The position numbers and the translations under genes were made by a program. The notes below the pieces were generated by a model. It ran no database searches. It was given only the letters and a program-made list of their open reading frames with translations, and had not been told where the DNA came from. 39,504 nucleotides of DNA from a virus: the IMG/VR virus record IMGVR_UViG_3300021375_000068, positions 1 to 39,504 of that record; one strand, given 5' to 3'. Shown here piece after piece: positions 1 to 39,504 of the stretch (positions are counted from its first letter, which is position 1; the number at the start of each line of letters is the position of its first letter).

Positions 1-883
1 CCAATTTACCATAATGTTTTACAGCATCATTGACATCTTTGATGTGTTCAGGCCAGTCCGGAATACTTACTGCCCATCCTAGTTCAACAGCACGATCAAT
101 TAGTTTTAGCCCAGCTTCATCTTGATCTGGTACCACTGTTACTTGCTTACGTTGTTGTTTAATAATCTGTGCTTGTTTGTCATTGACTGTGTTATGTAAT
201 ACAGCTACACCATTAACACTGAGTGCGTCAAACAATCCTTCTACTACAATCAACTGTGTCCAATGTTCCTGTTGTAAGTCTAATCCAAACACATATCCTG
301 GTTGCTGTTCATTGATAAACTTAGGAATACGATTATCTAAATAACGTGCTGACCATCCTACTACATCACCTTCAAATGTATATGGAACTACTATACGATT
401 TGCGTTGCGTCCTTTCTCATCTGGTGATATCATATAAGGATAATCCTGCCAATCAATCTTTCTATCACGCAGATATTCTATATATTTGCTATCACTAGTT
501 TTTAACAAGCGTAGCTCATTGGGTAAGTCTTTACGTTCAAATGTAACTTTAACTTCTACACTCTTTCTTGTTTTTGCTAGTTCTGCTAAATCTTTATGTC
601 TTAGACTTTCTAAGTTTATACCAGATATTTGATTTTGATCTAAGCCCAACCACCCTAATAGCTTACGTACTTTAAAACTCAGTGTACGTCCTAGTTTAAA
701 ACTTGCTTTGTACCCACAGTTGAAACAATGATATGACCAATCATCGCCGTTTTGTTTAATACCACCACGCTGTCTTTTGTCTCTGTTTTCACCATTATGT
801 TCACAGCAGACAGCATTAAAACTTACCCAGCCTCCAGCTGTGCGTTTATGTTTACTAGGAATAACAGTGGTAATATCTAACAT
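1..883 (-). CDS. 61: DNA primase, gp61-like (3' part outside window)
   Basis: Synthesises RNA primers for lagging-strand replication with the replicative helicase. About 294 residues are visible; the C-terminus lies beyond position 1. The N-terminus carries a CHC2-type zinc finger (C26-x2-H29, then C53-x2-C56). Further on is a TOPRIM domain, with the glycine-acid motif VVEGLFDALS and the downstream PDQDEAG metal site, followed by DVNDAVKHYG at the window edge. The ATG at 881-883 overlaps the stop of the upstream SGNH gene as TAATG, which fixes the start and suggests translational coupling. The zinc finger plus TOPRIM order is seen directly. Assignment to the T4 gp61 group rests on the UvsX/UvsW/gp32 context. 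Confidence 0.85.
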   Translation of the reverse strand, partial: MLDITTVIPSKHKRTAGGWVSFNAVCCEHNGENRDKRQRGGIKQNGDDWSYHCFNCGYKASFKLGRTLSFKVRKLLGWLGLDQNQISGINLESLRHKDLAELAKTRKSVEVKVTFERKDLPNELRLLKTSDSKYIEYLRDRKIDWQDYPYMISPDEKGRNANRIVVPYTFEGDVVGWSARYLDNRIPKFINEQQPGYVFGLDLQQEHWTQLIVVEGLFDALSVNGVAVLHNTVNDKQAQIIKQQRKQVTVVPDQDEAGLKLIDRAVELGWAVSIPDWPEHIKDVNDAVKHYGKL

Positions 884-1602
884 TAAGTTAGTATAGCATC
901 ATTTACTTTGGGTAACAACTCTTTTGATATAATTTGGTGACCAAGTTCATTTGGATGCTTTTCTGGTGCGTGTATCTGTTTTGCATCTGGTCTATTTAAC
1001 AGTCGGTCCTTCATATTCTGTTCAGGCCATAGTAGTGTATCACACCCTGTTATCACAGTTCCTGGATCATATAAGTTAAATTGTACTAGTGGAATGTTTT
1101 TAATTTTAGCTAGGCCGTCAAACAAATAAACTGCCTGTTGATAGTTATATTTTGATAGTTGATCATCATGACTTAGTGTAAGGTACTGTTTACCAAAGTC
1201 TTGCCAAACTTTAGGAACAACATCACTACCAAAGTTTACCCAAGTAGAATGTATAAGCTTGTTCCATTCAGGATCATCACCTCCCATATGCTTGTGTTCT
1301 GGATTAAACCAACTTTGTCTATCTGGAGCAGTCAATCCAACGATGCAGACCGTGTCACTCCAATCTCTATTTTCTAAAAACCAAAGGAATGTCCAAATAG
1401 CACTCTGTAAGCTACCGCCAGGGTGGCCATAGTTTTCGTAGGGTACGCCAAGTTCTTTTGCTAGGAGTCCACTAAAGCTATGACTTAGTCTATAATTGTT
1501 GTTGAGATGTGAACAGCATTCTTGGTTTTCAAGTGTAGGGTCTATTAGCTCGTCACCGTATACCCAACTGTCACCAAATACTGCTAATTTTTTTATATTC
1601 AA
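883..1602 (-). CDS. SGNH/GDSL-hydrolase-like protein (copy 1)
   Basis: A 239-residue protein with a GDSL-type block I at its N-terminus (AVFGDSW, serine near residue 12) and a C-terminal HPNELGH block V resembling the catalytic His region. SGNH enzymes usually remove acyl groups from sugars or lipids; the substrate here is unknown. The only plausible start is a TTG (1600-1602), one nucleotide after the upstream TAA, with no clear Shine-Dalgarno, so translation probably depends on coupling. It is inserted between a probable virion protein and the primase. Two further SGNH-like genes occur at 5410 and 21422. The fold assignment is good; whether it is an active esterase is uncertain. Confidence 0.65.
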   Translation of the reverse strand: MNIKKLAVFGDSWVYGDELIDPTLENQECCSHLNNNYRLSHSFSGLLAKELGVPYENYGHPGGSLQSAIWTFLWFLENRDWSDTVCIVGLTAPDRQSWFNPEHKHMGGDDPEWNKLIHSTWVNFGSDVVPKVWQDFGKQYLTLSHDDQLSKYNYQQAVYLFDGLAKIKNIPLVQFNLYDPGTVITGCDTLLWPEQNMKDRLLNRPDAKQIHAPEKHPNELGHQIISKELLPKVNDAILT

Positions 1603-1603
1603 T

Positions 1604-2359
1604 TTATCTAACTTTTAGTTCTGAAACACTACCACTTGTTTCCTCAATACGTAATCTAAGGTATGGGTGATAGCCTGATATGTTTATATATCCGGTTGAG
1701 CTAGATGCTGATAAAGAAACTTCACTGCCTAAGTTATACCATAGTTCATCGTTGGATGTTGCTCCTTCAACTTGTATGTTACCAGTAAAGGCATTAAGTT
1801 TGTATTGTAAGGTTTGTAAATCATTTGTTCCTTGCCATTCACTTGAATAGTGTGTAGTTTCACCTTCGCTGTCTAAAAAGTCTGGAATAGTAACTGTTTG
1901 ACTTTCAGTATGCTCTGGCATAATTGAATCTAGTATTTCAACAACTCCTCTGCCGCCAAGATGATCATCAACAAACACTGCATCATTAAGATCACTAGTT
2001 GACAAACTGCGTTCAATTGAATAGTTTGCTTTTTGTATATCTACCGCATCTAAGTCTTGTTCTGTAACAGTAACTGACGCAGTACCTTTAGTAGCATCAA
2101 TCGCAGTCATTGTTTTTGCGAGAATTAAATCATTGCCTTCTCTATTAATTAACCTGAATGTAAAAGTTGCTGTAGAATTATTAACAGGTTTTTGATCCTG
2201 ATTAACGAATGTAAACACTAGCACATTGTCTGTGCCTTTGTGTAATTTTAAATTTTTTGCGTACACGGGATTATACCTCATTGATGTTAGGGCCTGAGTG
2301 GTGTCACGTAATACCACCTGGTGCTTTTGCTTATATAAATAGACTTGAGTTGTAAACAT
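1604..2359 (-). CDS. Probable virion/baseplate protein, BppU-N-like
   Basis: A 251-residue protein without membrane segments. Roughly residues 28-115 resemble the immunoglobulin-like N-terminal domain of phage baseplate upper proteins: a polarised beta-rich stretch with LKLHKGTDNVLVFTF, TFTFRLINREG and KGTASVTVTEQDLDA. The C-terminal half is Ser/Thr/Gly-rich and probably beta structured. A T4-type late element (GATAAATA, 2366-2373) ends 6 nt before the ATG, supporting late expression and a structural role. There is no Shine-Dalgarno before the ATG. The gene diverges from the plus-strand gene at 2379. The structural role is inferred from domain resemblance and the late promoter; the exact position in the particle is unknown. 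Confidence 0.5.
   Translation of the reverse strand: MFTTQVYLYKQKHQVVLRDTTQALTSMRYNPVYAKNLKLHKGTDNVLVFTFVNQDQKPVNNSTATFTFRLINREGNDLILAKTMTAIDATKGTASVTVTEQDLDAVDIQKANYSIERSLSTSDLNDAVFVDDHLGGRGVVEILDSIMPEHTESQTVTIPDFLDSEGETTHYSSEWQGTNDLQTLQYKLNAFTGNIQVEGATSNDELWYNLGSEVSLSASSSTGYINISGYHPYLRLRIEETSGSVSELKVR
2334..2341 (+). promoter_or_regulatory. T4-type late promoter (TATAAATA), plus strand
   Basis: Exact match to the T4 late -10 element TATAAATA. The expected start of transcription is near 2347, giving about 32 nt of leader before the ATG at 2379. It lies inside the first codons of the divergent minus-strand gene. Confidence 0.65.
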
Positions 2360-2365
2360 ATAGAG

Positions 2366-2373
2366 TATTTATC
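2366..2373 (-). promoter_or_regulatory. T4-type late promoter (GATAAATA), leaderless spacing
   Basis: On the minus strand GATAAATA is followed by CTCTAT and then the ATG of the gene ending at 1604. With T4 geometry (element at -13 to -6) transcription would start at or one base before the ATG. No Shine-Dalgarno is present. Confidence 0.55.
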
Positions 2374-2378
2374 GATAG

Positions 2379-2756
2379 ATGAGCAGTGAATTTTTTAAAG
2401 AGTTAGCAGACAAGTATCCATTTGTTACAGTGGTATATTACGCTGGAGCAGAATATGTCGGTATCGTACAGAATCGAGACGCTACTGTCACTACTCTTTA
2501 CGACTTTGGGCGTATTGTTGACATAAAACTTAAACAACGTTTCTTAGAGCTTGCTAATGTATGGTGGTGGGAAAGTAATAGAACTATTCCAATTAATATT
2601 TTCTTACGTGAAGAATGGGCACAGTTTAAACCTTACCTACAGACATTTGTTAACAAAGATGTAGAAATACTTTCTGGTCCAATAATTAGTCTTAGTAATC
2701 TAGCAAAAAAACGAACGAAGAAAAAATCAATTACACTTGTCCGCCGAGTAGACTAA
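2379..2756 (+). CDS. Conserved-type phage protein of unknown function
   Basis: A 125-residue protein, one of only three plus-strand genes in the window. The N-terminal half (FVTVVYYAGAEYVGIVQNRD) looks like a small beta domain; a tryptophan-rich WWWESNR and a lysine/arginine-rich end (AKKRTKKKS) follow. No catalytic motif or membrane segment is seen. An exact TATAAATA late element lies 38 bp upstream, so it is probably a late gene. Its 3' end overlaps the 3' end of the convergent 329-residue gene by 26 bp. Function not recognised. Confidence 0.7.
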   Translation: MSSEFFKELADKYPFVTVVYYAGAEYVGIVQNRDATVTTLYDFGRIVDIKLKQRFLELANVWWWESNRTIPINIFLREEWAQFKPYLQTFVNKDVEILSGPIISLSNLAKKRTKKKSITLVRRVD

Positions 2757-3720
2757 ACCAATCATATAGCTGTTCTCTAGTAGTCCAATAATATTCATCG
2801 TACTGTTTCCAAAACACATCTTGATTGTGTCTACGTTCAGGTCTAGTATCCAAGTCCCATTGATGTAACCCGTATTCTTTTTGTATTTTAATTTGCTCTA
2901 TACAGCCTTTTACTCTATCACGCCAATCATCACGACTAGTCCACTCCCAGTCTGGAACTTCATATCCTAGCTTACGTAAGTCTTCATAATGGTTAGCACT
3001 GCCTAAGGTAATCCAATTATGGTTAGCAATAATAGGCTTCCATGTTTTCTCAGTAAACATACTGTATCTATGTAGAACTGATGACTCTGCTTGTAAGCTA
3101 AAGTAAGTGTCAAAGTATTGTTGTGTTATACATTCACCAGCGTCCCATCTTTTCCAATCTATCAAACTTTCAAATGTAATATCATTCTTTTCATAATGTC
3201 TAGGTAGTCGCCTGCCTTCAGTGATATGTGTCCATAGTGCGTTGTCTAATAGACCTTCTTGTTCTAATTGATTTATTAATTCTATTCTGTGTGTTCTTGG
3301 TCTATTGTTTAGGAATAAAAAATCGTAGTCTCTCTCATGTCTGCTGTAAGCAACATGTTTGTTATGTTCGTTAACTTCAGCAGTTTTATACATCATATAA
3401 TTTGTATTAAAATTATTGATTGACTCTGGTAGCTCTCCTGTAGAGATCGTTGCGTAGCGACCTTCTAAGGCACCTTTAAGTAGACCTTGATTGTCGAGCA
3501 TACGCATAAATGTGTCGCCACCTTCAACTAGATTTTCTAGCACAATGGTAGCATTTGATTCTTTAATATAGTCTAAGAAGTAGGTATCGTCATACTTGAT
3601 TGGTATAACTTGTACGGTATTGTCTGGTAAGGTTTTTAAGTACTCAACACTGTAATATCTCTCTTCGATGATATCACAAATGTCACGGACTTTACTGTCC
3701 TTGTGTACGTAAACTTTCAT
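2731..3720 (-). CDS. Putative glycosyltransferase-like protein (TEKxxK family)
   Basis: A 329-residue soluble protein. Seen are an NNRPRTHRIELINQLEQEGLL block near residue 140 and a C-terminal FTEKTWKPIIANHNWITLGS block, with HYEDLRKLGYEVPDW after it. The combination of a TEK-x-x-K motif with a hydrophobic stretch and a later GY/GF motif resembles exostosin/GT10-like glycosyltransferases carried by marine T4-like phages. The 318-residue gene at 22098 has the same two blocks and is a distant paralogue. The start overlaps the end of the preceding gene by 29 nt. Sugar donor and acceptor are unknown; the family assignment is from motif resemblance only. Confidence 0.5.
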   Translation of the reverse strand: MKVYVHKDSKVRDICDIIEERYYSVEYLKTLPDNTVQVIPIKYDDTYFLDYIKESNATIVLENLVEGGDTFMRMLDNQGLLKGALEGRYATISTGELPESINNFNTNYMMYKTAEVNEHNKHVAYSRHERDYDFLFLNNRPRTHRIELINQLEQEGLLDNALWTHITEGRRLPRHYEKNDITFESLIDWKRWDAGECITQQYFDTYFSLQAESSVLHRYSMFTEKTWKPIIANHNWITLGSANHYEDLRKLGYEVPDWEWTSRDDWRDRVKGCIEQIKIQKEYGLHQWDLDTRPERRHNQDVFWKQYDEYYWTTREQLYDWFSLLGGQV

Positions 3721-4279
3721 CTAATATCTTCATATGTAATGATACTAACATAGCGTAACTGACTGAATGTGATTTTTTAAAGAAGTATTGATCGTCATTC
3801 GCTACCCAAACTTCTTTGGCTATTTCACTCCATGTCTTACCTACTAAGTGTCTCTTCGCTGGTCTTATCAAAGCTAGAAACATTGCCATCCTTGGTATTG
3901 AATCTATTTCTAAGTCGCATACTAGGTCATAATGATTACCAATGTGTATGATTTGTTCAAAGAATGTTCTATCTTTTAACTGATGCCACGGTGTTGGGCG
4001 AGCCATTAGTTCATCATAGTGTTTCTGATCCCGTATTAACTTATAGATATTAACATTAAGAAAGTCTAACTTAAAGTAACCACGTTGTTCTGCTGACTGA
4101 TAATCTATACTTGCTGTATCTGTTAATGGGTTATAAGGTATATCTGTTACATACACACCTGAGTTATGCTTACGTATGCCTTGTTCATTCTTCTGCATCG
4201 CATTAGTATGTTTAACTAATTTCAGTGCGTCATCTCTGTCAGCAAAGTCTATGTCTACGTCTGTAGAATATTTTACCAT
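3692..4279 (-). CDS. Small protein with DnaE (Pol III alpha) catalytic-core motifs
   Basis: A 195-residue protein whose first 80 residues read like a compressed palm domain of bacterial DNA polymerase III alpha. TDVDIDFADRDDAL (residues 6-19) matches the family's PDxDIDF...RD motif with two catalytic Asp (D9, D11). HNSGVYVTDIPYNPL (38-52) matches the HAxGVVI...PL region. GYFKLDFLNVNIYKL (67-81) matches the KFDFLGL motif with the third Asp (D72). A true DnaE has well over 100 residues between these motifs and exceeds 1000 residues overall; here about 60 residues separate them and no fingers, PHP or OB domains are present. The start has a GGAAAGCAGG Shine-Dalgarno. Homology is proposed; activity is doubtful. 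Confidence 0.45.
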   Translation of the reverse strand: MVKYSTDVDIDFADRDDALKLVKHTNAMQKNEQGIRKHNSGVYVTDIPYNPLTDTASIDYQSAEQRGYFKLDFLNVNIYKLIRDQKHYDELMARPTPWHQLKDRTFFEQIIHIGNHYDLVCDLEIDSIPRMAMFLALIRPAKRHLVGKTWSEIAKEVWVANDDQYFFKKSHSVSYAMLVSLHMKILDESLRTQGQ

Positions 4280-4965
4280 CCTGCTTTCCCTAACATTTCT
4301 TTCATATATTCTGTATCACCTGGATAGTCTCGCAGTATCTTTGACCAACGATCAGGATTAATAAAGTCATATACCATGGCTATCTGCTCTTGGTTTAAGT
4401 TTTCTAACAAGTCGTGTCCTGTAGCACAATTAAATATAGTCCATCCTGTTATCTTACCCGAAGCTATATATTGGCAAAGCTTATTGGTGTTACCGTGACG
4501 TAAGAAGTCTTCACTTGGTGCTCCGGCTTCTTCACTCCAGTCAAGTGATGTTTCTAATGCTCTAGTCAATGCGTCTGTGGCGTTTTCTCTGTAGATATAT
4601 TCTTTAAGAAACTCATCATATATTTTATCACTGCCCCAATAATCTATACGCTTGTTATTTTTCAATAACCATTCAGTAAATCTGATAGTGTTAATAACTC
4701 GAGCATTAACACAATAATTAGCAAATTTTATAAATGCCTTGTAGTATGCTGATGTTGCGAAGTCATCAAATGTTTTTTGTTTTGCTGAACCCTGTGCTAT
4801 CTCGTAGAACTTTATATAACTCTGAAATGCCATACGACTCGCAGGATCATCTTTGTGTTGAAAGCGTTTCTTTTGTTCACAGACATGCACTGCCAATGTG
4901 CTTTCTCTGGCAAATGATCTTTCACAATAATTACATTTAAAGGTCTGCTTTAATTCGCTTGTCAT
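4273..4965 (-). CDS. Zinc-finger-containing phage protein
   Basis: A 230-residue protein starting with a classical-looking single zinc finger: CNYC (residues 11-14), an aromatic/leucine core and HVC about 12 residues later (Cys2-His-Cys rather than Cys2-His2). The rest is mostly alpha-helical and rich in aromatic and charged residues, with no further motif recognised. It starts with a TAGGATG Shine-Dalgarno, overlaps the downstream gene by 7 nt and the upstream gene by 29 nt, so it sits inside the replication operon between the gp62-like gene and the DnaE-motif gene. A nucleic-acid or replisome adaptor role is a guess based on finger and context. Confidence 0.6.
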   Translation of the reverse strand: MTSELKQTFKCNYCERSFARESTLAVHVCEQKKRFQHKDDPASRMAFQSYIKFYEIAQGSAKQKTFDDFATSAYYKAFIKFANYCVNARVINTIRFTEWLLKNNKRIDYWGSDKIYDEFLKEYIYRENATDALTRALETSLDWSEEAGAPSEDFLRHGNTNKLCQYIASGKITGWTIFNCATGHDLLENLNQEQIAMVYDFINPDRWSKILRDYPGDTEYMKEMLGKAGW

Positions 4966-5410
4966 CCCATCCTAGCTCTTTTACATGTTCCTTAATTGCT
5001 TTTTTATCGTTCATTGACAAAAACATATCAATTTCATCTGACTTCATATTTGGATATAGTTCACTAACTACTTTTCTTTCTTTGTTTGTTGATTTGCCTT
5101 CTTTCTTTTTAGCCGCTAACCAATAATGAAACTGCTTGCCCATGTTAGGACTAACTGTTGTACACATTAACCACTGTAGTTTAGTATGATTGTTTAGGTC
5201 AAAGAAGTGTTTATTGACAAACTTGTTAGTTGCCATCAAATAATATGCCTGTAAATCAGCATTGCCACCTACTGACGCACCATAACGTAACATCAAATAT
5301 GTTGAAAACTTTTTCTTTTGTTCATCAGTAAATTTATCATAATAGTCTCGGTCTTTACGATCATATGCCGCCATTTCATTACCAATGTATAAAGGATCAG
5401 TATTAGCCAT
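4937..5410 (-). CDS. Possible clamp-loader small subunit (gp62-like)
   Basis: A 157-residue, helical, charged protein beginning MANTDPLYIGNE. The middle part (NKFVNKHFFDLNNHTKLQWL, then FHYWLAAKKK) and the C-terminal ELYPNMKSDEID...DKKAIKEH recall the layout of T4-like gp62 clamp-loader A subunits: an N-x-x-N/hydrophobic-H helix pair, a K/W-rich stretch, then a YxxxxxDxI helix. The resemblance is weak and no gp44 or gp45 lies in the window, so this is a tentative call. Its first 35 bp are duplicated almost perfectly 705 bp upstream, on the far side of the SGNH gene. Its ATG overlaps the SGNH stop as TAATG. Confidence 0.35.
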   Translation of the reverse strand: MANTDPLYIGNEMAAYDRKDRDYYDKFTDEQKKKFSTYLMLRYGASVGGNADLQAYYLMATNKFVNKHFFDLNNHTKLQWLMCTTVSPNMGKQFHYWLAAKKKEGKSTNKERKVVSELYPNMKSDEIDMFLSMNDKKAIKEHVKELGWDDKRIKADL

Positions 5411-5411
5411 T
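5377..5411 (-). repeat. Direct repeat copy A: 5' end of the 157-aa gene
   Basis: 35 bp covering the start codon and first ~11 codons of the gene ending at 4937. It matches 6082-6116 at 34 of 35 positions (A versus T at one site) in the same orientation. The two copies bracket the SGNH gene. Confidence 0.9.
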
Positions 5412-6084
5412 ACACATCCAAACTATCTAATATATGATTCAAACACATGTTTGCAAAGCTCTCCTGTATTTCTTCACTGTCTACATGGAATGATGGTTCA
5501 GGTCCGTTACTATGAGTCCATAAATTTAACGGTATTTGTGTTAATTTATGATCTAACAAAGGATTAGCTATGTAATTTTTCTCATATATTGTTTTGCTAA
5601 TCGACCTTAACCCGCCGTCCATCCAGCAATAACCTATATTTCTATTTTTTAAATATTCCAAACAAAACCCTGCTGTTATAATATTCTGCATATCAACTAC
5701 TTCTTGATCAACAACACTGTCCCCATTTTCTGATCGAACATGTAGCATTGATTCTGTATTTAGAGTATAACGTTTTCTGTTCCAATTTACAATATCTTCT
5801 GGATTAAGACTTCTAGCAGGGTCACCAGAGTTTCTTTCTGTTTCAATTCTATTACTGCCAGTAAACAATAATATTACAAAGTCTGGATTATACATCATAC
5901 CTTGTAACATCTGCTGAGCTATTGCTCTATTGCTAGAACCCTCACTTGCTAAGTTATATAATTTCCAGTCAACAATTGGAAAACTATTAGCTATCTTTTG
6001 GCTAAAATGCAGGCCTGGATATCTAGGATCGTCTTGAGCGAAACTATCTCCGCATATCAAAACTTTTTTAGTTTGCGATTCCAT
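5410..6084 (-). CDS. SGNH-hydrolase-like protein (copy 2), probable inserted gene
   Basis: A 224-residue protein with block I as VLICGDSFAQDD near residues 8-19, EGSSNRAIAQQ (block II-like) and ILLFTGSNRIE (block III-like, G-x-N). The usual C-terminal D-x-H-P motif is not evident, so the catalytic triad may be incomplete. The ATG at 6082-6084 is preferred over a TTG two codons upstream. The gene lies between two copies of the 5' end of the next gene, and its own first codons fall inside the upstream copy in a different frame, which marks it as an insertion. It is flanked by a radical SAM gene and the gp62-like gene. Confidence 0.6.
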   Translation of the reverse strand: MESQTKKVLICGDSFAQDDPRYPGLHFSQKIANSFPIVDWKLYNLASEGSSNRAIAQQMLQGMMYNPDFVILLFTGSNRIETERNSGDPARSLNPEDIVNWNRKRYTLNTESMLHVRSENGDSVVDQEVVDMQNIITAGFCLEYLKNRNIGYCWMDGGLRSISKTIYEKNYIANPLLDHKLTQIPLNLWTHSNGPEPSFHVDSEEIQESFANMCLNHILDSLDV

Positions 6085-6116
6085 TACCAATGTATAAAGG
6101 ATCTGTATTAGCCATT
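6068..6116 (-). repeat. Direct repeat copy B: 5' fossil of the 157-aa gene
   Basis: 6082-6116 repeats the start of the gene at 5410 (34/35 bp). Read from its own ATG at 6113-6115 it gives MANTDPLYIGNGIAN and then TAA at 6068-6070, so it is a 15-codon truncated copy. The ATG also overlaps the stop of the radical SAM gene (ATGGCTAA), just as the intact gene would if the SGNH gene were absent. Confidence 0.85.
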
Positions 6117-7145
6117 TTCCATAACCTCATTAAATTCTGGCAGATAATCTGCTATATCTATTTCTTTCAATTGATCTTGTTCACGTAGTTCTTCACACGC
6201 TTTAATAAACTGTTCATCGTGTGCTGTAATATGATTCTCACTGTTTATAAAAGGAACATCTATCTTCTTTTTTACTTCTACAGGTAAACATTGTGGAGAA
6301 AAATACAACGGCTCTGTGACTGGATTAGTATTATGAGGTATTCCTTGACTATTAAACCAATCAATAGTTTCGTTGTAATACATAGCGTTCACGTTGCTTA
6401 CAGTATAACTTATTGCGAGACTGAATCCAAGTTCTTTGAACAAATCAATATTATCTAATAGTTTGTTCCACTTCAGTGGGTATCTCATGTACTCAAATCT
6501 TTTTTCAATACCATCAATACTTAAGACCATCTGTACATTATTAAATTTACTGAGGATTTCTATCTGTTTCGTTGTTAGTTCAACACTTCCGTTAGTTACC
6601 ATATCAATAAAACAATCAGTGTTTCCTAACTCAATCATTTTTTCTAATGTAGCAAAAACTTTTTTATCAATTAATGGTTCGCCGCCAACAAAGCTTAACA
6701 TTACCAACCCGCCCCAATCTATTGAGTCTATCTTTGTTTGATCAACTATGGTAAAAGTTTTTTCTTTTCTTAATGTTGCCCATGCTGAACTAAGTTCACT
6801 GCCACAGGTAACACAGGTAGAATTACAGAGATTAGATATTGCTATTTTTACAGTTTTAGTACTGTAGTTTCCGTTTTTACAATCTTCTTCTATTCTCTCA
6901 ATGTCTCTATCTAAATAAAAATCAAGTGATTTATTTTTTATCTGCCTGTCGCTTTCTATGCTTTTGTCTTCAAGGTCCCAACAAGTTTTACACTCTATAG
7001 GTCTCTCTCCATTTAATAACTGTGTTCTCATTTTATCAATATCTGCAGATCTAGGTCGTATCAAACAACAAGGAATTGTTGTTTCTGAAAAATCAATCTC
7101 TTTATGGTAGAAGATCTTAGAACAAAATGTATCTTTGTTAGACAT
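6108..7145 (-). CDS. Radical SAM protein with extra N-terminal cysteine region
   Basis: A 345-residue radical SAM enzyme. The SAM-binding [4Fe-4S] motif is CNSTCVTC (C107, C111, C114), followed by FVGGEP (about 152-157), the GGE motif that contacts the SAM amino group, and a TIM-barrel-like remainder with VTNGS and LSIDG strands. Upstream are additional cysteines (C8, C26, C27, and CKTC at 52-55), suggesting an N-terminal auxiliary cluster similar to SPASM/twitch-type proteins but placed before the barrel. Its substrate (peptide, nucleotide or sugar) cannot be read from the sequence. It starts by TAATG coupling with the 166-residue gene. Phage radical SAM proteins of this layout occur in marine myoviruses. 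Confidence 0.85.
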   Translation of the reverse strand: MSNKDTFCSKIFYHKEIDFSETTIPCCLIRPRSADIDKMRTQLLNGERPIECKTCWDLEDKSIESDRQIKNKSLDFYLDRDIERIEEDCKNGNYSTKTVKIAISNLCNSTCVTCGSELSSAWATLRKEKTFTIVDQTKIDSIDWGGLVMLSFVGGEPLIDKKVFATLEKMIELGNTDCFIDMVTNGSVELTTKQIEILSKFNNVQMVLSIDGIEKRFEYMRYPLKWNKLLDNIDLFKELGFSLAISYTVSNVNAMYYNETIDWFNSQGIPHNTNPVTEPLYFSPQCLPVEVKKKIDVPFINSENHITAHDEQFIKACEELREQDQLKEIDIADYLPEFNEVMENG

Positions 7146-7645
7146 TAGAACGATAAAGGATAGTTAACAATTTCACAGTTACGGCTTATGTCTTTAACAA
7201 AGTATACACACTCAGGCTCGGGTCCATCGTTGAGAGGTATTGCTAATAGCTGTCCGTTTTTGAGCTTAGGGCTATACCAGGAAACATCTTGATAAACGTC
7301 AACTATCTCAATGTCTAAGAAACTAGGACGAAAGTCAGTTAAACTATTAAACTGAAATGCTCTAAATCCTCTGTCATTGATTGATGTCAATGGTAGTACT
7401 TCTAAATCACCCACATCAGGTTCGCCAATTAATATTTGCCAATCTACAGGCATTTTAATAGTATGTTCGCCTATCTTTAATACCAGTGCTGGTGAATTAA
7501 AACTTTCTAGAAAGATCAACGGAATCCAATGATAATCTGGATCTGTTGGGTTTGAATTATCTAACACACTAAAACGCATATCGTCTATTTCATCTGGCAG
7601 TGTGTCTAAATCGTATCTTGTATTATCTAATGTAAGTATTTGCAT
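7145..7645 (-). CDS. Unknown phage protein
   Basis: A 166-residue, acidic, proline-rich soluble protein. Seen are MPVDWQILIGEPDVGDLEVLPL, then NDRGFRAFQFNSL and WYSPKLKNGQLLAIPL, which look like a compact beta-rich domain; no catalytic motif is recognised. It has its own early promoter overlapping the uvsW 3' end, only 9 nt from -10 to ATG, and couples by TAATG to the radical SAM gene. Co-location with uvsW and replication genes suggests an early function, but none can be assigned. Confidence 0.65.
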   Translation of the reverse strand: MQILTLDNTRYDLDTLPDEIDDMRFSVLDNSNPTDPDYHWIPLIFLESFNSPALVLKIGEHTIKMPVDWQILIGEPDVGDLEVLPLTSINDRGFRAFQFNSLTDFRPSFLDIEIVDVYQDVSWYSPKLKNGQLLAIPLNDGPEPECVYFVKDISRNCEIVNYPLSF

Positions 7646-7654
7646 ATTACCCTT

Positions 7655-7683
7655 ATTTTAAATGACTGAGTTGTGTTTGTCAA
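7655..7683 (-). promoter_or_regulatory. Early sigma-70 promoter (TTGACA-N17-TAAAAT)
   Basis: Consensus -35 TTGACA at 7678-7683, 17-bp spacer, -10 TAAAAT at 7655-7660, directly after the uvsW stop. The -10 ends 9 nt before the ATG at 7645, so the leader would be only 2-3 nt and the AAGGG just before the ATG might not be transcribed from this promoter. Confidence 0.65.
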
Positions 7684-7686
7684 CTA

Positions 7687-9144
7687 TTATTTCCATTCTA
7701 TTTTTTCAACTTCAAATGGATAGTTAGCTTCTCTGTAGAACTTTTTACGTGTTGTTAAATGCCGTTTGGCAAACTTACAAGATGATGTTATATCCCAGAT
7801 TTGAACAAAATCTTTATCTTCTGCTTTTCTGATACCTCTACCGATCGACTGGATAACTCTGACGAAGCTCTTGCCAGGTTCGATGAGGATGAGGTTGAAA
7901 ATTCTAGGTATATTAATGCCCACAGCGGCCACACCGTAAGTAGCAATAATAACCTTACCGTCCATAGTTGCAATTTCGTCATATTCGTCTTTCCTTGCTT
8001 GTGCTTTAGTTGCTCCTGATACAAACACCGAGTTTGGAATCAATTCTTCAAGCATCTTACCTGGTGCTATTCTATCTACTAACACTAAAGTATTACCACT
8101 CTCTTTAATTTTAGTAATTAACTTGCTTATATATTCTAATCGATCCTCGTTCCCTAACAAATATTTCAATTCTTCTTGATAACCGTTATATTCTGCATGA
8201 TCAACTAGTTGAGCAATATTTACATGACAGTTAGCCAGTACTCCTTCTTGCTGTAATTCATTAGCTGATAACTTTCCTATCACATCACCTATACTACATT
8301 TAAGACTCATACGTTCATATTCTTCTTTGGGTATAGTTCCTGTTAGTCCCCAACGTATAGGTATTTGACTCATAACTCCTGTTAGCAAAGTTTTTAGTGC
8401 GTCTGCTTTGGCCATGTGTACTTCGTCAACCATAACACAGACAACATCTTGAATAAACTCATCTATTGTTATGTCCACTGATTGGTTTCTTGATCCTTTG
8501 AGTAGGATATTAAGACTTTGCCAAGTACATATAGTATGTGTACGTCCGAACTCTTTTCTATCTCCAAAGTAAACACCTACGTCTAATCCCATATTGATAT
8601 AGTCAGCTTCTGTTTGTGTAACTAAACTTTTGTTTGGTACTATAACTATTGTACGACCGTGTGGTTCACAACAAGAACTCAATGCCGCTGTGATCAATGT
8701 TTTTCCAGCACCTGTTGCTATTTCCTGTAGGCATTGTGGATTAGCTAAAAACTTGTTTATAAGTTCGACCTGATAGTCTCGTAACACTATTGGTTCACCT
8801 GCTATTGGATGTCCTTCAGGCCAGGTTAAATGACTATATGTATCTTCTTTGACCTGAGTAAATTCAAACTGTCTTTCATAGTCTCGATAGTCTTCAAGAT
8901 CAACGTCATAGTTATATTGTTCAAGGACTGGTAGTATTTGATCTAATAGATTGATATATGTACTGCCACCCAATTGAAAGTAACCTACTTTGCCATCCCA
9001 TCTGCCTAGTCTAACTGCGGGCATATAGCGAGCACCTGGAATCTCAAACTTAAACATGTCCACTAATTTTTTGCGAACATCTAAATCAAGTCCTTCAATT
9101 TTTACATTGACTTCATCTTTAATATGTAATAATGCTTGTTTCAT
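7687..9144 (-). CDS. uvsW: UvsW-like SF2 DNA/RNA helicase
   Basis: A 485-residue superfamily 2 helicase (T4 UvsW is about 500). UvsW unwinds R-loops and branched DNA and switches T4 replication from origin to recombination mode. Residues 1-115 form the small N-terminal domain with RLGRWDGKVGYF. Then come RDYQ (Q-like motif, about 122-125), Walker A ATGAGKT (143-149), VDEVH (239-243), the LTGT motif III, and motif VI QSIGRGIRK near residue 435. The ATG at 9142-9144 follows a TTGACA promoter so closely that the mRNA would be almost leaderless. It is the downstream neighbour of an AAA+ ATPase gene. Confidence 0.92.
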   Translation of the reverse strand: MKQALLHIKDEVNVKIEGLDLDVRKKLVDMFKFEIPGARYMPAVRLGRWDGKVGYFQLGGSTYINLLDQILPVLEQYNYDVDLEDYRDYERQFEFTQVKEDTYSHLTWPEGHPIAGEPIVLRDYQVELINKFLANPQCLQEIATGAGKTLITAALSSCCEPHGRTIVIVPNKSLVTQTEADYINMGLDVGVYFGDRKEFGRTHTICTWQSLNILLKGSRNQSVDITIDEFIQDVVCVMVDEVHMAKADALKTLLTGVMSQIPIRWGLTGTIPKEEYERMSLKCSIGDVIGKLSANELQQEGVLANCHVNIAQLVDHAEYNGYQEELKYLLGNEDRLEYISKLITKIKESGNTLVLVDRIAPGKMLEELIPNSVFVSGATKAQARKDEYDEIATMDGKVIIATYGVAAVGINIPRIFNLILIEPGKSFVRVIQSIGRGIRKAEDKDFVQIWDITSSCKFAKRHLTTRKKFYREANYPFEVEKIEWK

Positions 9145-9151
9145 AATATGT

Positions 9152-9181
9152 AGTATACACTAAAAGGAGAAAGGGTGTCAA
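9152..9181 (-). promoter_or_regulatory. Early sigma-70 promoter (TTGACA-N18-TATACT) of uvsW
   Basis: -35 TTGACA at 9176-9181 and -10 TATACT at 9152-9157, 18 bp apart. Seven nucleotides separate the -10 from the uvsW ATG, so transcription would begin at or one base before the start codon. The -35 overlaps a hairpin arm and loop. Confidence 0.65.
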
Positions 9182-9196
9182 CCAACAACACCCTTT
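9170..9196 (-). terminator. Hairpin after the AAA+ ATPase gene, overlapping the uvsW -35
   Basis: A perfect 9-bp stem: AAAGGGTGT (9170-9178) with ACACCCTTT (9188-9196), loop 9 nt. On the minus strand it is followed by TCTCCTTTTAG, so only a weak T tract. It may act as a partial terminator for the ATPase transcript; the uvsW -35 TTGACA spans the loop and one arm. Confidence 0.5.
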
Positions 9197-9214
9197 TATG
9201 AATAACAAAAAGAA

Positions 9215-10021
9215 CTATCTACGTTTCATACAAGTAACTTCAGCCATTTCACGCCAACTAACTGGTGAAACTTTTCTGAGGTCGCCTATTTTAAGTGCCA
9301 TACGCAGGCTTAGTTCATTTAAGTTATCTTGGTTATCAGTCATAAAGTTTAACATTTCGTCAACTTCATGTCCTGAGAAATCATAGTCTTGAAACAGAGC
9401 ACCTGTACCAGCAATCTGTTTGATACGTAATAGTTTATCACGCACAGTGTCAAGTGTAAGATCTAAGTAGTGACATCTTGATTGAACAGCTTCTAAATGA
9501 TCTTTAAGTTTTTTACTTCTAATATTATCAAACTTGATATTAGTAATAAAGATTGCAGAACCTTTAAACTCAAACTCATCAGGTACACCTTCATTACGTA
9601 ACTTATATGAATCAGTGTTCCAACATATTTTACGAGTCTTCTTACTATCAAGTGCGGCCTTTAGGATATTTAATGATAGCTCATCTTGTAGCACCGAATC
9701 ACAATCATCAAATACTAAAACATTATCTTTTTCTTTGTAGTTGAATAGTTTAGTATATAACCCAATAGCTGACATAGCACCTTTCACTACATCAAATGTT
9801 CTAGGTCTTGAACTTAATTCAGTGTATACGTTAGCCTTGTCAAGTTGCTGTTCAACACCGTATGACTTACCCACACCCGGAGGGCCTACTACGATCATAG
9901 CTCTAACATCACCATTGATGCAGGCTTTAGTCATCTGGTCAAGAATATTAAAACGCTTGCCAATACGTTCAATAATTTGATCGTCTGTTTCTTTTGTGAA
10001 TTTAATTGCCTTAGCTACCAT
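9215..10021 (-). CDS. AAA+ family ATPase
   Basis: A 268-residue P-loop ATPase. Walker A is GPPGVGKS (46-53), Walker B VLVFDDCD (101-108), and a sensor-I-like strand AIFITNIKFD lies near residue 160. It lacks the zinc and clamp-binding features of T4 gp44, so it is not the usual clamp loader; it may load or remodel a DNA or protein partner in replication. Its own strong early promoter lies 42 bp upstream and a GGGGG Shine-Dalgarno-like tract precedes the ATG. It lies directly upstream of uvsW. ATPase identity is certain, the biological role is not. Confidence 0.8.
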   Translation of the reverse strand: MVAKAIKFTKETDDQIIERIGKRFNILDQMTKACINGDVRAMIVVGPPGVGKSYGVEQQLDKANVYTELSSRPRTFDVVKGAMSAIGLYTKLFNYKEKDNVLVFDDCDSVLQDELSLNILKAALDSKKTRKICWNTDSYKLRNEGVPDEFEFKGSAIFITNIKFDNIRSKKLKDHLEAVQSRCHYLDLTLDTVRDKLLRIKQIAGTGALFQDYDFSGHEVDEMLNFMTDNQDNLNELSLRMALKIGDLRKVSPVSWREMAEVTCMKRR

Positions 10022-10062
10022 GTTATCTACCCCCGTAAATGATTAATTTCTAACTTAAAAAC

Positions 10063-10091
10063 ATTATAGCAGTTTTGGATTTATTGGTCAA
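10063..10091 (-). promoter_or_regulatory. Early sigma-70 promoter (TTGACC-N17-TATAAT) of the ATPase gene
   Basis: -35 TTGACC at 10086-10091, -10 TATAAT at 10063-10068, 17-bp spacer. The -35 is formed by the last codons of the 64-residue gene. Most of the spacer and the -10 (AAAACTGCTATAAT) are identical to the promoter at 10306-10334. Confidence 0.85.
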
Positions 10092-10275
10092 CCGAATTCA
10101 GTGAAGCGTTTCTCATTAGATCATATACAGCTTCTAAGTCTTGATCTGATATTGCTATACCTAACTTCTGTAGTTCTATTTCTAACTTACCTGAGATATC
10201 CATGGCGAGCTGATCTATGTCATCATATAAATTAGCATTTATTTTTTCTAAATTATAATCGCACTTAAATGTCAT
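10081..10275 (-). CDS. Small early protein of unknown function
   Basis: A 64-residue acidic, probably helical protein starting MTFKCDYNLEK, with leucine/isoleucine-spaced helices (DIDQLAMDISGKLEIELQKL) that could support a coiled coil. It has a convincing start: AAGGG Shine-Dalgarno seven nucleotides before the ATG at 10273-10275 and a consensus promoter at 10306-10334. It lies between a 50-residue membrane protein and the AAA+ ATPase. Such small, individually promoted early genes are typical of host-takeover functions in T4-like phages, but none is recognised here. Confidence 0.7.
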   Translation of the reverse strand: MTFKCDYNLEKINANLYDDIDQLAMDISGKLEIELQKLGIAISDQDLEAVYDLMRNASLNSVDQ

Positions 10276-10305
10276 TGTTTACCCTTTATCTCATTTCTTA
10301 ATACA

Positions 10306-10334
10306 ATTATAGCAGTTTTAAATTTTTTAGTCAA
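10306..10334 (-). promoter_or_regulatory. Early sigma-70 promoter (TTGACT-N17-TATAAT) of the 64-aa gene
   Basis: -35 TTGACT at 10329-10334, -10 TATAAT at 10306-10311, 17-bp spacer. It is strongly similar over about 40 bp to the next promoter downstream (10063-10091), indicating a duplicated promoter module. Confidence 0.85.
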
Positions 10335-10337
10335 CCT

Positions 10338-10490
10338 TTAAATTATGCCTGCTCCTTGAAGTAATAGGTCTACTAACATAAAGCCAGCAAGAATAAACAT
10401 AGTAAACAAAAAGGTTTTAGCTACTCCATTTATAAAATTTACCTGTTGAAACATTCTTTTTAAATTCTTTTTATCATTAGGTGTTAACAT
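10338..10490 (-). CDS. Small single-span membrane protein
   Basis: A 50-residue protein, MLTPNDKKNLKRMFQQ at the N-terminus. A basic N-terminal segment (two lysines, KR) is followed by one hydrophobic stretch of about 20 residues (TFLFTMFILAGFMLVDLLL), so it is predicted to sit in the inner membrane as a single-pass protein. The start is supported by AAGGAG seven nucleotides before the ATG at 10488-10490 and by a perfect-consensus early promoter just upstream. It is the first gene of the early block that leads to the ATPase and uvsW. A role in host takeover or superinfection exclusion would fit size and timing but is not shown. Confidence 0.75.
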   Translation of the reverse strand: MLTPNDKKNLKRMFQQVNFINGVAKTFLFTMFILAGFMLVDLLLQGAGII

Positions 10491-10525
10491 ATAATTCTCC
10501 TTGAGTTTATTTAAATTACTCAGTA

Positions 10526-10554
10526 ATTATACTACATGTTGTGTTTTATGTCAA
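10526..10554 (-). promoter_or_regulatory. Early sigma-70 promoter, full consensus (TTGACA-N17-TATAAT)
   Basis: -35 TTGACA at 10549-10554 and -10 TATAAT at 10526-10531 with a 17-bp spacer: both hexamers match consensus. Predicted start near 10519, giving a leader of about 29 nt with AAGGAG before the 50-residue gene. It lies directly after the late-operon terminator, so it begins a new early unit. Confidence 0.9.
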
Positions 10555-10592
10555 TGACTTTGACTAGATATTGTGTGAATAGCCACAAAAAA

Positions 10593-10610
10593 AGCACTAT
10601 TTCTAGTGCT
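10593..10610 (-). terminator. Rho-independent terminator (usable on both strands)
   Basis: Seven-bp stem AGCACTA / TAGTGCT (10593-10599 with 10604-10610), 4-nt loop, followed on the minus strand by seven T (10587-10593). It lies just after the stop of the 232-residue gene and separates the late structural pair from the early block. Confidence 0.85.
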
Positions 10611-10629
10611 TTCTTTATTTTATCGTATT

Positions 10630-11328
10630 TTAGTTTGCTTGACTCGCCATCCATTCGTCATATGTCATCTGATAACCAGGATCTGTTGTATTTCCTATTA
10701 TATTAACTGATGGATCTAAGTTCCAAATACAAGTAAATGCTGAACCGTTATCAATAATAGGCCACCAACTTGGAGACCATCTCATTGCCCAACCTTCAAT
10801 CTCTTCTCCGTCAATCAACGCATTTCTTCTATCGTCGTTGTCATATTTGAAAACATCAATGGGTCCAATGGTAGTGTTTGCTTTAATCATTATCTGTAGT
10901 TGTTCATCTGATGGACTAGTTAATGATCCTGCTATTAATGCGTTATATATGTCACTACCTAATTTATCCTCACCTAATTCCGTTGCCAAATGTGTTTGAG
11001 CTGATGTTGATATATTAGTTAGATCTGGTGTGTTTTGATCAATCCATGTTCCGTTTAATATTGCTACAGGAAGTAGATTGTATTGTGTTCTGCCTAAGCA
11101 TAGCTCACCGCCGGAGATTGCCAATGAGTATGACAGTTTGCCTATTTGACTTACTGGTAATTCATATTCAAAAAGAAGATTACTTGTTCGTGGTTGGCCA
11201 TCTCTAACTGTTGTGCTGTCTAGCACAGGGCCATCGAATACGACCTGGCCCGCTATTGTTAATGTTGCTACTACATCGCCTTGTTCGGCGTATGCTTGAC
11301 CATAAACCTTAAATCTTCTGTTATCCAA
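10630..11328 (-). CDS. Probable virion protein, tandem paralogue B
   Basis: A 232-residue protein clearly paralogous to its upstream neighbour. Both begin with RxFKVYGQAYAExGDV, share LCLGRTxYN near residue 80, SDxYNALIAGxLT near residue 125, and end with a FTCxWNLDPS motif. This copy has about 20 extra C-terminal residues (after WNLDPS) containing YDEWMASQ. The N-terminal beta-rich segment (VVATLTIAGQVVFDGPV) resembles small carbohydrate-binding modules found on phage particles, but that resemblance is loose. The pair has a late promoter before the first gene and a terminator after this one, so it forms a late two-gene operon. Confidence 0.55.
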   Translation of the reverse strand: MDNRRFKVYGQAYAEQGDVVATLTIAGQVVFDGPVLDSTTVRDGQPRTSNLLFEYELPVSQIGKLSYSLAISGGELCLGRTQYNLLPVAILNGTWIDQNTPDLTNISTSAQTHLATELGEDKLGSDIYNALIAGSLTSPSDEQLQIMIKANTTIGPIDVFKYDNDDRRNALIDGEEIEGWAMRWSPSWWPIIDNGSAFTCIWNLDPSVNIIGNTTDPGYQMTYDEWMASQAN

Positions 11329-11334
11329 TTTTCT

Positions 11335-11982
11335 CTATTCAGCGTCAATAACTGTTGATGGATCTAAATTCCATGTACAAGTAAATGTTGAACCATCTGG
11401 AATGATAGGCCAATTATTAGTGTTTACTGTAGCGTCATCCCATCCTTCTAATGCCGCACCGTCGATTTGAGCACTGCTTCTTTCATCATTATCATCACCA
11501 TATACTGTAAAATCAGTACTGTTAGTGTTTGCCGCTACAATCGCAGTATTTTGTTCATCTGTCGGGTTTGTAAGTGTGCCTGCTATTAATGCGTTATATA
11601 GGTCACTGCCTAGAGCTGATTCACCTAATGTATTTGCTGTATATGTTTGAGCCTCAGCTGATATAGCTGTTGGATCAGGTATATTAGCGTCAATCCAGGA
11701 TTGAGGTATTGTAAGTCCTGTAACACCGTTATATTTTGTTCTACCTAGACAAAGTTCTCCACCTGTAACTGCTAGTGAGTATGCTAAGTTGCCTGTTGTT
11801 GCTTCATCTAATTCATATGTAAAAAGCAAATTACTTGTGTCTGGTGGATTACCTTCTCTATCTGTTGTGGAGTCATTAACTGCACCGTTAAATACCTCTA
11901 CTCCGCCTACAGTCAATACTGCTGTTACATCACCTGATTCAGCGTATGCTTGTCCGTAAACCTTAAATGTTCTATTAGCCAT
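11335..11982 (-). CDS. Probable virion protein, tandem paralogue A
   Basis: A 215-residue protein, first of a tandem duplicated pair. It begins MANRTFKVYGQAYAESGDV and ends with FTCTWNLDPSTVIDAE; the order and spacing of conserved blocks match the next gene along its whole length. No signal peptide or membrane segment is seen. A GGAGAA Shine-Dalgarno precedes the ATG at 11980-11982 and a GATAAATA late element lies 26 bp upstream, overlapping the end of the glycosyltransferase gene. A decoration, fibre or sugar-binding role on the virion is inferred from late control and beta-rich composition. Confidence 0.55.
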   Translation of the reverse strand: MANRTFKVYGQAYAESGDVTAVLTVGGVEVFNGAVNDSTTDREGNPPDTSNLLFTYELDEATTGNLAYSLAVTGGELCLGRTKYNGVTGLTIPQSWIDANIPDPTAISAEAQTYTANTLGESALGSDLYNALIAGTLTNPTDEQNTAIVAANTNSTDFTVYGDDNDERSSAQIDGAALEGWDDATVNTNNWPIIPDGSTFTCTWNLDPSTVIDAE

Positions 11983-12007
11983 GTGCTATGTTCTCCGTTT
12001 GTTACGT

Positions 12008-12751
12008 TTATTTATCTAGTTTCCAATGCCTTAGTACTTCTTTATCATCAATCTCATGTGGATTAGGCACTCCATGGAATACTATTATACTTAGATCTCT
12101 AAAAATATGACTTCGATCTTTTCCTTTGTTAGGATATGTACGATAGGTAAAATCTATCCCACCATCCATAACTTCCCATCTATAACTTTTTACAAAGTTT
12201 TGATCAAGCCAGCGTTTGTTATCGTTGGGCACTTCTATATCTATGTAATCTTGATCACCATTATATTGTGTTATAATAGCATGATGGTTACGCTTAAACT
12301 TTTTCCAAAGGTCAGCGTACTTGTCAGTGTCAAATACCATCACACTGCTATTTATTGTCCATTTGTTTTTCTTCCAAAGATAGCGAAAATCTCTAACTGC
12401 CCAAAACTTTTCACTACTCAATCTCAACATCCAATCTAAGTTACCTGAGATTATAATATCTAAATCAAAATAAAACAATCTGCCCTGAAAGTCCTTGTTT
12501 CTAAATATTTGTGTTTTGTACCACCATCCCTTCTTAGGCCCTTTAACTCCTAGATCTTTAAGACTGTGTTTGTGCCACCCTTTAGGTACTTCTCTAGCCT
12601 TTTCAGTCCATATATGAAAACGTATAGGACAGCTAAAGTTCCTACGTAACCCAGCTTCTAATTTCTTAGCATAGTCTAAAGTATAGTATTCTCCATGAAG
12701 CACACATCCGCAGTCTATACCATCTTCCATATAGTCATCTACCTGTTTCAT
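12008..12751 (-). CDS. GT-A-type glycosyltransferase
   Basis: A 247-residue protein. The ATG at 12749-12751 overlaps the upstream TGA as ATGA and is preferred over a GTG nine codons upstream. The N-terminal part has CVLHGEYYTLDYAKKLEAGL, typical of phage GT8-like transferases. A metal-binding DxD lies in YFDLDIIISGNL (DLD about 96-98), followed by an acceptor-side INSSVMVFD. A C-terminal HGVPNPHE histidine block may complete the metal site. It closes the glycan cassette; its stop codon region doubles as the late promoter of the next operon. Donor and acceptor sugars are unknown. Confidence 0.8.
   Translation of the reverse strand: MKQVDDYMEDGIDCGCVLHGEYYTLDYAKKLEAGLRRNFSCPIRFHIWTEKAREVPKGWHKHSLKDLGVKGPKKGWWYKTQIFRNKDFQGRLFYFDLDIIISGNLDWMLRLSSEKFWAVRDFRYLWKKNKWTINSSVMVFDTDKYADLWKKFKRNHHAIITQYNGDQDYIDIEVPNDNKRWLDQNFVKSYRWEVMDGGIDFTYRTYPNKGKDRSHIFRDLSIIVFHGVPNPHEIDDKEVLRHWKLDK
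12009..12016 (-). promoter_or_regulatory. T4-type late promoter (GATAAATA) of the structural pair
   Basis: GATAAATA on the minus strand, made from the last codons and stop of the glycosyltransferase gene. Predicted start near 12003, giving about 20 nt of leader that contains GGAGAA before the ATG at 11982. Confidence 0.65.
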
Positions 12752-13566
12752 AATTGTGATTCCAATCTTTCTATCCACAGTCCTTGTTCAATTTCCTCAA
12801 TGAGGTATTCGGTGTGCGTTATCTCTGCTAACCATTGCTCTGTAGCAAGATTATTAACTAGTTCTATGTTATTAATACTGTTACTTATAGAGTACGCCAA
12901 ACTTAGTTCACTAGTTATAATTGGTGTTCCTGATATTGCGGCCTGTATTGCTGGACCACTCGAGTAATTTACAACGCAATAGTAATTAGTGTTAAAATCA
13001 AAGTCATCATATGTTCCTGTAATTTTACGAGGCATTTCACTAGGCATTTGTAATGGAGATCTAGGGTGACTGCGTACAACGATTTCTCTATCTGTTTGAG
13101 ATTGTATCATTGTTACTTGCTGTTCAATCCATAGTTCTTGTGATTCTAAATGCTGTAACTGTAAACTTTTATGATGTTGTGCCGCAATTAATATTTTACC
13201 GTTATTGTTTGTGTTCTCATTGAGGTTAATACCTAACTTATTAGGTCTATCCCAATCTAAATTTTCAGTATGGCCATAATAGCCCTCAGTTGTAATATTG
13301 TTTAATGAAATCTTCCAGGTTGTGTTTCTTCTTAAGGCACCAACTTCAATTATTATTACAGGTTTATTTTGTCTACGAAAATGTTCATATATTTCTTTAT
13401 TAGGAGCCATACGTCCTGCCCATAGACAACTCCATATGACCGCAATATCTGCGTTCATATCATTTTCTACCACTTGATAATGCTTCTTAGCACTAGATAA
13501 AAAGGCAGACATAACTGGCTTTGAATTTAATGATGTGTGCTTAGAAAAATAGGTCAGTTTTTTCAT
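12748..13566 (-). CDS. GT-B-like glycan transferase paralogue 1
   Basis: A 272-residue protein; the ATG at 13564-13566 (MKKLTYFSK) is preferred over an upstream TTG that would add 19 unconvincing residues. The C-terminal half shows the signature of this window's four-member family: LWIEQQVTMIQSQTDREIVV followed by RSHPRSP, then YYCVVNYSSGPAIQAAISGTPII. These blocks resemble the C-terminal domain of capsule-synthesis transferases (KpsC/KpsS type) and CDP-glycerol glycerophosphotransferases. It diverges from the plus-strand island and overlaps the next glycosyltransferase by 4 nt. Likely part of glycan synthesis or modification; reaction unknown. Confidence 0.55.
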   Translation of the reverse strand: MKKLTYFSKHTSLNSKPVMSAFLSSAKKHYQVVENDMNADIAVIWSCLWAGRMAPNKEIYEHFRRQNKPVIIIEVGALRRNTTWKISLNNITTEGYYGHTENLDWDRPNKLGINLNENTNNNGKILIAAQHHKSLQLQHLESQELWIEQQVTMIQSQTDREIVVRSHPRSPLQMPSEMPRKITGTYDDFDFNTNYYCVVNYSSGPAIQAAISGTPIITSELSLAYSISNSINNIELVNNLATEQWLAEITHTEYLIEEIEQGLWIERLESQL

Positions 13567-13568
13567 TG

Positions 13569-13576
13569 AATAAATA
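13569..13576 (+). promoter_or_regulatory. Possible late promoter (AATAAATA) for the plus-strand island
   Basis: AATAAATA on the plus strand, one mismatch from TATAAATA, 51 bp before the GTG at 13627. A minus-strand TATAAATG (13601-13608) lies in the same 60-bp divergent gap. Both are weaker than the other late elements. Confidence 0.35.
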
Positions 13577-13626
13577 TATGCTAATATAATAGTATGTATC
13601 CATTTATATAAACACAAGGACAAAAA

Positions 13627-14442
13627 GTGAAATATACTTTAATCACTACATTCCATAAAGAAGGAATGGAACAGTACGGTCAGAGAATGATAGACACCTT
13701 TGAAAAACATTGGCCGGCAGAGATCGATCTTGTTGTTTATGCTGAAAACTGTACACCTAAAACAACTAAGTCAAATGTTCAGGTAGTTGATCTACTTAAA
13801 GAAAGCAAAGAATGTAGAGACTTTGTTGAAAGACATAGAAACAATCCTAAAGCACACGGACGTGATGCTTCACAGGATCCACGTAAACAGTTTAAGTGGG
13901 ACGCTGTGCGTTTTTGTTACAAAGTATTTGCTACAGGATTAGCAGAGAAAACTATAGATACTGATTGGCTGATATGGTGTGATGCTGATACACTTACTCA
14001 TACTGATATCCCCGTTCACTTTGTTCCAAGCATATCACCTGGAGACGCAATGATTACATATCTCGGGCGTGGTGACAAATATCATCCTGAATGCGGATGG
14101 GTTGGATACAATCTTAGACACCCTAACTCAAGAATGTTTATAAGAGAGTTTGTGTCATTGTATACAGAAGATAAACTGTTTGCCTTGAAAGAATATCACG
14201 ACAGCTATGTTTGGTCTACAGTATGGAAACAATATAGAACTAAGTCTGAGAATAAGTTTTTCAACTTAAATCCTAATCCAGACACGAAAGGCTTTGCTGG
14301 GCATCCGTTTATTAACAGTGCTCTTGGCGAATATCTTGATCATGTCAAAGGTAAACGTAAAGATTTAGGACACAGTAATAAAAGAGATCAAGGCACGTTC
14401 ATTAATCATCCTTATTGGTCTAATATAAAGGAAACAAAATAA
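13627..14442 (+). CDS. GT-A-type glycosyltransferase, plus-strand island
   Basis: A 271-residue protein beginning with GTG (13627-13629) behind an AAGGA Shine-Dalgarno. The N-terminus MKYTLITTFHKEG is a GT-A-like first strand; WLIWCDADTLTH contains the DxD metal motif (about 119-121); later GWVGYNLRHPNS and the C-terminal GTFINHPYW supply acceptor-side and possible metal-ligand residues. With the methyltransferase behind it, it forms a two-gene plus-strand unit inside an otherwise minus-strand cassette, so it was probably acquired or inverted as a module. Substrate unknown. Confidence 0.75.
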   Translation: MKYTLITTFHKEGMEQYGQRMIDTFEKHWPAEIDLVVYAENCTPKTTKSNVQVVDLLKESKECRDFVERHRNNPKAHGRDASQDPRKQFKWDAVRFCYKVFATGLAEKTIDTDWLIWCDADTLTHTDIPVHFVPSISPGDAMITYLGRGDKYHPECGWVGYNLRHPNSRMFIREFVSLYTEDKLFALKEYHDSYVWSTVWKQYRTKSENKFFNLNPNPDTKGFAGHPFINSALGEYLDHVKGKRKDLGHSNKRDQGTFINHPYWSNIKETK

Positions 14443-15092
14443 TGTATAAAAAACATGGATGGTCATTTCCAGACTATGACACACATTTTGCTTATATGTT
14501 GGATAAAAATATCAAGAAAGGCGGAGAACCTGTTTATCAGGAGCCCGTTAGACGCAAGAGCTTTGAGTTTGTAGCACACAAGGGTCTAGCGTTAGATATA
14601 GGTGCCAATATAGGGCTATGGACAAGGGATATGGCTAAACAGTTTCAACGTGTTATAGCATTTGAACCAGTGGCTGACTTTAGAGAATGTCTTCGAGAGA
14701 ATGTTGATATGTCCCAAGTTGCTATTAGAGACTATGCTTTGGGCAACGAAAACACAACAATAGATATGGTAATCACACCAGACAACACAGGACACAGTCA
14801 TGTTAATACTGACACTATGGGTAATGGTCAAATTCATATGTATCGATTAGATAGTTTAGAACTTCAAAAGATTGATTACATTAAAATAGATTGCGAAGGG
14901 TATGAATATAATATTCTATTAGGTGCCGAACAAACAATTAAAGAATATAAACCTGTTATGGTTGTTGAGCAGAAACTACACAAAGACACAGGCATCACTG
15001 AAGATACTCAGTACGAAAGTGTTGAACTATTAAAAAGTTGGGGAGCTCGAGAGCTTAGTCGTGTACGTAACGACGTTATTTTAGGATTTTAA
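14442..15092 (+). CDS. FkbM-family SAM-dependent methyltransferase
   Basis: A 216-residue class I methyltransferase. The SAM-binding motif I is LDIGANIGLWT (51-61), with AFEPV (about 74-78) closing the second strand and the family-typical KIDCEGYEYNIL block near residue 150. FkbM proteins O-methylate sugars or polyketides, so here the likely target is a glycan built by the neighbouring transferases. Translation is coupled by TAATG to the upstream glycosyltransferase. Its 3' end overlaps the convergent minus-strand gene by 12 bp. Confidence 0.85.
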   Translation: MYKKHGWSFPDYDTHFAYMLDKNIKKGGEPVYQEPVRRKSFEFVAHKGLALDIGANIGLWTRDMAKQFQRVIAFEPVADFRECLRENVDMSQVAIRDYALGNENTTIDMVITPDNTGHSHVNTDTMGNGQIHMYRLDSLELQKIDYIKIDCEGYEYNILLGAEQTIKEYKPVMVVEQKLHKDTGITEDTQYESVELLKSWGARELSRVRNDVILGF

Positions 15093-15995
15093 GTAAGGCT
15101 CAAAGTGTTTCCACACAAGACCTTTTCTTAGTTCTTCGTCACACCAATGACAGCTAGCTAAATCATATAACCATTGACTACGTTCTGGACAAACAGGATT
15201 TAAAATATTTCTAATGTCGTGATTAGCTACGTCCCAAGTTACAGCATCCTGATCTTGTACAAATACCGGAACACCTTTTAATATACTAGCTACAGAACTA
15301 GATGAGTTATAGAATACACAGGCATGAGCACCTTCAATATCTTGTTCTAGAGTACTGCCAGGTACACTTTCATATATATTATTTTGTTTTAAATAACCTT
15401 TAAGAATATACTTACGCTTAGGATGAGGTCTTATTAATATAGGCTTATCAGTAAGTTTTCTTATTTGAGTAACTGTGTTAGCCAGCCATTGATCTAAATC
15501 AGTACCCTTCATATTCCAGCCTCCGTCTCGCTGTAGACAAATTAAAATATGACTGCCTGTTCCATTTTCTCTCCAAGGCTTCATTCCTGGCATACGCAGA
15601 TCGTATCTTAATTGATTCCATTTGGTATTGATGCTACCTTTATTAGCATATTCATGTTCATTATAAAATACACCATCTAGACTATATCGAACATACATAC
15701 TCTTTGGATCTGCAAATTTAAAACAACTGCCATCAATAGGCATACAGTGTTGTCCGTTAGCACGACTCCAATCGATTACATTTTTACGTAAATGAATGTG
15801 AGGTCCAGAAAATGTTTGACCAACCCAACCAATGAATACTCCTAGTCGTGCTGGAATAACCTCGTGTTTGGTTTGTACAAAGACTCGAGCACCAGCACGT
15901 TGGGCACCTTCAGCAAATGCTTTTAATATTTGTGCTTTGCGGTCATGGTCTGCTATTCTAGGCAAACTTGACAAATAGACTACTACATCATACAT
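15081..15995 (-). CDS. GT-B-like glycan transferase paralogue 2
   Basis: A 304-residue protein with the family signature best preserved among the four copies: WLANTVTQIRKLTDKPILIR followed by PHPKR, then ACVFYNSSSSVASILKGVPVF, and a C-terminal W-x-x-x-L...DEELRKG block. The N-terminal half (MYDVVVYLSSLPRI, GVFIGWVGQTF) looks like the first Rossmann domain of a GT-B fold. It overlaps the next upstream gene by 8 nt. Capsule-type or teichoic-acid-type transferase chemistry is the closest known parallel; the reaction is not established. Confidence 0.55.
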   Translation of the reverse strand: MYDVVVYLSSLPRIADHDRKAQILKAFAEGAQRAGARVFVQTKHEVIPARLGVFIGWVGQTFSGPHIHLRKNVIDWSRANGQHCMPIDGSCFKFADPKSMYVRYSLDGVFYNEHEYANKGSINTKWNQLRYDLRMPGMKPWRENGTGSHILICLQRDGGWNMKGTDLDQWLANTVTQIRKLTDKPILIRPHPKRKYILKGYLKQNNIYESVPGSTLEQDIEGAHACVFYNSSSSVASILKGVPVFVQDQDAVTWDVANHDIRNILNPVCPERSQWLYDLASCHWCDEELRKGLVWKHFEPYLKS

Positions 15996-17142
15996 GCCAT
16001 GACTCCAGGATTTTTTTAGCTGTGCCGTTATATATTTCTTCAGAAGTAAATTGGCTGTAACTTAAATAACATAGCCATTGACTTACATCATCTCTATAGA
16101 GATCATTGATCTGTTCTATACTGTTTCTACTGACTGGATTAGTTATATGATTTCCTAATGTAATTACAGGAACTCCGGCCCATACAGCTTCAGTGAGTGC
16201 GTTTGAATTATATCCAACCACGCAATATATGGACTTGTCTTCTAATAAATCTTCATACAAAGTTGTGCGAGTTTTTCTTGTACCTTGTTTTTTTCTAACT
16301 TTAATTGGTCGATCTGTTACTTTTTTTAGCTTTTCTTTCTGTTCTTTAATCCATTTCTGTTGATCTAATCCATAAATTTTACATACATGTAAGCTTGGCG
16401 GTATTATTAATACTGTGTTACCAGTGATTCTCCAATATTTAGGAAATGAGAATCCTTTAGTTTTGCTGTATCTTGAATTTACTATCATGTTTAATAGTCG
16501 ATCCATAGGAAAAACATGCTTTGGTTTGACAGCATGAATATCATTACGGCAAAGTCGATGAAACTCTTTTCTGCTTTTAGCGTGAATAAAATTAGTATAT
16601 CCGCTATCAACAAACCAAAAAGGAAATTCTTTTTTTATTTTATCATGTAATAGTTGTTCATTATTAAGTATATTTCTAATTAAGCAATCTGTCTCAATTT
16701 GCGAATAATTGTCTACTGTTTTATATATAGAATTTTTATATATACCTTTAGACAATTTTTTCATATGGTTGCGTGTCTGTGACTCTAAATAACGTGCTAA
16801 CAACAAACGTTTTCCTCTAGCACGGGTGCCTCCAATAGATACACATATGTCTTCAAACTGTTTAAGTAAAATATTAACTAATCGACGTTTAATTAATTTC
16901 TTAACAGTTTTTTTCCCAACATCAATATTATCTCGTAGTCTATTTAGATCTGCTATAACAGCTTGCTCTATCCTATCTCTATGTTTTGGTGCGTCATACA
17001 CTGGTTTTGTACCATTGTAATGATTAGCATATATTTTATTACAAAAATACCAATTCAAACTTTTGAGATAATACTTTATTATGAGTTGGTTAGCGAGACT
17101 ATCGCATAATTCTTCGTCATTGATAATGGTATAATTAGCCAT
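15988..17142 (-). CDS. GT-B-like glycan transferase paralogue 3, long N-terminus
   Basis: A 384-residue protein. Its C-terminal 170 residues match the neighbouring 287-residue protein closely: NTVLIIPPSLHVCKIYGLDQ, QKWI...VTDRPIKVRKK, CVVGYNSNALTEAVWAGVPVI and the ending WLCYLSYSQFTSEEIYNGTA. The first 200 residues are highly basic and unlike the paralogues, with KKTVKKLIKRRLVNILLKQ, and may be a fused or diverged domain. Only one base separates the shared start/stop pattern (ATGGCTAA) from that of the radical SAM junction. Genes 3 and 4 are probably a recent tandem duplication by their shared C-terminus. Confidence 0.5.
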   Translation of the reverse strand: MANYTIINDEELCDSLANQLIIKYYLKSLNWYFCNKIYANHYNGTKPVYDAPKHRDRIEQAVIADLNRLRDNIDVGKKTVKKLIKRRLVNILLKQFEDICVSIGGTRARGKRLLLARYLESQTRNHMKKLSKGIYKNSIYKTVDNYSQIETDCLIRNILNNEQLLHDKIKKEFPFWFVDSGYTNFIHAKSRKEFHRLCRNDIHAVKPKHVFPMDRLLNMIVNSRYSKTKGFSFPKYWRITGNTVLIIPPSLHVCKIYGLDQQKWIKEQKEKLKKVTDRPIKVRKKQGTRKTRTTLYEDLLEDKSIYCVVGYNSNALTEAVWAGVPVITLGNHITNPVSRNSIEQINDLYRDDVSQWLCYLSYSQFTSEEIYNGTAKKILESWHV

Positions 17143-17998
17143 TAAGTATACCCCAAGCTGTGCCGTTATTCATTTCTGTACGAGTAAATTGACTATAACT
17201 TAAATGACGCAACCAAGCTTCTCGTTCGTCGTCTGATGGTATGTAAGGATTTTCTATTTCACTGAGATCATGTTTTGCTAATTGTTGAGCCGCATTAGGG
17301 CCTAAAGTAAATGCTGGTGTACCGTTAATTATTGCTTCACAGGCGGCTACTGAGTTGTATGTTACTAAGCAATGGCTGTCTTTAAGATCATCTTCTAAAG
17401 TATTCTGTATAAAACGGTCATCTCTAGGTCTCTTTAGTCTAACTTTAATTGGTCGATCTGTATATTTTTTTATTTCTGCTACTGTTTGATCAATCCATTG
17501 TTGTTGATCAATGTTCCATAAAGTAAAACTTTTAGGGCTAGGTGGTGCTATTAGAATATTACGTCCTGAAGTAAAAGGTTTAGGATCTAATAGGGTAGGA
17601 TTTAGCTCTGGGCGTTTTAATTGAGCCCATTGAATATATTTTATCACCTGTTCTAGTCTATCTCTAGGTCTTTCTATAATAGGTCGAATATCATGTACAT
17701 GATCTTTTATAATACGATGCCATTGCTTCTTGCTTCTCATATTACCTAAGTATTGATTATCAATATAGAAGAATGGTGTATTGTTTTCCCAACAATTCTT
17801 TACAGCTTTTATCATTCCGGCGCCGTATATTACCCAGGTGTTGTCAGGATAAGCCCGTGCTTCTTCCAAGCTGACAGCAACTCCATTACATCCTTTTGTA
17901 AAATTAAAGATAGAAGTGTTTAATAACTTGAGGTGATTTTTAGGGAGTTTATTTGTTTCTTTTCTATCTAGACAAAGTATATCATTTGCTGTTATCAT
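17135..17998 (-). CDS. GT-B-like glycan transferase paralogue 4
   Basis: A 287-residue protein. Family blocks are NILIAPPSPKSFTLWNIDQQ, WIDQTVAEIKKYTDRPIKVR, CLVTYNSVAACEAIINGTPAF and the C-terminal LRHLSYSQFTRTEMNNGTAW, the last shared almost word for word with paralogue 3. The HP pair seen in paralogues 1 and 2 is replaced by LKRPRD, so the catalytic or phosphate-binding position may differ. It overlaps its upstream glycosyltransferase by 17 nt and the downstream gene by 8 nt (ATGGCTAA). Family relation is clear, chemistry is not. Confidence 0.55.
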   Translation of the reverse strand: MITANDILCLDRKETNKLPKNHLKLLNTSIFNFTKGCNGVAVSLEEARAYPDNTWVIYGAGMIKAVKNCWENNTPFFYIDNQYLGNMRSKKQWHRIIKDHVHDIRPIIERPRDRLEQVIKYIQWAQLKRPELNPTLLDPKPFTSGRNILIAPPSPKSFTLWNIDQQQWIDQTVAEIKKYTDRPIKVRLKRPRDDRFIQNTLEDDLKDSHCLVTYNSVAACEAIINGTPAFTLGPNAAQQLAKHDLSEIENPYIPSDDEREAWLRHLSYSQFTRTEMNNGTAWGILNG

Positions 17999-18701
17999 CT
18001 AGTAGATCAATCCTTTGTTGACAGTATTCAGTAAACAGTCTTTCTTGGTGCCAATCATTGGCCATACCAGTGTTAGAGAACTCATGGAAACAAGGAGTAC
18101 CTAGTGTATAGTGTACTAATTTAGCATCAGGATTATCTTCATATTCTGCGGCGAGCCAATTCCATTCTTTAGAAATTTCTGCTATACGATCATCTTGTGT
18201 CCATTCAAATCTATGTAGATGAGATCCAATTGATTCTTGTATATAGTCAGGTGTTAAACGTTTACATGGCATCATAGCACAATTAAAAATCATCACACTA
18301 GACCAATTCTTTCTTGGATAGTCTTCATTTTTACTGCCTAAATATTTGACAGGCATCTTTGTTTTGTAGTCGTGCTTAACAACAGCAACGTCCCAGCTCG
18401 AAAAGTTTTTTGTTTCGTTCCATAACTTTGCTATATCATCTTTAACTATCATATCACCGTCAATATAAATTGCTCGTCCTGTGTACCCTGCCATATGTGG
18501 TACTAGGAATCGTGAATATATAAAATGATTGGAACCATCAGTGTGTGTTTCCTCATATCCTGACAATAAGTTAAGTGCTAACGGATGTATGCTTACTGGT
18601 TGTGTGGCATGTCTAATTATTGAATTAACACAGGTATGGAATGCTATGGCTTCTCTAGGGTCATACCCAATGTATACTGGTATTGTATCTTGTTTACTCA
18701 T
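17982..18701 (-). CDS. GT8-like glycosyltransferase
   Basis: A 239-residue GT-A transferase: IPVYIGYDPREAIAFHTCVNSI at the N-terminus, a DGD metal motif in AIYIDGDMIV (81-83), NWSSVMIFNCA on the acceptor side and a C-terminal LVHYTLGTPCFHE block supplying the last metal-ligand histidine. The length fits small phage GT8-like enzymes. A GATAAATA late element ends 5 nt before its ATG, with no Shine-Dalgarno, so this gene probably leads a late, leaderless transcript covering the glycan cassette down to the gene ending at 15081. Confidence 0.8.
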   Translation of the reverse strand: MSKQDTIPVYIGYDPREAIAFHTCVNSIIRHATQPVSIHPLALNLLSGYEETHTDGSNHFIYSRFLVPHMAGYTGRAIYIDGDMIVKDDIAKLWNETKNFSSWDVAVVKHDYKTKMPVKYLGSKNEDYPRKNWSSVMIFNCAMMPCKRLTPDYIQESIGSHLHRFEWTQDDRIAEISKEWNWLAAEYEDNPDAKLVHYTLGTPCFHEFSNTGMANDWHQERLFTEYCQQRIDLLDDNSK

Positions 18702-18717
18702 GCAGATATTTATCTGC
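18702..18717 (-). promoter_or_regulatory. Late promoter inside an inverted repeat, leaderless spacing
   Basis: GATAAATA (18707-18714, minus strand) lies within the near palindrome GCAGAT-ATTT-ATCTGC. Five nucleotides (TCTGC) separate it from the ATG at 18699-18701, which would place transcription start on the A of the start codon. The inverted repeat could bind a regulator or be coincidental. Confidence 0.55.
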
Positions 18718-18726
18718 GTAGTTTAT

Positions 18727-19485
18727 TCAGTGTGTAGAATATGTTTCAAGGTGTCCAGCGAACCAAGGTAGTACGAGATCTTGTTGTTTAACATGTCCCC
18801 AACGATCAATACTTTGTACTGCTGATTCTGGTAATAAATTAAGTTCAGCTAAGTCTCTCCAGCTAGTAGTACGAGGATCTTGAGGCGTTACTTCGCCTTT
18901 ATAGACTACAGCTTTGATCCAAGGATCTCGTAGTCCTTTAAAAAACAATCCGCTCTTACAATCCCAACCGTTGACTGCTAGCATATGAATAAGATTAACT
19001 AAGGTATAGTGATGGTATTCATTATTTGGACTTGATATATCGTGTTGATTATATTTGATATTTGTAGTTTGCGGTATCTGTAAAATTAACATACCATTGA
19101 TGTTTGTTAAGTCCCACCAATGTTTTAAAGTGTTTACTGGATTAAGACAATACTGAAATGAATCATGTGAAGTTATAACGTCAAACGAATCTGACTGTAA
19201 CCCTGTGTTTTCCATATCCGCTTTTAAATATGTTAGATTTTTATGCGATACAGAAAGCTTATCAATTTGGTCAATTACTGTTGCTTTAATATTATAAGGT
19301 TGAGGTTTTCCGGTTGATTCAATTTCTGGATCAGTTTCTCTAGTTACCCACCATTCTGCATCTAGTCCTGCTCCGCCGCCCATGTCGCAAACTGTATTAA
19401 CAGATACCATAAATTCATAGAACGTCTCAATAGTATCTAATATTTCTCGCGAATGTTTGTGACTTACTTGATCTTCAACAAACAT
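18727..19485 (-). CDS. SAM-dependent methyltransferase (class I)
   Basis: A 252-residue protein with motif I as VCDMGGGAGLDAEWW (about 32-46), an acidic post-I region, and ITSHDSFQYCLNPVNTLKHWW as motif IV with a conserved histidine/aspartate. The C-terminal part has MLILQIPQT (motif V-like). Position just after uvsY by TAATG coupling and just before the glycosyltransferases suggests it modifies either a sugar intermediate or a small metabolite; a DNA target is unlikely since no DPPY/NPPY-type motif is present. Confidence 0.75.
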   Translation of the reverse strand: MFVEDQVSHKHSREILDTIETFYEFMVSVNTVCDMGGGAGLDAEWWVTRETDPEIESTGKPQPYNIKATVIDQIDKLSVSHKNLTYLKADMENTGLQSDSFDVITSHDSFQYCLNPVNTLKHWWDLTNINGMLILQIPQTTNIKYNQHDISSPNNEYHHYTLVNLIHMLAVNGWDCKSGLFFKGLRDPWIKAVVYKGEVTPQDPRTTSWRDLAELNLLPESAVQSIDRWGHVKQQDLVLPWFAGHLETYSTH

Positions 19486-19937
19486 TATAGTTGTATATCC
19501 TCCATACCACTCGCCCTTAATCTAACTACATGCCCTAACATAAAGTTTTTACTTTCGAGTCCTTTCATTATACCTAACCATTGGTTTCTAAGTAGAGCAA
19601 TGTCATTAATTAATGTTTCATATTCAATAACTTCGTCTTCACCATCTACATACTTTTCTGCATCACGTGATGTCAATGCTCTTTGATATGCTTCTAGATA
19701 CTTTTGAAAATGCTTACGTCTAATCTTACGTAGTTGTATATTAAGATAATTAAGCACTGCTTCTATTTCTTGTAGTTGGTGGAATCGATGTTCAGTAATG
19801 CCTGGCAAGTCTGCCAAGTTCTTTTCTACATATCCATAGACTGATACATCCTTTTTAGCACTTTCCAACTCGCTACGATAGTACATTATAAAGTCAGGTA
19901 AGTTTCCAATATTATCAACTACTTTGTTATACCACAT
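19485..19937 (-). CDS. uvsY: UvsY-like recombination mediator
   Basis: A 150-residue helical, charged protein (T4 UvsY is 137). UvsY helps UvsX displace gp32 from single-stranded DNA. Supporting features are the length, the central IEAVLNYLNIQLRKIRRKHFQKYLEAYQRAL helix rich in basic residues, and the position two genes after uvsX in the same operon, the usual arrangement in T4-like marine phages. It is coupled by TAATG to the small acidic gene upstream and to the methyltransferase downstream. Confidence 0.8.
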   Translation of the reverse strand: MWYNKVVDNIGNLPDFIMYYRSELESAKKDVSVYGYVEKNLADLPGITEHRFHQLQEIEAVLNYLNIQLRKIRRKHFQKYLEAYQRALTSRDAEKYVDGEDEVIEYETLINDIALLRNQWLGIMKGLESKNFMLGHVVRLRASGMEDIQL

Positions 19938-20215
19938 TAATAGTTGTCGTCCTCATCGTCTTCGTAACCACCGTCATCAACTTCGTCGCCCCAAGTATCT
20001 AAGCCATCATCCTCTTCTTCTTCAACAACATATGCCGATAACGCTGATTTAATACTCTTATCTTGACCAAGTTCGCTTTCGGCTATTGCGTCTGCGTTAT
20101 GCCCTTGGTTATCAATTAGTGCATTAACAACATCAATTGCGGCTTGTTTTTCATCGTTAAGATGATCTTTAACTGCTAGCCATACCTCAGATGCTGATAT
20201 TAATGTGTCTGCCAT
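19937..20215 (-). CDS. Small acidic protein between uvsX and uvsY
   Basis: A 92-residue protein. The first two thirds form a plausible helical domain (SASEVWLAVKDHLNDEKQ, IDVVNALIDNQG). The last 30 residues are extremely acidic (VEEEEDDGLD ... DDGGYEDDEDDNY). It starts 3 nt after the uvsX stop and overlaps the uvsY start. The acidic tail resembles those of proteins that mimic DNA or bind SSB/recombinase partners; no direct homologue is recognised. Placement inside the recombination operon suggests a modulator of UvsX/UvsY/gp32. Confidence 0.65.
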   Translation of the reverse strand: MADTLISASEVWLAVKDHLNDEKQAAIDVVNALIDNQGHNADAIAESELGQDKSIKSALSAYVVEEEEDDGLDTWGDEVDDGGYEDDEDDNY

Positions 20216-20218
20216 TTA

Positions 20219-21334
20219 TTATTTTCCTTCTACAGTTTCTTCTACTACAGGTGCCTGCTGTTCAACAGCAGTATCTTCCATAGCTTCTACGTCTTCAATA
20301 CTTATCTCTTCTGCTATCTTTCCGTAGCTTGCCATAATCTTATCTAAGCAACCGTCAGTGTTAAGTTCCCATGCTTTACGGAACTGTTTGATTTCATTAG
20401 CACTGTCTGGCTCGCCATAACGTAATCTGTTACCGTCTTTTTTAAGTAATCCAGCTTTTTCAGCCATATCAACTAAACCTGAGTATGGACTCATTCCTGT
20501 TGAATAAGGAATCTTAACTTGTACACCTTCAAACGGTTTAGCGTATCTGGTTTTCATTACTTTACAACCAGCTCTAATACCTTTAACATCTGATATCTTG
20601 TTACCAGCTTCGTCTTCTTTTAGTTTAAGTTTCTTCATTGCTACAACAATACTCGAAGCGTAGATAAATCCTTGTCCACCGGATATCTTATCATCTGGAT
20701 CAAACATATCTTGTGATGCGTATGTGTGATTAGTTGCTACAATACCTATGTTTAACGCACCAATCATGTTAACTGTGTTTCTAACAAGTGCTGTTAGTGC
20801 CTTAGGTTTACGACCCATATCACCTTTCATATCACCTGCTTCAAACTGATTAACATCTGTTGGTGTTAATAACATACCTAACGAGTCAATAACAAACAAT
20901 ACTTTAGGTCTTGCTTCTTCAGGCATTTCTCTATATTCTTTTACAAATTCTGAAATAGTTTTAGCTACGTCATCAATCATTGCCATATTAAGTTTAAGTA
21001 GTTTGTCATCTGATGTATCTACACCTAATGCGTGTAACCAACTTTCATCAAGTGCGTTTTCACTATCAACTAAGATAACATATATGCCTTGTTCTTGTGC
21101 GTTTTTAACAATGTTGCCTGAACAGATATAACTCTTACCTGCTCCTGATTCGCCAGCAAACACTGTTACTTTGCCTAGTGGTATACCTTTGTTAAAGTCG
21201 CCGGATATTAAATAGTTTAATGCAAAGTTACCTGTTGATACCCAATCTGTTGGATCGTTAAATCCTAAACTCATTCCAGGAATGCTTTTAGTAATACTTT
21301 TTCTAAACTTACTTGCGTCGAATGGTTTAGCCAT
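20219..21334 (-). CDS. uvsX: UvsX RecA-like recombinase
   Basis: A 371-residue RecA/Rad51-family strand-exchange protein (T4 UvsX is about 390). It forms filaments on single-stranded DNA and drives recombination-dependent replication. Walker A is GESGAGKS (61-68), Walker B VLFVIDS (145-151), and an ATNHTY switch region lies near residue 200. The C-terminal tail is acidic and valine/alanine rich (AVEQQAPVVEETVEGK). The ATG at 21332-21334 has an AAGGAGAAA Shine-Dalgarno and a full-consensus early promoter 27 bp upstream. A degraded copy of its own first 14 codons lies about 109 bp upstream. Confidence 0.95.
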   Translation of the reverse strand: MAKPFDASKFRKSITKSIPGMSLGFNDPTDWVSTGNFALNYLISGDFNKGIPLGKVTVFAGESGAGKSYICSGNIVKNAQEQGIYVILVDSENALDESWLHALGVDTSDDKLLKLNMAMIDDVAKTISEFVKEYREMPEEARPKVLFVIDSLGMLLTPTDVNQFEAGDMKGDMGRKPKALTALVRNTVNMIGALNIGIVATNHTYASQDMFDPDDKISGGQGFIYASSIVVAMKKLKLKEDEAGNKISDVKGIRAGCKVMKTRYAKPFEGVQVKIPYSTGMSPYSGLVDMAEKAGLLKKDGNRLRYGEPDSANEIKQFRKAWELNTDGCLDKIMASYGKIAEEISIEDVEAMEDTAVEQQAPVVEETVEGK

Positions 21335-21360
21335 TGTTTTCTCCTTGCTAATATGTTCTT

Positions 21361-21389
21361 ATTATACTATGTAGTGTCGTTGTTGTCAA
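21361..21389 (-). promoter_or_regulatory. Early sigma-70 promoter, full consensus, of uvsX
   Basis: -35 TTGACA at 21384-21389, -10 TATAAT at 21361-21366, 17-bp spacer. Predicted start near 21354, leaving a 20-nt leader with AAGGAGAAA before the uvsX ATG. It lies between uvsX and the uvsX 5' fossil. Confidence 0.9.
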
Positions 21390-21398
21390 TGTATAAAT

Positions 21399-21455
21399 TT
21401 ATATATTGTTACCAAAATTACTTACGTCAATTGGTTTTGCCATATATAATCTCCA
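21399..21455 (-). repeat. Fossil copy of the uvsX 5' end
   Basis: From an ATG at 21441-21443 this reads MAKPIDVSNFGNNI and a TAA (21399-21401); intact uvsX begins MAKPFDASKFRKSI. Nucleotides 21413-21444 match the uvsX start at about 25 of 32 positions, and a GGAG Shine-Dalgarno sits 7 nt before the ATG as in uvsX. The last codons and stop of the upstream SGNH gene are read from this same DNA in another frame. Confidence 0.8.
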
Positions 21456-22129
21456 AGTTGTTTGTGTTCTTTGGTAGTAGGATGATTATCATGTATCAAC
21501 CACTTGTTGATAAACTTACCATCAAATTTTAACCATGTGTTGTATTCCACATCGTGTAACAAATCTTCTAATTCGTTTCCTATATACTCCATACCCATTA
21601 GTTGTTCCATTGGATCTCTAATTGCTGTCACCGTATATGTTACGTCGATACTTTTTAAATACAACTGTAATGTTTTAAGTGCTAAAGCATGACTTCTAAA
21701 AATAGGTAAAAAGCTTTTATACTTGTACTGCCAATCAAATACTTTAACTAATTCTTTGCCTTCGTGTTGATAATTTAATCCTCCACTACATATCCACTTT
21801 CTTTTACCATGCTCAATCACTTGATCATGTTCTAGTAAATTAACCATTGCGTTACACATTGTGCCTTCGTGATTAACTTCTATATCACGTCTCCATATAG
21901 TAGGTAACATTATCACACAATGACTGATATCCAATTGCTTGGCATACATATATGCTTCTGTACATATACCAGTCCATCCCATTGCCGCCTTGGCTACAAT
22001 ATAAGACTTGTGATAGGTTTTACTATAATATACTGACCAAGGTATGGCATCTTGCCATGATGGATCTGTAAACGAGCATCCTACTAGTAAATGGTTTTTA
22101 TCTGTCATTGTTGTCAAAACTTTTTTCAT
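21422..22129 (-). CDS. SGNH-like protein (copy 3), degenerate block I
   Basis: A 235-residue protein. Block I appears as LLVGCSFTD (Cys instead of the usual Asp before Ser), and the C-terminal HDNHPTTKEHKQLGDYI matches the D-x-H-P block V with the catalytic His. VIMLPTIWRRDI may be block III. Start at 22127-22129 has an AAAGAG Shine-Dalgarno but overlaps the upstream gene by 32 nt; an internal ATG at 22106-22108 (MTDKNHLLVGCSF) is an alternative. Its last six codons are made of uvsX-derived sequence, so its natural C-terminus may have been replaced at a recombination junction. Confidence 0.55.
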   Translation of the reverse strand: MKKVLTTMTDKNHLLVGCSFTDPSWQDAIPWSVYYSKTYHKSYIVAKAAMGWTGICTEAYMYAKQLDISHCVIMLPTIWRRDIEVNHEGTMCNAMVNLLEHDQVIEHGKRKWICSGGLNYQHEGKELVKVFDWQYKYKSFLPIFRSHALALKTLQLYLKSIDVTYTVTAIRDPMEQLMGMEYIGNELEDLLHDVEYNTWLKFDGKFINKWLIHDNHPTTKEHKQLGDYIWQNQLT

Positions 22130-23054
22130 ACTCTTTGATACATTTTAAATAATCTCTACTAAAATAATGATTGTAATTATAGTTTATTGTGTCTGCTTCT
22201 AATTGATACAAGTCGTGCCACTCAGCTGGTGTAAGCTTACTAAACTTACTAATCATAGTCATTAACTCTACTACTCGTTTAACAGGATTAGTTATTGAGT
22301 CAAATCTATAATCAAACAGATTAGCATACAACTTAAATCCGTATACTTTTTCAATGTGAGCGTGCCATCCTGGTTGAGCATACGCTAAAAACAATCCACG
22401 AGTTACTATGCTGTATAAGAACTTCTCAGTGATATTCGGATAGTAGTTAGTGGCCATTGTTTCGCTTACAATGTGTAAAAAACTTTCAGTGAGTTTGTTT
22501 TCAAGAGTACAAACATTATTAGCGTGATCAAACCGTACGTGACCAAAACTATATATTTGTTGATTGAACTCATCTGTTAGATCAAAGAACTTGTTATAAA
22601 ATGATGTATTCTCTACGTTATCATTGATATGGCCATCAACTTTACTGCCATCGTGTTTGAAGTTTTTACTACAATAATCTTTATTAAAGTATCCAAATTT
22701 GTTTAGTGCTGATGTTAGGAGCCGTCTGCTAACGTGCGGTGATCCGTTAAAGCTACAAATAAAGTTTTTAAAATCTTGCTCTGGATGTATATTATACGTT
22801 ATCATCTCTTGCCAGCCTCTACCTGTAACTAAATCTTCGTTGTAACAGAATTTGACGCCATATTTGTCATTAAACTTTGGTGGAAATACATAAGCTGTTT
22901 CTATAGTAGATATATTTTTTTCTTTAGCTAACTTAACAACTTCAGTTAATATTTCTGACTGTAAGTTCTCATCAAAGCCGCCAAGGTGGTCCGCAATTTG
23001 TAGTTTATTATCAACAAACTTTAAAAATTTTTTAAAATATTCAGCGAGTGTCAT
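22098..23054 (-). CDS. Putative glycosyltransferase-like protein (TEKxxK family), second copy
   Basis: A 318-residue soluble protein, distant paralogue of the one at 2731. Shared blocks are SPHVSRRLLTSALNKFGYF (like NNRPRTHRIELINQLEQEGLL), ITEKFLYSIVTRGLFLAYAQPG (like FTEKTWKPIIANHNWITLGS) and VYGFKLYANLFDYRFD (G-F motif with acidic end). The order and spacing match exostosin/GT10-like phage proteins. It lies between gp32 and uvsX, which is unusual for a glycan gene and suggests later insertion. No Shine-Dalgarno is evident at its ATG (23052-23054); a stable hairpin precedes it. Confidence 0.5.
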   Translation of the reverse strand: MTLAEYFKKFLKFVDNKLQIADHLGGFDENLQSEILTEVVKLAKEKNISTIETAYVFPPKFNDKYGVKFCYNEDLVTGRGWQEMITYNIHPEQDFKNFICSFNGSPHVSRRLLTSALNKFGYFNKDYCSKNFKHDGSKVDGHINDNVENTSFYNKFFDLTDEFNQQIYSFGHVRFDHANNVCTLENKLTESFLHIVSETMATNYYPNITEKFLYSIVTRGLFLAYAQPGWHAHIEKVYGFKLYANLFDYRFDSITNPVKRVVELMTMISKFSKLTPAEWHDLYQLEADTINYNYNHYFSRDYLKCIKEYEKSFDNNDR

Positions 23055-23070
23055 TGTGTTAAAGACATCA

Positions 23071-23090
23071 AGGCAGTGTTGCCACTGCCT
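23071..23090 (-). terminator. GNRA-tetraloop hairpin after gp32
   Basis: A perfect 8-bp stem AGGCAGTG / CACTGCCT. On the minus-strand RNA the loop is GCAA, a GNRA tetraloop. It is followed by TTGATGTCTTT, so a poor T tract. It may reduce read-through into the downstream gene or protect the gp32 mRNA 3' end. Confidence 0.6.
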
Positions 23091-23104
23091 GATAATCTAA
23101 TAGT

Positions 23105-24136
23105 CTATTTAGACGACTGTCTTGAACGAATCATAGCAAGTATATCTTCTGCTTTTGATCCTGACTCTGCTGGTGCCGCTTCAGCTGGTGCTGGAGTAGC
23201 CGCAGGTGCTGTTTCAGCTACAGGTTCTACTTTTGGAGCTTCTACTGCTGGAGCAGGTGTTGCTGTCGCTGTAGGTGCCACTTGTTCAAAAGTGTCTGCT
23301 TTTGGAGCCGCTGGTGCCGCTGTTGCTGGTGTTGATCCTGCTGGCGCTTGCATGCCATATGGTCTAAAATAAGCACCATATTTCTCTGCGTCATACGGTC
23401 TACCGTCTACTGATGCTTCAAACATTTCTTTCATAACTTTAAGTTCAACTTCACTAGGTTTCTTAGGAAGAAAATCATTTAAGTTATATAAGCCATGTTT
23501 ATCAATAGCCGCTTGTTCAGCTTCTGTTAACGCAGTTTCTTTACGTGCCCATGTTGATGTTGTGTAATCAGCATAACCACCTTTCTGTGTTTTAACAACA
23601 CGGAAGTCAATACCACGCATTGGATCTGTAGGTAGTTCTTCCATCTCTGGATCCATTAATGCTGTTTTAATAATATTGAAAATCTGTGGACTCATAACAA
23701 ATCTACGGATTGGATTCTCTGGTGTTTGATCATCTGATAACGGATTCTCTCTTACAAAGCCTTGGAATAAGTATGAACGTTTCTTCCAATACTTGCGACC
23801 CATTTCTTCTAATGCTGGATCTTTAAACCAAGTTCTAACTTCTGCTAGAATTGGACACGACTCGCCCCACATTTCAATACAAGGAATCTGTACTTGGACT
23901 TGTTTATTGTCCATTTCGCCTTTAATGCCGTTAAATGGTAAACGAATCATGTTACGTTCAACCCAAAAGAATGAGTTGTTTGGATCACCGTCACCTAAGA
24001 ATCTAAGTGTTGATGTCGCACCTTCCTGAATATTCCAGTGTGGATAGATAGCGTTATCGCCGCCACCTTGTGAATTGTTTGATGTTCTTGCTTCTGCTTG
24101 TGTGAGTTTTGCTCTAATTTCTGCCAATGATGCCAT
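23105..24136 (-). CDS. 32: gp32-like single-stranded DNA-binding protein
   Basis: A 343-residue protein (T4 gp32 is 301). The start is the ATG at 24134-24136 (MASLAEIRAKL) with AGGAGAAG just upstream; an upstream TTG-extended frame of 19 residues is rejected. The N-terminal LAEIRAKLTQAE corresponds to the cooperativity region; the central OB-like core has aromatic residues (FFWVERNMIRLPF, YWKKRSYLFQGFV). Instead of T4's acidic linker the C-terminus has about 75 residues of Ala/Pro/Thr/Glu low complexity, ending in AEDILAMIRSRQ, probably the partner-binding tip. It has its own early promoter and a stable 3' hairpin. Confidence 0.9.
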   Translation of the reverse strand: MASLAEIRAKLTQAEARTSNNSQGGGDNAIYPHWNIQEGATSTLRFLGDGDPNNSFFWVERNMIRLPFNGIKGEMDNKQVQVQIPCIEMWGESCPILAEVRTWFKDPALEEMGRKYWKKRSYLFQGFVRENPLSDDQTPENPIRRFVMSPQIFNIIKTALMDPEMEELPTDPMRGIDFRVVKTQKGGYADYTTSTWARKETALTEAEQAAIDKHGLYNLNDFLPKKPSEVELKVMKEMFEASVDGRPYDAEKYGAYFRPYGMQAPAGSTPATAAPAAPKADTFEQVAPTATATPAPAVEAPKVEPVAETAPAATPAPAEAAPAESGSKAEDILAMIRSRQSSK

Positions 24137-24200
24137 TGTACTTCTCCTATATGTGCCATAATGTTTATTTTTAAATGTGTATAAATCATACAACAGTTAC

Positions 24201-24229
24201 ATTATATGATACTTTATTTAGCTTTACAA
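24201..24229 (-). promoter_or_regulatory. Probable early sigma-70 promoter of gp32 (TTGTAA-N17-TATAAT)
   Basis: -10 TATAAT at 24201-24206 and a weaker -35 TTGTAA at 24224-24229, 17 bp apart. Predicted leader of about 58 nt, long enough for the translational autoregulation known for T4 gp32, though no operator is recognised here. Confidence 0.55.
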
Positions 24230-24261
24230 CCATTATATTAGTATATTTTACCAAAGTCGTA

Positions 24262-24299
24262 AAAAAAGAGTATAACTTACGTACAGTATACTCTTTTTT
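24262..24299 (-). terminator. Strong bidirectional terminator between late and gp32 units
   Basis: A 13-bp perfect stem (24262-24274 with 24287-24299) made of A6-GAGTATA and its complement, 12-nt loop, with T tracts on both strands. A second small inverted repeat TCGTAC-TAA-GTACGA (24304-24318) lies just before it on the minus strand. It ends the late operon after the 740-residue gene. Confidence 0.85.
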
Positions 24300-24320
24300 A
24301 CAGCTCGTACTAAGTACGAA

Positions 24321-26543
24321 CTATCTAGCCAACCTTAATATTGCTTCTAATTCATCTTCTGTAACTTTGTAAACTTTACCGTCTACTTCAAATTCTTGTT
24401 TGCCATCTTTTTTAGCTTGAGCTAACGCACCTGAGAATTCATTTCCTTCTTCAAAGTCATCTTCTTCAATGGCTTCAGTTACGCCACAAGCTTTTAAAAA
24501 TCTTTCTTTGTCAAACCGTGGATTCATTTTCGCAAACTTATCACAGTATTCTTTTGCTTTAGCTTTACGATCAGCCATATTTGGATTATCTTTAAGTAAG
24601 TCAGCTACCATTTGAAAGTCTTTTCTAGTAGGGCCTTCGGCAACAACTTCTTCAGTGCTTTCATTAGCTTGTTTAAGAGCATCTTCAACTTCAGGATGTT
24701 TAGTTAATCCTGGGTGTATAGCATCAATAGCATCTGTTGCGTCTGTCATATCACCTTTCATGTGCATTGCTATTCTAATAGCTTTCTGTACTTCTTCTTG
24801 TGTGAATTTACCTTCGTTCATTTCTGTATCCTCTGCGGCTAAGTCTTCTTTTTTTATTTTACTAATGTATGCTGGTTTTTTAGGATCTTGTCTTAGTCCT
24901 TTAGTTTTAACTTCGTCCCAGTATATTGGCTTTTTAGTTTTATATTTTTCTTCAAATTCTTCGTCTGATAATTCGTCTATATCCGTCATCAGGTCTTTCA
25001 TTTTACCTTCAGTTACTGCGTTATCTTTTGAGTATGTGTTAACAATGTTGTCGACCCATGCACTTACGTCACTGGTTCCTATCTCTTGTAGATCACTCCA
25101 ATCTTCACTGTCTACATAGTCTCTAATCGCATCCATTGTTTCTTTTGGTCCACCTACTTTAATAACTAGATCTAGATTGTCTTGGAAACGTCGAAGAATA
25201 GCATCGTGTACTGCCTCTCTATTCTCATCTTCTTCCAGATCAACAACATCAACATACTTGCCTTCGCCATCACAGTCTGGGCAATCATGTTTTTTATGTT
25301 CTTCATCGCGATATTCACCTGCGCCACGACAAGTTGGGCATTCATATTCTTTGTCTTCCATAGGCACGTCTGCGTCTCTTGCGTCCCACTCTGCTTCAGC
25401 ATCTGCTTGGCATTCATCTCTATATTGCTCGTCTGAACACTTAGTTACATGTACTCTGTTTTGTTCGTTATCTACATCAGCATGATATGTTATTGTTTTA
25501 CCATCCTTTTCAATTTTGCCTTCAAATTCTGTAGGATCAAACCCTTCTCCTAAGTCTAGCTGGGTTGTTTCATCTGCCCATTGTTCAAATTCGTTAAGTT
25601 CTTTCATAACTGAGTTCCTCGCCTCTAATTTATTTAATACCGGAATAGCTTCTTCTATCCTAGTATCTAGTAGTGTCTCTGTAAACATATCACGTAACTG
25701 ATCTGTAATTTCTTCATGTACATTGTCTAAACTAGGATCAAACTGATCAAACTGTTCACGGTATCCTCGTTTACCAATCATACGTTTAACTTTCTTTTTA
25801 AGATCAGCATAATGTCTAACACCGGCTTCTCTCATTGCTGTTGTAGCTGTATCTGTAAATTCTTTGCCTCTACTTGCTCTTACAAAATTACCTAATACTC
25901 CTATGTCTGATACTAGTTCACAGATGTGTTGTCCAAATTGATCATGTGGAGTTCCACCTTCGCTTACGTGTCTAGCCATAGCACGACCAGCAAATAATTT
26001 TGTAAAAGGTAGTTTAAAACGTTCACCGTCTGCATTCTCAATATACAGTGAAGATATATTTCTATATCGTTTATCGCCTTGTTCCTCGTCAATTGGTTTT
26101 GAATGTACTATTTTAAGTTTTGCTTCTTTTGTTGGTTTGGTATATGATGTTTTCTTATAACCATAGTATTTTGATTCTTCAACTTGACTTCTTGTTTTCA
26201 TTGCATATTTTAATTTATTCATATTCTTTAATTCAAAACCTAACATATTGCGTCTTGAAAAATGTCTCAGCTGGTAGAGAAAATCATACCACTCGCTTCT
26301 ATGGTCTTTCTCCATACCTCTACCTAAAGAGTCACCATAAAATACTTCTAAGTTACCTTCTGGAGTGATAGTAATTACAATCGTGCCATAGTTAGTGTCG
26401 TCTATCTTATAATCAAAGCTAAACAGTTCAGCTTCTTTAGGATCAGCCGCTTCTTTACCTTTGTTATCTCTAGTAACTAGTTCAAAGTTTTTGGTCGTTA
26501 ATAAGTTATATAAATTCTGGTTAATGTCTGTTTTTGATATCAT
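24321..26543 (-). CDS. Large late protein with DnaJ-type zinc motifs
   Basis: A 740-residue acidic protein. Residues 402-430 hold two CxxCxGxG motifs (CPTCRGAG and CPDCDGEG), the zinc-binding repeat of DnaJ-type proteins, between long charged helical regions. The N-terminus (MISKTDINQNLYNLLTTKNFE) is compact and mixed; the C-terminal 200 residues contain lysine/glutamate-rich segments and short linker-separated helices. A leaderless-type late promoter ends 5 nt before the ATG and a strong terminator follows the stop. It is the last gene after the large terminase, so a role in head assembly, packaging or as an ejected protein is likely but not shown. Confidence 0.55.
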   Translation of the reverse strand: MISKTDINQNLYNLLTTKNFELVTRDNKGKEAADPKEAELFSFDYKIDDTNYGTIVITITPEGNLEVFYGDSLGRGMEKDHRSEWYDFLYQLRHFSRRNMLGFELKNMNKLKYAMKTRSQVEESKYYGYKKTSYTKPTKEAKLKIVHSKPIDEEQGDKRYRNISSLYIENADGERFKLPFTKLFAGRAMARHVSEGGTPHDQFGQHICELVSDIGVLGNFVRASRGKEFTDTATTAMREAGVRHYADLKKKVKRMIGKRGYREQFDQFDPSLDNVHEEITDQLRDMFTETLLDTRIEEAIPVLNKLEARNSVMKELNEFEQWADETTQLDLGEGFDPTEFEGKIEKDGKTITYHADVDNEQNRVHVTKCSDEQYRDECQADAEAEWDARDADVPMEDKEYECPTCRGAGEYRDEEHKKHDCPDCDGEGKYVDVVDLEEDENREAVHDAILRRFQDNLDLVIKVGGPKETMDAIRDYVDSEDWSDLQEIGTSDVSAWVDNIVNTYSKDNAVTEGKMKDLMTDIDELSDEEFEEKYKTKKPIYWDEVKTKGLRQDPKKPAYISKIKKEDLAAEDTEMNEGKFTQEEVQKAIRIAMHMKGDMTDATDAIDAIHPGLTKHPEVEDALKQANESTEEVVAEGPTRKDFQMVADLLKDNPNMADRKAKAKEYCDKFAKMNPRFDKERFLKACGVTEAIEEDDFEEGNEFSGALAQAKKDGKQEFEVDGKVYKVTEDELEAILRLAR

Positions 26544-26548
26544 AGCAA

Positions 26549-26556
26549 TATTTATC
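26549..26556 (-). promoter_or_regulatory. T4-type late promoter (GATAAATA), leaderless spacing
   Basis: GATAAATA followed by TTGCT and the ATG at 26541-26543. It begins within the stop codon of the terminase gene. No Shine-Dalgarno is present. Confidence 0.6.
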
Positions 26557-28124
26557 TAAAACATTATAAACGGCATCGGGTCAATTCGATTATCGCTGTG
26601 GTCTGTCATTGTTTCACCTATACTTTTATGATAATTTTGTATCTGTTGTAGCATTCTAACTGCTAAAATTGTAGCCATAACCAGATCGTCGTGTTCACCT
26701 GGTTTGGCCGCATAGCTTGTTCCATGTGCTACAAAATTTTTAAGTTCACTGATCAATGCTTTTGATTTAACTGTTAATCTTTTTTGTTCAACTAGTGTTT
26801 TAAATTTACTACAAGACGCTATTTTATTTTTATTTGTTGTGTTAAAGCCTTTACGATATCGTCTTCCAACTCCTGCCTTCTTGTCTTCACTTAAAAATAT
26901 ACCTTTAATACTATCTTCACCGTAGTCAGCAATAGATATCAATGCGGCTTCACCTATAGTATTGTTCTCTACAGAATAATATATATTATTTCTTTCACCT
27001 ACCTGACTTTCTAACGCTTTAATTATATCAGCAAAGATTCTAACTTGTTCGGGTATTGTGGTTTTATTATGTTTCCACTCTGCTACCTGTGTCATTGTAT
27101 TGGCATCGAATATTTCCATTGCGGCATAATCACCACCTGTTCCTAAACTTGGATCCCAGGCTACAACATATAAGTGATTAGGAGTTATATCGCCAAACCA
27201 ACGAACTTGTCCTGTTTTTTTGCCTGGCTCTTCGCCGTGCATTTCCATTAAGTGTATTGGAGCAATCAGTGTTTCATCGTTAATAATAAATTCACAATCC
27301 ATTTCACGTCTAAAACGTTCATCACCTAATTTAGCACGTTCTTCATCTGCCCACGTGTCATCCCTGTCAGGATGTTCTTTCCAATATGACCGGAATGCTT
27401 TAAATCCATTGACTCCTAGTTTTGTTTCGTTACCATGTTCATCTTCGCACTTGTTTGCTCCTTTCCATAATAGAGCAAATTGATCTTCATCTGAGTTTGG
27501 AGTTGATGTAATAATTGCTTTACCACCTGTTGCTAGTGTAGGTGATATTGAAGTCCAAAACTCTCGAGCAATAGTAGGTCTAACAAACGCGAACTCATCA
27601 CAGTACAACATTGATATTGACATACCTCGTCCAGTGTTTTCAGTTGTTGTTTGTGCTACTATACGACTGCCGTTGTCGAATTCTATACTACCTTTATTAT
27701 AACTAACAGCACCTGCTCTGATATGATCTGGACATGCTTCGTATGCGTATCTAACACGTTGCATAATCTCCTGAGCACCTGCATATTTGTGTGCGGCTAC
27801 TAATACTGTTGCATCTGATACAAACATAGCATACCATAACAAATAGCCTGCGGCTGATGTTGATTTACCTGTTTGCCTAGGCATCATTGATATTGAATAA
27901 CGATAGTTATGATATGTATCTATTAGCCGTTCTTGATATTCAAATGGCTTGTACTTGATACCACCGCGAGTAGGATGTTGTATATGGAAAAAGTTCTGCA
28001 TAAAATATATTGGACCCGTTACAGGGTCAGCACATAACGCAAACTCGTTTACTTGTTCCTGTGTGTATACTGTTTTTTTGTGGGCTTTCTTAATTAATAC
28101 GCCATCTAGTGACTTGTTGGCCAT
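26556..28124 (-). CDS. 17: Large terminase subunit (gp17-like)
   Basis: A 522-residue packaging motor (T4 gp17 is 610; the missing part is mostly N-terminal). The ATPase domain has Walker A PRQTGKST (82-89), VAAHKYAGAQ (adenine/motif region), Walker B LYCDEFAF with catalytic Glu near 177, and the TSTPN coupling motif (about 206-210). The RNase H-like nuclease domain follows, with its first Asp in VAWDPSLGTGGDYAAMEIFD (near 324), VENN and a C-terminal HDDLVMA (catalytic Asp). The ATG follows an AAGGACAAG Shine-Dalgarno. It packs DNA into the prohead through the portal and cuts concatemers. Confidence 0.95.
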   Translation of the reverse strand: MANKSLDGVLIKKAHKKTVYTQEQVNEFALCADPVTGPIYFMQNFFHIQHPTRGGIKYKPFEYQERLIDTYHNYRYSISMMPRQTGKSTSAAGYLLWYAMFVSDATVLVAAHKYAGAQEIMQRVRYAYEACPDHIRAGAVSYNKGSIEFDNGSRIVAQTTTENTGRGMSISMLYCDEFAFVRPTIAREFWTSISPTLATGGKAIITSTPNSDEDQFALLWKGANKCEDEHGNETKLGVNGFKAFRSYWKEHPDRDDTWADEERAKLGDERFRREMDCEFIINDETLIAPIHLMEMHGEEPGKKTGQVRWFGDITPNHLYVVAWDPSLGTGGDYAAMEIFDANTMTQVAEWKHNKTTIPEQVRIFADIIKALESQVGERNNIYYSVENNTIGEAALISIADYGEDSIKGIFLSEDKKAGVGRRYRKGFNTTNKNKIASCSKFKTLVEQKRLTVKSKALISELKNFVAHGTSYAAKPGEHDDLVMATILAVRMLQQIQNYHKSIGETMTDHSDNRIDPMPFIMF

Positions 28125-28328
28125 TTACTTGTCCTTGGGCATTGGATTCTCACCTGTCAGGCGAGGCTGAGCAAACCATAACTTAAACCACTCTTCTGTA
28201 CCTGGCTGAATGTTATGTTTTTTCTGGTAGCTAGACTTTTCAGATGCTGTGTGGCTTATGTTTTCGCCCATTGAATTGCCGTGTTGATCAGTAACTCCGG
28301 CTAATCTTTTTAAATCATTTATATCCAT
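28125..28328 (-). CDS. Small protein upstream of the terminase
   Basis: A 67-residue protein starting MDINDLKRLAG and ending EEWFKLWFAQPRLTGENPMPKDK. No motif is recognised. Its stop is immediately before the terminase ATG, and a late-type element GTTAAATA ends 5 nt before its own ATG, which has no Shine-Dalgarno. The position could suggest a packaging accessory; it is much shorter than gp16 of T4 (164), and a better small-terminase candidate lies at 33909. Late expression is inferred from the promoter. Confidence 0.6.
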   Translation of the reverse strand: MDINDLKRLAGVTDQHGNSMGENISHTASEKSSYQKKHNIQPGTEEWFKLWFAQPRLTGENPMPKDK

Positions 28329-28332
28329 ACAC

Positions 28333-28980
28333 TTATTTAACGTCGATGTTGCCTATTTTATTTGCTAATACACAATTATATGTTTCTTGTGCTGTTTTCT
28401 TTGTTTCGTTATTAGTAATAGGAATTTGTGCGTTTCGATACCATTCTATACTAAAACCTGCTCTAGAAATAAGACTTTGTAGTGCTACTTCTCCTAGTAC
28501 TGAATAGTGTTGCGGCCAAGTTTCAGCTCCTCTAGGTCCCACTGGCTGAGGCATTTCTACATACAGTTTTCCTTTTTTCTTAAGCAGTCTATTATACTCT
28601 AACAAAGCAAAGTAAGGAAAAGGACTATGTTCAAGTGCGTGTCTACAAAAAATAAAATCGTATGAGGCATCTGGTCGTTTAATAAAATTAATATCAGTGC
28701 TAATATACTTGTGGCCCTTTGCTTTTAAAGCACTTTTGTCACCTTCAGTCATTGAAGTACTTGTGATATCAGTATATCCTAACTTTTTCATATGATCACT
28801 GAAATATCCAACTCCGGATCCAATATCTAAGATTTTTGAATTTTTCTTAAGTTTTAACGGAACTATAAAATTTTCAATCACTTGCTCGGTAATTCTTTCT
28901 AACACTGGATCTTCTCCTTCATCTTTAACAGTATTGAGAGCATGGTCATAGTATAGTTTTAATTTTGTTGCGTTAAACAT
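28333..28980 (-). CDS. SAM-dependent methyltransferase (class I)
   Basis: A 215-residue protein: motif I ILDIGSGVGYFSDHM (50-64), acidic second strand around TSTSMTE, motif IV-like DFIFCRHALEHSPFP (with the HALEH typical of small-molecule methyltransferases), and motif V-like KLYVEMPQP. These features place it among UbiE/Methyltransf_11-type enzymes acting on small molecules or sugars. It is located among late head genes, next to the small terminase-adjacent gene, unlike the other two methyltransferases in the glycan cassette. Substrate unknown. Confidence 0.8.
   Translation of the reverse strand: MFNATKLKLYYDHALNTVKDEGEDPVLERITEQVIENFIVPLKLKKNSKILDIGSGVGYFSDHMKKLGYTDITSTSMTEGDKSALKAKGHKYISTDINFIKRPDASYDFIFCRHALEHSPFPYFALLEYNRLLKKKGKLYVEMPQPVGPRGAETWPQHYSVLGEVALQSLISRAGFSIEWYRNAQIPITNNETKKTAQETYNCVLANKIGNIDVK
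28334..28341 (-). promoter_or_regulatory. Weak late-type element (GTTAAATA), leaderless spacing
   Basis: GTTAAATA, then AGTGT, then the ATG at 28326-28328. It overlaps the last codons and stop of the methyltransferase gene. Two mismatches to TATAAATA, but same 5-nt spacing as the stronger sites. Confidence 0.4.
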
Positions 28981-29014
28981 TGGGTATTTCCTAGTGATTA
29001 GTTGTTGTACTTAC

Positions 29015-29632
29015 TTATAGAGCTTTTTCTGTATACTCTGATTTTTTCCAACCTAGTAGGTGGTTGGCTTTCCAGTCATTTTGTGTGAATGCTTTGAGGT
29101 GTTGCCATTGGTCTCTTTCACGCCATATTGATCTAGCGGCCTCCTCAAAGTCTATACGTTCTATACGATCTTCAAATTTATATAACTTATCTTGAAACTC
29201 GTTAAAGTCATTGAAGTCACATTCAATGTGTAGCACCTCAAAGATTTCTCCGCTTTCTGTAATGTAGTCTAGATCAAAGTCATACCCCCATTGCTGTTTA
29301 GTACGCAACAATAAGTCTGCTTGTGGTATAGTTGATTTTAGTTCTTGGAGTTGTTCTTGAGCTTGACCTTCATATGAACAACGATGTAAGATCATAGCAT
29401 GATCAAAGTGTAGCCTATCATGATCAATGGTCATCCATTCTTCTTGCCATAGTCTGTGATTAAGTATAGGTTGCTCTATAGGGTGGTTTTCCGCTTCGTA
29501 GTAGCGTTGTTCTGCTTGACATAGCTCAAAGCCATCCTTGTCGTAATAACGAAAATCTTCGGCTGTAAGTCCGTCAACAGCTTGTTGGCATCTAGGATTG
29601 CGTACTAAAGGAACATCAATACGTTGAAACAT
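29015..29632 (-). CDS. Unknown conserved-type phage protein
   Basis: A 205-residue acidic protein rich in aromatic residues, histidine and glutamine. Seen: MFQRIDVPLVRNPRCQQAVDGL at the N-terminus, HFDHAMILHRCSYEGQAQEQL in the middle and IRIDFEEAARSIWRERDQW toward the end. No catalytic signature, membrane segment or repeat is recognised. It lies in the late block between the methyltransferase and the cluster of probable head proteins. Its start follows a TAATG-like context. Function cannot be assigned. Confidence 0.6.
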   Translation of the reverse strand: MFQRIDVPLVRNPRCQQAVDGLTAEDFRYYDKDGFELCQAEQRYYEAENHPIEQPILNHRLWQEEWMTIDHDRLHFDHAMILHRCSYEGQAQEQLQELKSTIPQADLLLRTKQQWGYDFDLDYITESGEIFEVLHIECDFNDFNEFQDKLYKFEDRIERIDFEEAARSIWRERDQWQHLKAFTQNDWKANHLLGWKKSEYTEKAL

Positions 29633-29689
29633 TACGCTGTGTTATCTCTGTTGGCCATCTCTAGGCTTCCACTATGTTGATGTAATTTC

Positions 29690-30079
29690 TCATTTCTTAT
29701 ACTTGTTTGTGACGTTCTTAGCAGAGCCTTTCCTATCTTTGTTTGGATCCTGTCTGCGTTTTCTATTTACTGCTTGTGCTATTGCTTTTTTACCGCCTTT
29801 AGCTCTTAAACTAGCCGCCTTAGACTTTGATAAACATTTAGGTTTGCCTTCTCCTTCTCCAGCATCTCCACATTTACCTATACGTTCGCCTTTAGTGTTA
29901 TAGCGATCCCAGCCGCCTCCTCCTGCTCCGCCTTTTTTACCTTTGCCAAACCAAGCACGTAAATCTTCTGTTGTTCTTGATTTCTTAGGAGTTTTGCGGC
30001 ACTTCATTTTCTTATCATGAGAACAATAGTATTCACCATACTGACAACTAAGTTCTGTTATGAAGTCACTAGCTCTCAT
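29690..30079 (-). CDS. Basic protein with capsid-targeting-like N-terminus
   Basis: A 129-residue, strongly basic, glycine-rich protein. MRASDFITE at the start matches the T4 capsid-targeting pattern with an I-x-E cleavage site (residues 7-9). Then come CQYGEYYCSHDKKMKC, a Gly-rich GKKGGAGGGGW linker, and a KPKCLSKSKAASLRAKGGKKAI module with lysine/arginine tail. The charge and cysteines suggest nucleic-acid binding. The ATG overlaps the upstream TGA as ATGA. It may be packaged with DNA into the head; this is inference from N-terminus, charge and late context. Confidence 0.6.
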   Translation of the reverse strand: MRASDFITELSCQYGEYYCSHDKKMKCRKTPKKSRTTEDLRAWFGKGKKGGAGGGGWDRYNTKGERIGKCGDAGEGEGKPKCLSKSKAASLRAKGGKKAIAQAVNRKRRQDPNKDRKGSAKNVTNKYKK

Positions 30080-30633
30080 TTCTTTTTACTGTTGCCCCAG
30101 TTCTTAGCACCTACTTTACGGCACTTAGACAAAGCACCTGACGCATACGCACTAGGCCATACTTTGTATCTTGATTTTACTTTATGATAGCAAGCATCCT
30201 TTTCGCCAGCCGCTTCATCAAATTGTGCTTCTGTTAAGCCTTGATCTTCGTGCATACCAAAGTTGCCTGACGTAGATGCCTGTTTAATGCCGTTTTCTTC
30301 TGCCCAGACGTCTATTGACATAGCTAGCTGGAAATCAAGCACTGTAAGACCCTTAACGTCAAACGTAGACGTCTTTACTTTAACTTCTGTAACGTCTTGT
30401 GTTACTTCTGCAAAGTGATCCATTTTCTCAGATAGGTCATTAATAAAGCCTATCATTTCTTCTGCTTGTCTATGATCTTGGCAAACATACATTGTTTGTA
30501 TTTCTCTATGATCTAACATTTCCCAGTCTGGGAGAAACTTGTTTTTGATTTGATCTAATTGCTCGTCGTTAGGAACAAATTCCTCTAGGTCGTTCTCTCT
30601 GTATTTTCCTTCTGTAATTTCAGTAAACTTCAT
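30076..30633 (-). CDS. Pterin-dehydratase-like domain fused to a phage C-terminal module
   Basis: A 185-residue protein. Residues about 30-115 follow the pattern of pterin-4a-carbinolamine dehydratase: DWEMLDHREIQTMYVCQDHR, IGFINDLSEKMDHFAEV, VKVKTSTFDVKGLTVLDFQLA. The enzyme's HHP and TH catalytic histidines are replaced (HF at 73-74, TF at 90-91), so activity is probably lost. The C-terminus (CYHKVKSRYKVWPSAYASGAL, then KCRK) is a basic module seen on phage proteins. The N-terminus MKFTEITE carries an I-x-E like its neighbours. It overlaps both neighbours by 4 nt. Confidence 0.55.
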   Translation of the reverse strand: MKFTEITEGKYRENDLEEFVPNDEQLDQIKNKFLPDWEMLDHREIQTMYVCQDHRQAEEMIGFINDLSEKMDHFAEVTQDVTEVKVKTSTFDVKGLTVLDFQLAMSIDVWAEENGIKQASTSGNFGMHEDQGLTEAQFDEAAGEKDACYHKVKSRYKVWPSAYASGALSKCRKVGAKNWGNSKKK

Positions 30634-31088
30634 TTTTTCTTTTCCATTAGTTTAACAGCTTTGTTATAGTCTGTCATATTAATAGCACCTTCACGTAGAA
30701 GTTTTTCTCTATTAACTAAATGCTTTGCTTCAACTTCGTCTTTTGATCCACCAAAGTATGCTACACAATGTCCTGATTCAATCATTACATCTGTTGCCAT
30801 TTTGCCGTCATTGGTTATGAAGTCACCCAAGATACGTCCAAACTTACCTTTACTATCATACTTCTGGCATTTTAGAACTGATTTTTTACCTAGTAGTGAT
30901 TTAAGTTTATCCTTTGCGGCTAATCCAAATACTTTTTCTACTTTGTCTCTTGTACGACTTTCTGGTGTATCAATACCCATGATGCGAACACGTTCTTTAA
31001 CTAATACTACGCCAAAGCCTAGGTCAATGTCTACATCAACTGTGTCACCGTCTACTACTCTTTTAATTGTTACTGCATATTCGTACAT
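30630..31088 (-). CDS. Staphylococcal-nuclease-like endonuclease
   Basis: A 152-residue SNase-fold nuclease (micrococcal nuclease mature form is 149). The core motif VVDGDTVDVDIDL (11-23), then RVRIMGIDTPE (33-43) with catalytic Arg35 and Glu43, and KFGRILGD (82-89) with the second catalytic Arg at 85. All three catalytic residues are present, so it is probably active and calcium-dependent. No signal peptide, so it acts in the host cell or is packaged. It lies in the late head cluster; similar nucleases are common in marine T4-like phages. Host DNA degradation is a plausible role. Confidence 0.88.
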   Translation of the reverse strand: MYEYAVTIKRVVDGDTVDVDIDLGFGVVLVKERVRIMGIDTPESRTRDKVEKVFGLAAKDKLKSLLGKKSVLKCQKYDSKGKFGRILGDFITNDGKMATDVMIESGHCVAYFGGSKDEVEAKHLVNREKLLREGAINMTDYNKAVKLMEKKK

Positions 31089-31090
31089 GT

Positions 31091-31246
31091 TTAATCCCTT
31101 ACATCTGCTAACACCACTGGTTCTTGGATGTATTCTGTTTGTTGTTCTTCTTGTGTTAATTCACATTGGCAATCTGGGCAGTCCCAACACTCTGTACATG
31201 ATTGTCCACAATGACATCCACACCCACAGCTTGCACAATTACTCAT
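31091..31246 (-). CDS. Tiny cysteine-rich, metallothionein-like protein
   Basis: A 51-residue protein with ten cysteines in its first 28 residues, arranged as C4, C7, C9, C11, C13, C17, C20, C23, C26 and C28 (CxxC and CxC repeats, also H12), followed by an acidic tail (ELTQEEQQTEYIQEP). The ATG at 31244-31246 overlaps the stop of the upstream gene as TAATG, and the reading frame exactly fills the 157-bp gap between two genes, which supports it as real. The spacing suits cluster-type zinc or copper binding as in metallothioneins; a redox or iron-sulphur role is also possible. No homologue is recognised. Confidence 0.75.
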   Translation of the reverse strand: MSNCASCGCGCHCGQSCTECWDCPDCQCELTQEEQQTEYIQEPVVLADVRD

Positions 31247-31611
31247 TATTTTTTACGTTGCCATTTAGCCTGTGTAATAGGCGATTGTGTATTTGTGTCC
31301 GGAAGTTCCTGACTCGGACCTATGGATTGTGTTTTTACCTTCATACCTAATGCCTTATGAGCCGCATCTATTTTTTGTTTGTCTACATCAGTATACGCAC
31401 CAATGTATGCTGTAGCGGCAACAGAATCTATGTCCATGTCTTCATAATGGCCTGGTGCTCTTGCCATAAACATACTAGCACGATATAGAGCATAATATCT
31501 ATCTGCATCATTAGTGTAAGTTCCTGGAGAAGAGTGTTGTAGGATTGGGTTAAACTTACCTTGTTTGGTCTTCCACCTCTTAACTTCTACTAAGAATTCA
31601 GAGGCACGCAT
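31246..31611 (-). CDS. Small late protein with capsid-targeting-like N-terminus
   Basis: A 121-residue protein starting MRASEFLVEVKRWKTKQGKF. Residues 7-9 (L-V-E) match the [I/L]-x-E cleavage consensus of the T4 prohead protease, and the first nine residues match those of the 129-residue neighbour at eight similar positions. The middle contains DADRYYALYRASMFMARAPG and a lysine-rich end. No catalytic motif is seen. It is TAATG-coupled to the genes on both sides. A packaged internal head protein is proposed. Confidence 0.6.
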   Translation of the reverse strand: MRASEFLVEVKRWKTKQGKFNPILQHSSPGTYTNDADRYYALYRASMFMARAPGHYEDMDIDSVAATAYIGAYTDVDKQKIDAAHKALGMKVKTQSIGPSQELPDTNTQSPITQAKWQRKK

Positions 31612-32117
31612 TAGTTGTTTACCTTAGCACCTTTACGCCATTGATAGCATGACCAGTACCTAGCTGTAGATTTGTCTTTGCCTTTAGGTTTGTCACAACC
31701 GTGTCTAGCACGAAAGCTTTTACGTCTTTTAGGATCATCTCTTTTAATTGATAAGTTAGGATCACCAAAGCGAATAATTTTTACATTACCCGTTTTAGGA
31801 TCTTTAACATATACTTTGAATTTTTTCTTTGGGTTTTCTGAAGTACGAATAGGATCATTAAGTTTAACTTTTTTACCTTTGTATTCTGCTTCGTTATAGA
31901 TAGCAAACTCTACACCTGGTTCAAAAGAACAACCACACTGCTCAAGCATTGCTACATGATCTTCATCCATTTCTACTGTTATTGATAAATCGTCGTGTTC
32001 AATAACAACAGTTTCAATCAATGTATCCAGGTTGATAACAAAGCCAACACGATCATCAGTTATTGGATGTGCTATTCTTCTAGCTGTTTCCTGTAGATGT
32101 TCTTCGAATGTTTTCAT
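31611..32117 (-). CDS. Late protein with capsid-targeting-like N-terminus and basic Cys module
   Basis: A 168-residue protein. MKTFEEHLQE at the start is close to T4 internal-protein leaders (MKTYQEFIAE): M, K, T and both Glu positions agree, with L-x-E at residues 8-10. The middle is acidic (MDEDHVAMLEQCGCSFEPG) and the C-terminus is basic with a cysteine module (KSFRARHGC, then TARYWSCYQWRKG). It may bind DNA through that end. TAATG coupling on both sides. Function inferred from N-terminus and context only. Confidence 0.6.
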   Translation of the reverse strand: MKTFEEHLQETARRIAHPITDDRVGFVINLDTLIETVVIEHDDLSITVEMDEDHVAMLEQCGCSFEPGVEFAIYNEAEYKGKKVKLNDPIRTSENPKKKFKVYVKDPKTGNVKIIRFGDPNLSIKRDDPKRRKSFRARHGCDKPKGKDKSTARYWSCYQWRKGAKVNN

Positions 32118-33265
32118 TATTCACTACCTTTGTAGGCCTTGTATAATTCTAACATTTTTTCATCAGTTATTGATTCGTTATACAACGGATTACTGTTTGA
32201 TTTAGCCGCTGATTTATGTTTAGGTCCATTTAACCCACCTGACATTGTGTTTAACTGTGTGTCAACATCTGTAACTTGTTCGTTAGGTGTGTTAGCATGT
32301 TGTATATCTCTTTCTTCCTCAACCGCTTCTTCTTCGCCTTTATATTCTTCATAACCGTCTGAACGTTGTCCAGATAAGTTTAGTAGTGTTTTAAGCATAT
32401 CAGTATGTTCACCTTGGGCATTTACACTTACTGTTTCTTGGTTAGCATCGTCAATATTTTGTACAACTTGTAAACTTTCAGCAACTTCTTCAGTTTCTAC
32501 TGACTCATTTAACTTTGCTTCAAACATTGCTGTTATATCAATTTCTTCTTTACCTTCCATTGTAACAAACGCTGTGTCTAACACAGCTGGTTCTGCTTCA
32601 CCTAATCCTTCTTTCTTAGGACGTCCACGCTCACGTTTAGGAGCATTTGGATCTACCAATGGATCAACTGGTTCTAATGAATCAACCTTTGTCTTTGCTT
32701 GAGAATATTTGTAATGTCTACGCTTACCATCTTTGAATGTAACTGTGAAACCTTGACCGTTTGTTTCTGGGCGATCCATTTCAACTTTGTGTCCTTGTTT
32801 TTCATGACCTGCTACAATATCAGCAACATGTTTAGCATCATACGCTTCATCTAGTTCAATAGTTTCAATATCTTCTGAAACTCTTTCATTTTTATCATAA
32901 GTGTCTGCGTCGGCATCTTCTTCTTTTACTTCTTTATCTTCTTTTTTGCCTTTTTTAGCATCTAGCATTTTTTGGAATGCCGCTTTCTGTGCTGGACTTT
33001 GTGCTTCTTCAATTTCAACTGATTCAGTTGTAGTTGTGGTTGTTTCTGGAGAATCGCTTTGTACATTAAGTACTGGAACGTCAGCTAATCTAATCAAGTC
33101 ATCATGTGATTCTTTGCCGTACTGAGCATAAATGTTATCACCTGTTGTACTAACTTCTGTAATACCTTGTGGCTGTGTCATTTCAGCTGATTTAATTGCG
33201 GCTTTTTGATCTTCAGTTGGATTTTCAATCTTTTGAAGTGTTGCTAATACGTTATACATATCCAT
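32117..33265 (-). CDS. Acidic low-complexity head-associated protein with AT-hook-like motif
   Basis: A 382-residue, very acidic, low-complexity protein (TTTTTTESVEIEE, EEDADADTYD, EEEAVEEERD), with an embedded KRERGRPKKEG (210-220), which is a textbook AT-hook core (R-G-R-P) flanked by lysines. A small folded segment, GFTVTFKDGKRRHYKYSQAKTKV, precedes it. The acidic helical composition resembles phage prohead core/scaffold proteins, while the AT-hook would allow DNA contact. An AAGAGGATATTACT Shine-Dalgarno region precedes the ATG. Scaffold or packaged DNA-binding protein is the best guess. Confidence 0.5.
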   Translation of the reverse strand: MDMYNVLATLQKIENPTEDQKAAIKSAEMTQPQGITEVSTTGDNIYAQYGKESHDDLIRLADVPVLNVQSDSPETTTTTTESVEIEEAQSPAQKAAFQKMLDAKKGKKEDKEVKEEDADADTYDKNERVSEDIETIELDEAYDAKHVADIVAGHEKQGHKVEMDRPETNGQGFTVTFKDGKRRHYKYSQAKTKVDSLEPVDPLVDPNAPKRERGRPKKEGLGEAEPAVLDTAFVTMEGKEEIDITAMFEAKLNESVETEEVAESLQVVQNIDDANQETVSVNAQGEHTDMLKTLLNLSGQRSDGYEEYKGEEEAVEEERDIQHANTPNEQVTDVDTQLNTMSGGLNGPKHKSAAKSNSNPLYNESITDEKMLELYKAYKGSE

Positions 33266-33277
33266 AGTAATATCCTC

Positions 33278-33868
33278 TTATCTTGCCGCTGATTTAACTT
33301 GCGGTATTTTGTTTTTTGTACTACCCATTGAGCTTAACTTGCCTTGTGGTAGATCGTTAGTCGTTTTGGCTTCAGGGGTTTTGCCGCCGGCTATCTCATA
33401 TTCAATTGATGATTCAGGAACTGATGCACTTGGATCTGCGTATATCTTACTTGCTTCTTTTTGTTCCTTAGTATCTGCTGGGTACTCCTCGTTATCTAAT
33501 AATGGTGCTTCTTCTGCTTCAGCACCTTCGTTTTCTTCCCATCCCTCAGCAAAATTTTGTGATACTATTTTTATTTGTGATTGAGGCTTACGTGTACACG
33601 TTTCAATCATTTGAAATAGTTCTTGTTGTCCTGCTGGATAATCTAATTCTATTTCAAATATACAAACTTCCATATTTTTAACACCTGGAAAGTCCAATGG
33701 ATCTTCTGTTACTGGTGTTGTTTTTGGATCTGACATTTTAATTAGATCAAACTTTGCTAATCTGTCTTCTAATTCTTTAAGACAATCTTTGTCACAGCCA
33801 CCAGCTACTTTAATTCGATATGAATAAGTTTGCTGTGACTCTGTTAAATATTCTGTAAATTTTTTCAT
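33278..33868 (-). CDS. Late protein with capsid-targeting-like N-terminus
   Basis: A 196-residue acidic protein. MKKFTEYLTE (L-T-E at 8-10) matches the capsid-targeting/prohead-protease pattern shared with four nearby genes. SYRIKVAGGCDKDCLKELEDRL and a second strand-rich block around VCIFEIELDYPAG suggest a ferredoxin-like fold; the C-terminal third is disordered (Glu/Ala/Pro/Ser). An exact TATAAATA late promoter lies 27 bp upstream with an AGGGGAAA Shine-Dalgarno, so this gene starts a strong late unit. Head or core role inferred. Confidence 0.6.
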   Translation of the reverse strand: MKKFTEYLTESQQTYSYRIKVAGGCDKDCLKELEDRLAKFDLIKMSDPKTTPVTEDPLDFPGVKNMEVCIFEIELDYPAGQQELFQMIETCTRKPQSQIKIVSQNFAEGWEENEGAEAEEAPLLDNEEYPADTKEQKEASKIYADPSASVPESSIEYEIAGGKTPEAKTTNDLPQGKLSSMGSTKNKIPQVKSAAR

Positions 33869-33895
33869 TATTATTATTTCCCCTGACTATGCGTA

Positions 33896-33903
33896 TATTT
33901 ATA
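33896..33903 (-). promoter_or_regulatory. T4-type late promoter (TATAAATA), exact
   Basis: Exact TATAAATA on the minus strand. Predicted start near 33890, leader about 22 nt with AGGGGAAA before the ATG at 33868. Confidence 0.8.
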
Positions 33904-33908
33904 CTACT

Positions 33909-34412
33909 TTATTCTTTTCTGTCTTTATTGTTTAGTAACTCTTTTAACATTTCGTTACGGTCTAACACGTATCCTTGTCCTTGTTCCATTGGTTCATTAC
34001 CTGCGTTGTCAACCAACTTTTTTTGATCCTGTGCGGCTTTCTTTAATTGTAAATCAATCATTTTTAGCTTTTTATTAATCTTAGCTGTCTTGGCTGATAT
34101 AGCGTGGTTTAGCATATTACTTGCTACTCCAAATATCTCACTGGCAAAGCGACTGTCTACATTCATGCCTAAGTCCATTAAATCTTTGTAACTGTCTTTA
34201 GCTAACTGTCCTAACTCATCCATCTCTTCGTCACTGGCTTCTAATCCTTTTACAGCAGGTAACGCTGATTCTATCTTGTCAATGTTCTTTAATGTTTGTT
34301 GTGGTAGTTGTGGATCCGCTGTTTCTTCTTGTGGTAATGGTATAGAAACATCTGCGTCTTTGGCAGGCTCTGATGGTTCTAAATCAAAAAGTTCTTCTAA
34401 TTTTTTCGTCAT
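33909..34412 (-). CDS. Possible small terminase subunit (gp16-like)
   Basis: A 167-residue helical protein. After an acidic, proline-rich N-terminal 40 residues come TLKNIDKIESALPAVKGLEAS, then SYKDLMDLGMNVDSRFASEI and NHAISAKTAKINKKLKMIDLQLKKA, a pair of long helices that would form the coiled-coil hairpin expected for T4-like gp16. Size also agrees (T4 gp16 is 164). gp16 forms a ring that selects DNA and stimulates gp17. It couples by TAATG to the gp4-like gene. It is separated from gp17 by several genes, which is atypical of T4, so the call is provisional. Confidence 0.45.
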   Translation of the reverse strand: MTKKLEELFDLEPSEPAKDADVSIPLPQEETADPQLPQQTLKNIDKIESALPAVKGLEASDEEMDELGQLAKDSYKDLMDLGMNVDSRFASEIFGVASNMLNHAISAKTAKINKKLKMIDLQLKKAAQDQKKLVDNAGNEPMEQGQGYVLDRNEMLKELLNNKDRKE

Positions 34413-34849
34413 TATCTTGCTCCACTTCTAAATATGTCGTCTTCAGTGACTACTCTAAATGTAATACCATTTGCTTTACACCAACGCATAGCTTGATCCC
34501 ATTTAGCGTGATTAATTGCTACAGTCTCTCTGGTAGCTCTGTTAGCATTTTTGCTTTCAATTATACTTTGCTTTTTAGGTTTAATTTCTACCAGCTCTGT
34601 TACTAATTTACCTCTTTTGTCCTGGTACTGGACTAAAAAGTCAGGAACATAAGTTGTTTGTTTTCCAGTCATTGGGTGTTTGTAAGGAATACGTACACTC
34701 TCACTAGCCCATTTAACTACACTAGTGTGTTTATCGCAGAATTGCATAAATGCGTGTTCCCAACTTGATCTGTATCTAGGTGCTTTTTTACCTACATACT
34801 TGTCGGGATTCATTATTGAGTAAAGACCGTTTGCAAATCTGCTAGCCAT
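34412..34849 (-). CDS. 4: Head completion protein, gp4-like (nuclease-fold)
   Basis: A 145-residue protein matching the T4 gp4 (gp50/65) family: YRSSWEHAFMQFCDKH (26-41), W-A-S-E, then YVPDFLVQY and VEIKPKK, which form the D...ExK pattern of a TnsA/PD-(D/E)xK-type nuclease core. gp4 finishes filled heads before tail joining. T4 gp4 is about 150 residues, in agreement. TAATG overlaps on both sides link it to the 120-residue gene and the possible small terminase. Confidence 0.8.
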   Translation of the reverse strand: MASRFANGLYSIMNPDKYVGKKAPRYRSSWEHAFMQFCDKHTSVVKWASESVRIPYKHPMTGKQTTYVPDFLVQYQDKRGKLVTELVEIKPKKQSIIESKNANRATRETVAINHAKWDQAMRWCKANGITFRVVTEDDIFRSGAR

Positions 34850-35211
34850 TACTTGCTAACATTACGTGCCGCATATAAATTAGGTTGTTGCAATACGCTA
34901 ACACCGAGTAATGTTGATTTTGATCTAAGACCGTTGAGATAGTATGCTATAACTTCATCCATTGCTAATGGATCGTCTAAGCCTTTAAACTTTTTTAATA
35001 GTTCGTCTGTAGATATATTGTAGTTTTGTTGTATTCTAAAAAATGCTGATGTAAAATCATCTGCTATAGCTGTATCGGTTGAATGCTTTAGAAAAAATGA
35101 TCTCACTATGTCAAACTCGTCAGCATTAATGACTGTTTCTGTATTATAGAAATTATCAAAGATTTTAACTGTAGATTCTAAGTTATTTTTTGTAATGTTT
35201 ACTGTTGACAT
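34849..35211 (-). CDS. Unknown late protein, probable structural or assembly factor
   Basis: A 120-residue helical protein (NLESTVKIFDNFYNTETV, FDIVRSFFLKHSTDTAIADDF, NISTDELLKKFKGL) ending LYAARNVSK. No catalytic motif. Its place between tail-tube-type genes and gp4 suggests a tail or head-tail joining assembly role. A late-type element GTTAAATA ends 5 nt before the ATG. The nearest Shine-Dalgarno-like AAGG is 12 nt from the ATG, too far for normal use. Function not recognised. Confidence 0.6.
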   Translation of the reverse strand: MSTVNITKNNLESTVKIFDNFYNTETVINADEFDIVRSFFLKHSTDTAIADDFTSAFFRIQQNYNISTDELLKKFKGLDDPLAMDEVIAYYLNGLRSKSTLLGVSVLQQPNLYAARNVSK

Positions 35212-35216
35212 GATAG

Positions 35217-35224
35217 TATTTAAC
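35217..35224 (-). promoter_or_regulatory. Weak late-type element (GTTAAATA), leaderless spacing
   Basis: GTTAAATA, then CTATC, then the ATG at 35209-35211. Same geometry as the other leaderless-type late sites, in a short intergenic gap. Confidence 0.4.
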
Positions 35225-35247
35225 CTTATTCAGCACTAGGCCAAAAA

Positions 35248-36411
35248 TCATCGACCAATAGTTTTTCCGTTACTAGAAATGATACTACTAGATCTTACTG
35301 TGGAATCATTAGTAGCTGTAGAAGTTAGTTTATTTGTTTTGCTATTAGATGTTGGTGGAGTTGAGAAGTTAAAAGCACCTGAGGCCACTGTTGGTAACCC
35401 TTCACGTATTACTACTCCTAATACTTCTTCTTTAATACCTTCTGTACTTACATCACCCTTGTTGAAAATATCATACACACGACCAATTTTTTTACCAGCA
35501 CCTAATACATCACCTGTTGCTAAATCTTCAAAAACACCTACGCCTGCATCTAACAATCCACCTTGTCCTAATATAGATGAGTTAGAGCCTGCTTGGCTTA
35601 ATGAACTAGGTTCTTTGTCATAATGAGCTGGATCTGTAAATCCTGGAATTGGAGCACCTGTTTGACCATTAAGAGCACCAGCACCATATTTTACAGTTTC
35701 ATACTTTATAGTCATTGAGTTTGCCATTGGTTCGCCACCCTGACTATAATCATATTGGTCATGACGCATTTCTGTAATTTGTGGATTGATTAATGTATAC
35801 GAAACAAAATCATGTTGGTTAAATCCGTATATTGTAATATCTTTAAAGAATTGAGGTTTGTTGCCAGTTCCTGTATTATCTTCTGCTGAATATCCCCAAT
35901 CGCTACCTGCTCTAGTCTGACTATAAACATCTCTAGTATTATAATCACTTCTTCCAACTGGAGCATTGTTTACACCGTTAGCATTTCCTTGAACTGTTCC
36001 GTAAGGCTGACTTGGATCTTTATAATAATAACTAAAATATTTAAACCATAAACTACGAACAAGATCAGCACCGTCATCATGAAACTCTACCGTTACTGGT
36101 TCATAATTAATTTTTGAATGTACTAGTCGTTTTCTATTATATTGATTAAATTCATCTACGTCTAATGCGTAGTTTGGAAGTGTTATGTTTTTAACTAACA
36201 CACTGAGCTGACTTTGCTCCTCTGGACCAAATGCTGTTTTAAGACCAGGTAGCTCCGTAACATTTAAGTTGAAATGCACATGGAATAAAAACTTAAATCG
36301 TGGAGCTAGTTCATAGCCAGCAGATCTAAATGTTTTGCTGGCATGCCTATAGTCTTTTAGATAATCGCTACCGAGAAAGCCCTTTAAGACGTCCCCAAAT
36401 ATTCCGGCCAT
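35248..36411 (-). CDS. Tail tube-like structural protein (possible gp54-type initiator)
   Basis: A 387-residue protein directly downstream of the tail tube. The N-terminal 230 residues contain tube-fold-like strands (FKFLFHVHFNLNVTELPGL, LVKNITLPNYALDVDEFNQYNR, PVTVEFHDDGADLVRSLWFKYF, ITIYGFNQHDFVSYTLINPQI), typical of gp19/gp54-like proteins in T4-like phages. The C-terminal 150 residues are Gly/Ser/Thr-rich and disordered. The start is preceded by an AGGATAATTTAG region. The fold class is fairly clear; whether it caps the baseplate like gp54 or has another tail role is open. Confidence 0.55.
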   Translation of the reverse strand: MAGIFGDVLKGFLGSDYLKDYRHASKTFRSAGYELAPRFKFLFHVHFNLNVTELPGLKTAFGPEEQSQLSVLVKNITLPNYALDVDEFNQYNRKRLVHSKINYEPVTVEFHDDGADLVRSLWFKYFSYYYKDPSQPYGTVQGNANGVNNAPVGRSDYNTRDVYSQTRAGSDWGYSAEDNTGTGNKPQFFKDITIYGFNQHDFVSYTLINPQITEMRHDQYDYSQGGEPMANSMTIKYETVKYGAGALNGQTGAPIPGFTDPAHYDKEPSSLSQAGSNSSILGQGGLLDAGVGVFEDLATGDVLGAGKKIGRVYDIFNKGDVSTEGIKEEVLGVVIREGLPTVASGAFNFSTPPTSNSKTNKLTSTATNDSTVRSSSIISSNGKTIGR

Positions 36412-36416
36412 CTAAA

Positions 36417-37034
36417 TTATCCTGTTACTACTGTGCCTAATGTCCTACCTACTGCTGAACCCACACCGCTACCAATTGGAGTTTGGATAGCATTATCAAA
36501 TCTAATAGTCATTGATAGTGTTACAGGAGCACTTTCACCGTATGATAAATCATTATAGTTAACTGCTGTTAAGTAGCAACCATATAATTCCCATGTTTCT
36601 AACACGTTTGGTTCGTTAGCACCGTTACCACCGTCTAATACTTCGCAACGTGTAATGAATTTATAGTCAATACCTGCTGAAGCAGATGATTGTTCCATAA
36701 AGTCTAATTGTTTCTGTAGTTGTTCGCCAACTAGTTTAGCAACAGAACCTGACGCATCGTCACGTAATTCAACTGCTGTAGTTTCCCAAGTATGTTTACC
36801 TGCTAGATACATACGTGAGTTATATAACTCAATCGGCATTTCTTCAAATGATAATGAAGGTCTAGCAAATGAAATAACTTGTTTAGTTAATTCTGTTCTT
36901 GGTGTACTTGCACCAAAGTTTTCAAATACCGTTCTAAAACGATACTTTAATTTAGGCATTAACAGTCCTTGGTTAGATGCACTTTGATCTGACGCTAAAG
37001 GAACTGACATCCTAGTTAATGATGAAACAGCCAT
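36417..37034 (-). CDS. 19: Tail tube protein (gp19-like)
   Basis: A 205-residue protein (T4 gp19 is 163). Features of the gp19 family: FRTVFENFG near residue 37, VISFARPSLSFEEMPIELYNSRMYLAGKHTWE (two adjacent beta hairpins that stack into the tube), VELRDDASGS, LETWELYGCYLTAVNY and VTLSMTIRFDNA. It polymerises inside the sheath to form the DNA channel. A GATAAATA late promoter and an AAGGAGAAA Shine-Dalgarno precede it, and it sits immediately after the sheath gene, the usual order. Confidence 0.92.
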   Translation of the reverse strand: MAVSSLTRMSVPLASDQSASNQGLLMPKLKYRFRTVFENFGASTPRTELTKQVISFARPSLSFEEMPIELYNSRMYLAGKHTWETTAVELRDDASGSVAKLVGEQLQKQLDFMEQSSASAGIDYKFITRCEVLDGGNGANEPNVLETWELYGCYLTAVNYNDLSYGESAPVTLSMTIRFDNAIQTPIGSGVGSAVGRTLGTVVTG

Positions 37035-37068
37035 GTGTATTTCTCCTTGTTAAATATCTTTCTACTAC

Positions 37069-37076
37069 TATTTATC
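37069..37076 (-). promoter_or_regulatory. T4-type late promoter (GATAAATA) of the tail tube gene
   Basis: GATAAATA with predicted start near 37063, leader about 28 nt containing AAGGAGAAA before the ATG at 37034. Confidence 0.75.
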
Positions 37077-37093
37077 AATATAAAGTCGCAAAA

Positions 37094-37113
37094 AATGGCT
37101 CCGAAGAACCATT
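37094..37113 (-). terminator. Rho-independent terminator with UUCG tetraloop after the sheath gene
   Basis: On the minus strand an 8-bp stem AATGGTTC / GAGCCATT (one G-U pair) closes a C(UUCG)G tetraloop, one of the most stable RNA loops, followed by six T (37090-37095). It separates the sheath and tube transcripts. Confidence 0.9.
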
Positions 37114-37142
37114 AAGTGCGTATATTATTCTATACTATAATA

Positions 37143-39504
37143 CTATAAATTACCTGCTTCAATATCACCTGTGTTTTTAATTCTCAGTGGAATGTAAATA
37201 AATTCTACTGATTTTGTAGGTTCAATTGCAATATCAACATATAGCTCGTTACGATCAATACGTTCTGCTGTATTGTTTGTATCATCACACACAACTAGAT
37301 AGTCATAAACACCACGTTTAGCAGTAATATCGTTTAATAACTGCTCACATGCGTTTTTAACTTCGTTTCTAGTAACTGTATCATTTGGTTCAAAGATATA
37401 TGATTTTCCTAACACTTCTAATCTATCACGAACATATGCAACTAGTCTTGCTACGTTTATTCTATCAAGACTTGATGGAGTTGAAGCAACTGTTTTGTTA
37501 CCGTAGTTCTGTAAACCTGAACCTGGTACAAACGTAAGTGGATTAACTTTATTTTCATACAGTGTGTCGCGTAGTGCTTGTCTAACTGAAATTTGTTGGA
37601 ATTCACCTGTTTGTGAATTAACATAACCTACAGCTTCACCGTTGTCAATAGTTCCACGTAGTCCACCTGCTGGTGCTAACCACGGATAACCAATTTCATC
37701 TGACTTAACTAATGTTCTTAACATCGCATGTGATGCTGGAGCAACAACTTTATTACCTGCTAAGTCGTTTGTTCTAACATTTGGATAAAACACTGCTACG
37801 TATGGATCTGCTGTTGATAATCCATCTTCGCTGTCTACACCTGCGCCATTAGCATCAGTTGCCCAATTAACAACATCAGTTGCATTATCTGATAACCTAA
37901 ATGGTGTATCACCAACAACAAAACCAGTATTGTTTCTATCGTTGTTTAGAGCAACTAGGTTATCAATAAGTTCTGGATAGCCCGGAGCCGCTAATAAGTT
38001 AAATTGTTTTTGTTCTTCACGGATTGATGTGTTAGCATCAATACCTGCTTCTAGTGCCGCAACTATAATTTTACGAACTGCTTTACGTCCCATGTAAGGT
38101 GAACCGTCTGCTTTATTACCGCTTGTATTTACCCACGCATCTTTTTGTGTTGGTAAAACGTCAGTTGGGAATGTAGTTGAATTAAAGTAATTAACTTTAA
38201 ATTGTTTAACTGTGTTACCTGAACGTCTTGTGTTAAACAATAATGTACCTTCTGGATATAATGTTGCTGTTGGTGCATCAATGTCTACGTAAGTGCTAGT
38301 TAATAGTGATAAAATTGTTGGAACATCGTCTGTAACTGGATCTACTGTTCCTGCTGTTCCCCAACGTGCATCCGCAAATAAAACACCGCTTTGTGTAGTT
38401 TGATCACTGTTGTCTAAAGCTACCCATTGGTCTACACTATCTGCTACTTCCCATCTGTAAATTTTAGGATAGTTATCTAGATCTGCTGTTGAAATCCATA
38501 AATCTCCGTACACCAATGCTGAAGCATCTGATTGTGTAGTAGGAGCAGTTGCTGATACTATTGGCCCAGCTGGAGAGCATTGTGAAAGATCAAATCCTCT
38601 AGCATCATTACTAACTGCTTGATATCCTTTCCAAGCACCACCGTCTTGAATTAATATATCAACTTCATCTGTTGCTGAATGATACCAATATGTATCATTT
38701 GCTGGATCCTGTGTAGGAGCAGTCAGTGATGCTGTGTATGTTAATGGAACATAGTTAGAAACAATAACATCGCTGTTGTTACCTGCTTTAACATTGTCTA
38801 ACGCTGATGTAATACCTGCGTCTACTAACGGAGTACCTGTTGAATCTTTTAATACAATAACGCCACCTTGTGAGTGTGAAATTCTTACAGCACCGCCTAC
38901 AACGCTAGCAACAGTGTTAGCAACATTTGCCGCATTGAATGCCGAAACAAAGTCTGCCGCTGTTGTACCGCTTATCGTAGCAGTTACCGCTGTAGTCATT
39001 GCTGTTGAGTTTTTAACACTTGCTGAAATAGTAAACTGATCACTAGTTGTTAGTGTTGGTGCTGTGTTCGTTGATGTCGCTGTTGTAGCACCTGTAGTGT
39101 ATCTTTTAAATACTTTATATGTTGCGTTATCTGCTTCTGTTGAATCATATTGAACATATAATGTGTTAGCCGCAACATTTATGCCGCCGCCTGCTGGGTC
39201 AATATTTTTAAGTGCTGTTTGATCATTTTCATATAATGGAGCACTTACTGTTGACCATAACTCTGTAGTTGAATTATAATTCTTAACAGTTATATCAGCA
39301 CCGTTGTTTACTGCTGTAGTCTTAATCCATACAGAACCTGTAGGACGAGGAGCAGTGTCTGTTGATGCCCAACGTGGGTTTGAATAATGTTGTGACTGTT
39401 GTAGTCTTGGATAGTAATATGTATTTGCTGTTAAGCCAGCATCTGTTAAGATTGTACCTGAACCGTTAGCTAATAGTAATGCGCCTTCTAAAGAAGATCC
39501 ATCT
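37143..39504 (-). CDS. 18: Tail sheath protein (gp18-like), 5' end outside window
   Basis: The frame is open from the stop at 37143 to the right edge, about 786 codons, so the start lies beyond 39504; an internal ATG at 38999 is not the start because the frame continues upstream with similar composition (Thr/Ala/Ser-rich: APTLTTSDQFTISASVKNS). The C-terminal part has the contractile-sheath signature: KVNPLTFVPGSGLQNYGNKT (GxxxxGxRT-like handshake region), VARLVAYVRDRLEVLG, NDTVTRNEVKNACEQLL and the terminal PTKSVEFIYIPLRI strand. It contracts to drive the tube through the envelope. The long N-terminal insertion is typical of marine T4-like sheaths. Confidence 0.9.
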   Translation of the reverse strand, partial: DGSSLEGALLLANGSGTILTDAGLTANTYYYPRLQQSQHYSNPRWASTDTAPRPTGSVWIKTTAVNNGADITVKNYNSTTELWSTVSAPLYENDQTALKNIDPAGGGINVAANTLYVQYDSTEADNATYKVFKRYTTGATTATSTNTAPTLTTSDQFTISASVKNSTAMTTAVTATISGTTAADFVSAFNAANVANTVASVVGGAVRISHSQGGVIVLKDSTGTPLVDAGITSALDNVKAGNNSDVIVSNYVPLTYTASLTAPTQDPANDTYWYHSATDEVDILIQDGGAWKGYQAVSNDARGFDLSQCSPAGPIVSATAPTTQSDASALVYGDLWISTADLDNYPKIYRWEVADSVDQWVALDNSDQTTQSGVLFADARWGTAGTVDPVTDDVPTILSLLTSTYVDIDAPTATLYPEGTLLFNTRRSGNTVKQFKVNYFNSTTFPTDVLPTQKDAWVNTSGNKADGSPYMGRKAVRKIIVAALEAGIDANTSIREEQKQFNLLAAPGYPELIDNLVALNNDRNNTGFVVGDTPFRLSDNATDVVNWATDANGAGVDSEDGLSTADPYVAVFYPNVRTNDLAGNKVVAPASHAMLRTLVKSDEIGYPWLAPAGGLRGTIDNGEAVGYVNSQTGEFQQISVRQALRDTLYENKVNPLTFVPGSGLQNYGNKTVASTPSSLDRINVARLVAYVRDRLEVLGKSYIFEPNDTVTRNEVKNACEQLLNDITAKRGVYDYLVVCDDTNNTAERIDRNELYVDIAIEPTKSVEFIYIPLRIKNTGDIEAGNL

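Follow-up and report, generated by a model that had tools for sequence, protein, structure and literature searches.

Morons, known from the lambdoid phages, are extra genes found between core genes that are adjacent in relatives, and they have their own promoter and terminator. Another kind of extra gene was described for genes 67/68 of mycobacteriophage Island3 in comparison with Brujita: one of these two near-identical phages contains an additional gene, the end of the neighbouring gene is duplicated over 60 bp, and the authors attribute this to recombination at short sequences in common (Pope et al., 2011, PMC3029335). Boundary-sequence recombination and PeSL cassettes (cited in PMC3029335 and PMC4503421) involve cargo exchange at gene boundaries via short shared sequences. 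T4-related phages have been proposed to undergo illegitimate exchange and to gain DNA through invading 3' ends (Petrov et al., 2010, PMC2993671).

Here, we analysed a locus in a stretch of 39,504 nucleotides of viral DNA (hereafter the window, meaning that whole stretch). By its sequence, the window is assigned to a PA5oct-like large phage, of which it is a 39.5-kb fragment: its terminase is 54% identical to those of Pseudomonas phage PA5oct and relatives; the order of the p166, 157-aa, zinc-finger and polymerase genes (see below) extends to IMG/VR contigs as long as 345 kb; and in PA5oct itself neighbouring genes have the expected sizes, the 157-aa homologue beginning on the final base of the gene before it.

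Genes and repeat copies at the locus

The minus strand carries all genes of the locus, which follow one another as p166, rSAM, R1, SGNH, 157-aa gene, zinc-finger-like gene and polymerase-associated gene. The features are as follows.

7145..7645, minus strand: p166, a conserved core gene of 166 aa on the left side of the slot (PHROG 11279, E 1.5e-48)
7146..7325, minus strand: last 180 bp of p166, with a sharp edge and 30 differences from L003, the closest empty-site relative
6108..7145, minus strand: rSAM, twitch-domain radical SAM gene, 345 aa (NCBIfam NF033640, Pfam PF04055)
6082..6116, minus strand: R1, upstream repeat copy, read as a relic of the 157-aa gene start (its first 34 bp) with the A before it
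6068..6115, minus strand: 15-codon frame MANTDPLYIGNGIAN, opened by R1, with its stop at 6070-6068
5410..6084, minus strand: SGNH/GDSL hydrolase-like gene, 224 aa (orthologues in L013 and L044; Foldseek matches to TesA/GDSL esterases)
5377..5411, minus strand: R2, downstream repeat copy, made up of the first codons of the intact 157-aa gene and the A before them
4937..5410, minus strand: 157-aa core gene right of the slot (PHROG 11758)
21414..21443, minus strand: relic 5' end of uvsX, ATGGCAAAACCAATTGACGTAAGTAATTTT, 30 bp, the second stub

The two core genes delimit the site: p166 was found in every related locus with the slot, and the 157-aa gene is conserved as far as PA5oct. Neighbouring genes overlap by their stops and starts. 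The p166 stop TAA (7147-7145) overlaps the rSAM ATG as TAATG, the rSAM stop TAA (6110-6108) sits within R1, and the SGNH stop TAA (5412-5410) overlaps the ATG of the 157-aa gene (5410).

The rSAM product scores 215.5 bits against NF033640, above the curated cutoff of 170, which places it in the twitch-domain radical SAM family. No homologue above about 32% identity was found in single-protein scans of viral and GTDB contigs or in an alignment-based scan, and in isolate phages the matches were of 24-29% only, in Vibrio phages. The SGNH gene has no Pfam or PHROG match. It is predicted to encode an SGNH/GDSL hydrolase on the basis of its GDS motif and modelled SGNH fold: GDSF is found at residues 12-15, H200 is invariant across three close sequences, and a model built from six sequences (pLDDT 68) matched E. 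coli TesA in Foldseek with E 1.3e-5, as well as other GDSL esterases; the model from the three close sequences alone was poor (pLDDT 44).

The repeat copies R1 (6082-6116) and R2 (5377-5411) are in direct orientation, 705 bp apart with SGNH between them, and agree at 34 of 35 bases, as the initial annotation had reported. This match is far above chance, since elsewhere in the window this 35-mer is matched at 22/35 at best and the maximum in 100 first-order Markov random windows was 24/35; a repeat search of the window recovered the pair as family D9 (5370-5411 and 6075-6116, 42 nt, 93%). The ATG of R1 at 6115 does overlap the rSAM stop, by 8 nt (ATGGCTAA, 6115-6108), and opens the 15-codon frame that had also been pointed out. 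The last bases of R1 are TAATG, and SGNH starts at the ATG among them (6084); this start is thus inside the 15-codon frame, out of frame with it. R1 is best read as what is left of the 5' end of a 157-aa gene, which agrees with the earlier reading of this copy, and would come from an rSAM-bearing parent. It differs at one base in 34 from the allele of relative L033 and also at one in 34 from R2; R1 therefore need not derive from R2, and a close foreign donor suffices.

Two further features of the window were observed. Positions 10630-11982 contain two neighbouring paralogous genes with stretches 70-82% identical, a tandem duplication. At 3745-4104, a tract of the polymerase-associated gene is 58-77% identical to relatives that match it at 99-100% on its 5' side, and it appears to be a separate replacement.

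Allele series of the p166/157-aa junction

Comparison with IMG/VR relatives distinguished four allele states: empty; p166-SGNH-157-aa gene; a deleted SGNH fossil; and rSAM and SGNH stacked, as in the window. In the empty state, found in the closest of 67 relatives of the 157-aa gene (L001-L008, 94-96% aa identity) and in others, p166 is joined to the 157-aa gene via TAATG with a single copy of the gene start, and the flanks are up to 99-100% identical to the window in DNA. The initial annotation had anticipated such single-copy sites. It had also expected the rSAM stop to be joined there directly to MANTDPLYIGNE, an arrangement not found in close relatives: those without SGNH are also without rSAM, so the empty site joins p166 (7145-7645), not rSAM, to the 157-aa gene.

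In L013 and L044, SGNH is located between p166 and the 157-aa gene, with neither rSAM nor the repeat. These orthologues are 79-82% identical to that of the window in amino acids (dN/dS about 0.14-0.16). The p166 stop overlaps the SGNH ATG (TTTTAATGGAAGC in L013, TCTGATGGAAGC in L044) and the SGNH stop overlaps the following ATG as it does in the window, while their 157-aa gene begins MADKSSPLYIGN, not MANTDPLYIGN. The fossil is found in L043, where the SGNH start is joined straight to the SGNH end, as would be expected from a deletion between two copies of AGATAGTTT, read from the SGNH gene of the window. No SGNH relatives other than these three were found in viral contigs, and none in isolate phages. 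Together, the L013/L044 alleles and the L043 fossil indicate that the SGNH/157-aa junction is ancestral and that SGNH insertion there did not make the repeat. The suggestion that the SGNH gene was the insert, entering at the start of the 157-aa gene and rebuilding its 5' end, is thus probably wrong.

A survey of the site covered 82 non-identical junctions. In 41 of them p166 leads directly into the 157-aa gene, and the other 41 hold extra sequence of about 50-2100 bp; the upstream stop overlaps the start in 70 of the 82. The p166/157-aa junction is a cargo slot in which translational coupling is mostly preserved. When L048 is compared with L045, a different rSAM is seen to have entered cleanly at the start codon of the 157-aa gene: both overlaps have been remade and there is no stub. 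Overlap of this gene's start with an rSAM, one from another subfamily, was seen only in the distant phages L048 and L050.

Further observations concern other phages. Distant SGNH genes (24-26% identity) directly precede the 157-aa homologue in L094 (5869-6531), L132 (5884-6537) and L095 (4129-4728), so that this slot has received cargo of one type in these phages too, through either old orthology or repeated loading. On the 132-kb contig of L019 (G002), several radical SAM matches cluster within about 7 kb (4547-11910). The uvsW-p166 junction is a second variable slot, with an SGNH-like gene in L014 (3700-4489) and another gene in L012 (2510-3149). The junction of the 157-aa and zinc-finger genes is a third variable slot of the operon: in L034, L035, L039 and L044, about 900 bp separate the two genes and contain an accessory gene, and the last codons of the 157-aa gene are replaced. 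In addition, uvsW is split at a similar place by inserts of ~1.3 kb in L024 (2447-3704), L028 (1048-2305), L091, L107 and L131, possibly an intein or an intron with an endonuclease.

Origin of the seam

With the SGNH/157-aa junction old and clean, the new seam would be the passage from rSAM through the first 34 bp of the 157-aa gene into SGNH. R1 ends ...ATTGGTAATG and then runs on as SGNH. R2 reads GGTAATGAAATGG, the R1-SGNH passage reads GGTAATGGAATCG and the p166/SGNH passage of L043 reads TTTAATGGAATCA; the 157-aa gene reads ATTGGTAATGAAATGG and the p166/SGNH junction of L043 TTTAATGGAATC. Joining the 157-aa gene to p166/SGNH through the shared TAATG yields the window sequence exactly, and these 5 bp are the only exact sequence common to the proposed parents at the joint. 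Such little homology is what an illegitimate mosaic joint calls for, as is an uninterrupted arrangement elsewhere, here present in half of the surveyed junctions and in the closest relatives. Of the parental arrangements, the SGNH-only allele exists in L013 and L044; a p166-rSAM-157-aa parent without SGNH was not found among close relatives. We also asked whether homeology to the SGNH start is highest at the joint. This held for a chosen 12-mer (10/12) and failed for 14-20-mers, at which length sites elsewhere in the 157-aa gene match the SGNH start equally well or better, and it was dropped as evidence. Microhomology at the TAATG joint is consistent with these data, not proven.

We consider it likely that the rSAM and SGNH alleles were stacked by off-register recombination, with R1 as a hitch-hiking stub. 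In some PA5oct-like lineages the p166/157-aa slot would have been taken by SGNH, in another by a radical SAM gene. An rSAM-bearing molecule would have been broken 34 bp into its 157-aa gene, at ...ATTGGTAATG, and this end joined via the common TAATG to the p166/SGNH junction (...TAATGGAATC...) of an SGNH-bearing molecule, and the crossover on the p166 side would probably have been ordinary homologous recombination. R1 would then be the 5' stub of the 157-aa gene of the rSAM parent, and the intact gene, from R2 on, would have come with SGNH. The rSAM parent, the order of arrivals and the enzymes that would have made the joint all belong to this model. The last arrival was most likely rSAM, not SGNH. 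The diverged p166 tail beside rSAM suits an incoming tract composed of p166 tail, rSAM and stub: the 30 differences from L003 in the last 180 bp compare with 3 between two empty-site relatives, L003 and L007, and the tail (7146-7325) is a probable incoming tract. This patch could also be an unrelated exchange, the genome being mosaic elsewhere too.

A second stub precedes uvsX. At 21399-21443 (minus strand), the 30-bp relic of the uvsX 5' end is fused to the end of an SGNH-like gene, whose stop (21424-21422) is inside the relic, as the rSAM stop is inside R1. The relic matches foreign alleles (L155, L185) at 28 of 30 bases and the uvsX of the window itself at 25 of 30. L225, the closest relative there (uvsX 100%), has ssb, a promoter-like region and uvsX, with no g318/SGNH-like insert and no relic. 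A foreign-like uvsX stub favours stubs arriving with cargo. No donor of the uvsX-side SGNH-like gene emerged from a scan. When relatives were compared with themselves and the 5' ends of their ORFs were scanned, over about 240 loci, no convincing further stub appeared, and two weaker matches (25-26 of 36) were rejected, being located in repeated or unrelated DNA. The stub pattern is thus rare, though found twice in this window. A repeated way of loading genes, as suggested initially, is based on the two scars of this window, which have the same layout; the scanned relatives offer no other.

The reverse order, which is that of the initial annotation, appears unlikely to us. It supposes that an rSAM-bearing genome (p166-rSAM-157-aa) received SGNH from a p166-SGNH-157-aa donor, through an illegitimate left joint at TAATG inside the 157-aa gene and a homologous right joint in the same gene; R1 would be left from the gene start of the recipient, and R2 would come from the donor. 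The final sequence would be identical, R1 and R2 are one base apart, and L048 and L050 demonstrate that an rSAM can directly precede the 157-aa gene. However, the 157-aa gene of the known SGNH alleles starts differently, so that an additional crossover would be required to explain R2; the diverged tract is on the rSAM side, in the p166 tail; and the foreign uvsX stub favours stubs brought with cargo.

The stub may also act on translation. Its start has an SD-like sequence, AAUGAGGUU (-6.3 kcal/mol, spacing 7), the SGNH start has none, and the stop codon of the stub frame occupies positions 14-16 nt beyond the base at which SGNH begins; the stub may therefore couple SGNH translation, ribosomes leaving it and restarting on SGNH. 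That R1 is a functional 15-codon leader, coupling or regulating SGNH and kept by selection, goes further and seems to us rather improbable, although it is compatible with stacking by off-register recombination. The SD-like site and the position of the stub stop speak for such a role, as does the stop-start coupling of SGNH to p166 in L013 and L044. Against selection, R1 copies codons of the neighbouring gene and is found in one genome only, and its near-identity to R2 is equally expected from a recent scar.

An assembly chimera of co-occurring strains with different cargo is very unlikely. The window is a single metagenomic contig, no second contig carrying the seam was found, and both cargo types are present in relatives; but the 5 bp common to the proposed parents at the R1-SGNH seam are too short for a k-mer join, so that crossing reads must exist, barring one chimeric read, and a second independent stub at uvsX on the same contig favours biology.

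That SGNH is a mobile element and the repeat its target-site duplication is hardly credible in spite of the near-identical direct copies on its two sides, because no duplication flanks SGNH in L013 or L044, the segment has neither terminal (end-to-end) inverted repeats nor a transposase, which is also missing among the slot genes, the SGNH ATG lies within the repeat, and we know of no target duplication as long as 35 bp. Transposon or insertion-sequence cargo was rejected on the same observations. Moron-type cargo was likewise rejected, given no excess of promoter- or terminator-like sites and a stop-start overlap on each side of the slot. No homing endonuclease gene is present in the slot; in PA5oct, a Hef-like one is annotated about 3 kb upstream of its 157-aa homologue.

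Comparison with known systems

Most phage mosaic joints are too old or too tidy to reveal how a gene was added. Here, one locus offers an allele series (empty, one cargo, its fossil, two stacked) together with a seam that still displays the join, and thus a testable case of gene addition in large T4-superfamily phages, in which ends would join at very short shared sequences inside a core gene. For annotators, it is a warning that short frames beginning with the first codons of a neighbour may be recombination stubs, not genes. One could extend this to propose that stop-start overlaps of 4-5 bases (TAATG, ATGA) are general microhomology joints in tight operons, of which R1 and the uvsX stub would be off-register products, some becoming leaders; we regard this generalization as doubtful. 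If it were true, cargo with the same overlap at both ends could be gained, lost or exchanged with translational coupling kept.

Like morons, the cargo of the window consists of extra genes between two core genes adjacent in relatives; unlike them, it has no promoter or terminator of its own and is embedded in the operon by stop-start overlaps. As in Island3, the duplicated end of a neighbouring gene lies beside an extra gene. In Island3 it is the 3' end that is repeated, over about 50-60 bp, whereas the window repeats 34 bp of a 5' end with a joint of 5 bp, and its locus has known single-cargo and fossil alleles. Compared with the PeSL cassettes, the slot has no promoter-stem-loop cassette, and the shared sequence is the stop-start overlap itself. 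The case of the T4-related phages (PMC2993671) is similar in that a T4-type phage has imported genes beside core genes without signatures of mobile elements, the phage of the window being a PA5oct-like member of the superfamily and not a T4 relative in the narrow sense; a general route was proposed there, whereas the window presents two seams with recognisable stubs. The locus appears to be a well-resolved instance of illegitimate recombination giving rise to a phage mosaic, and does not represent a new system.
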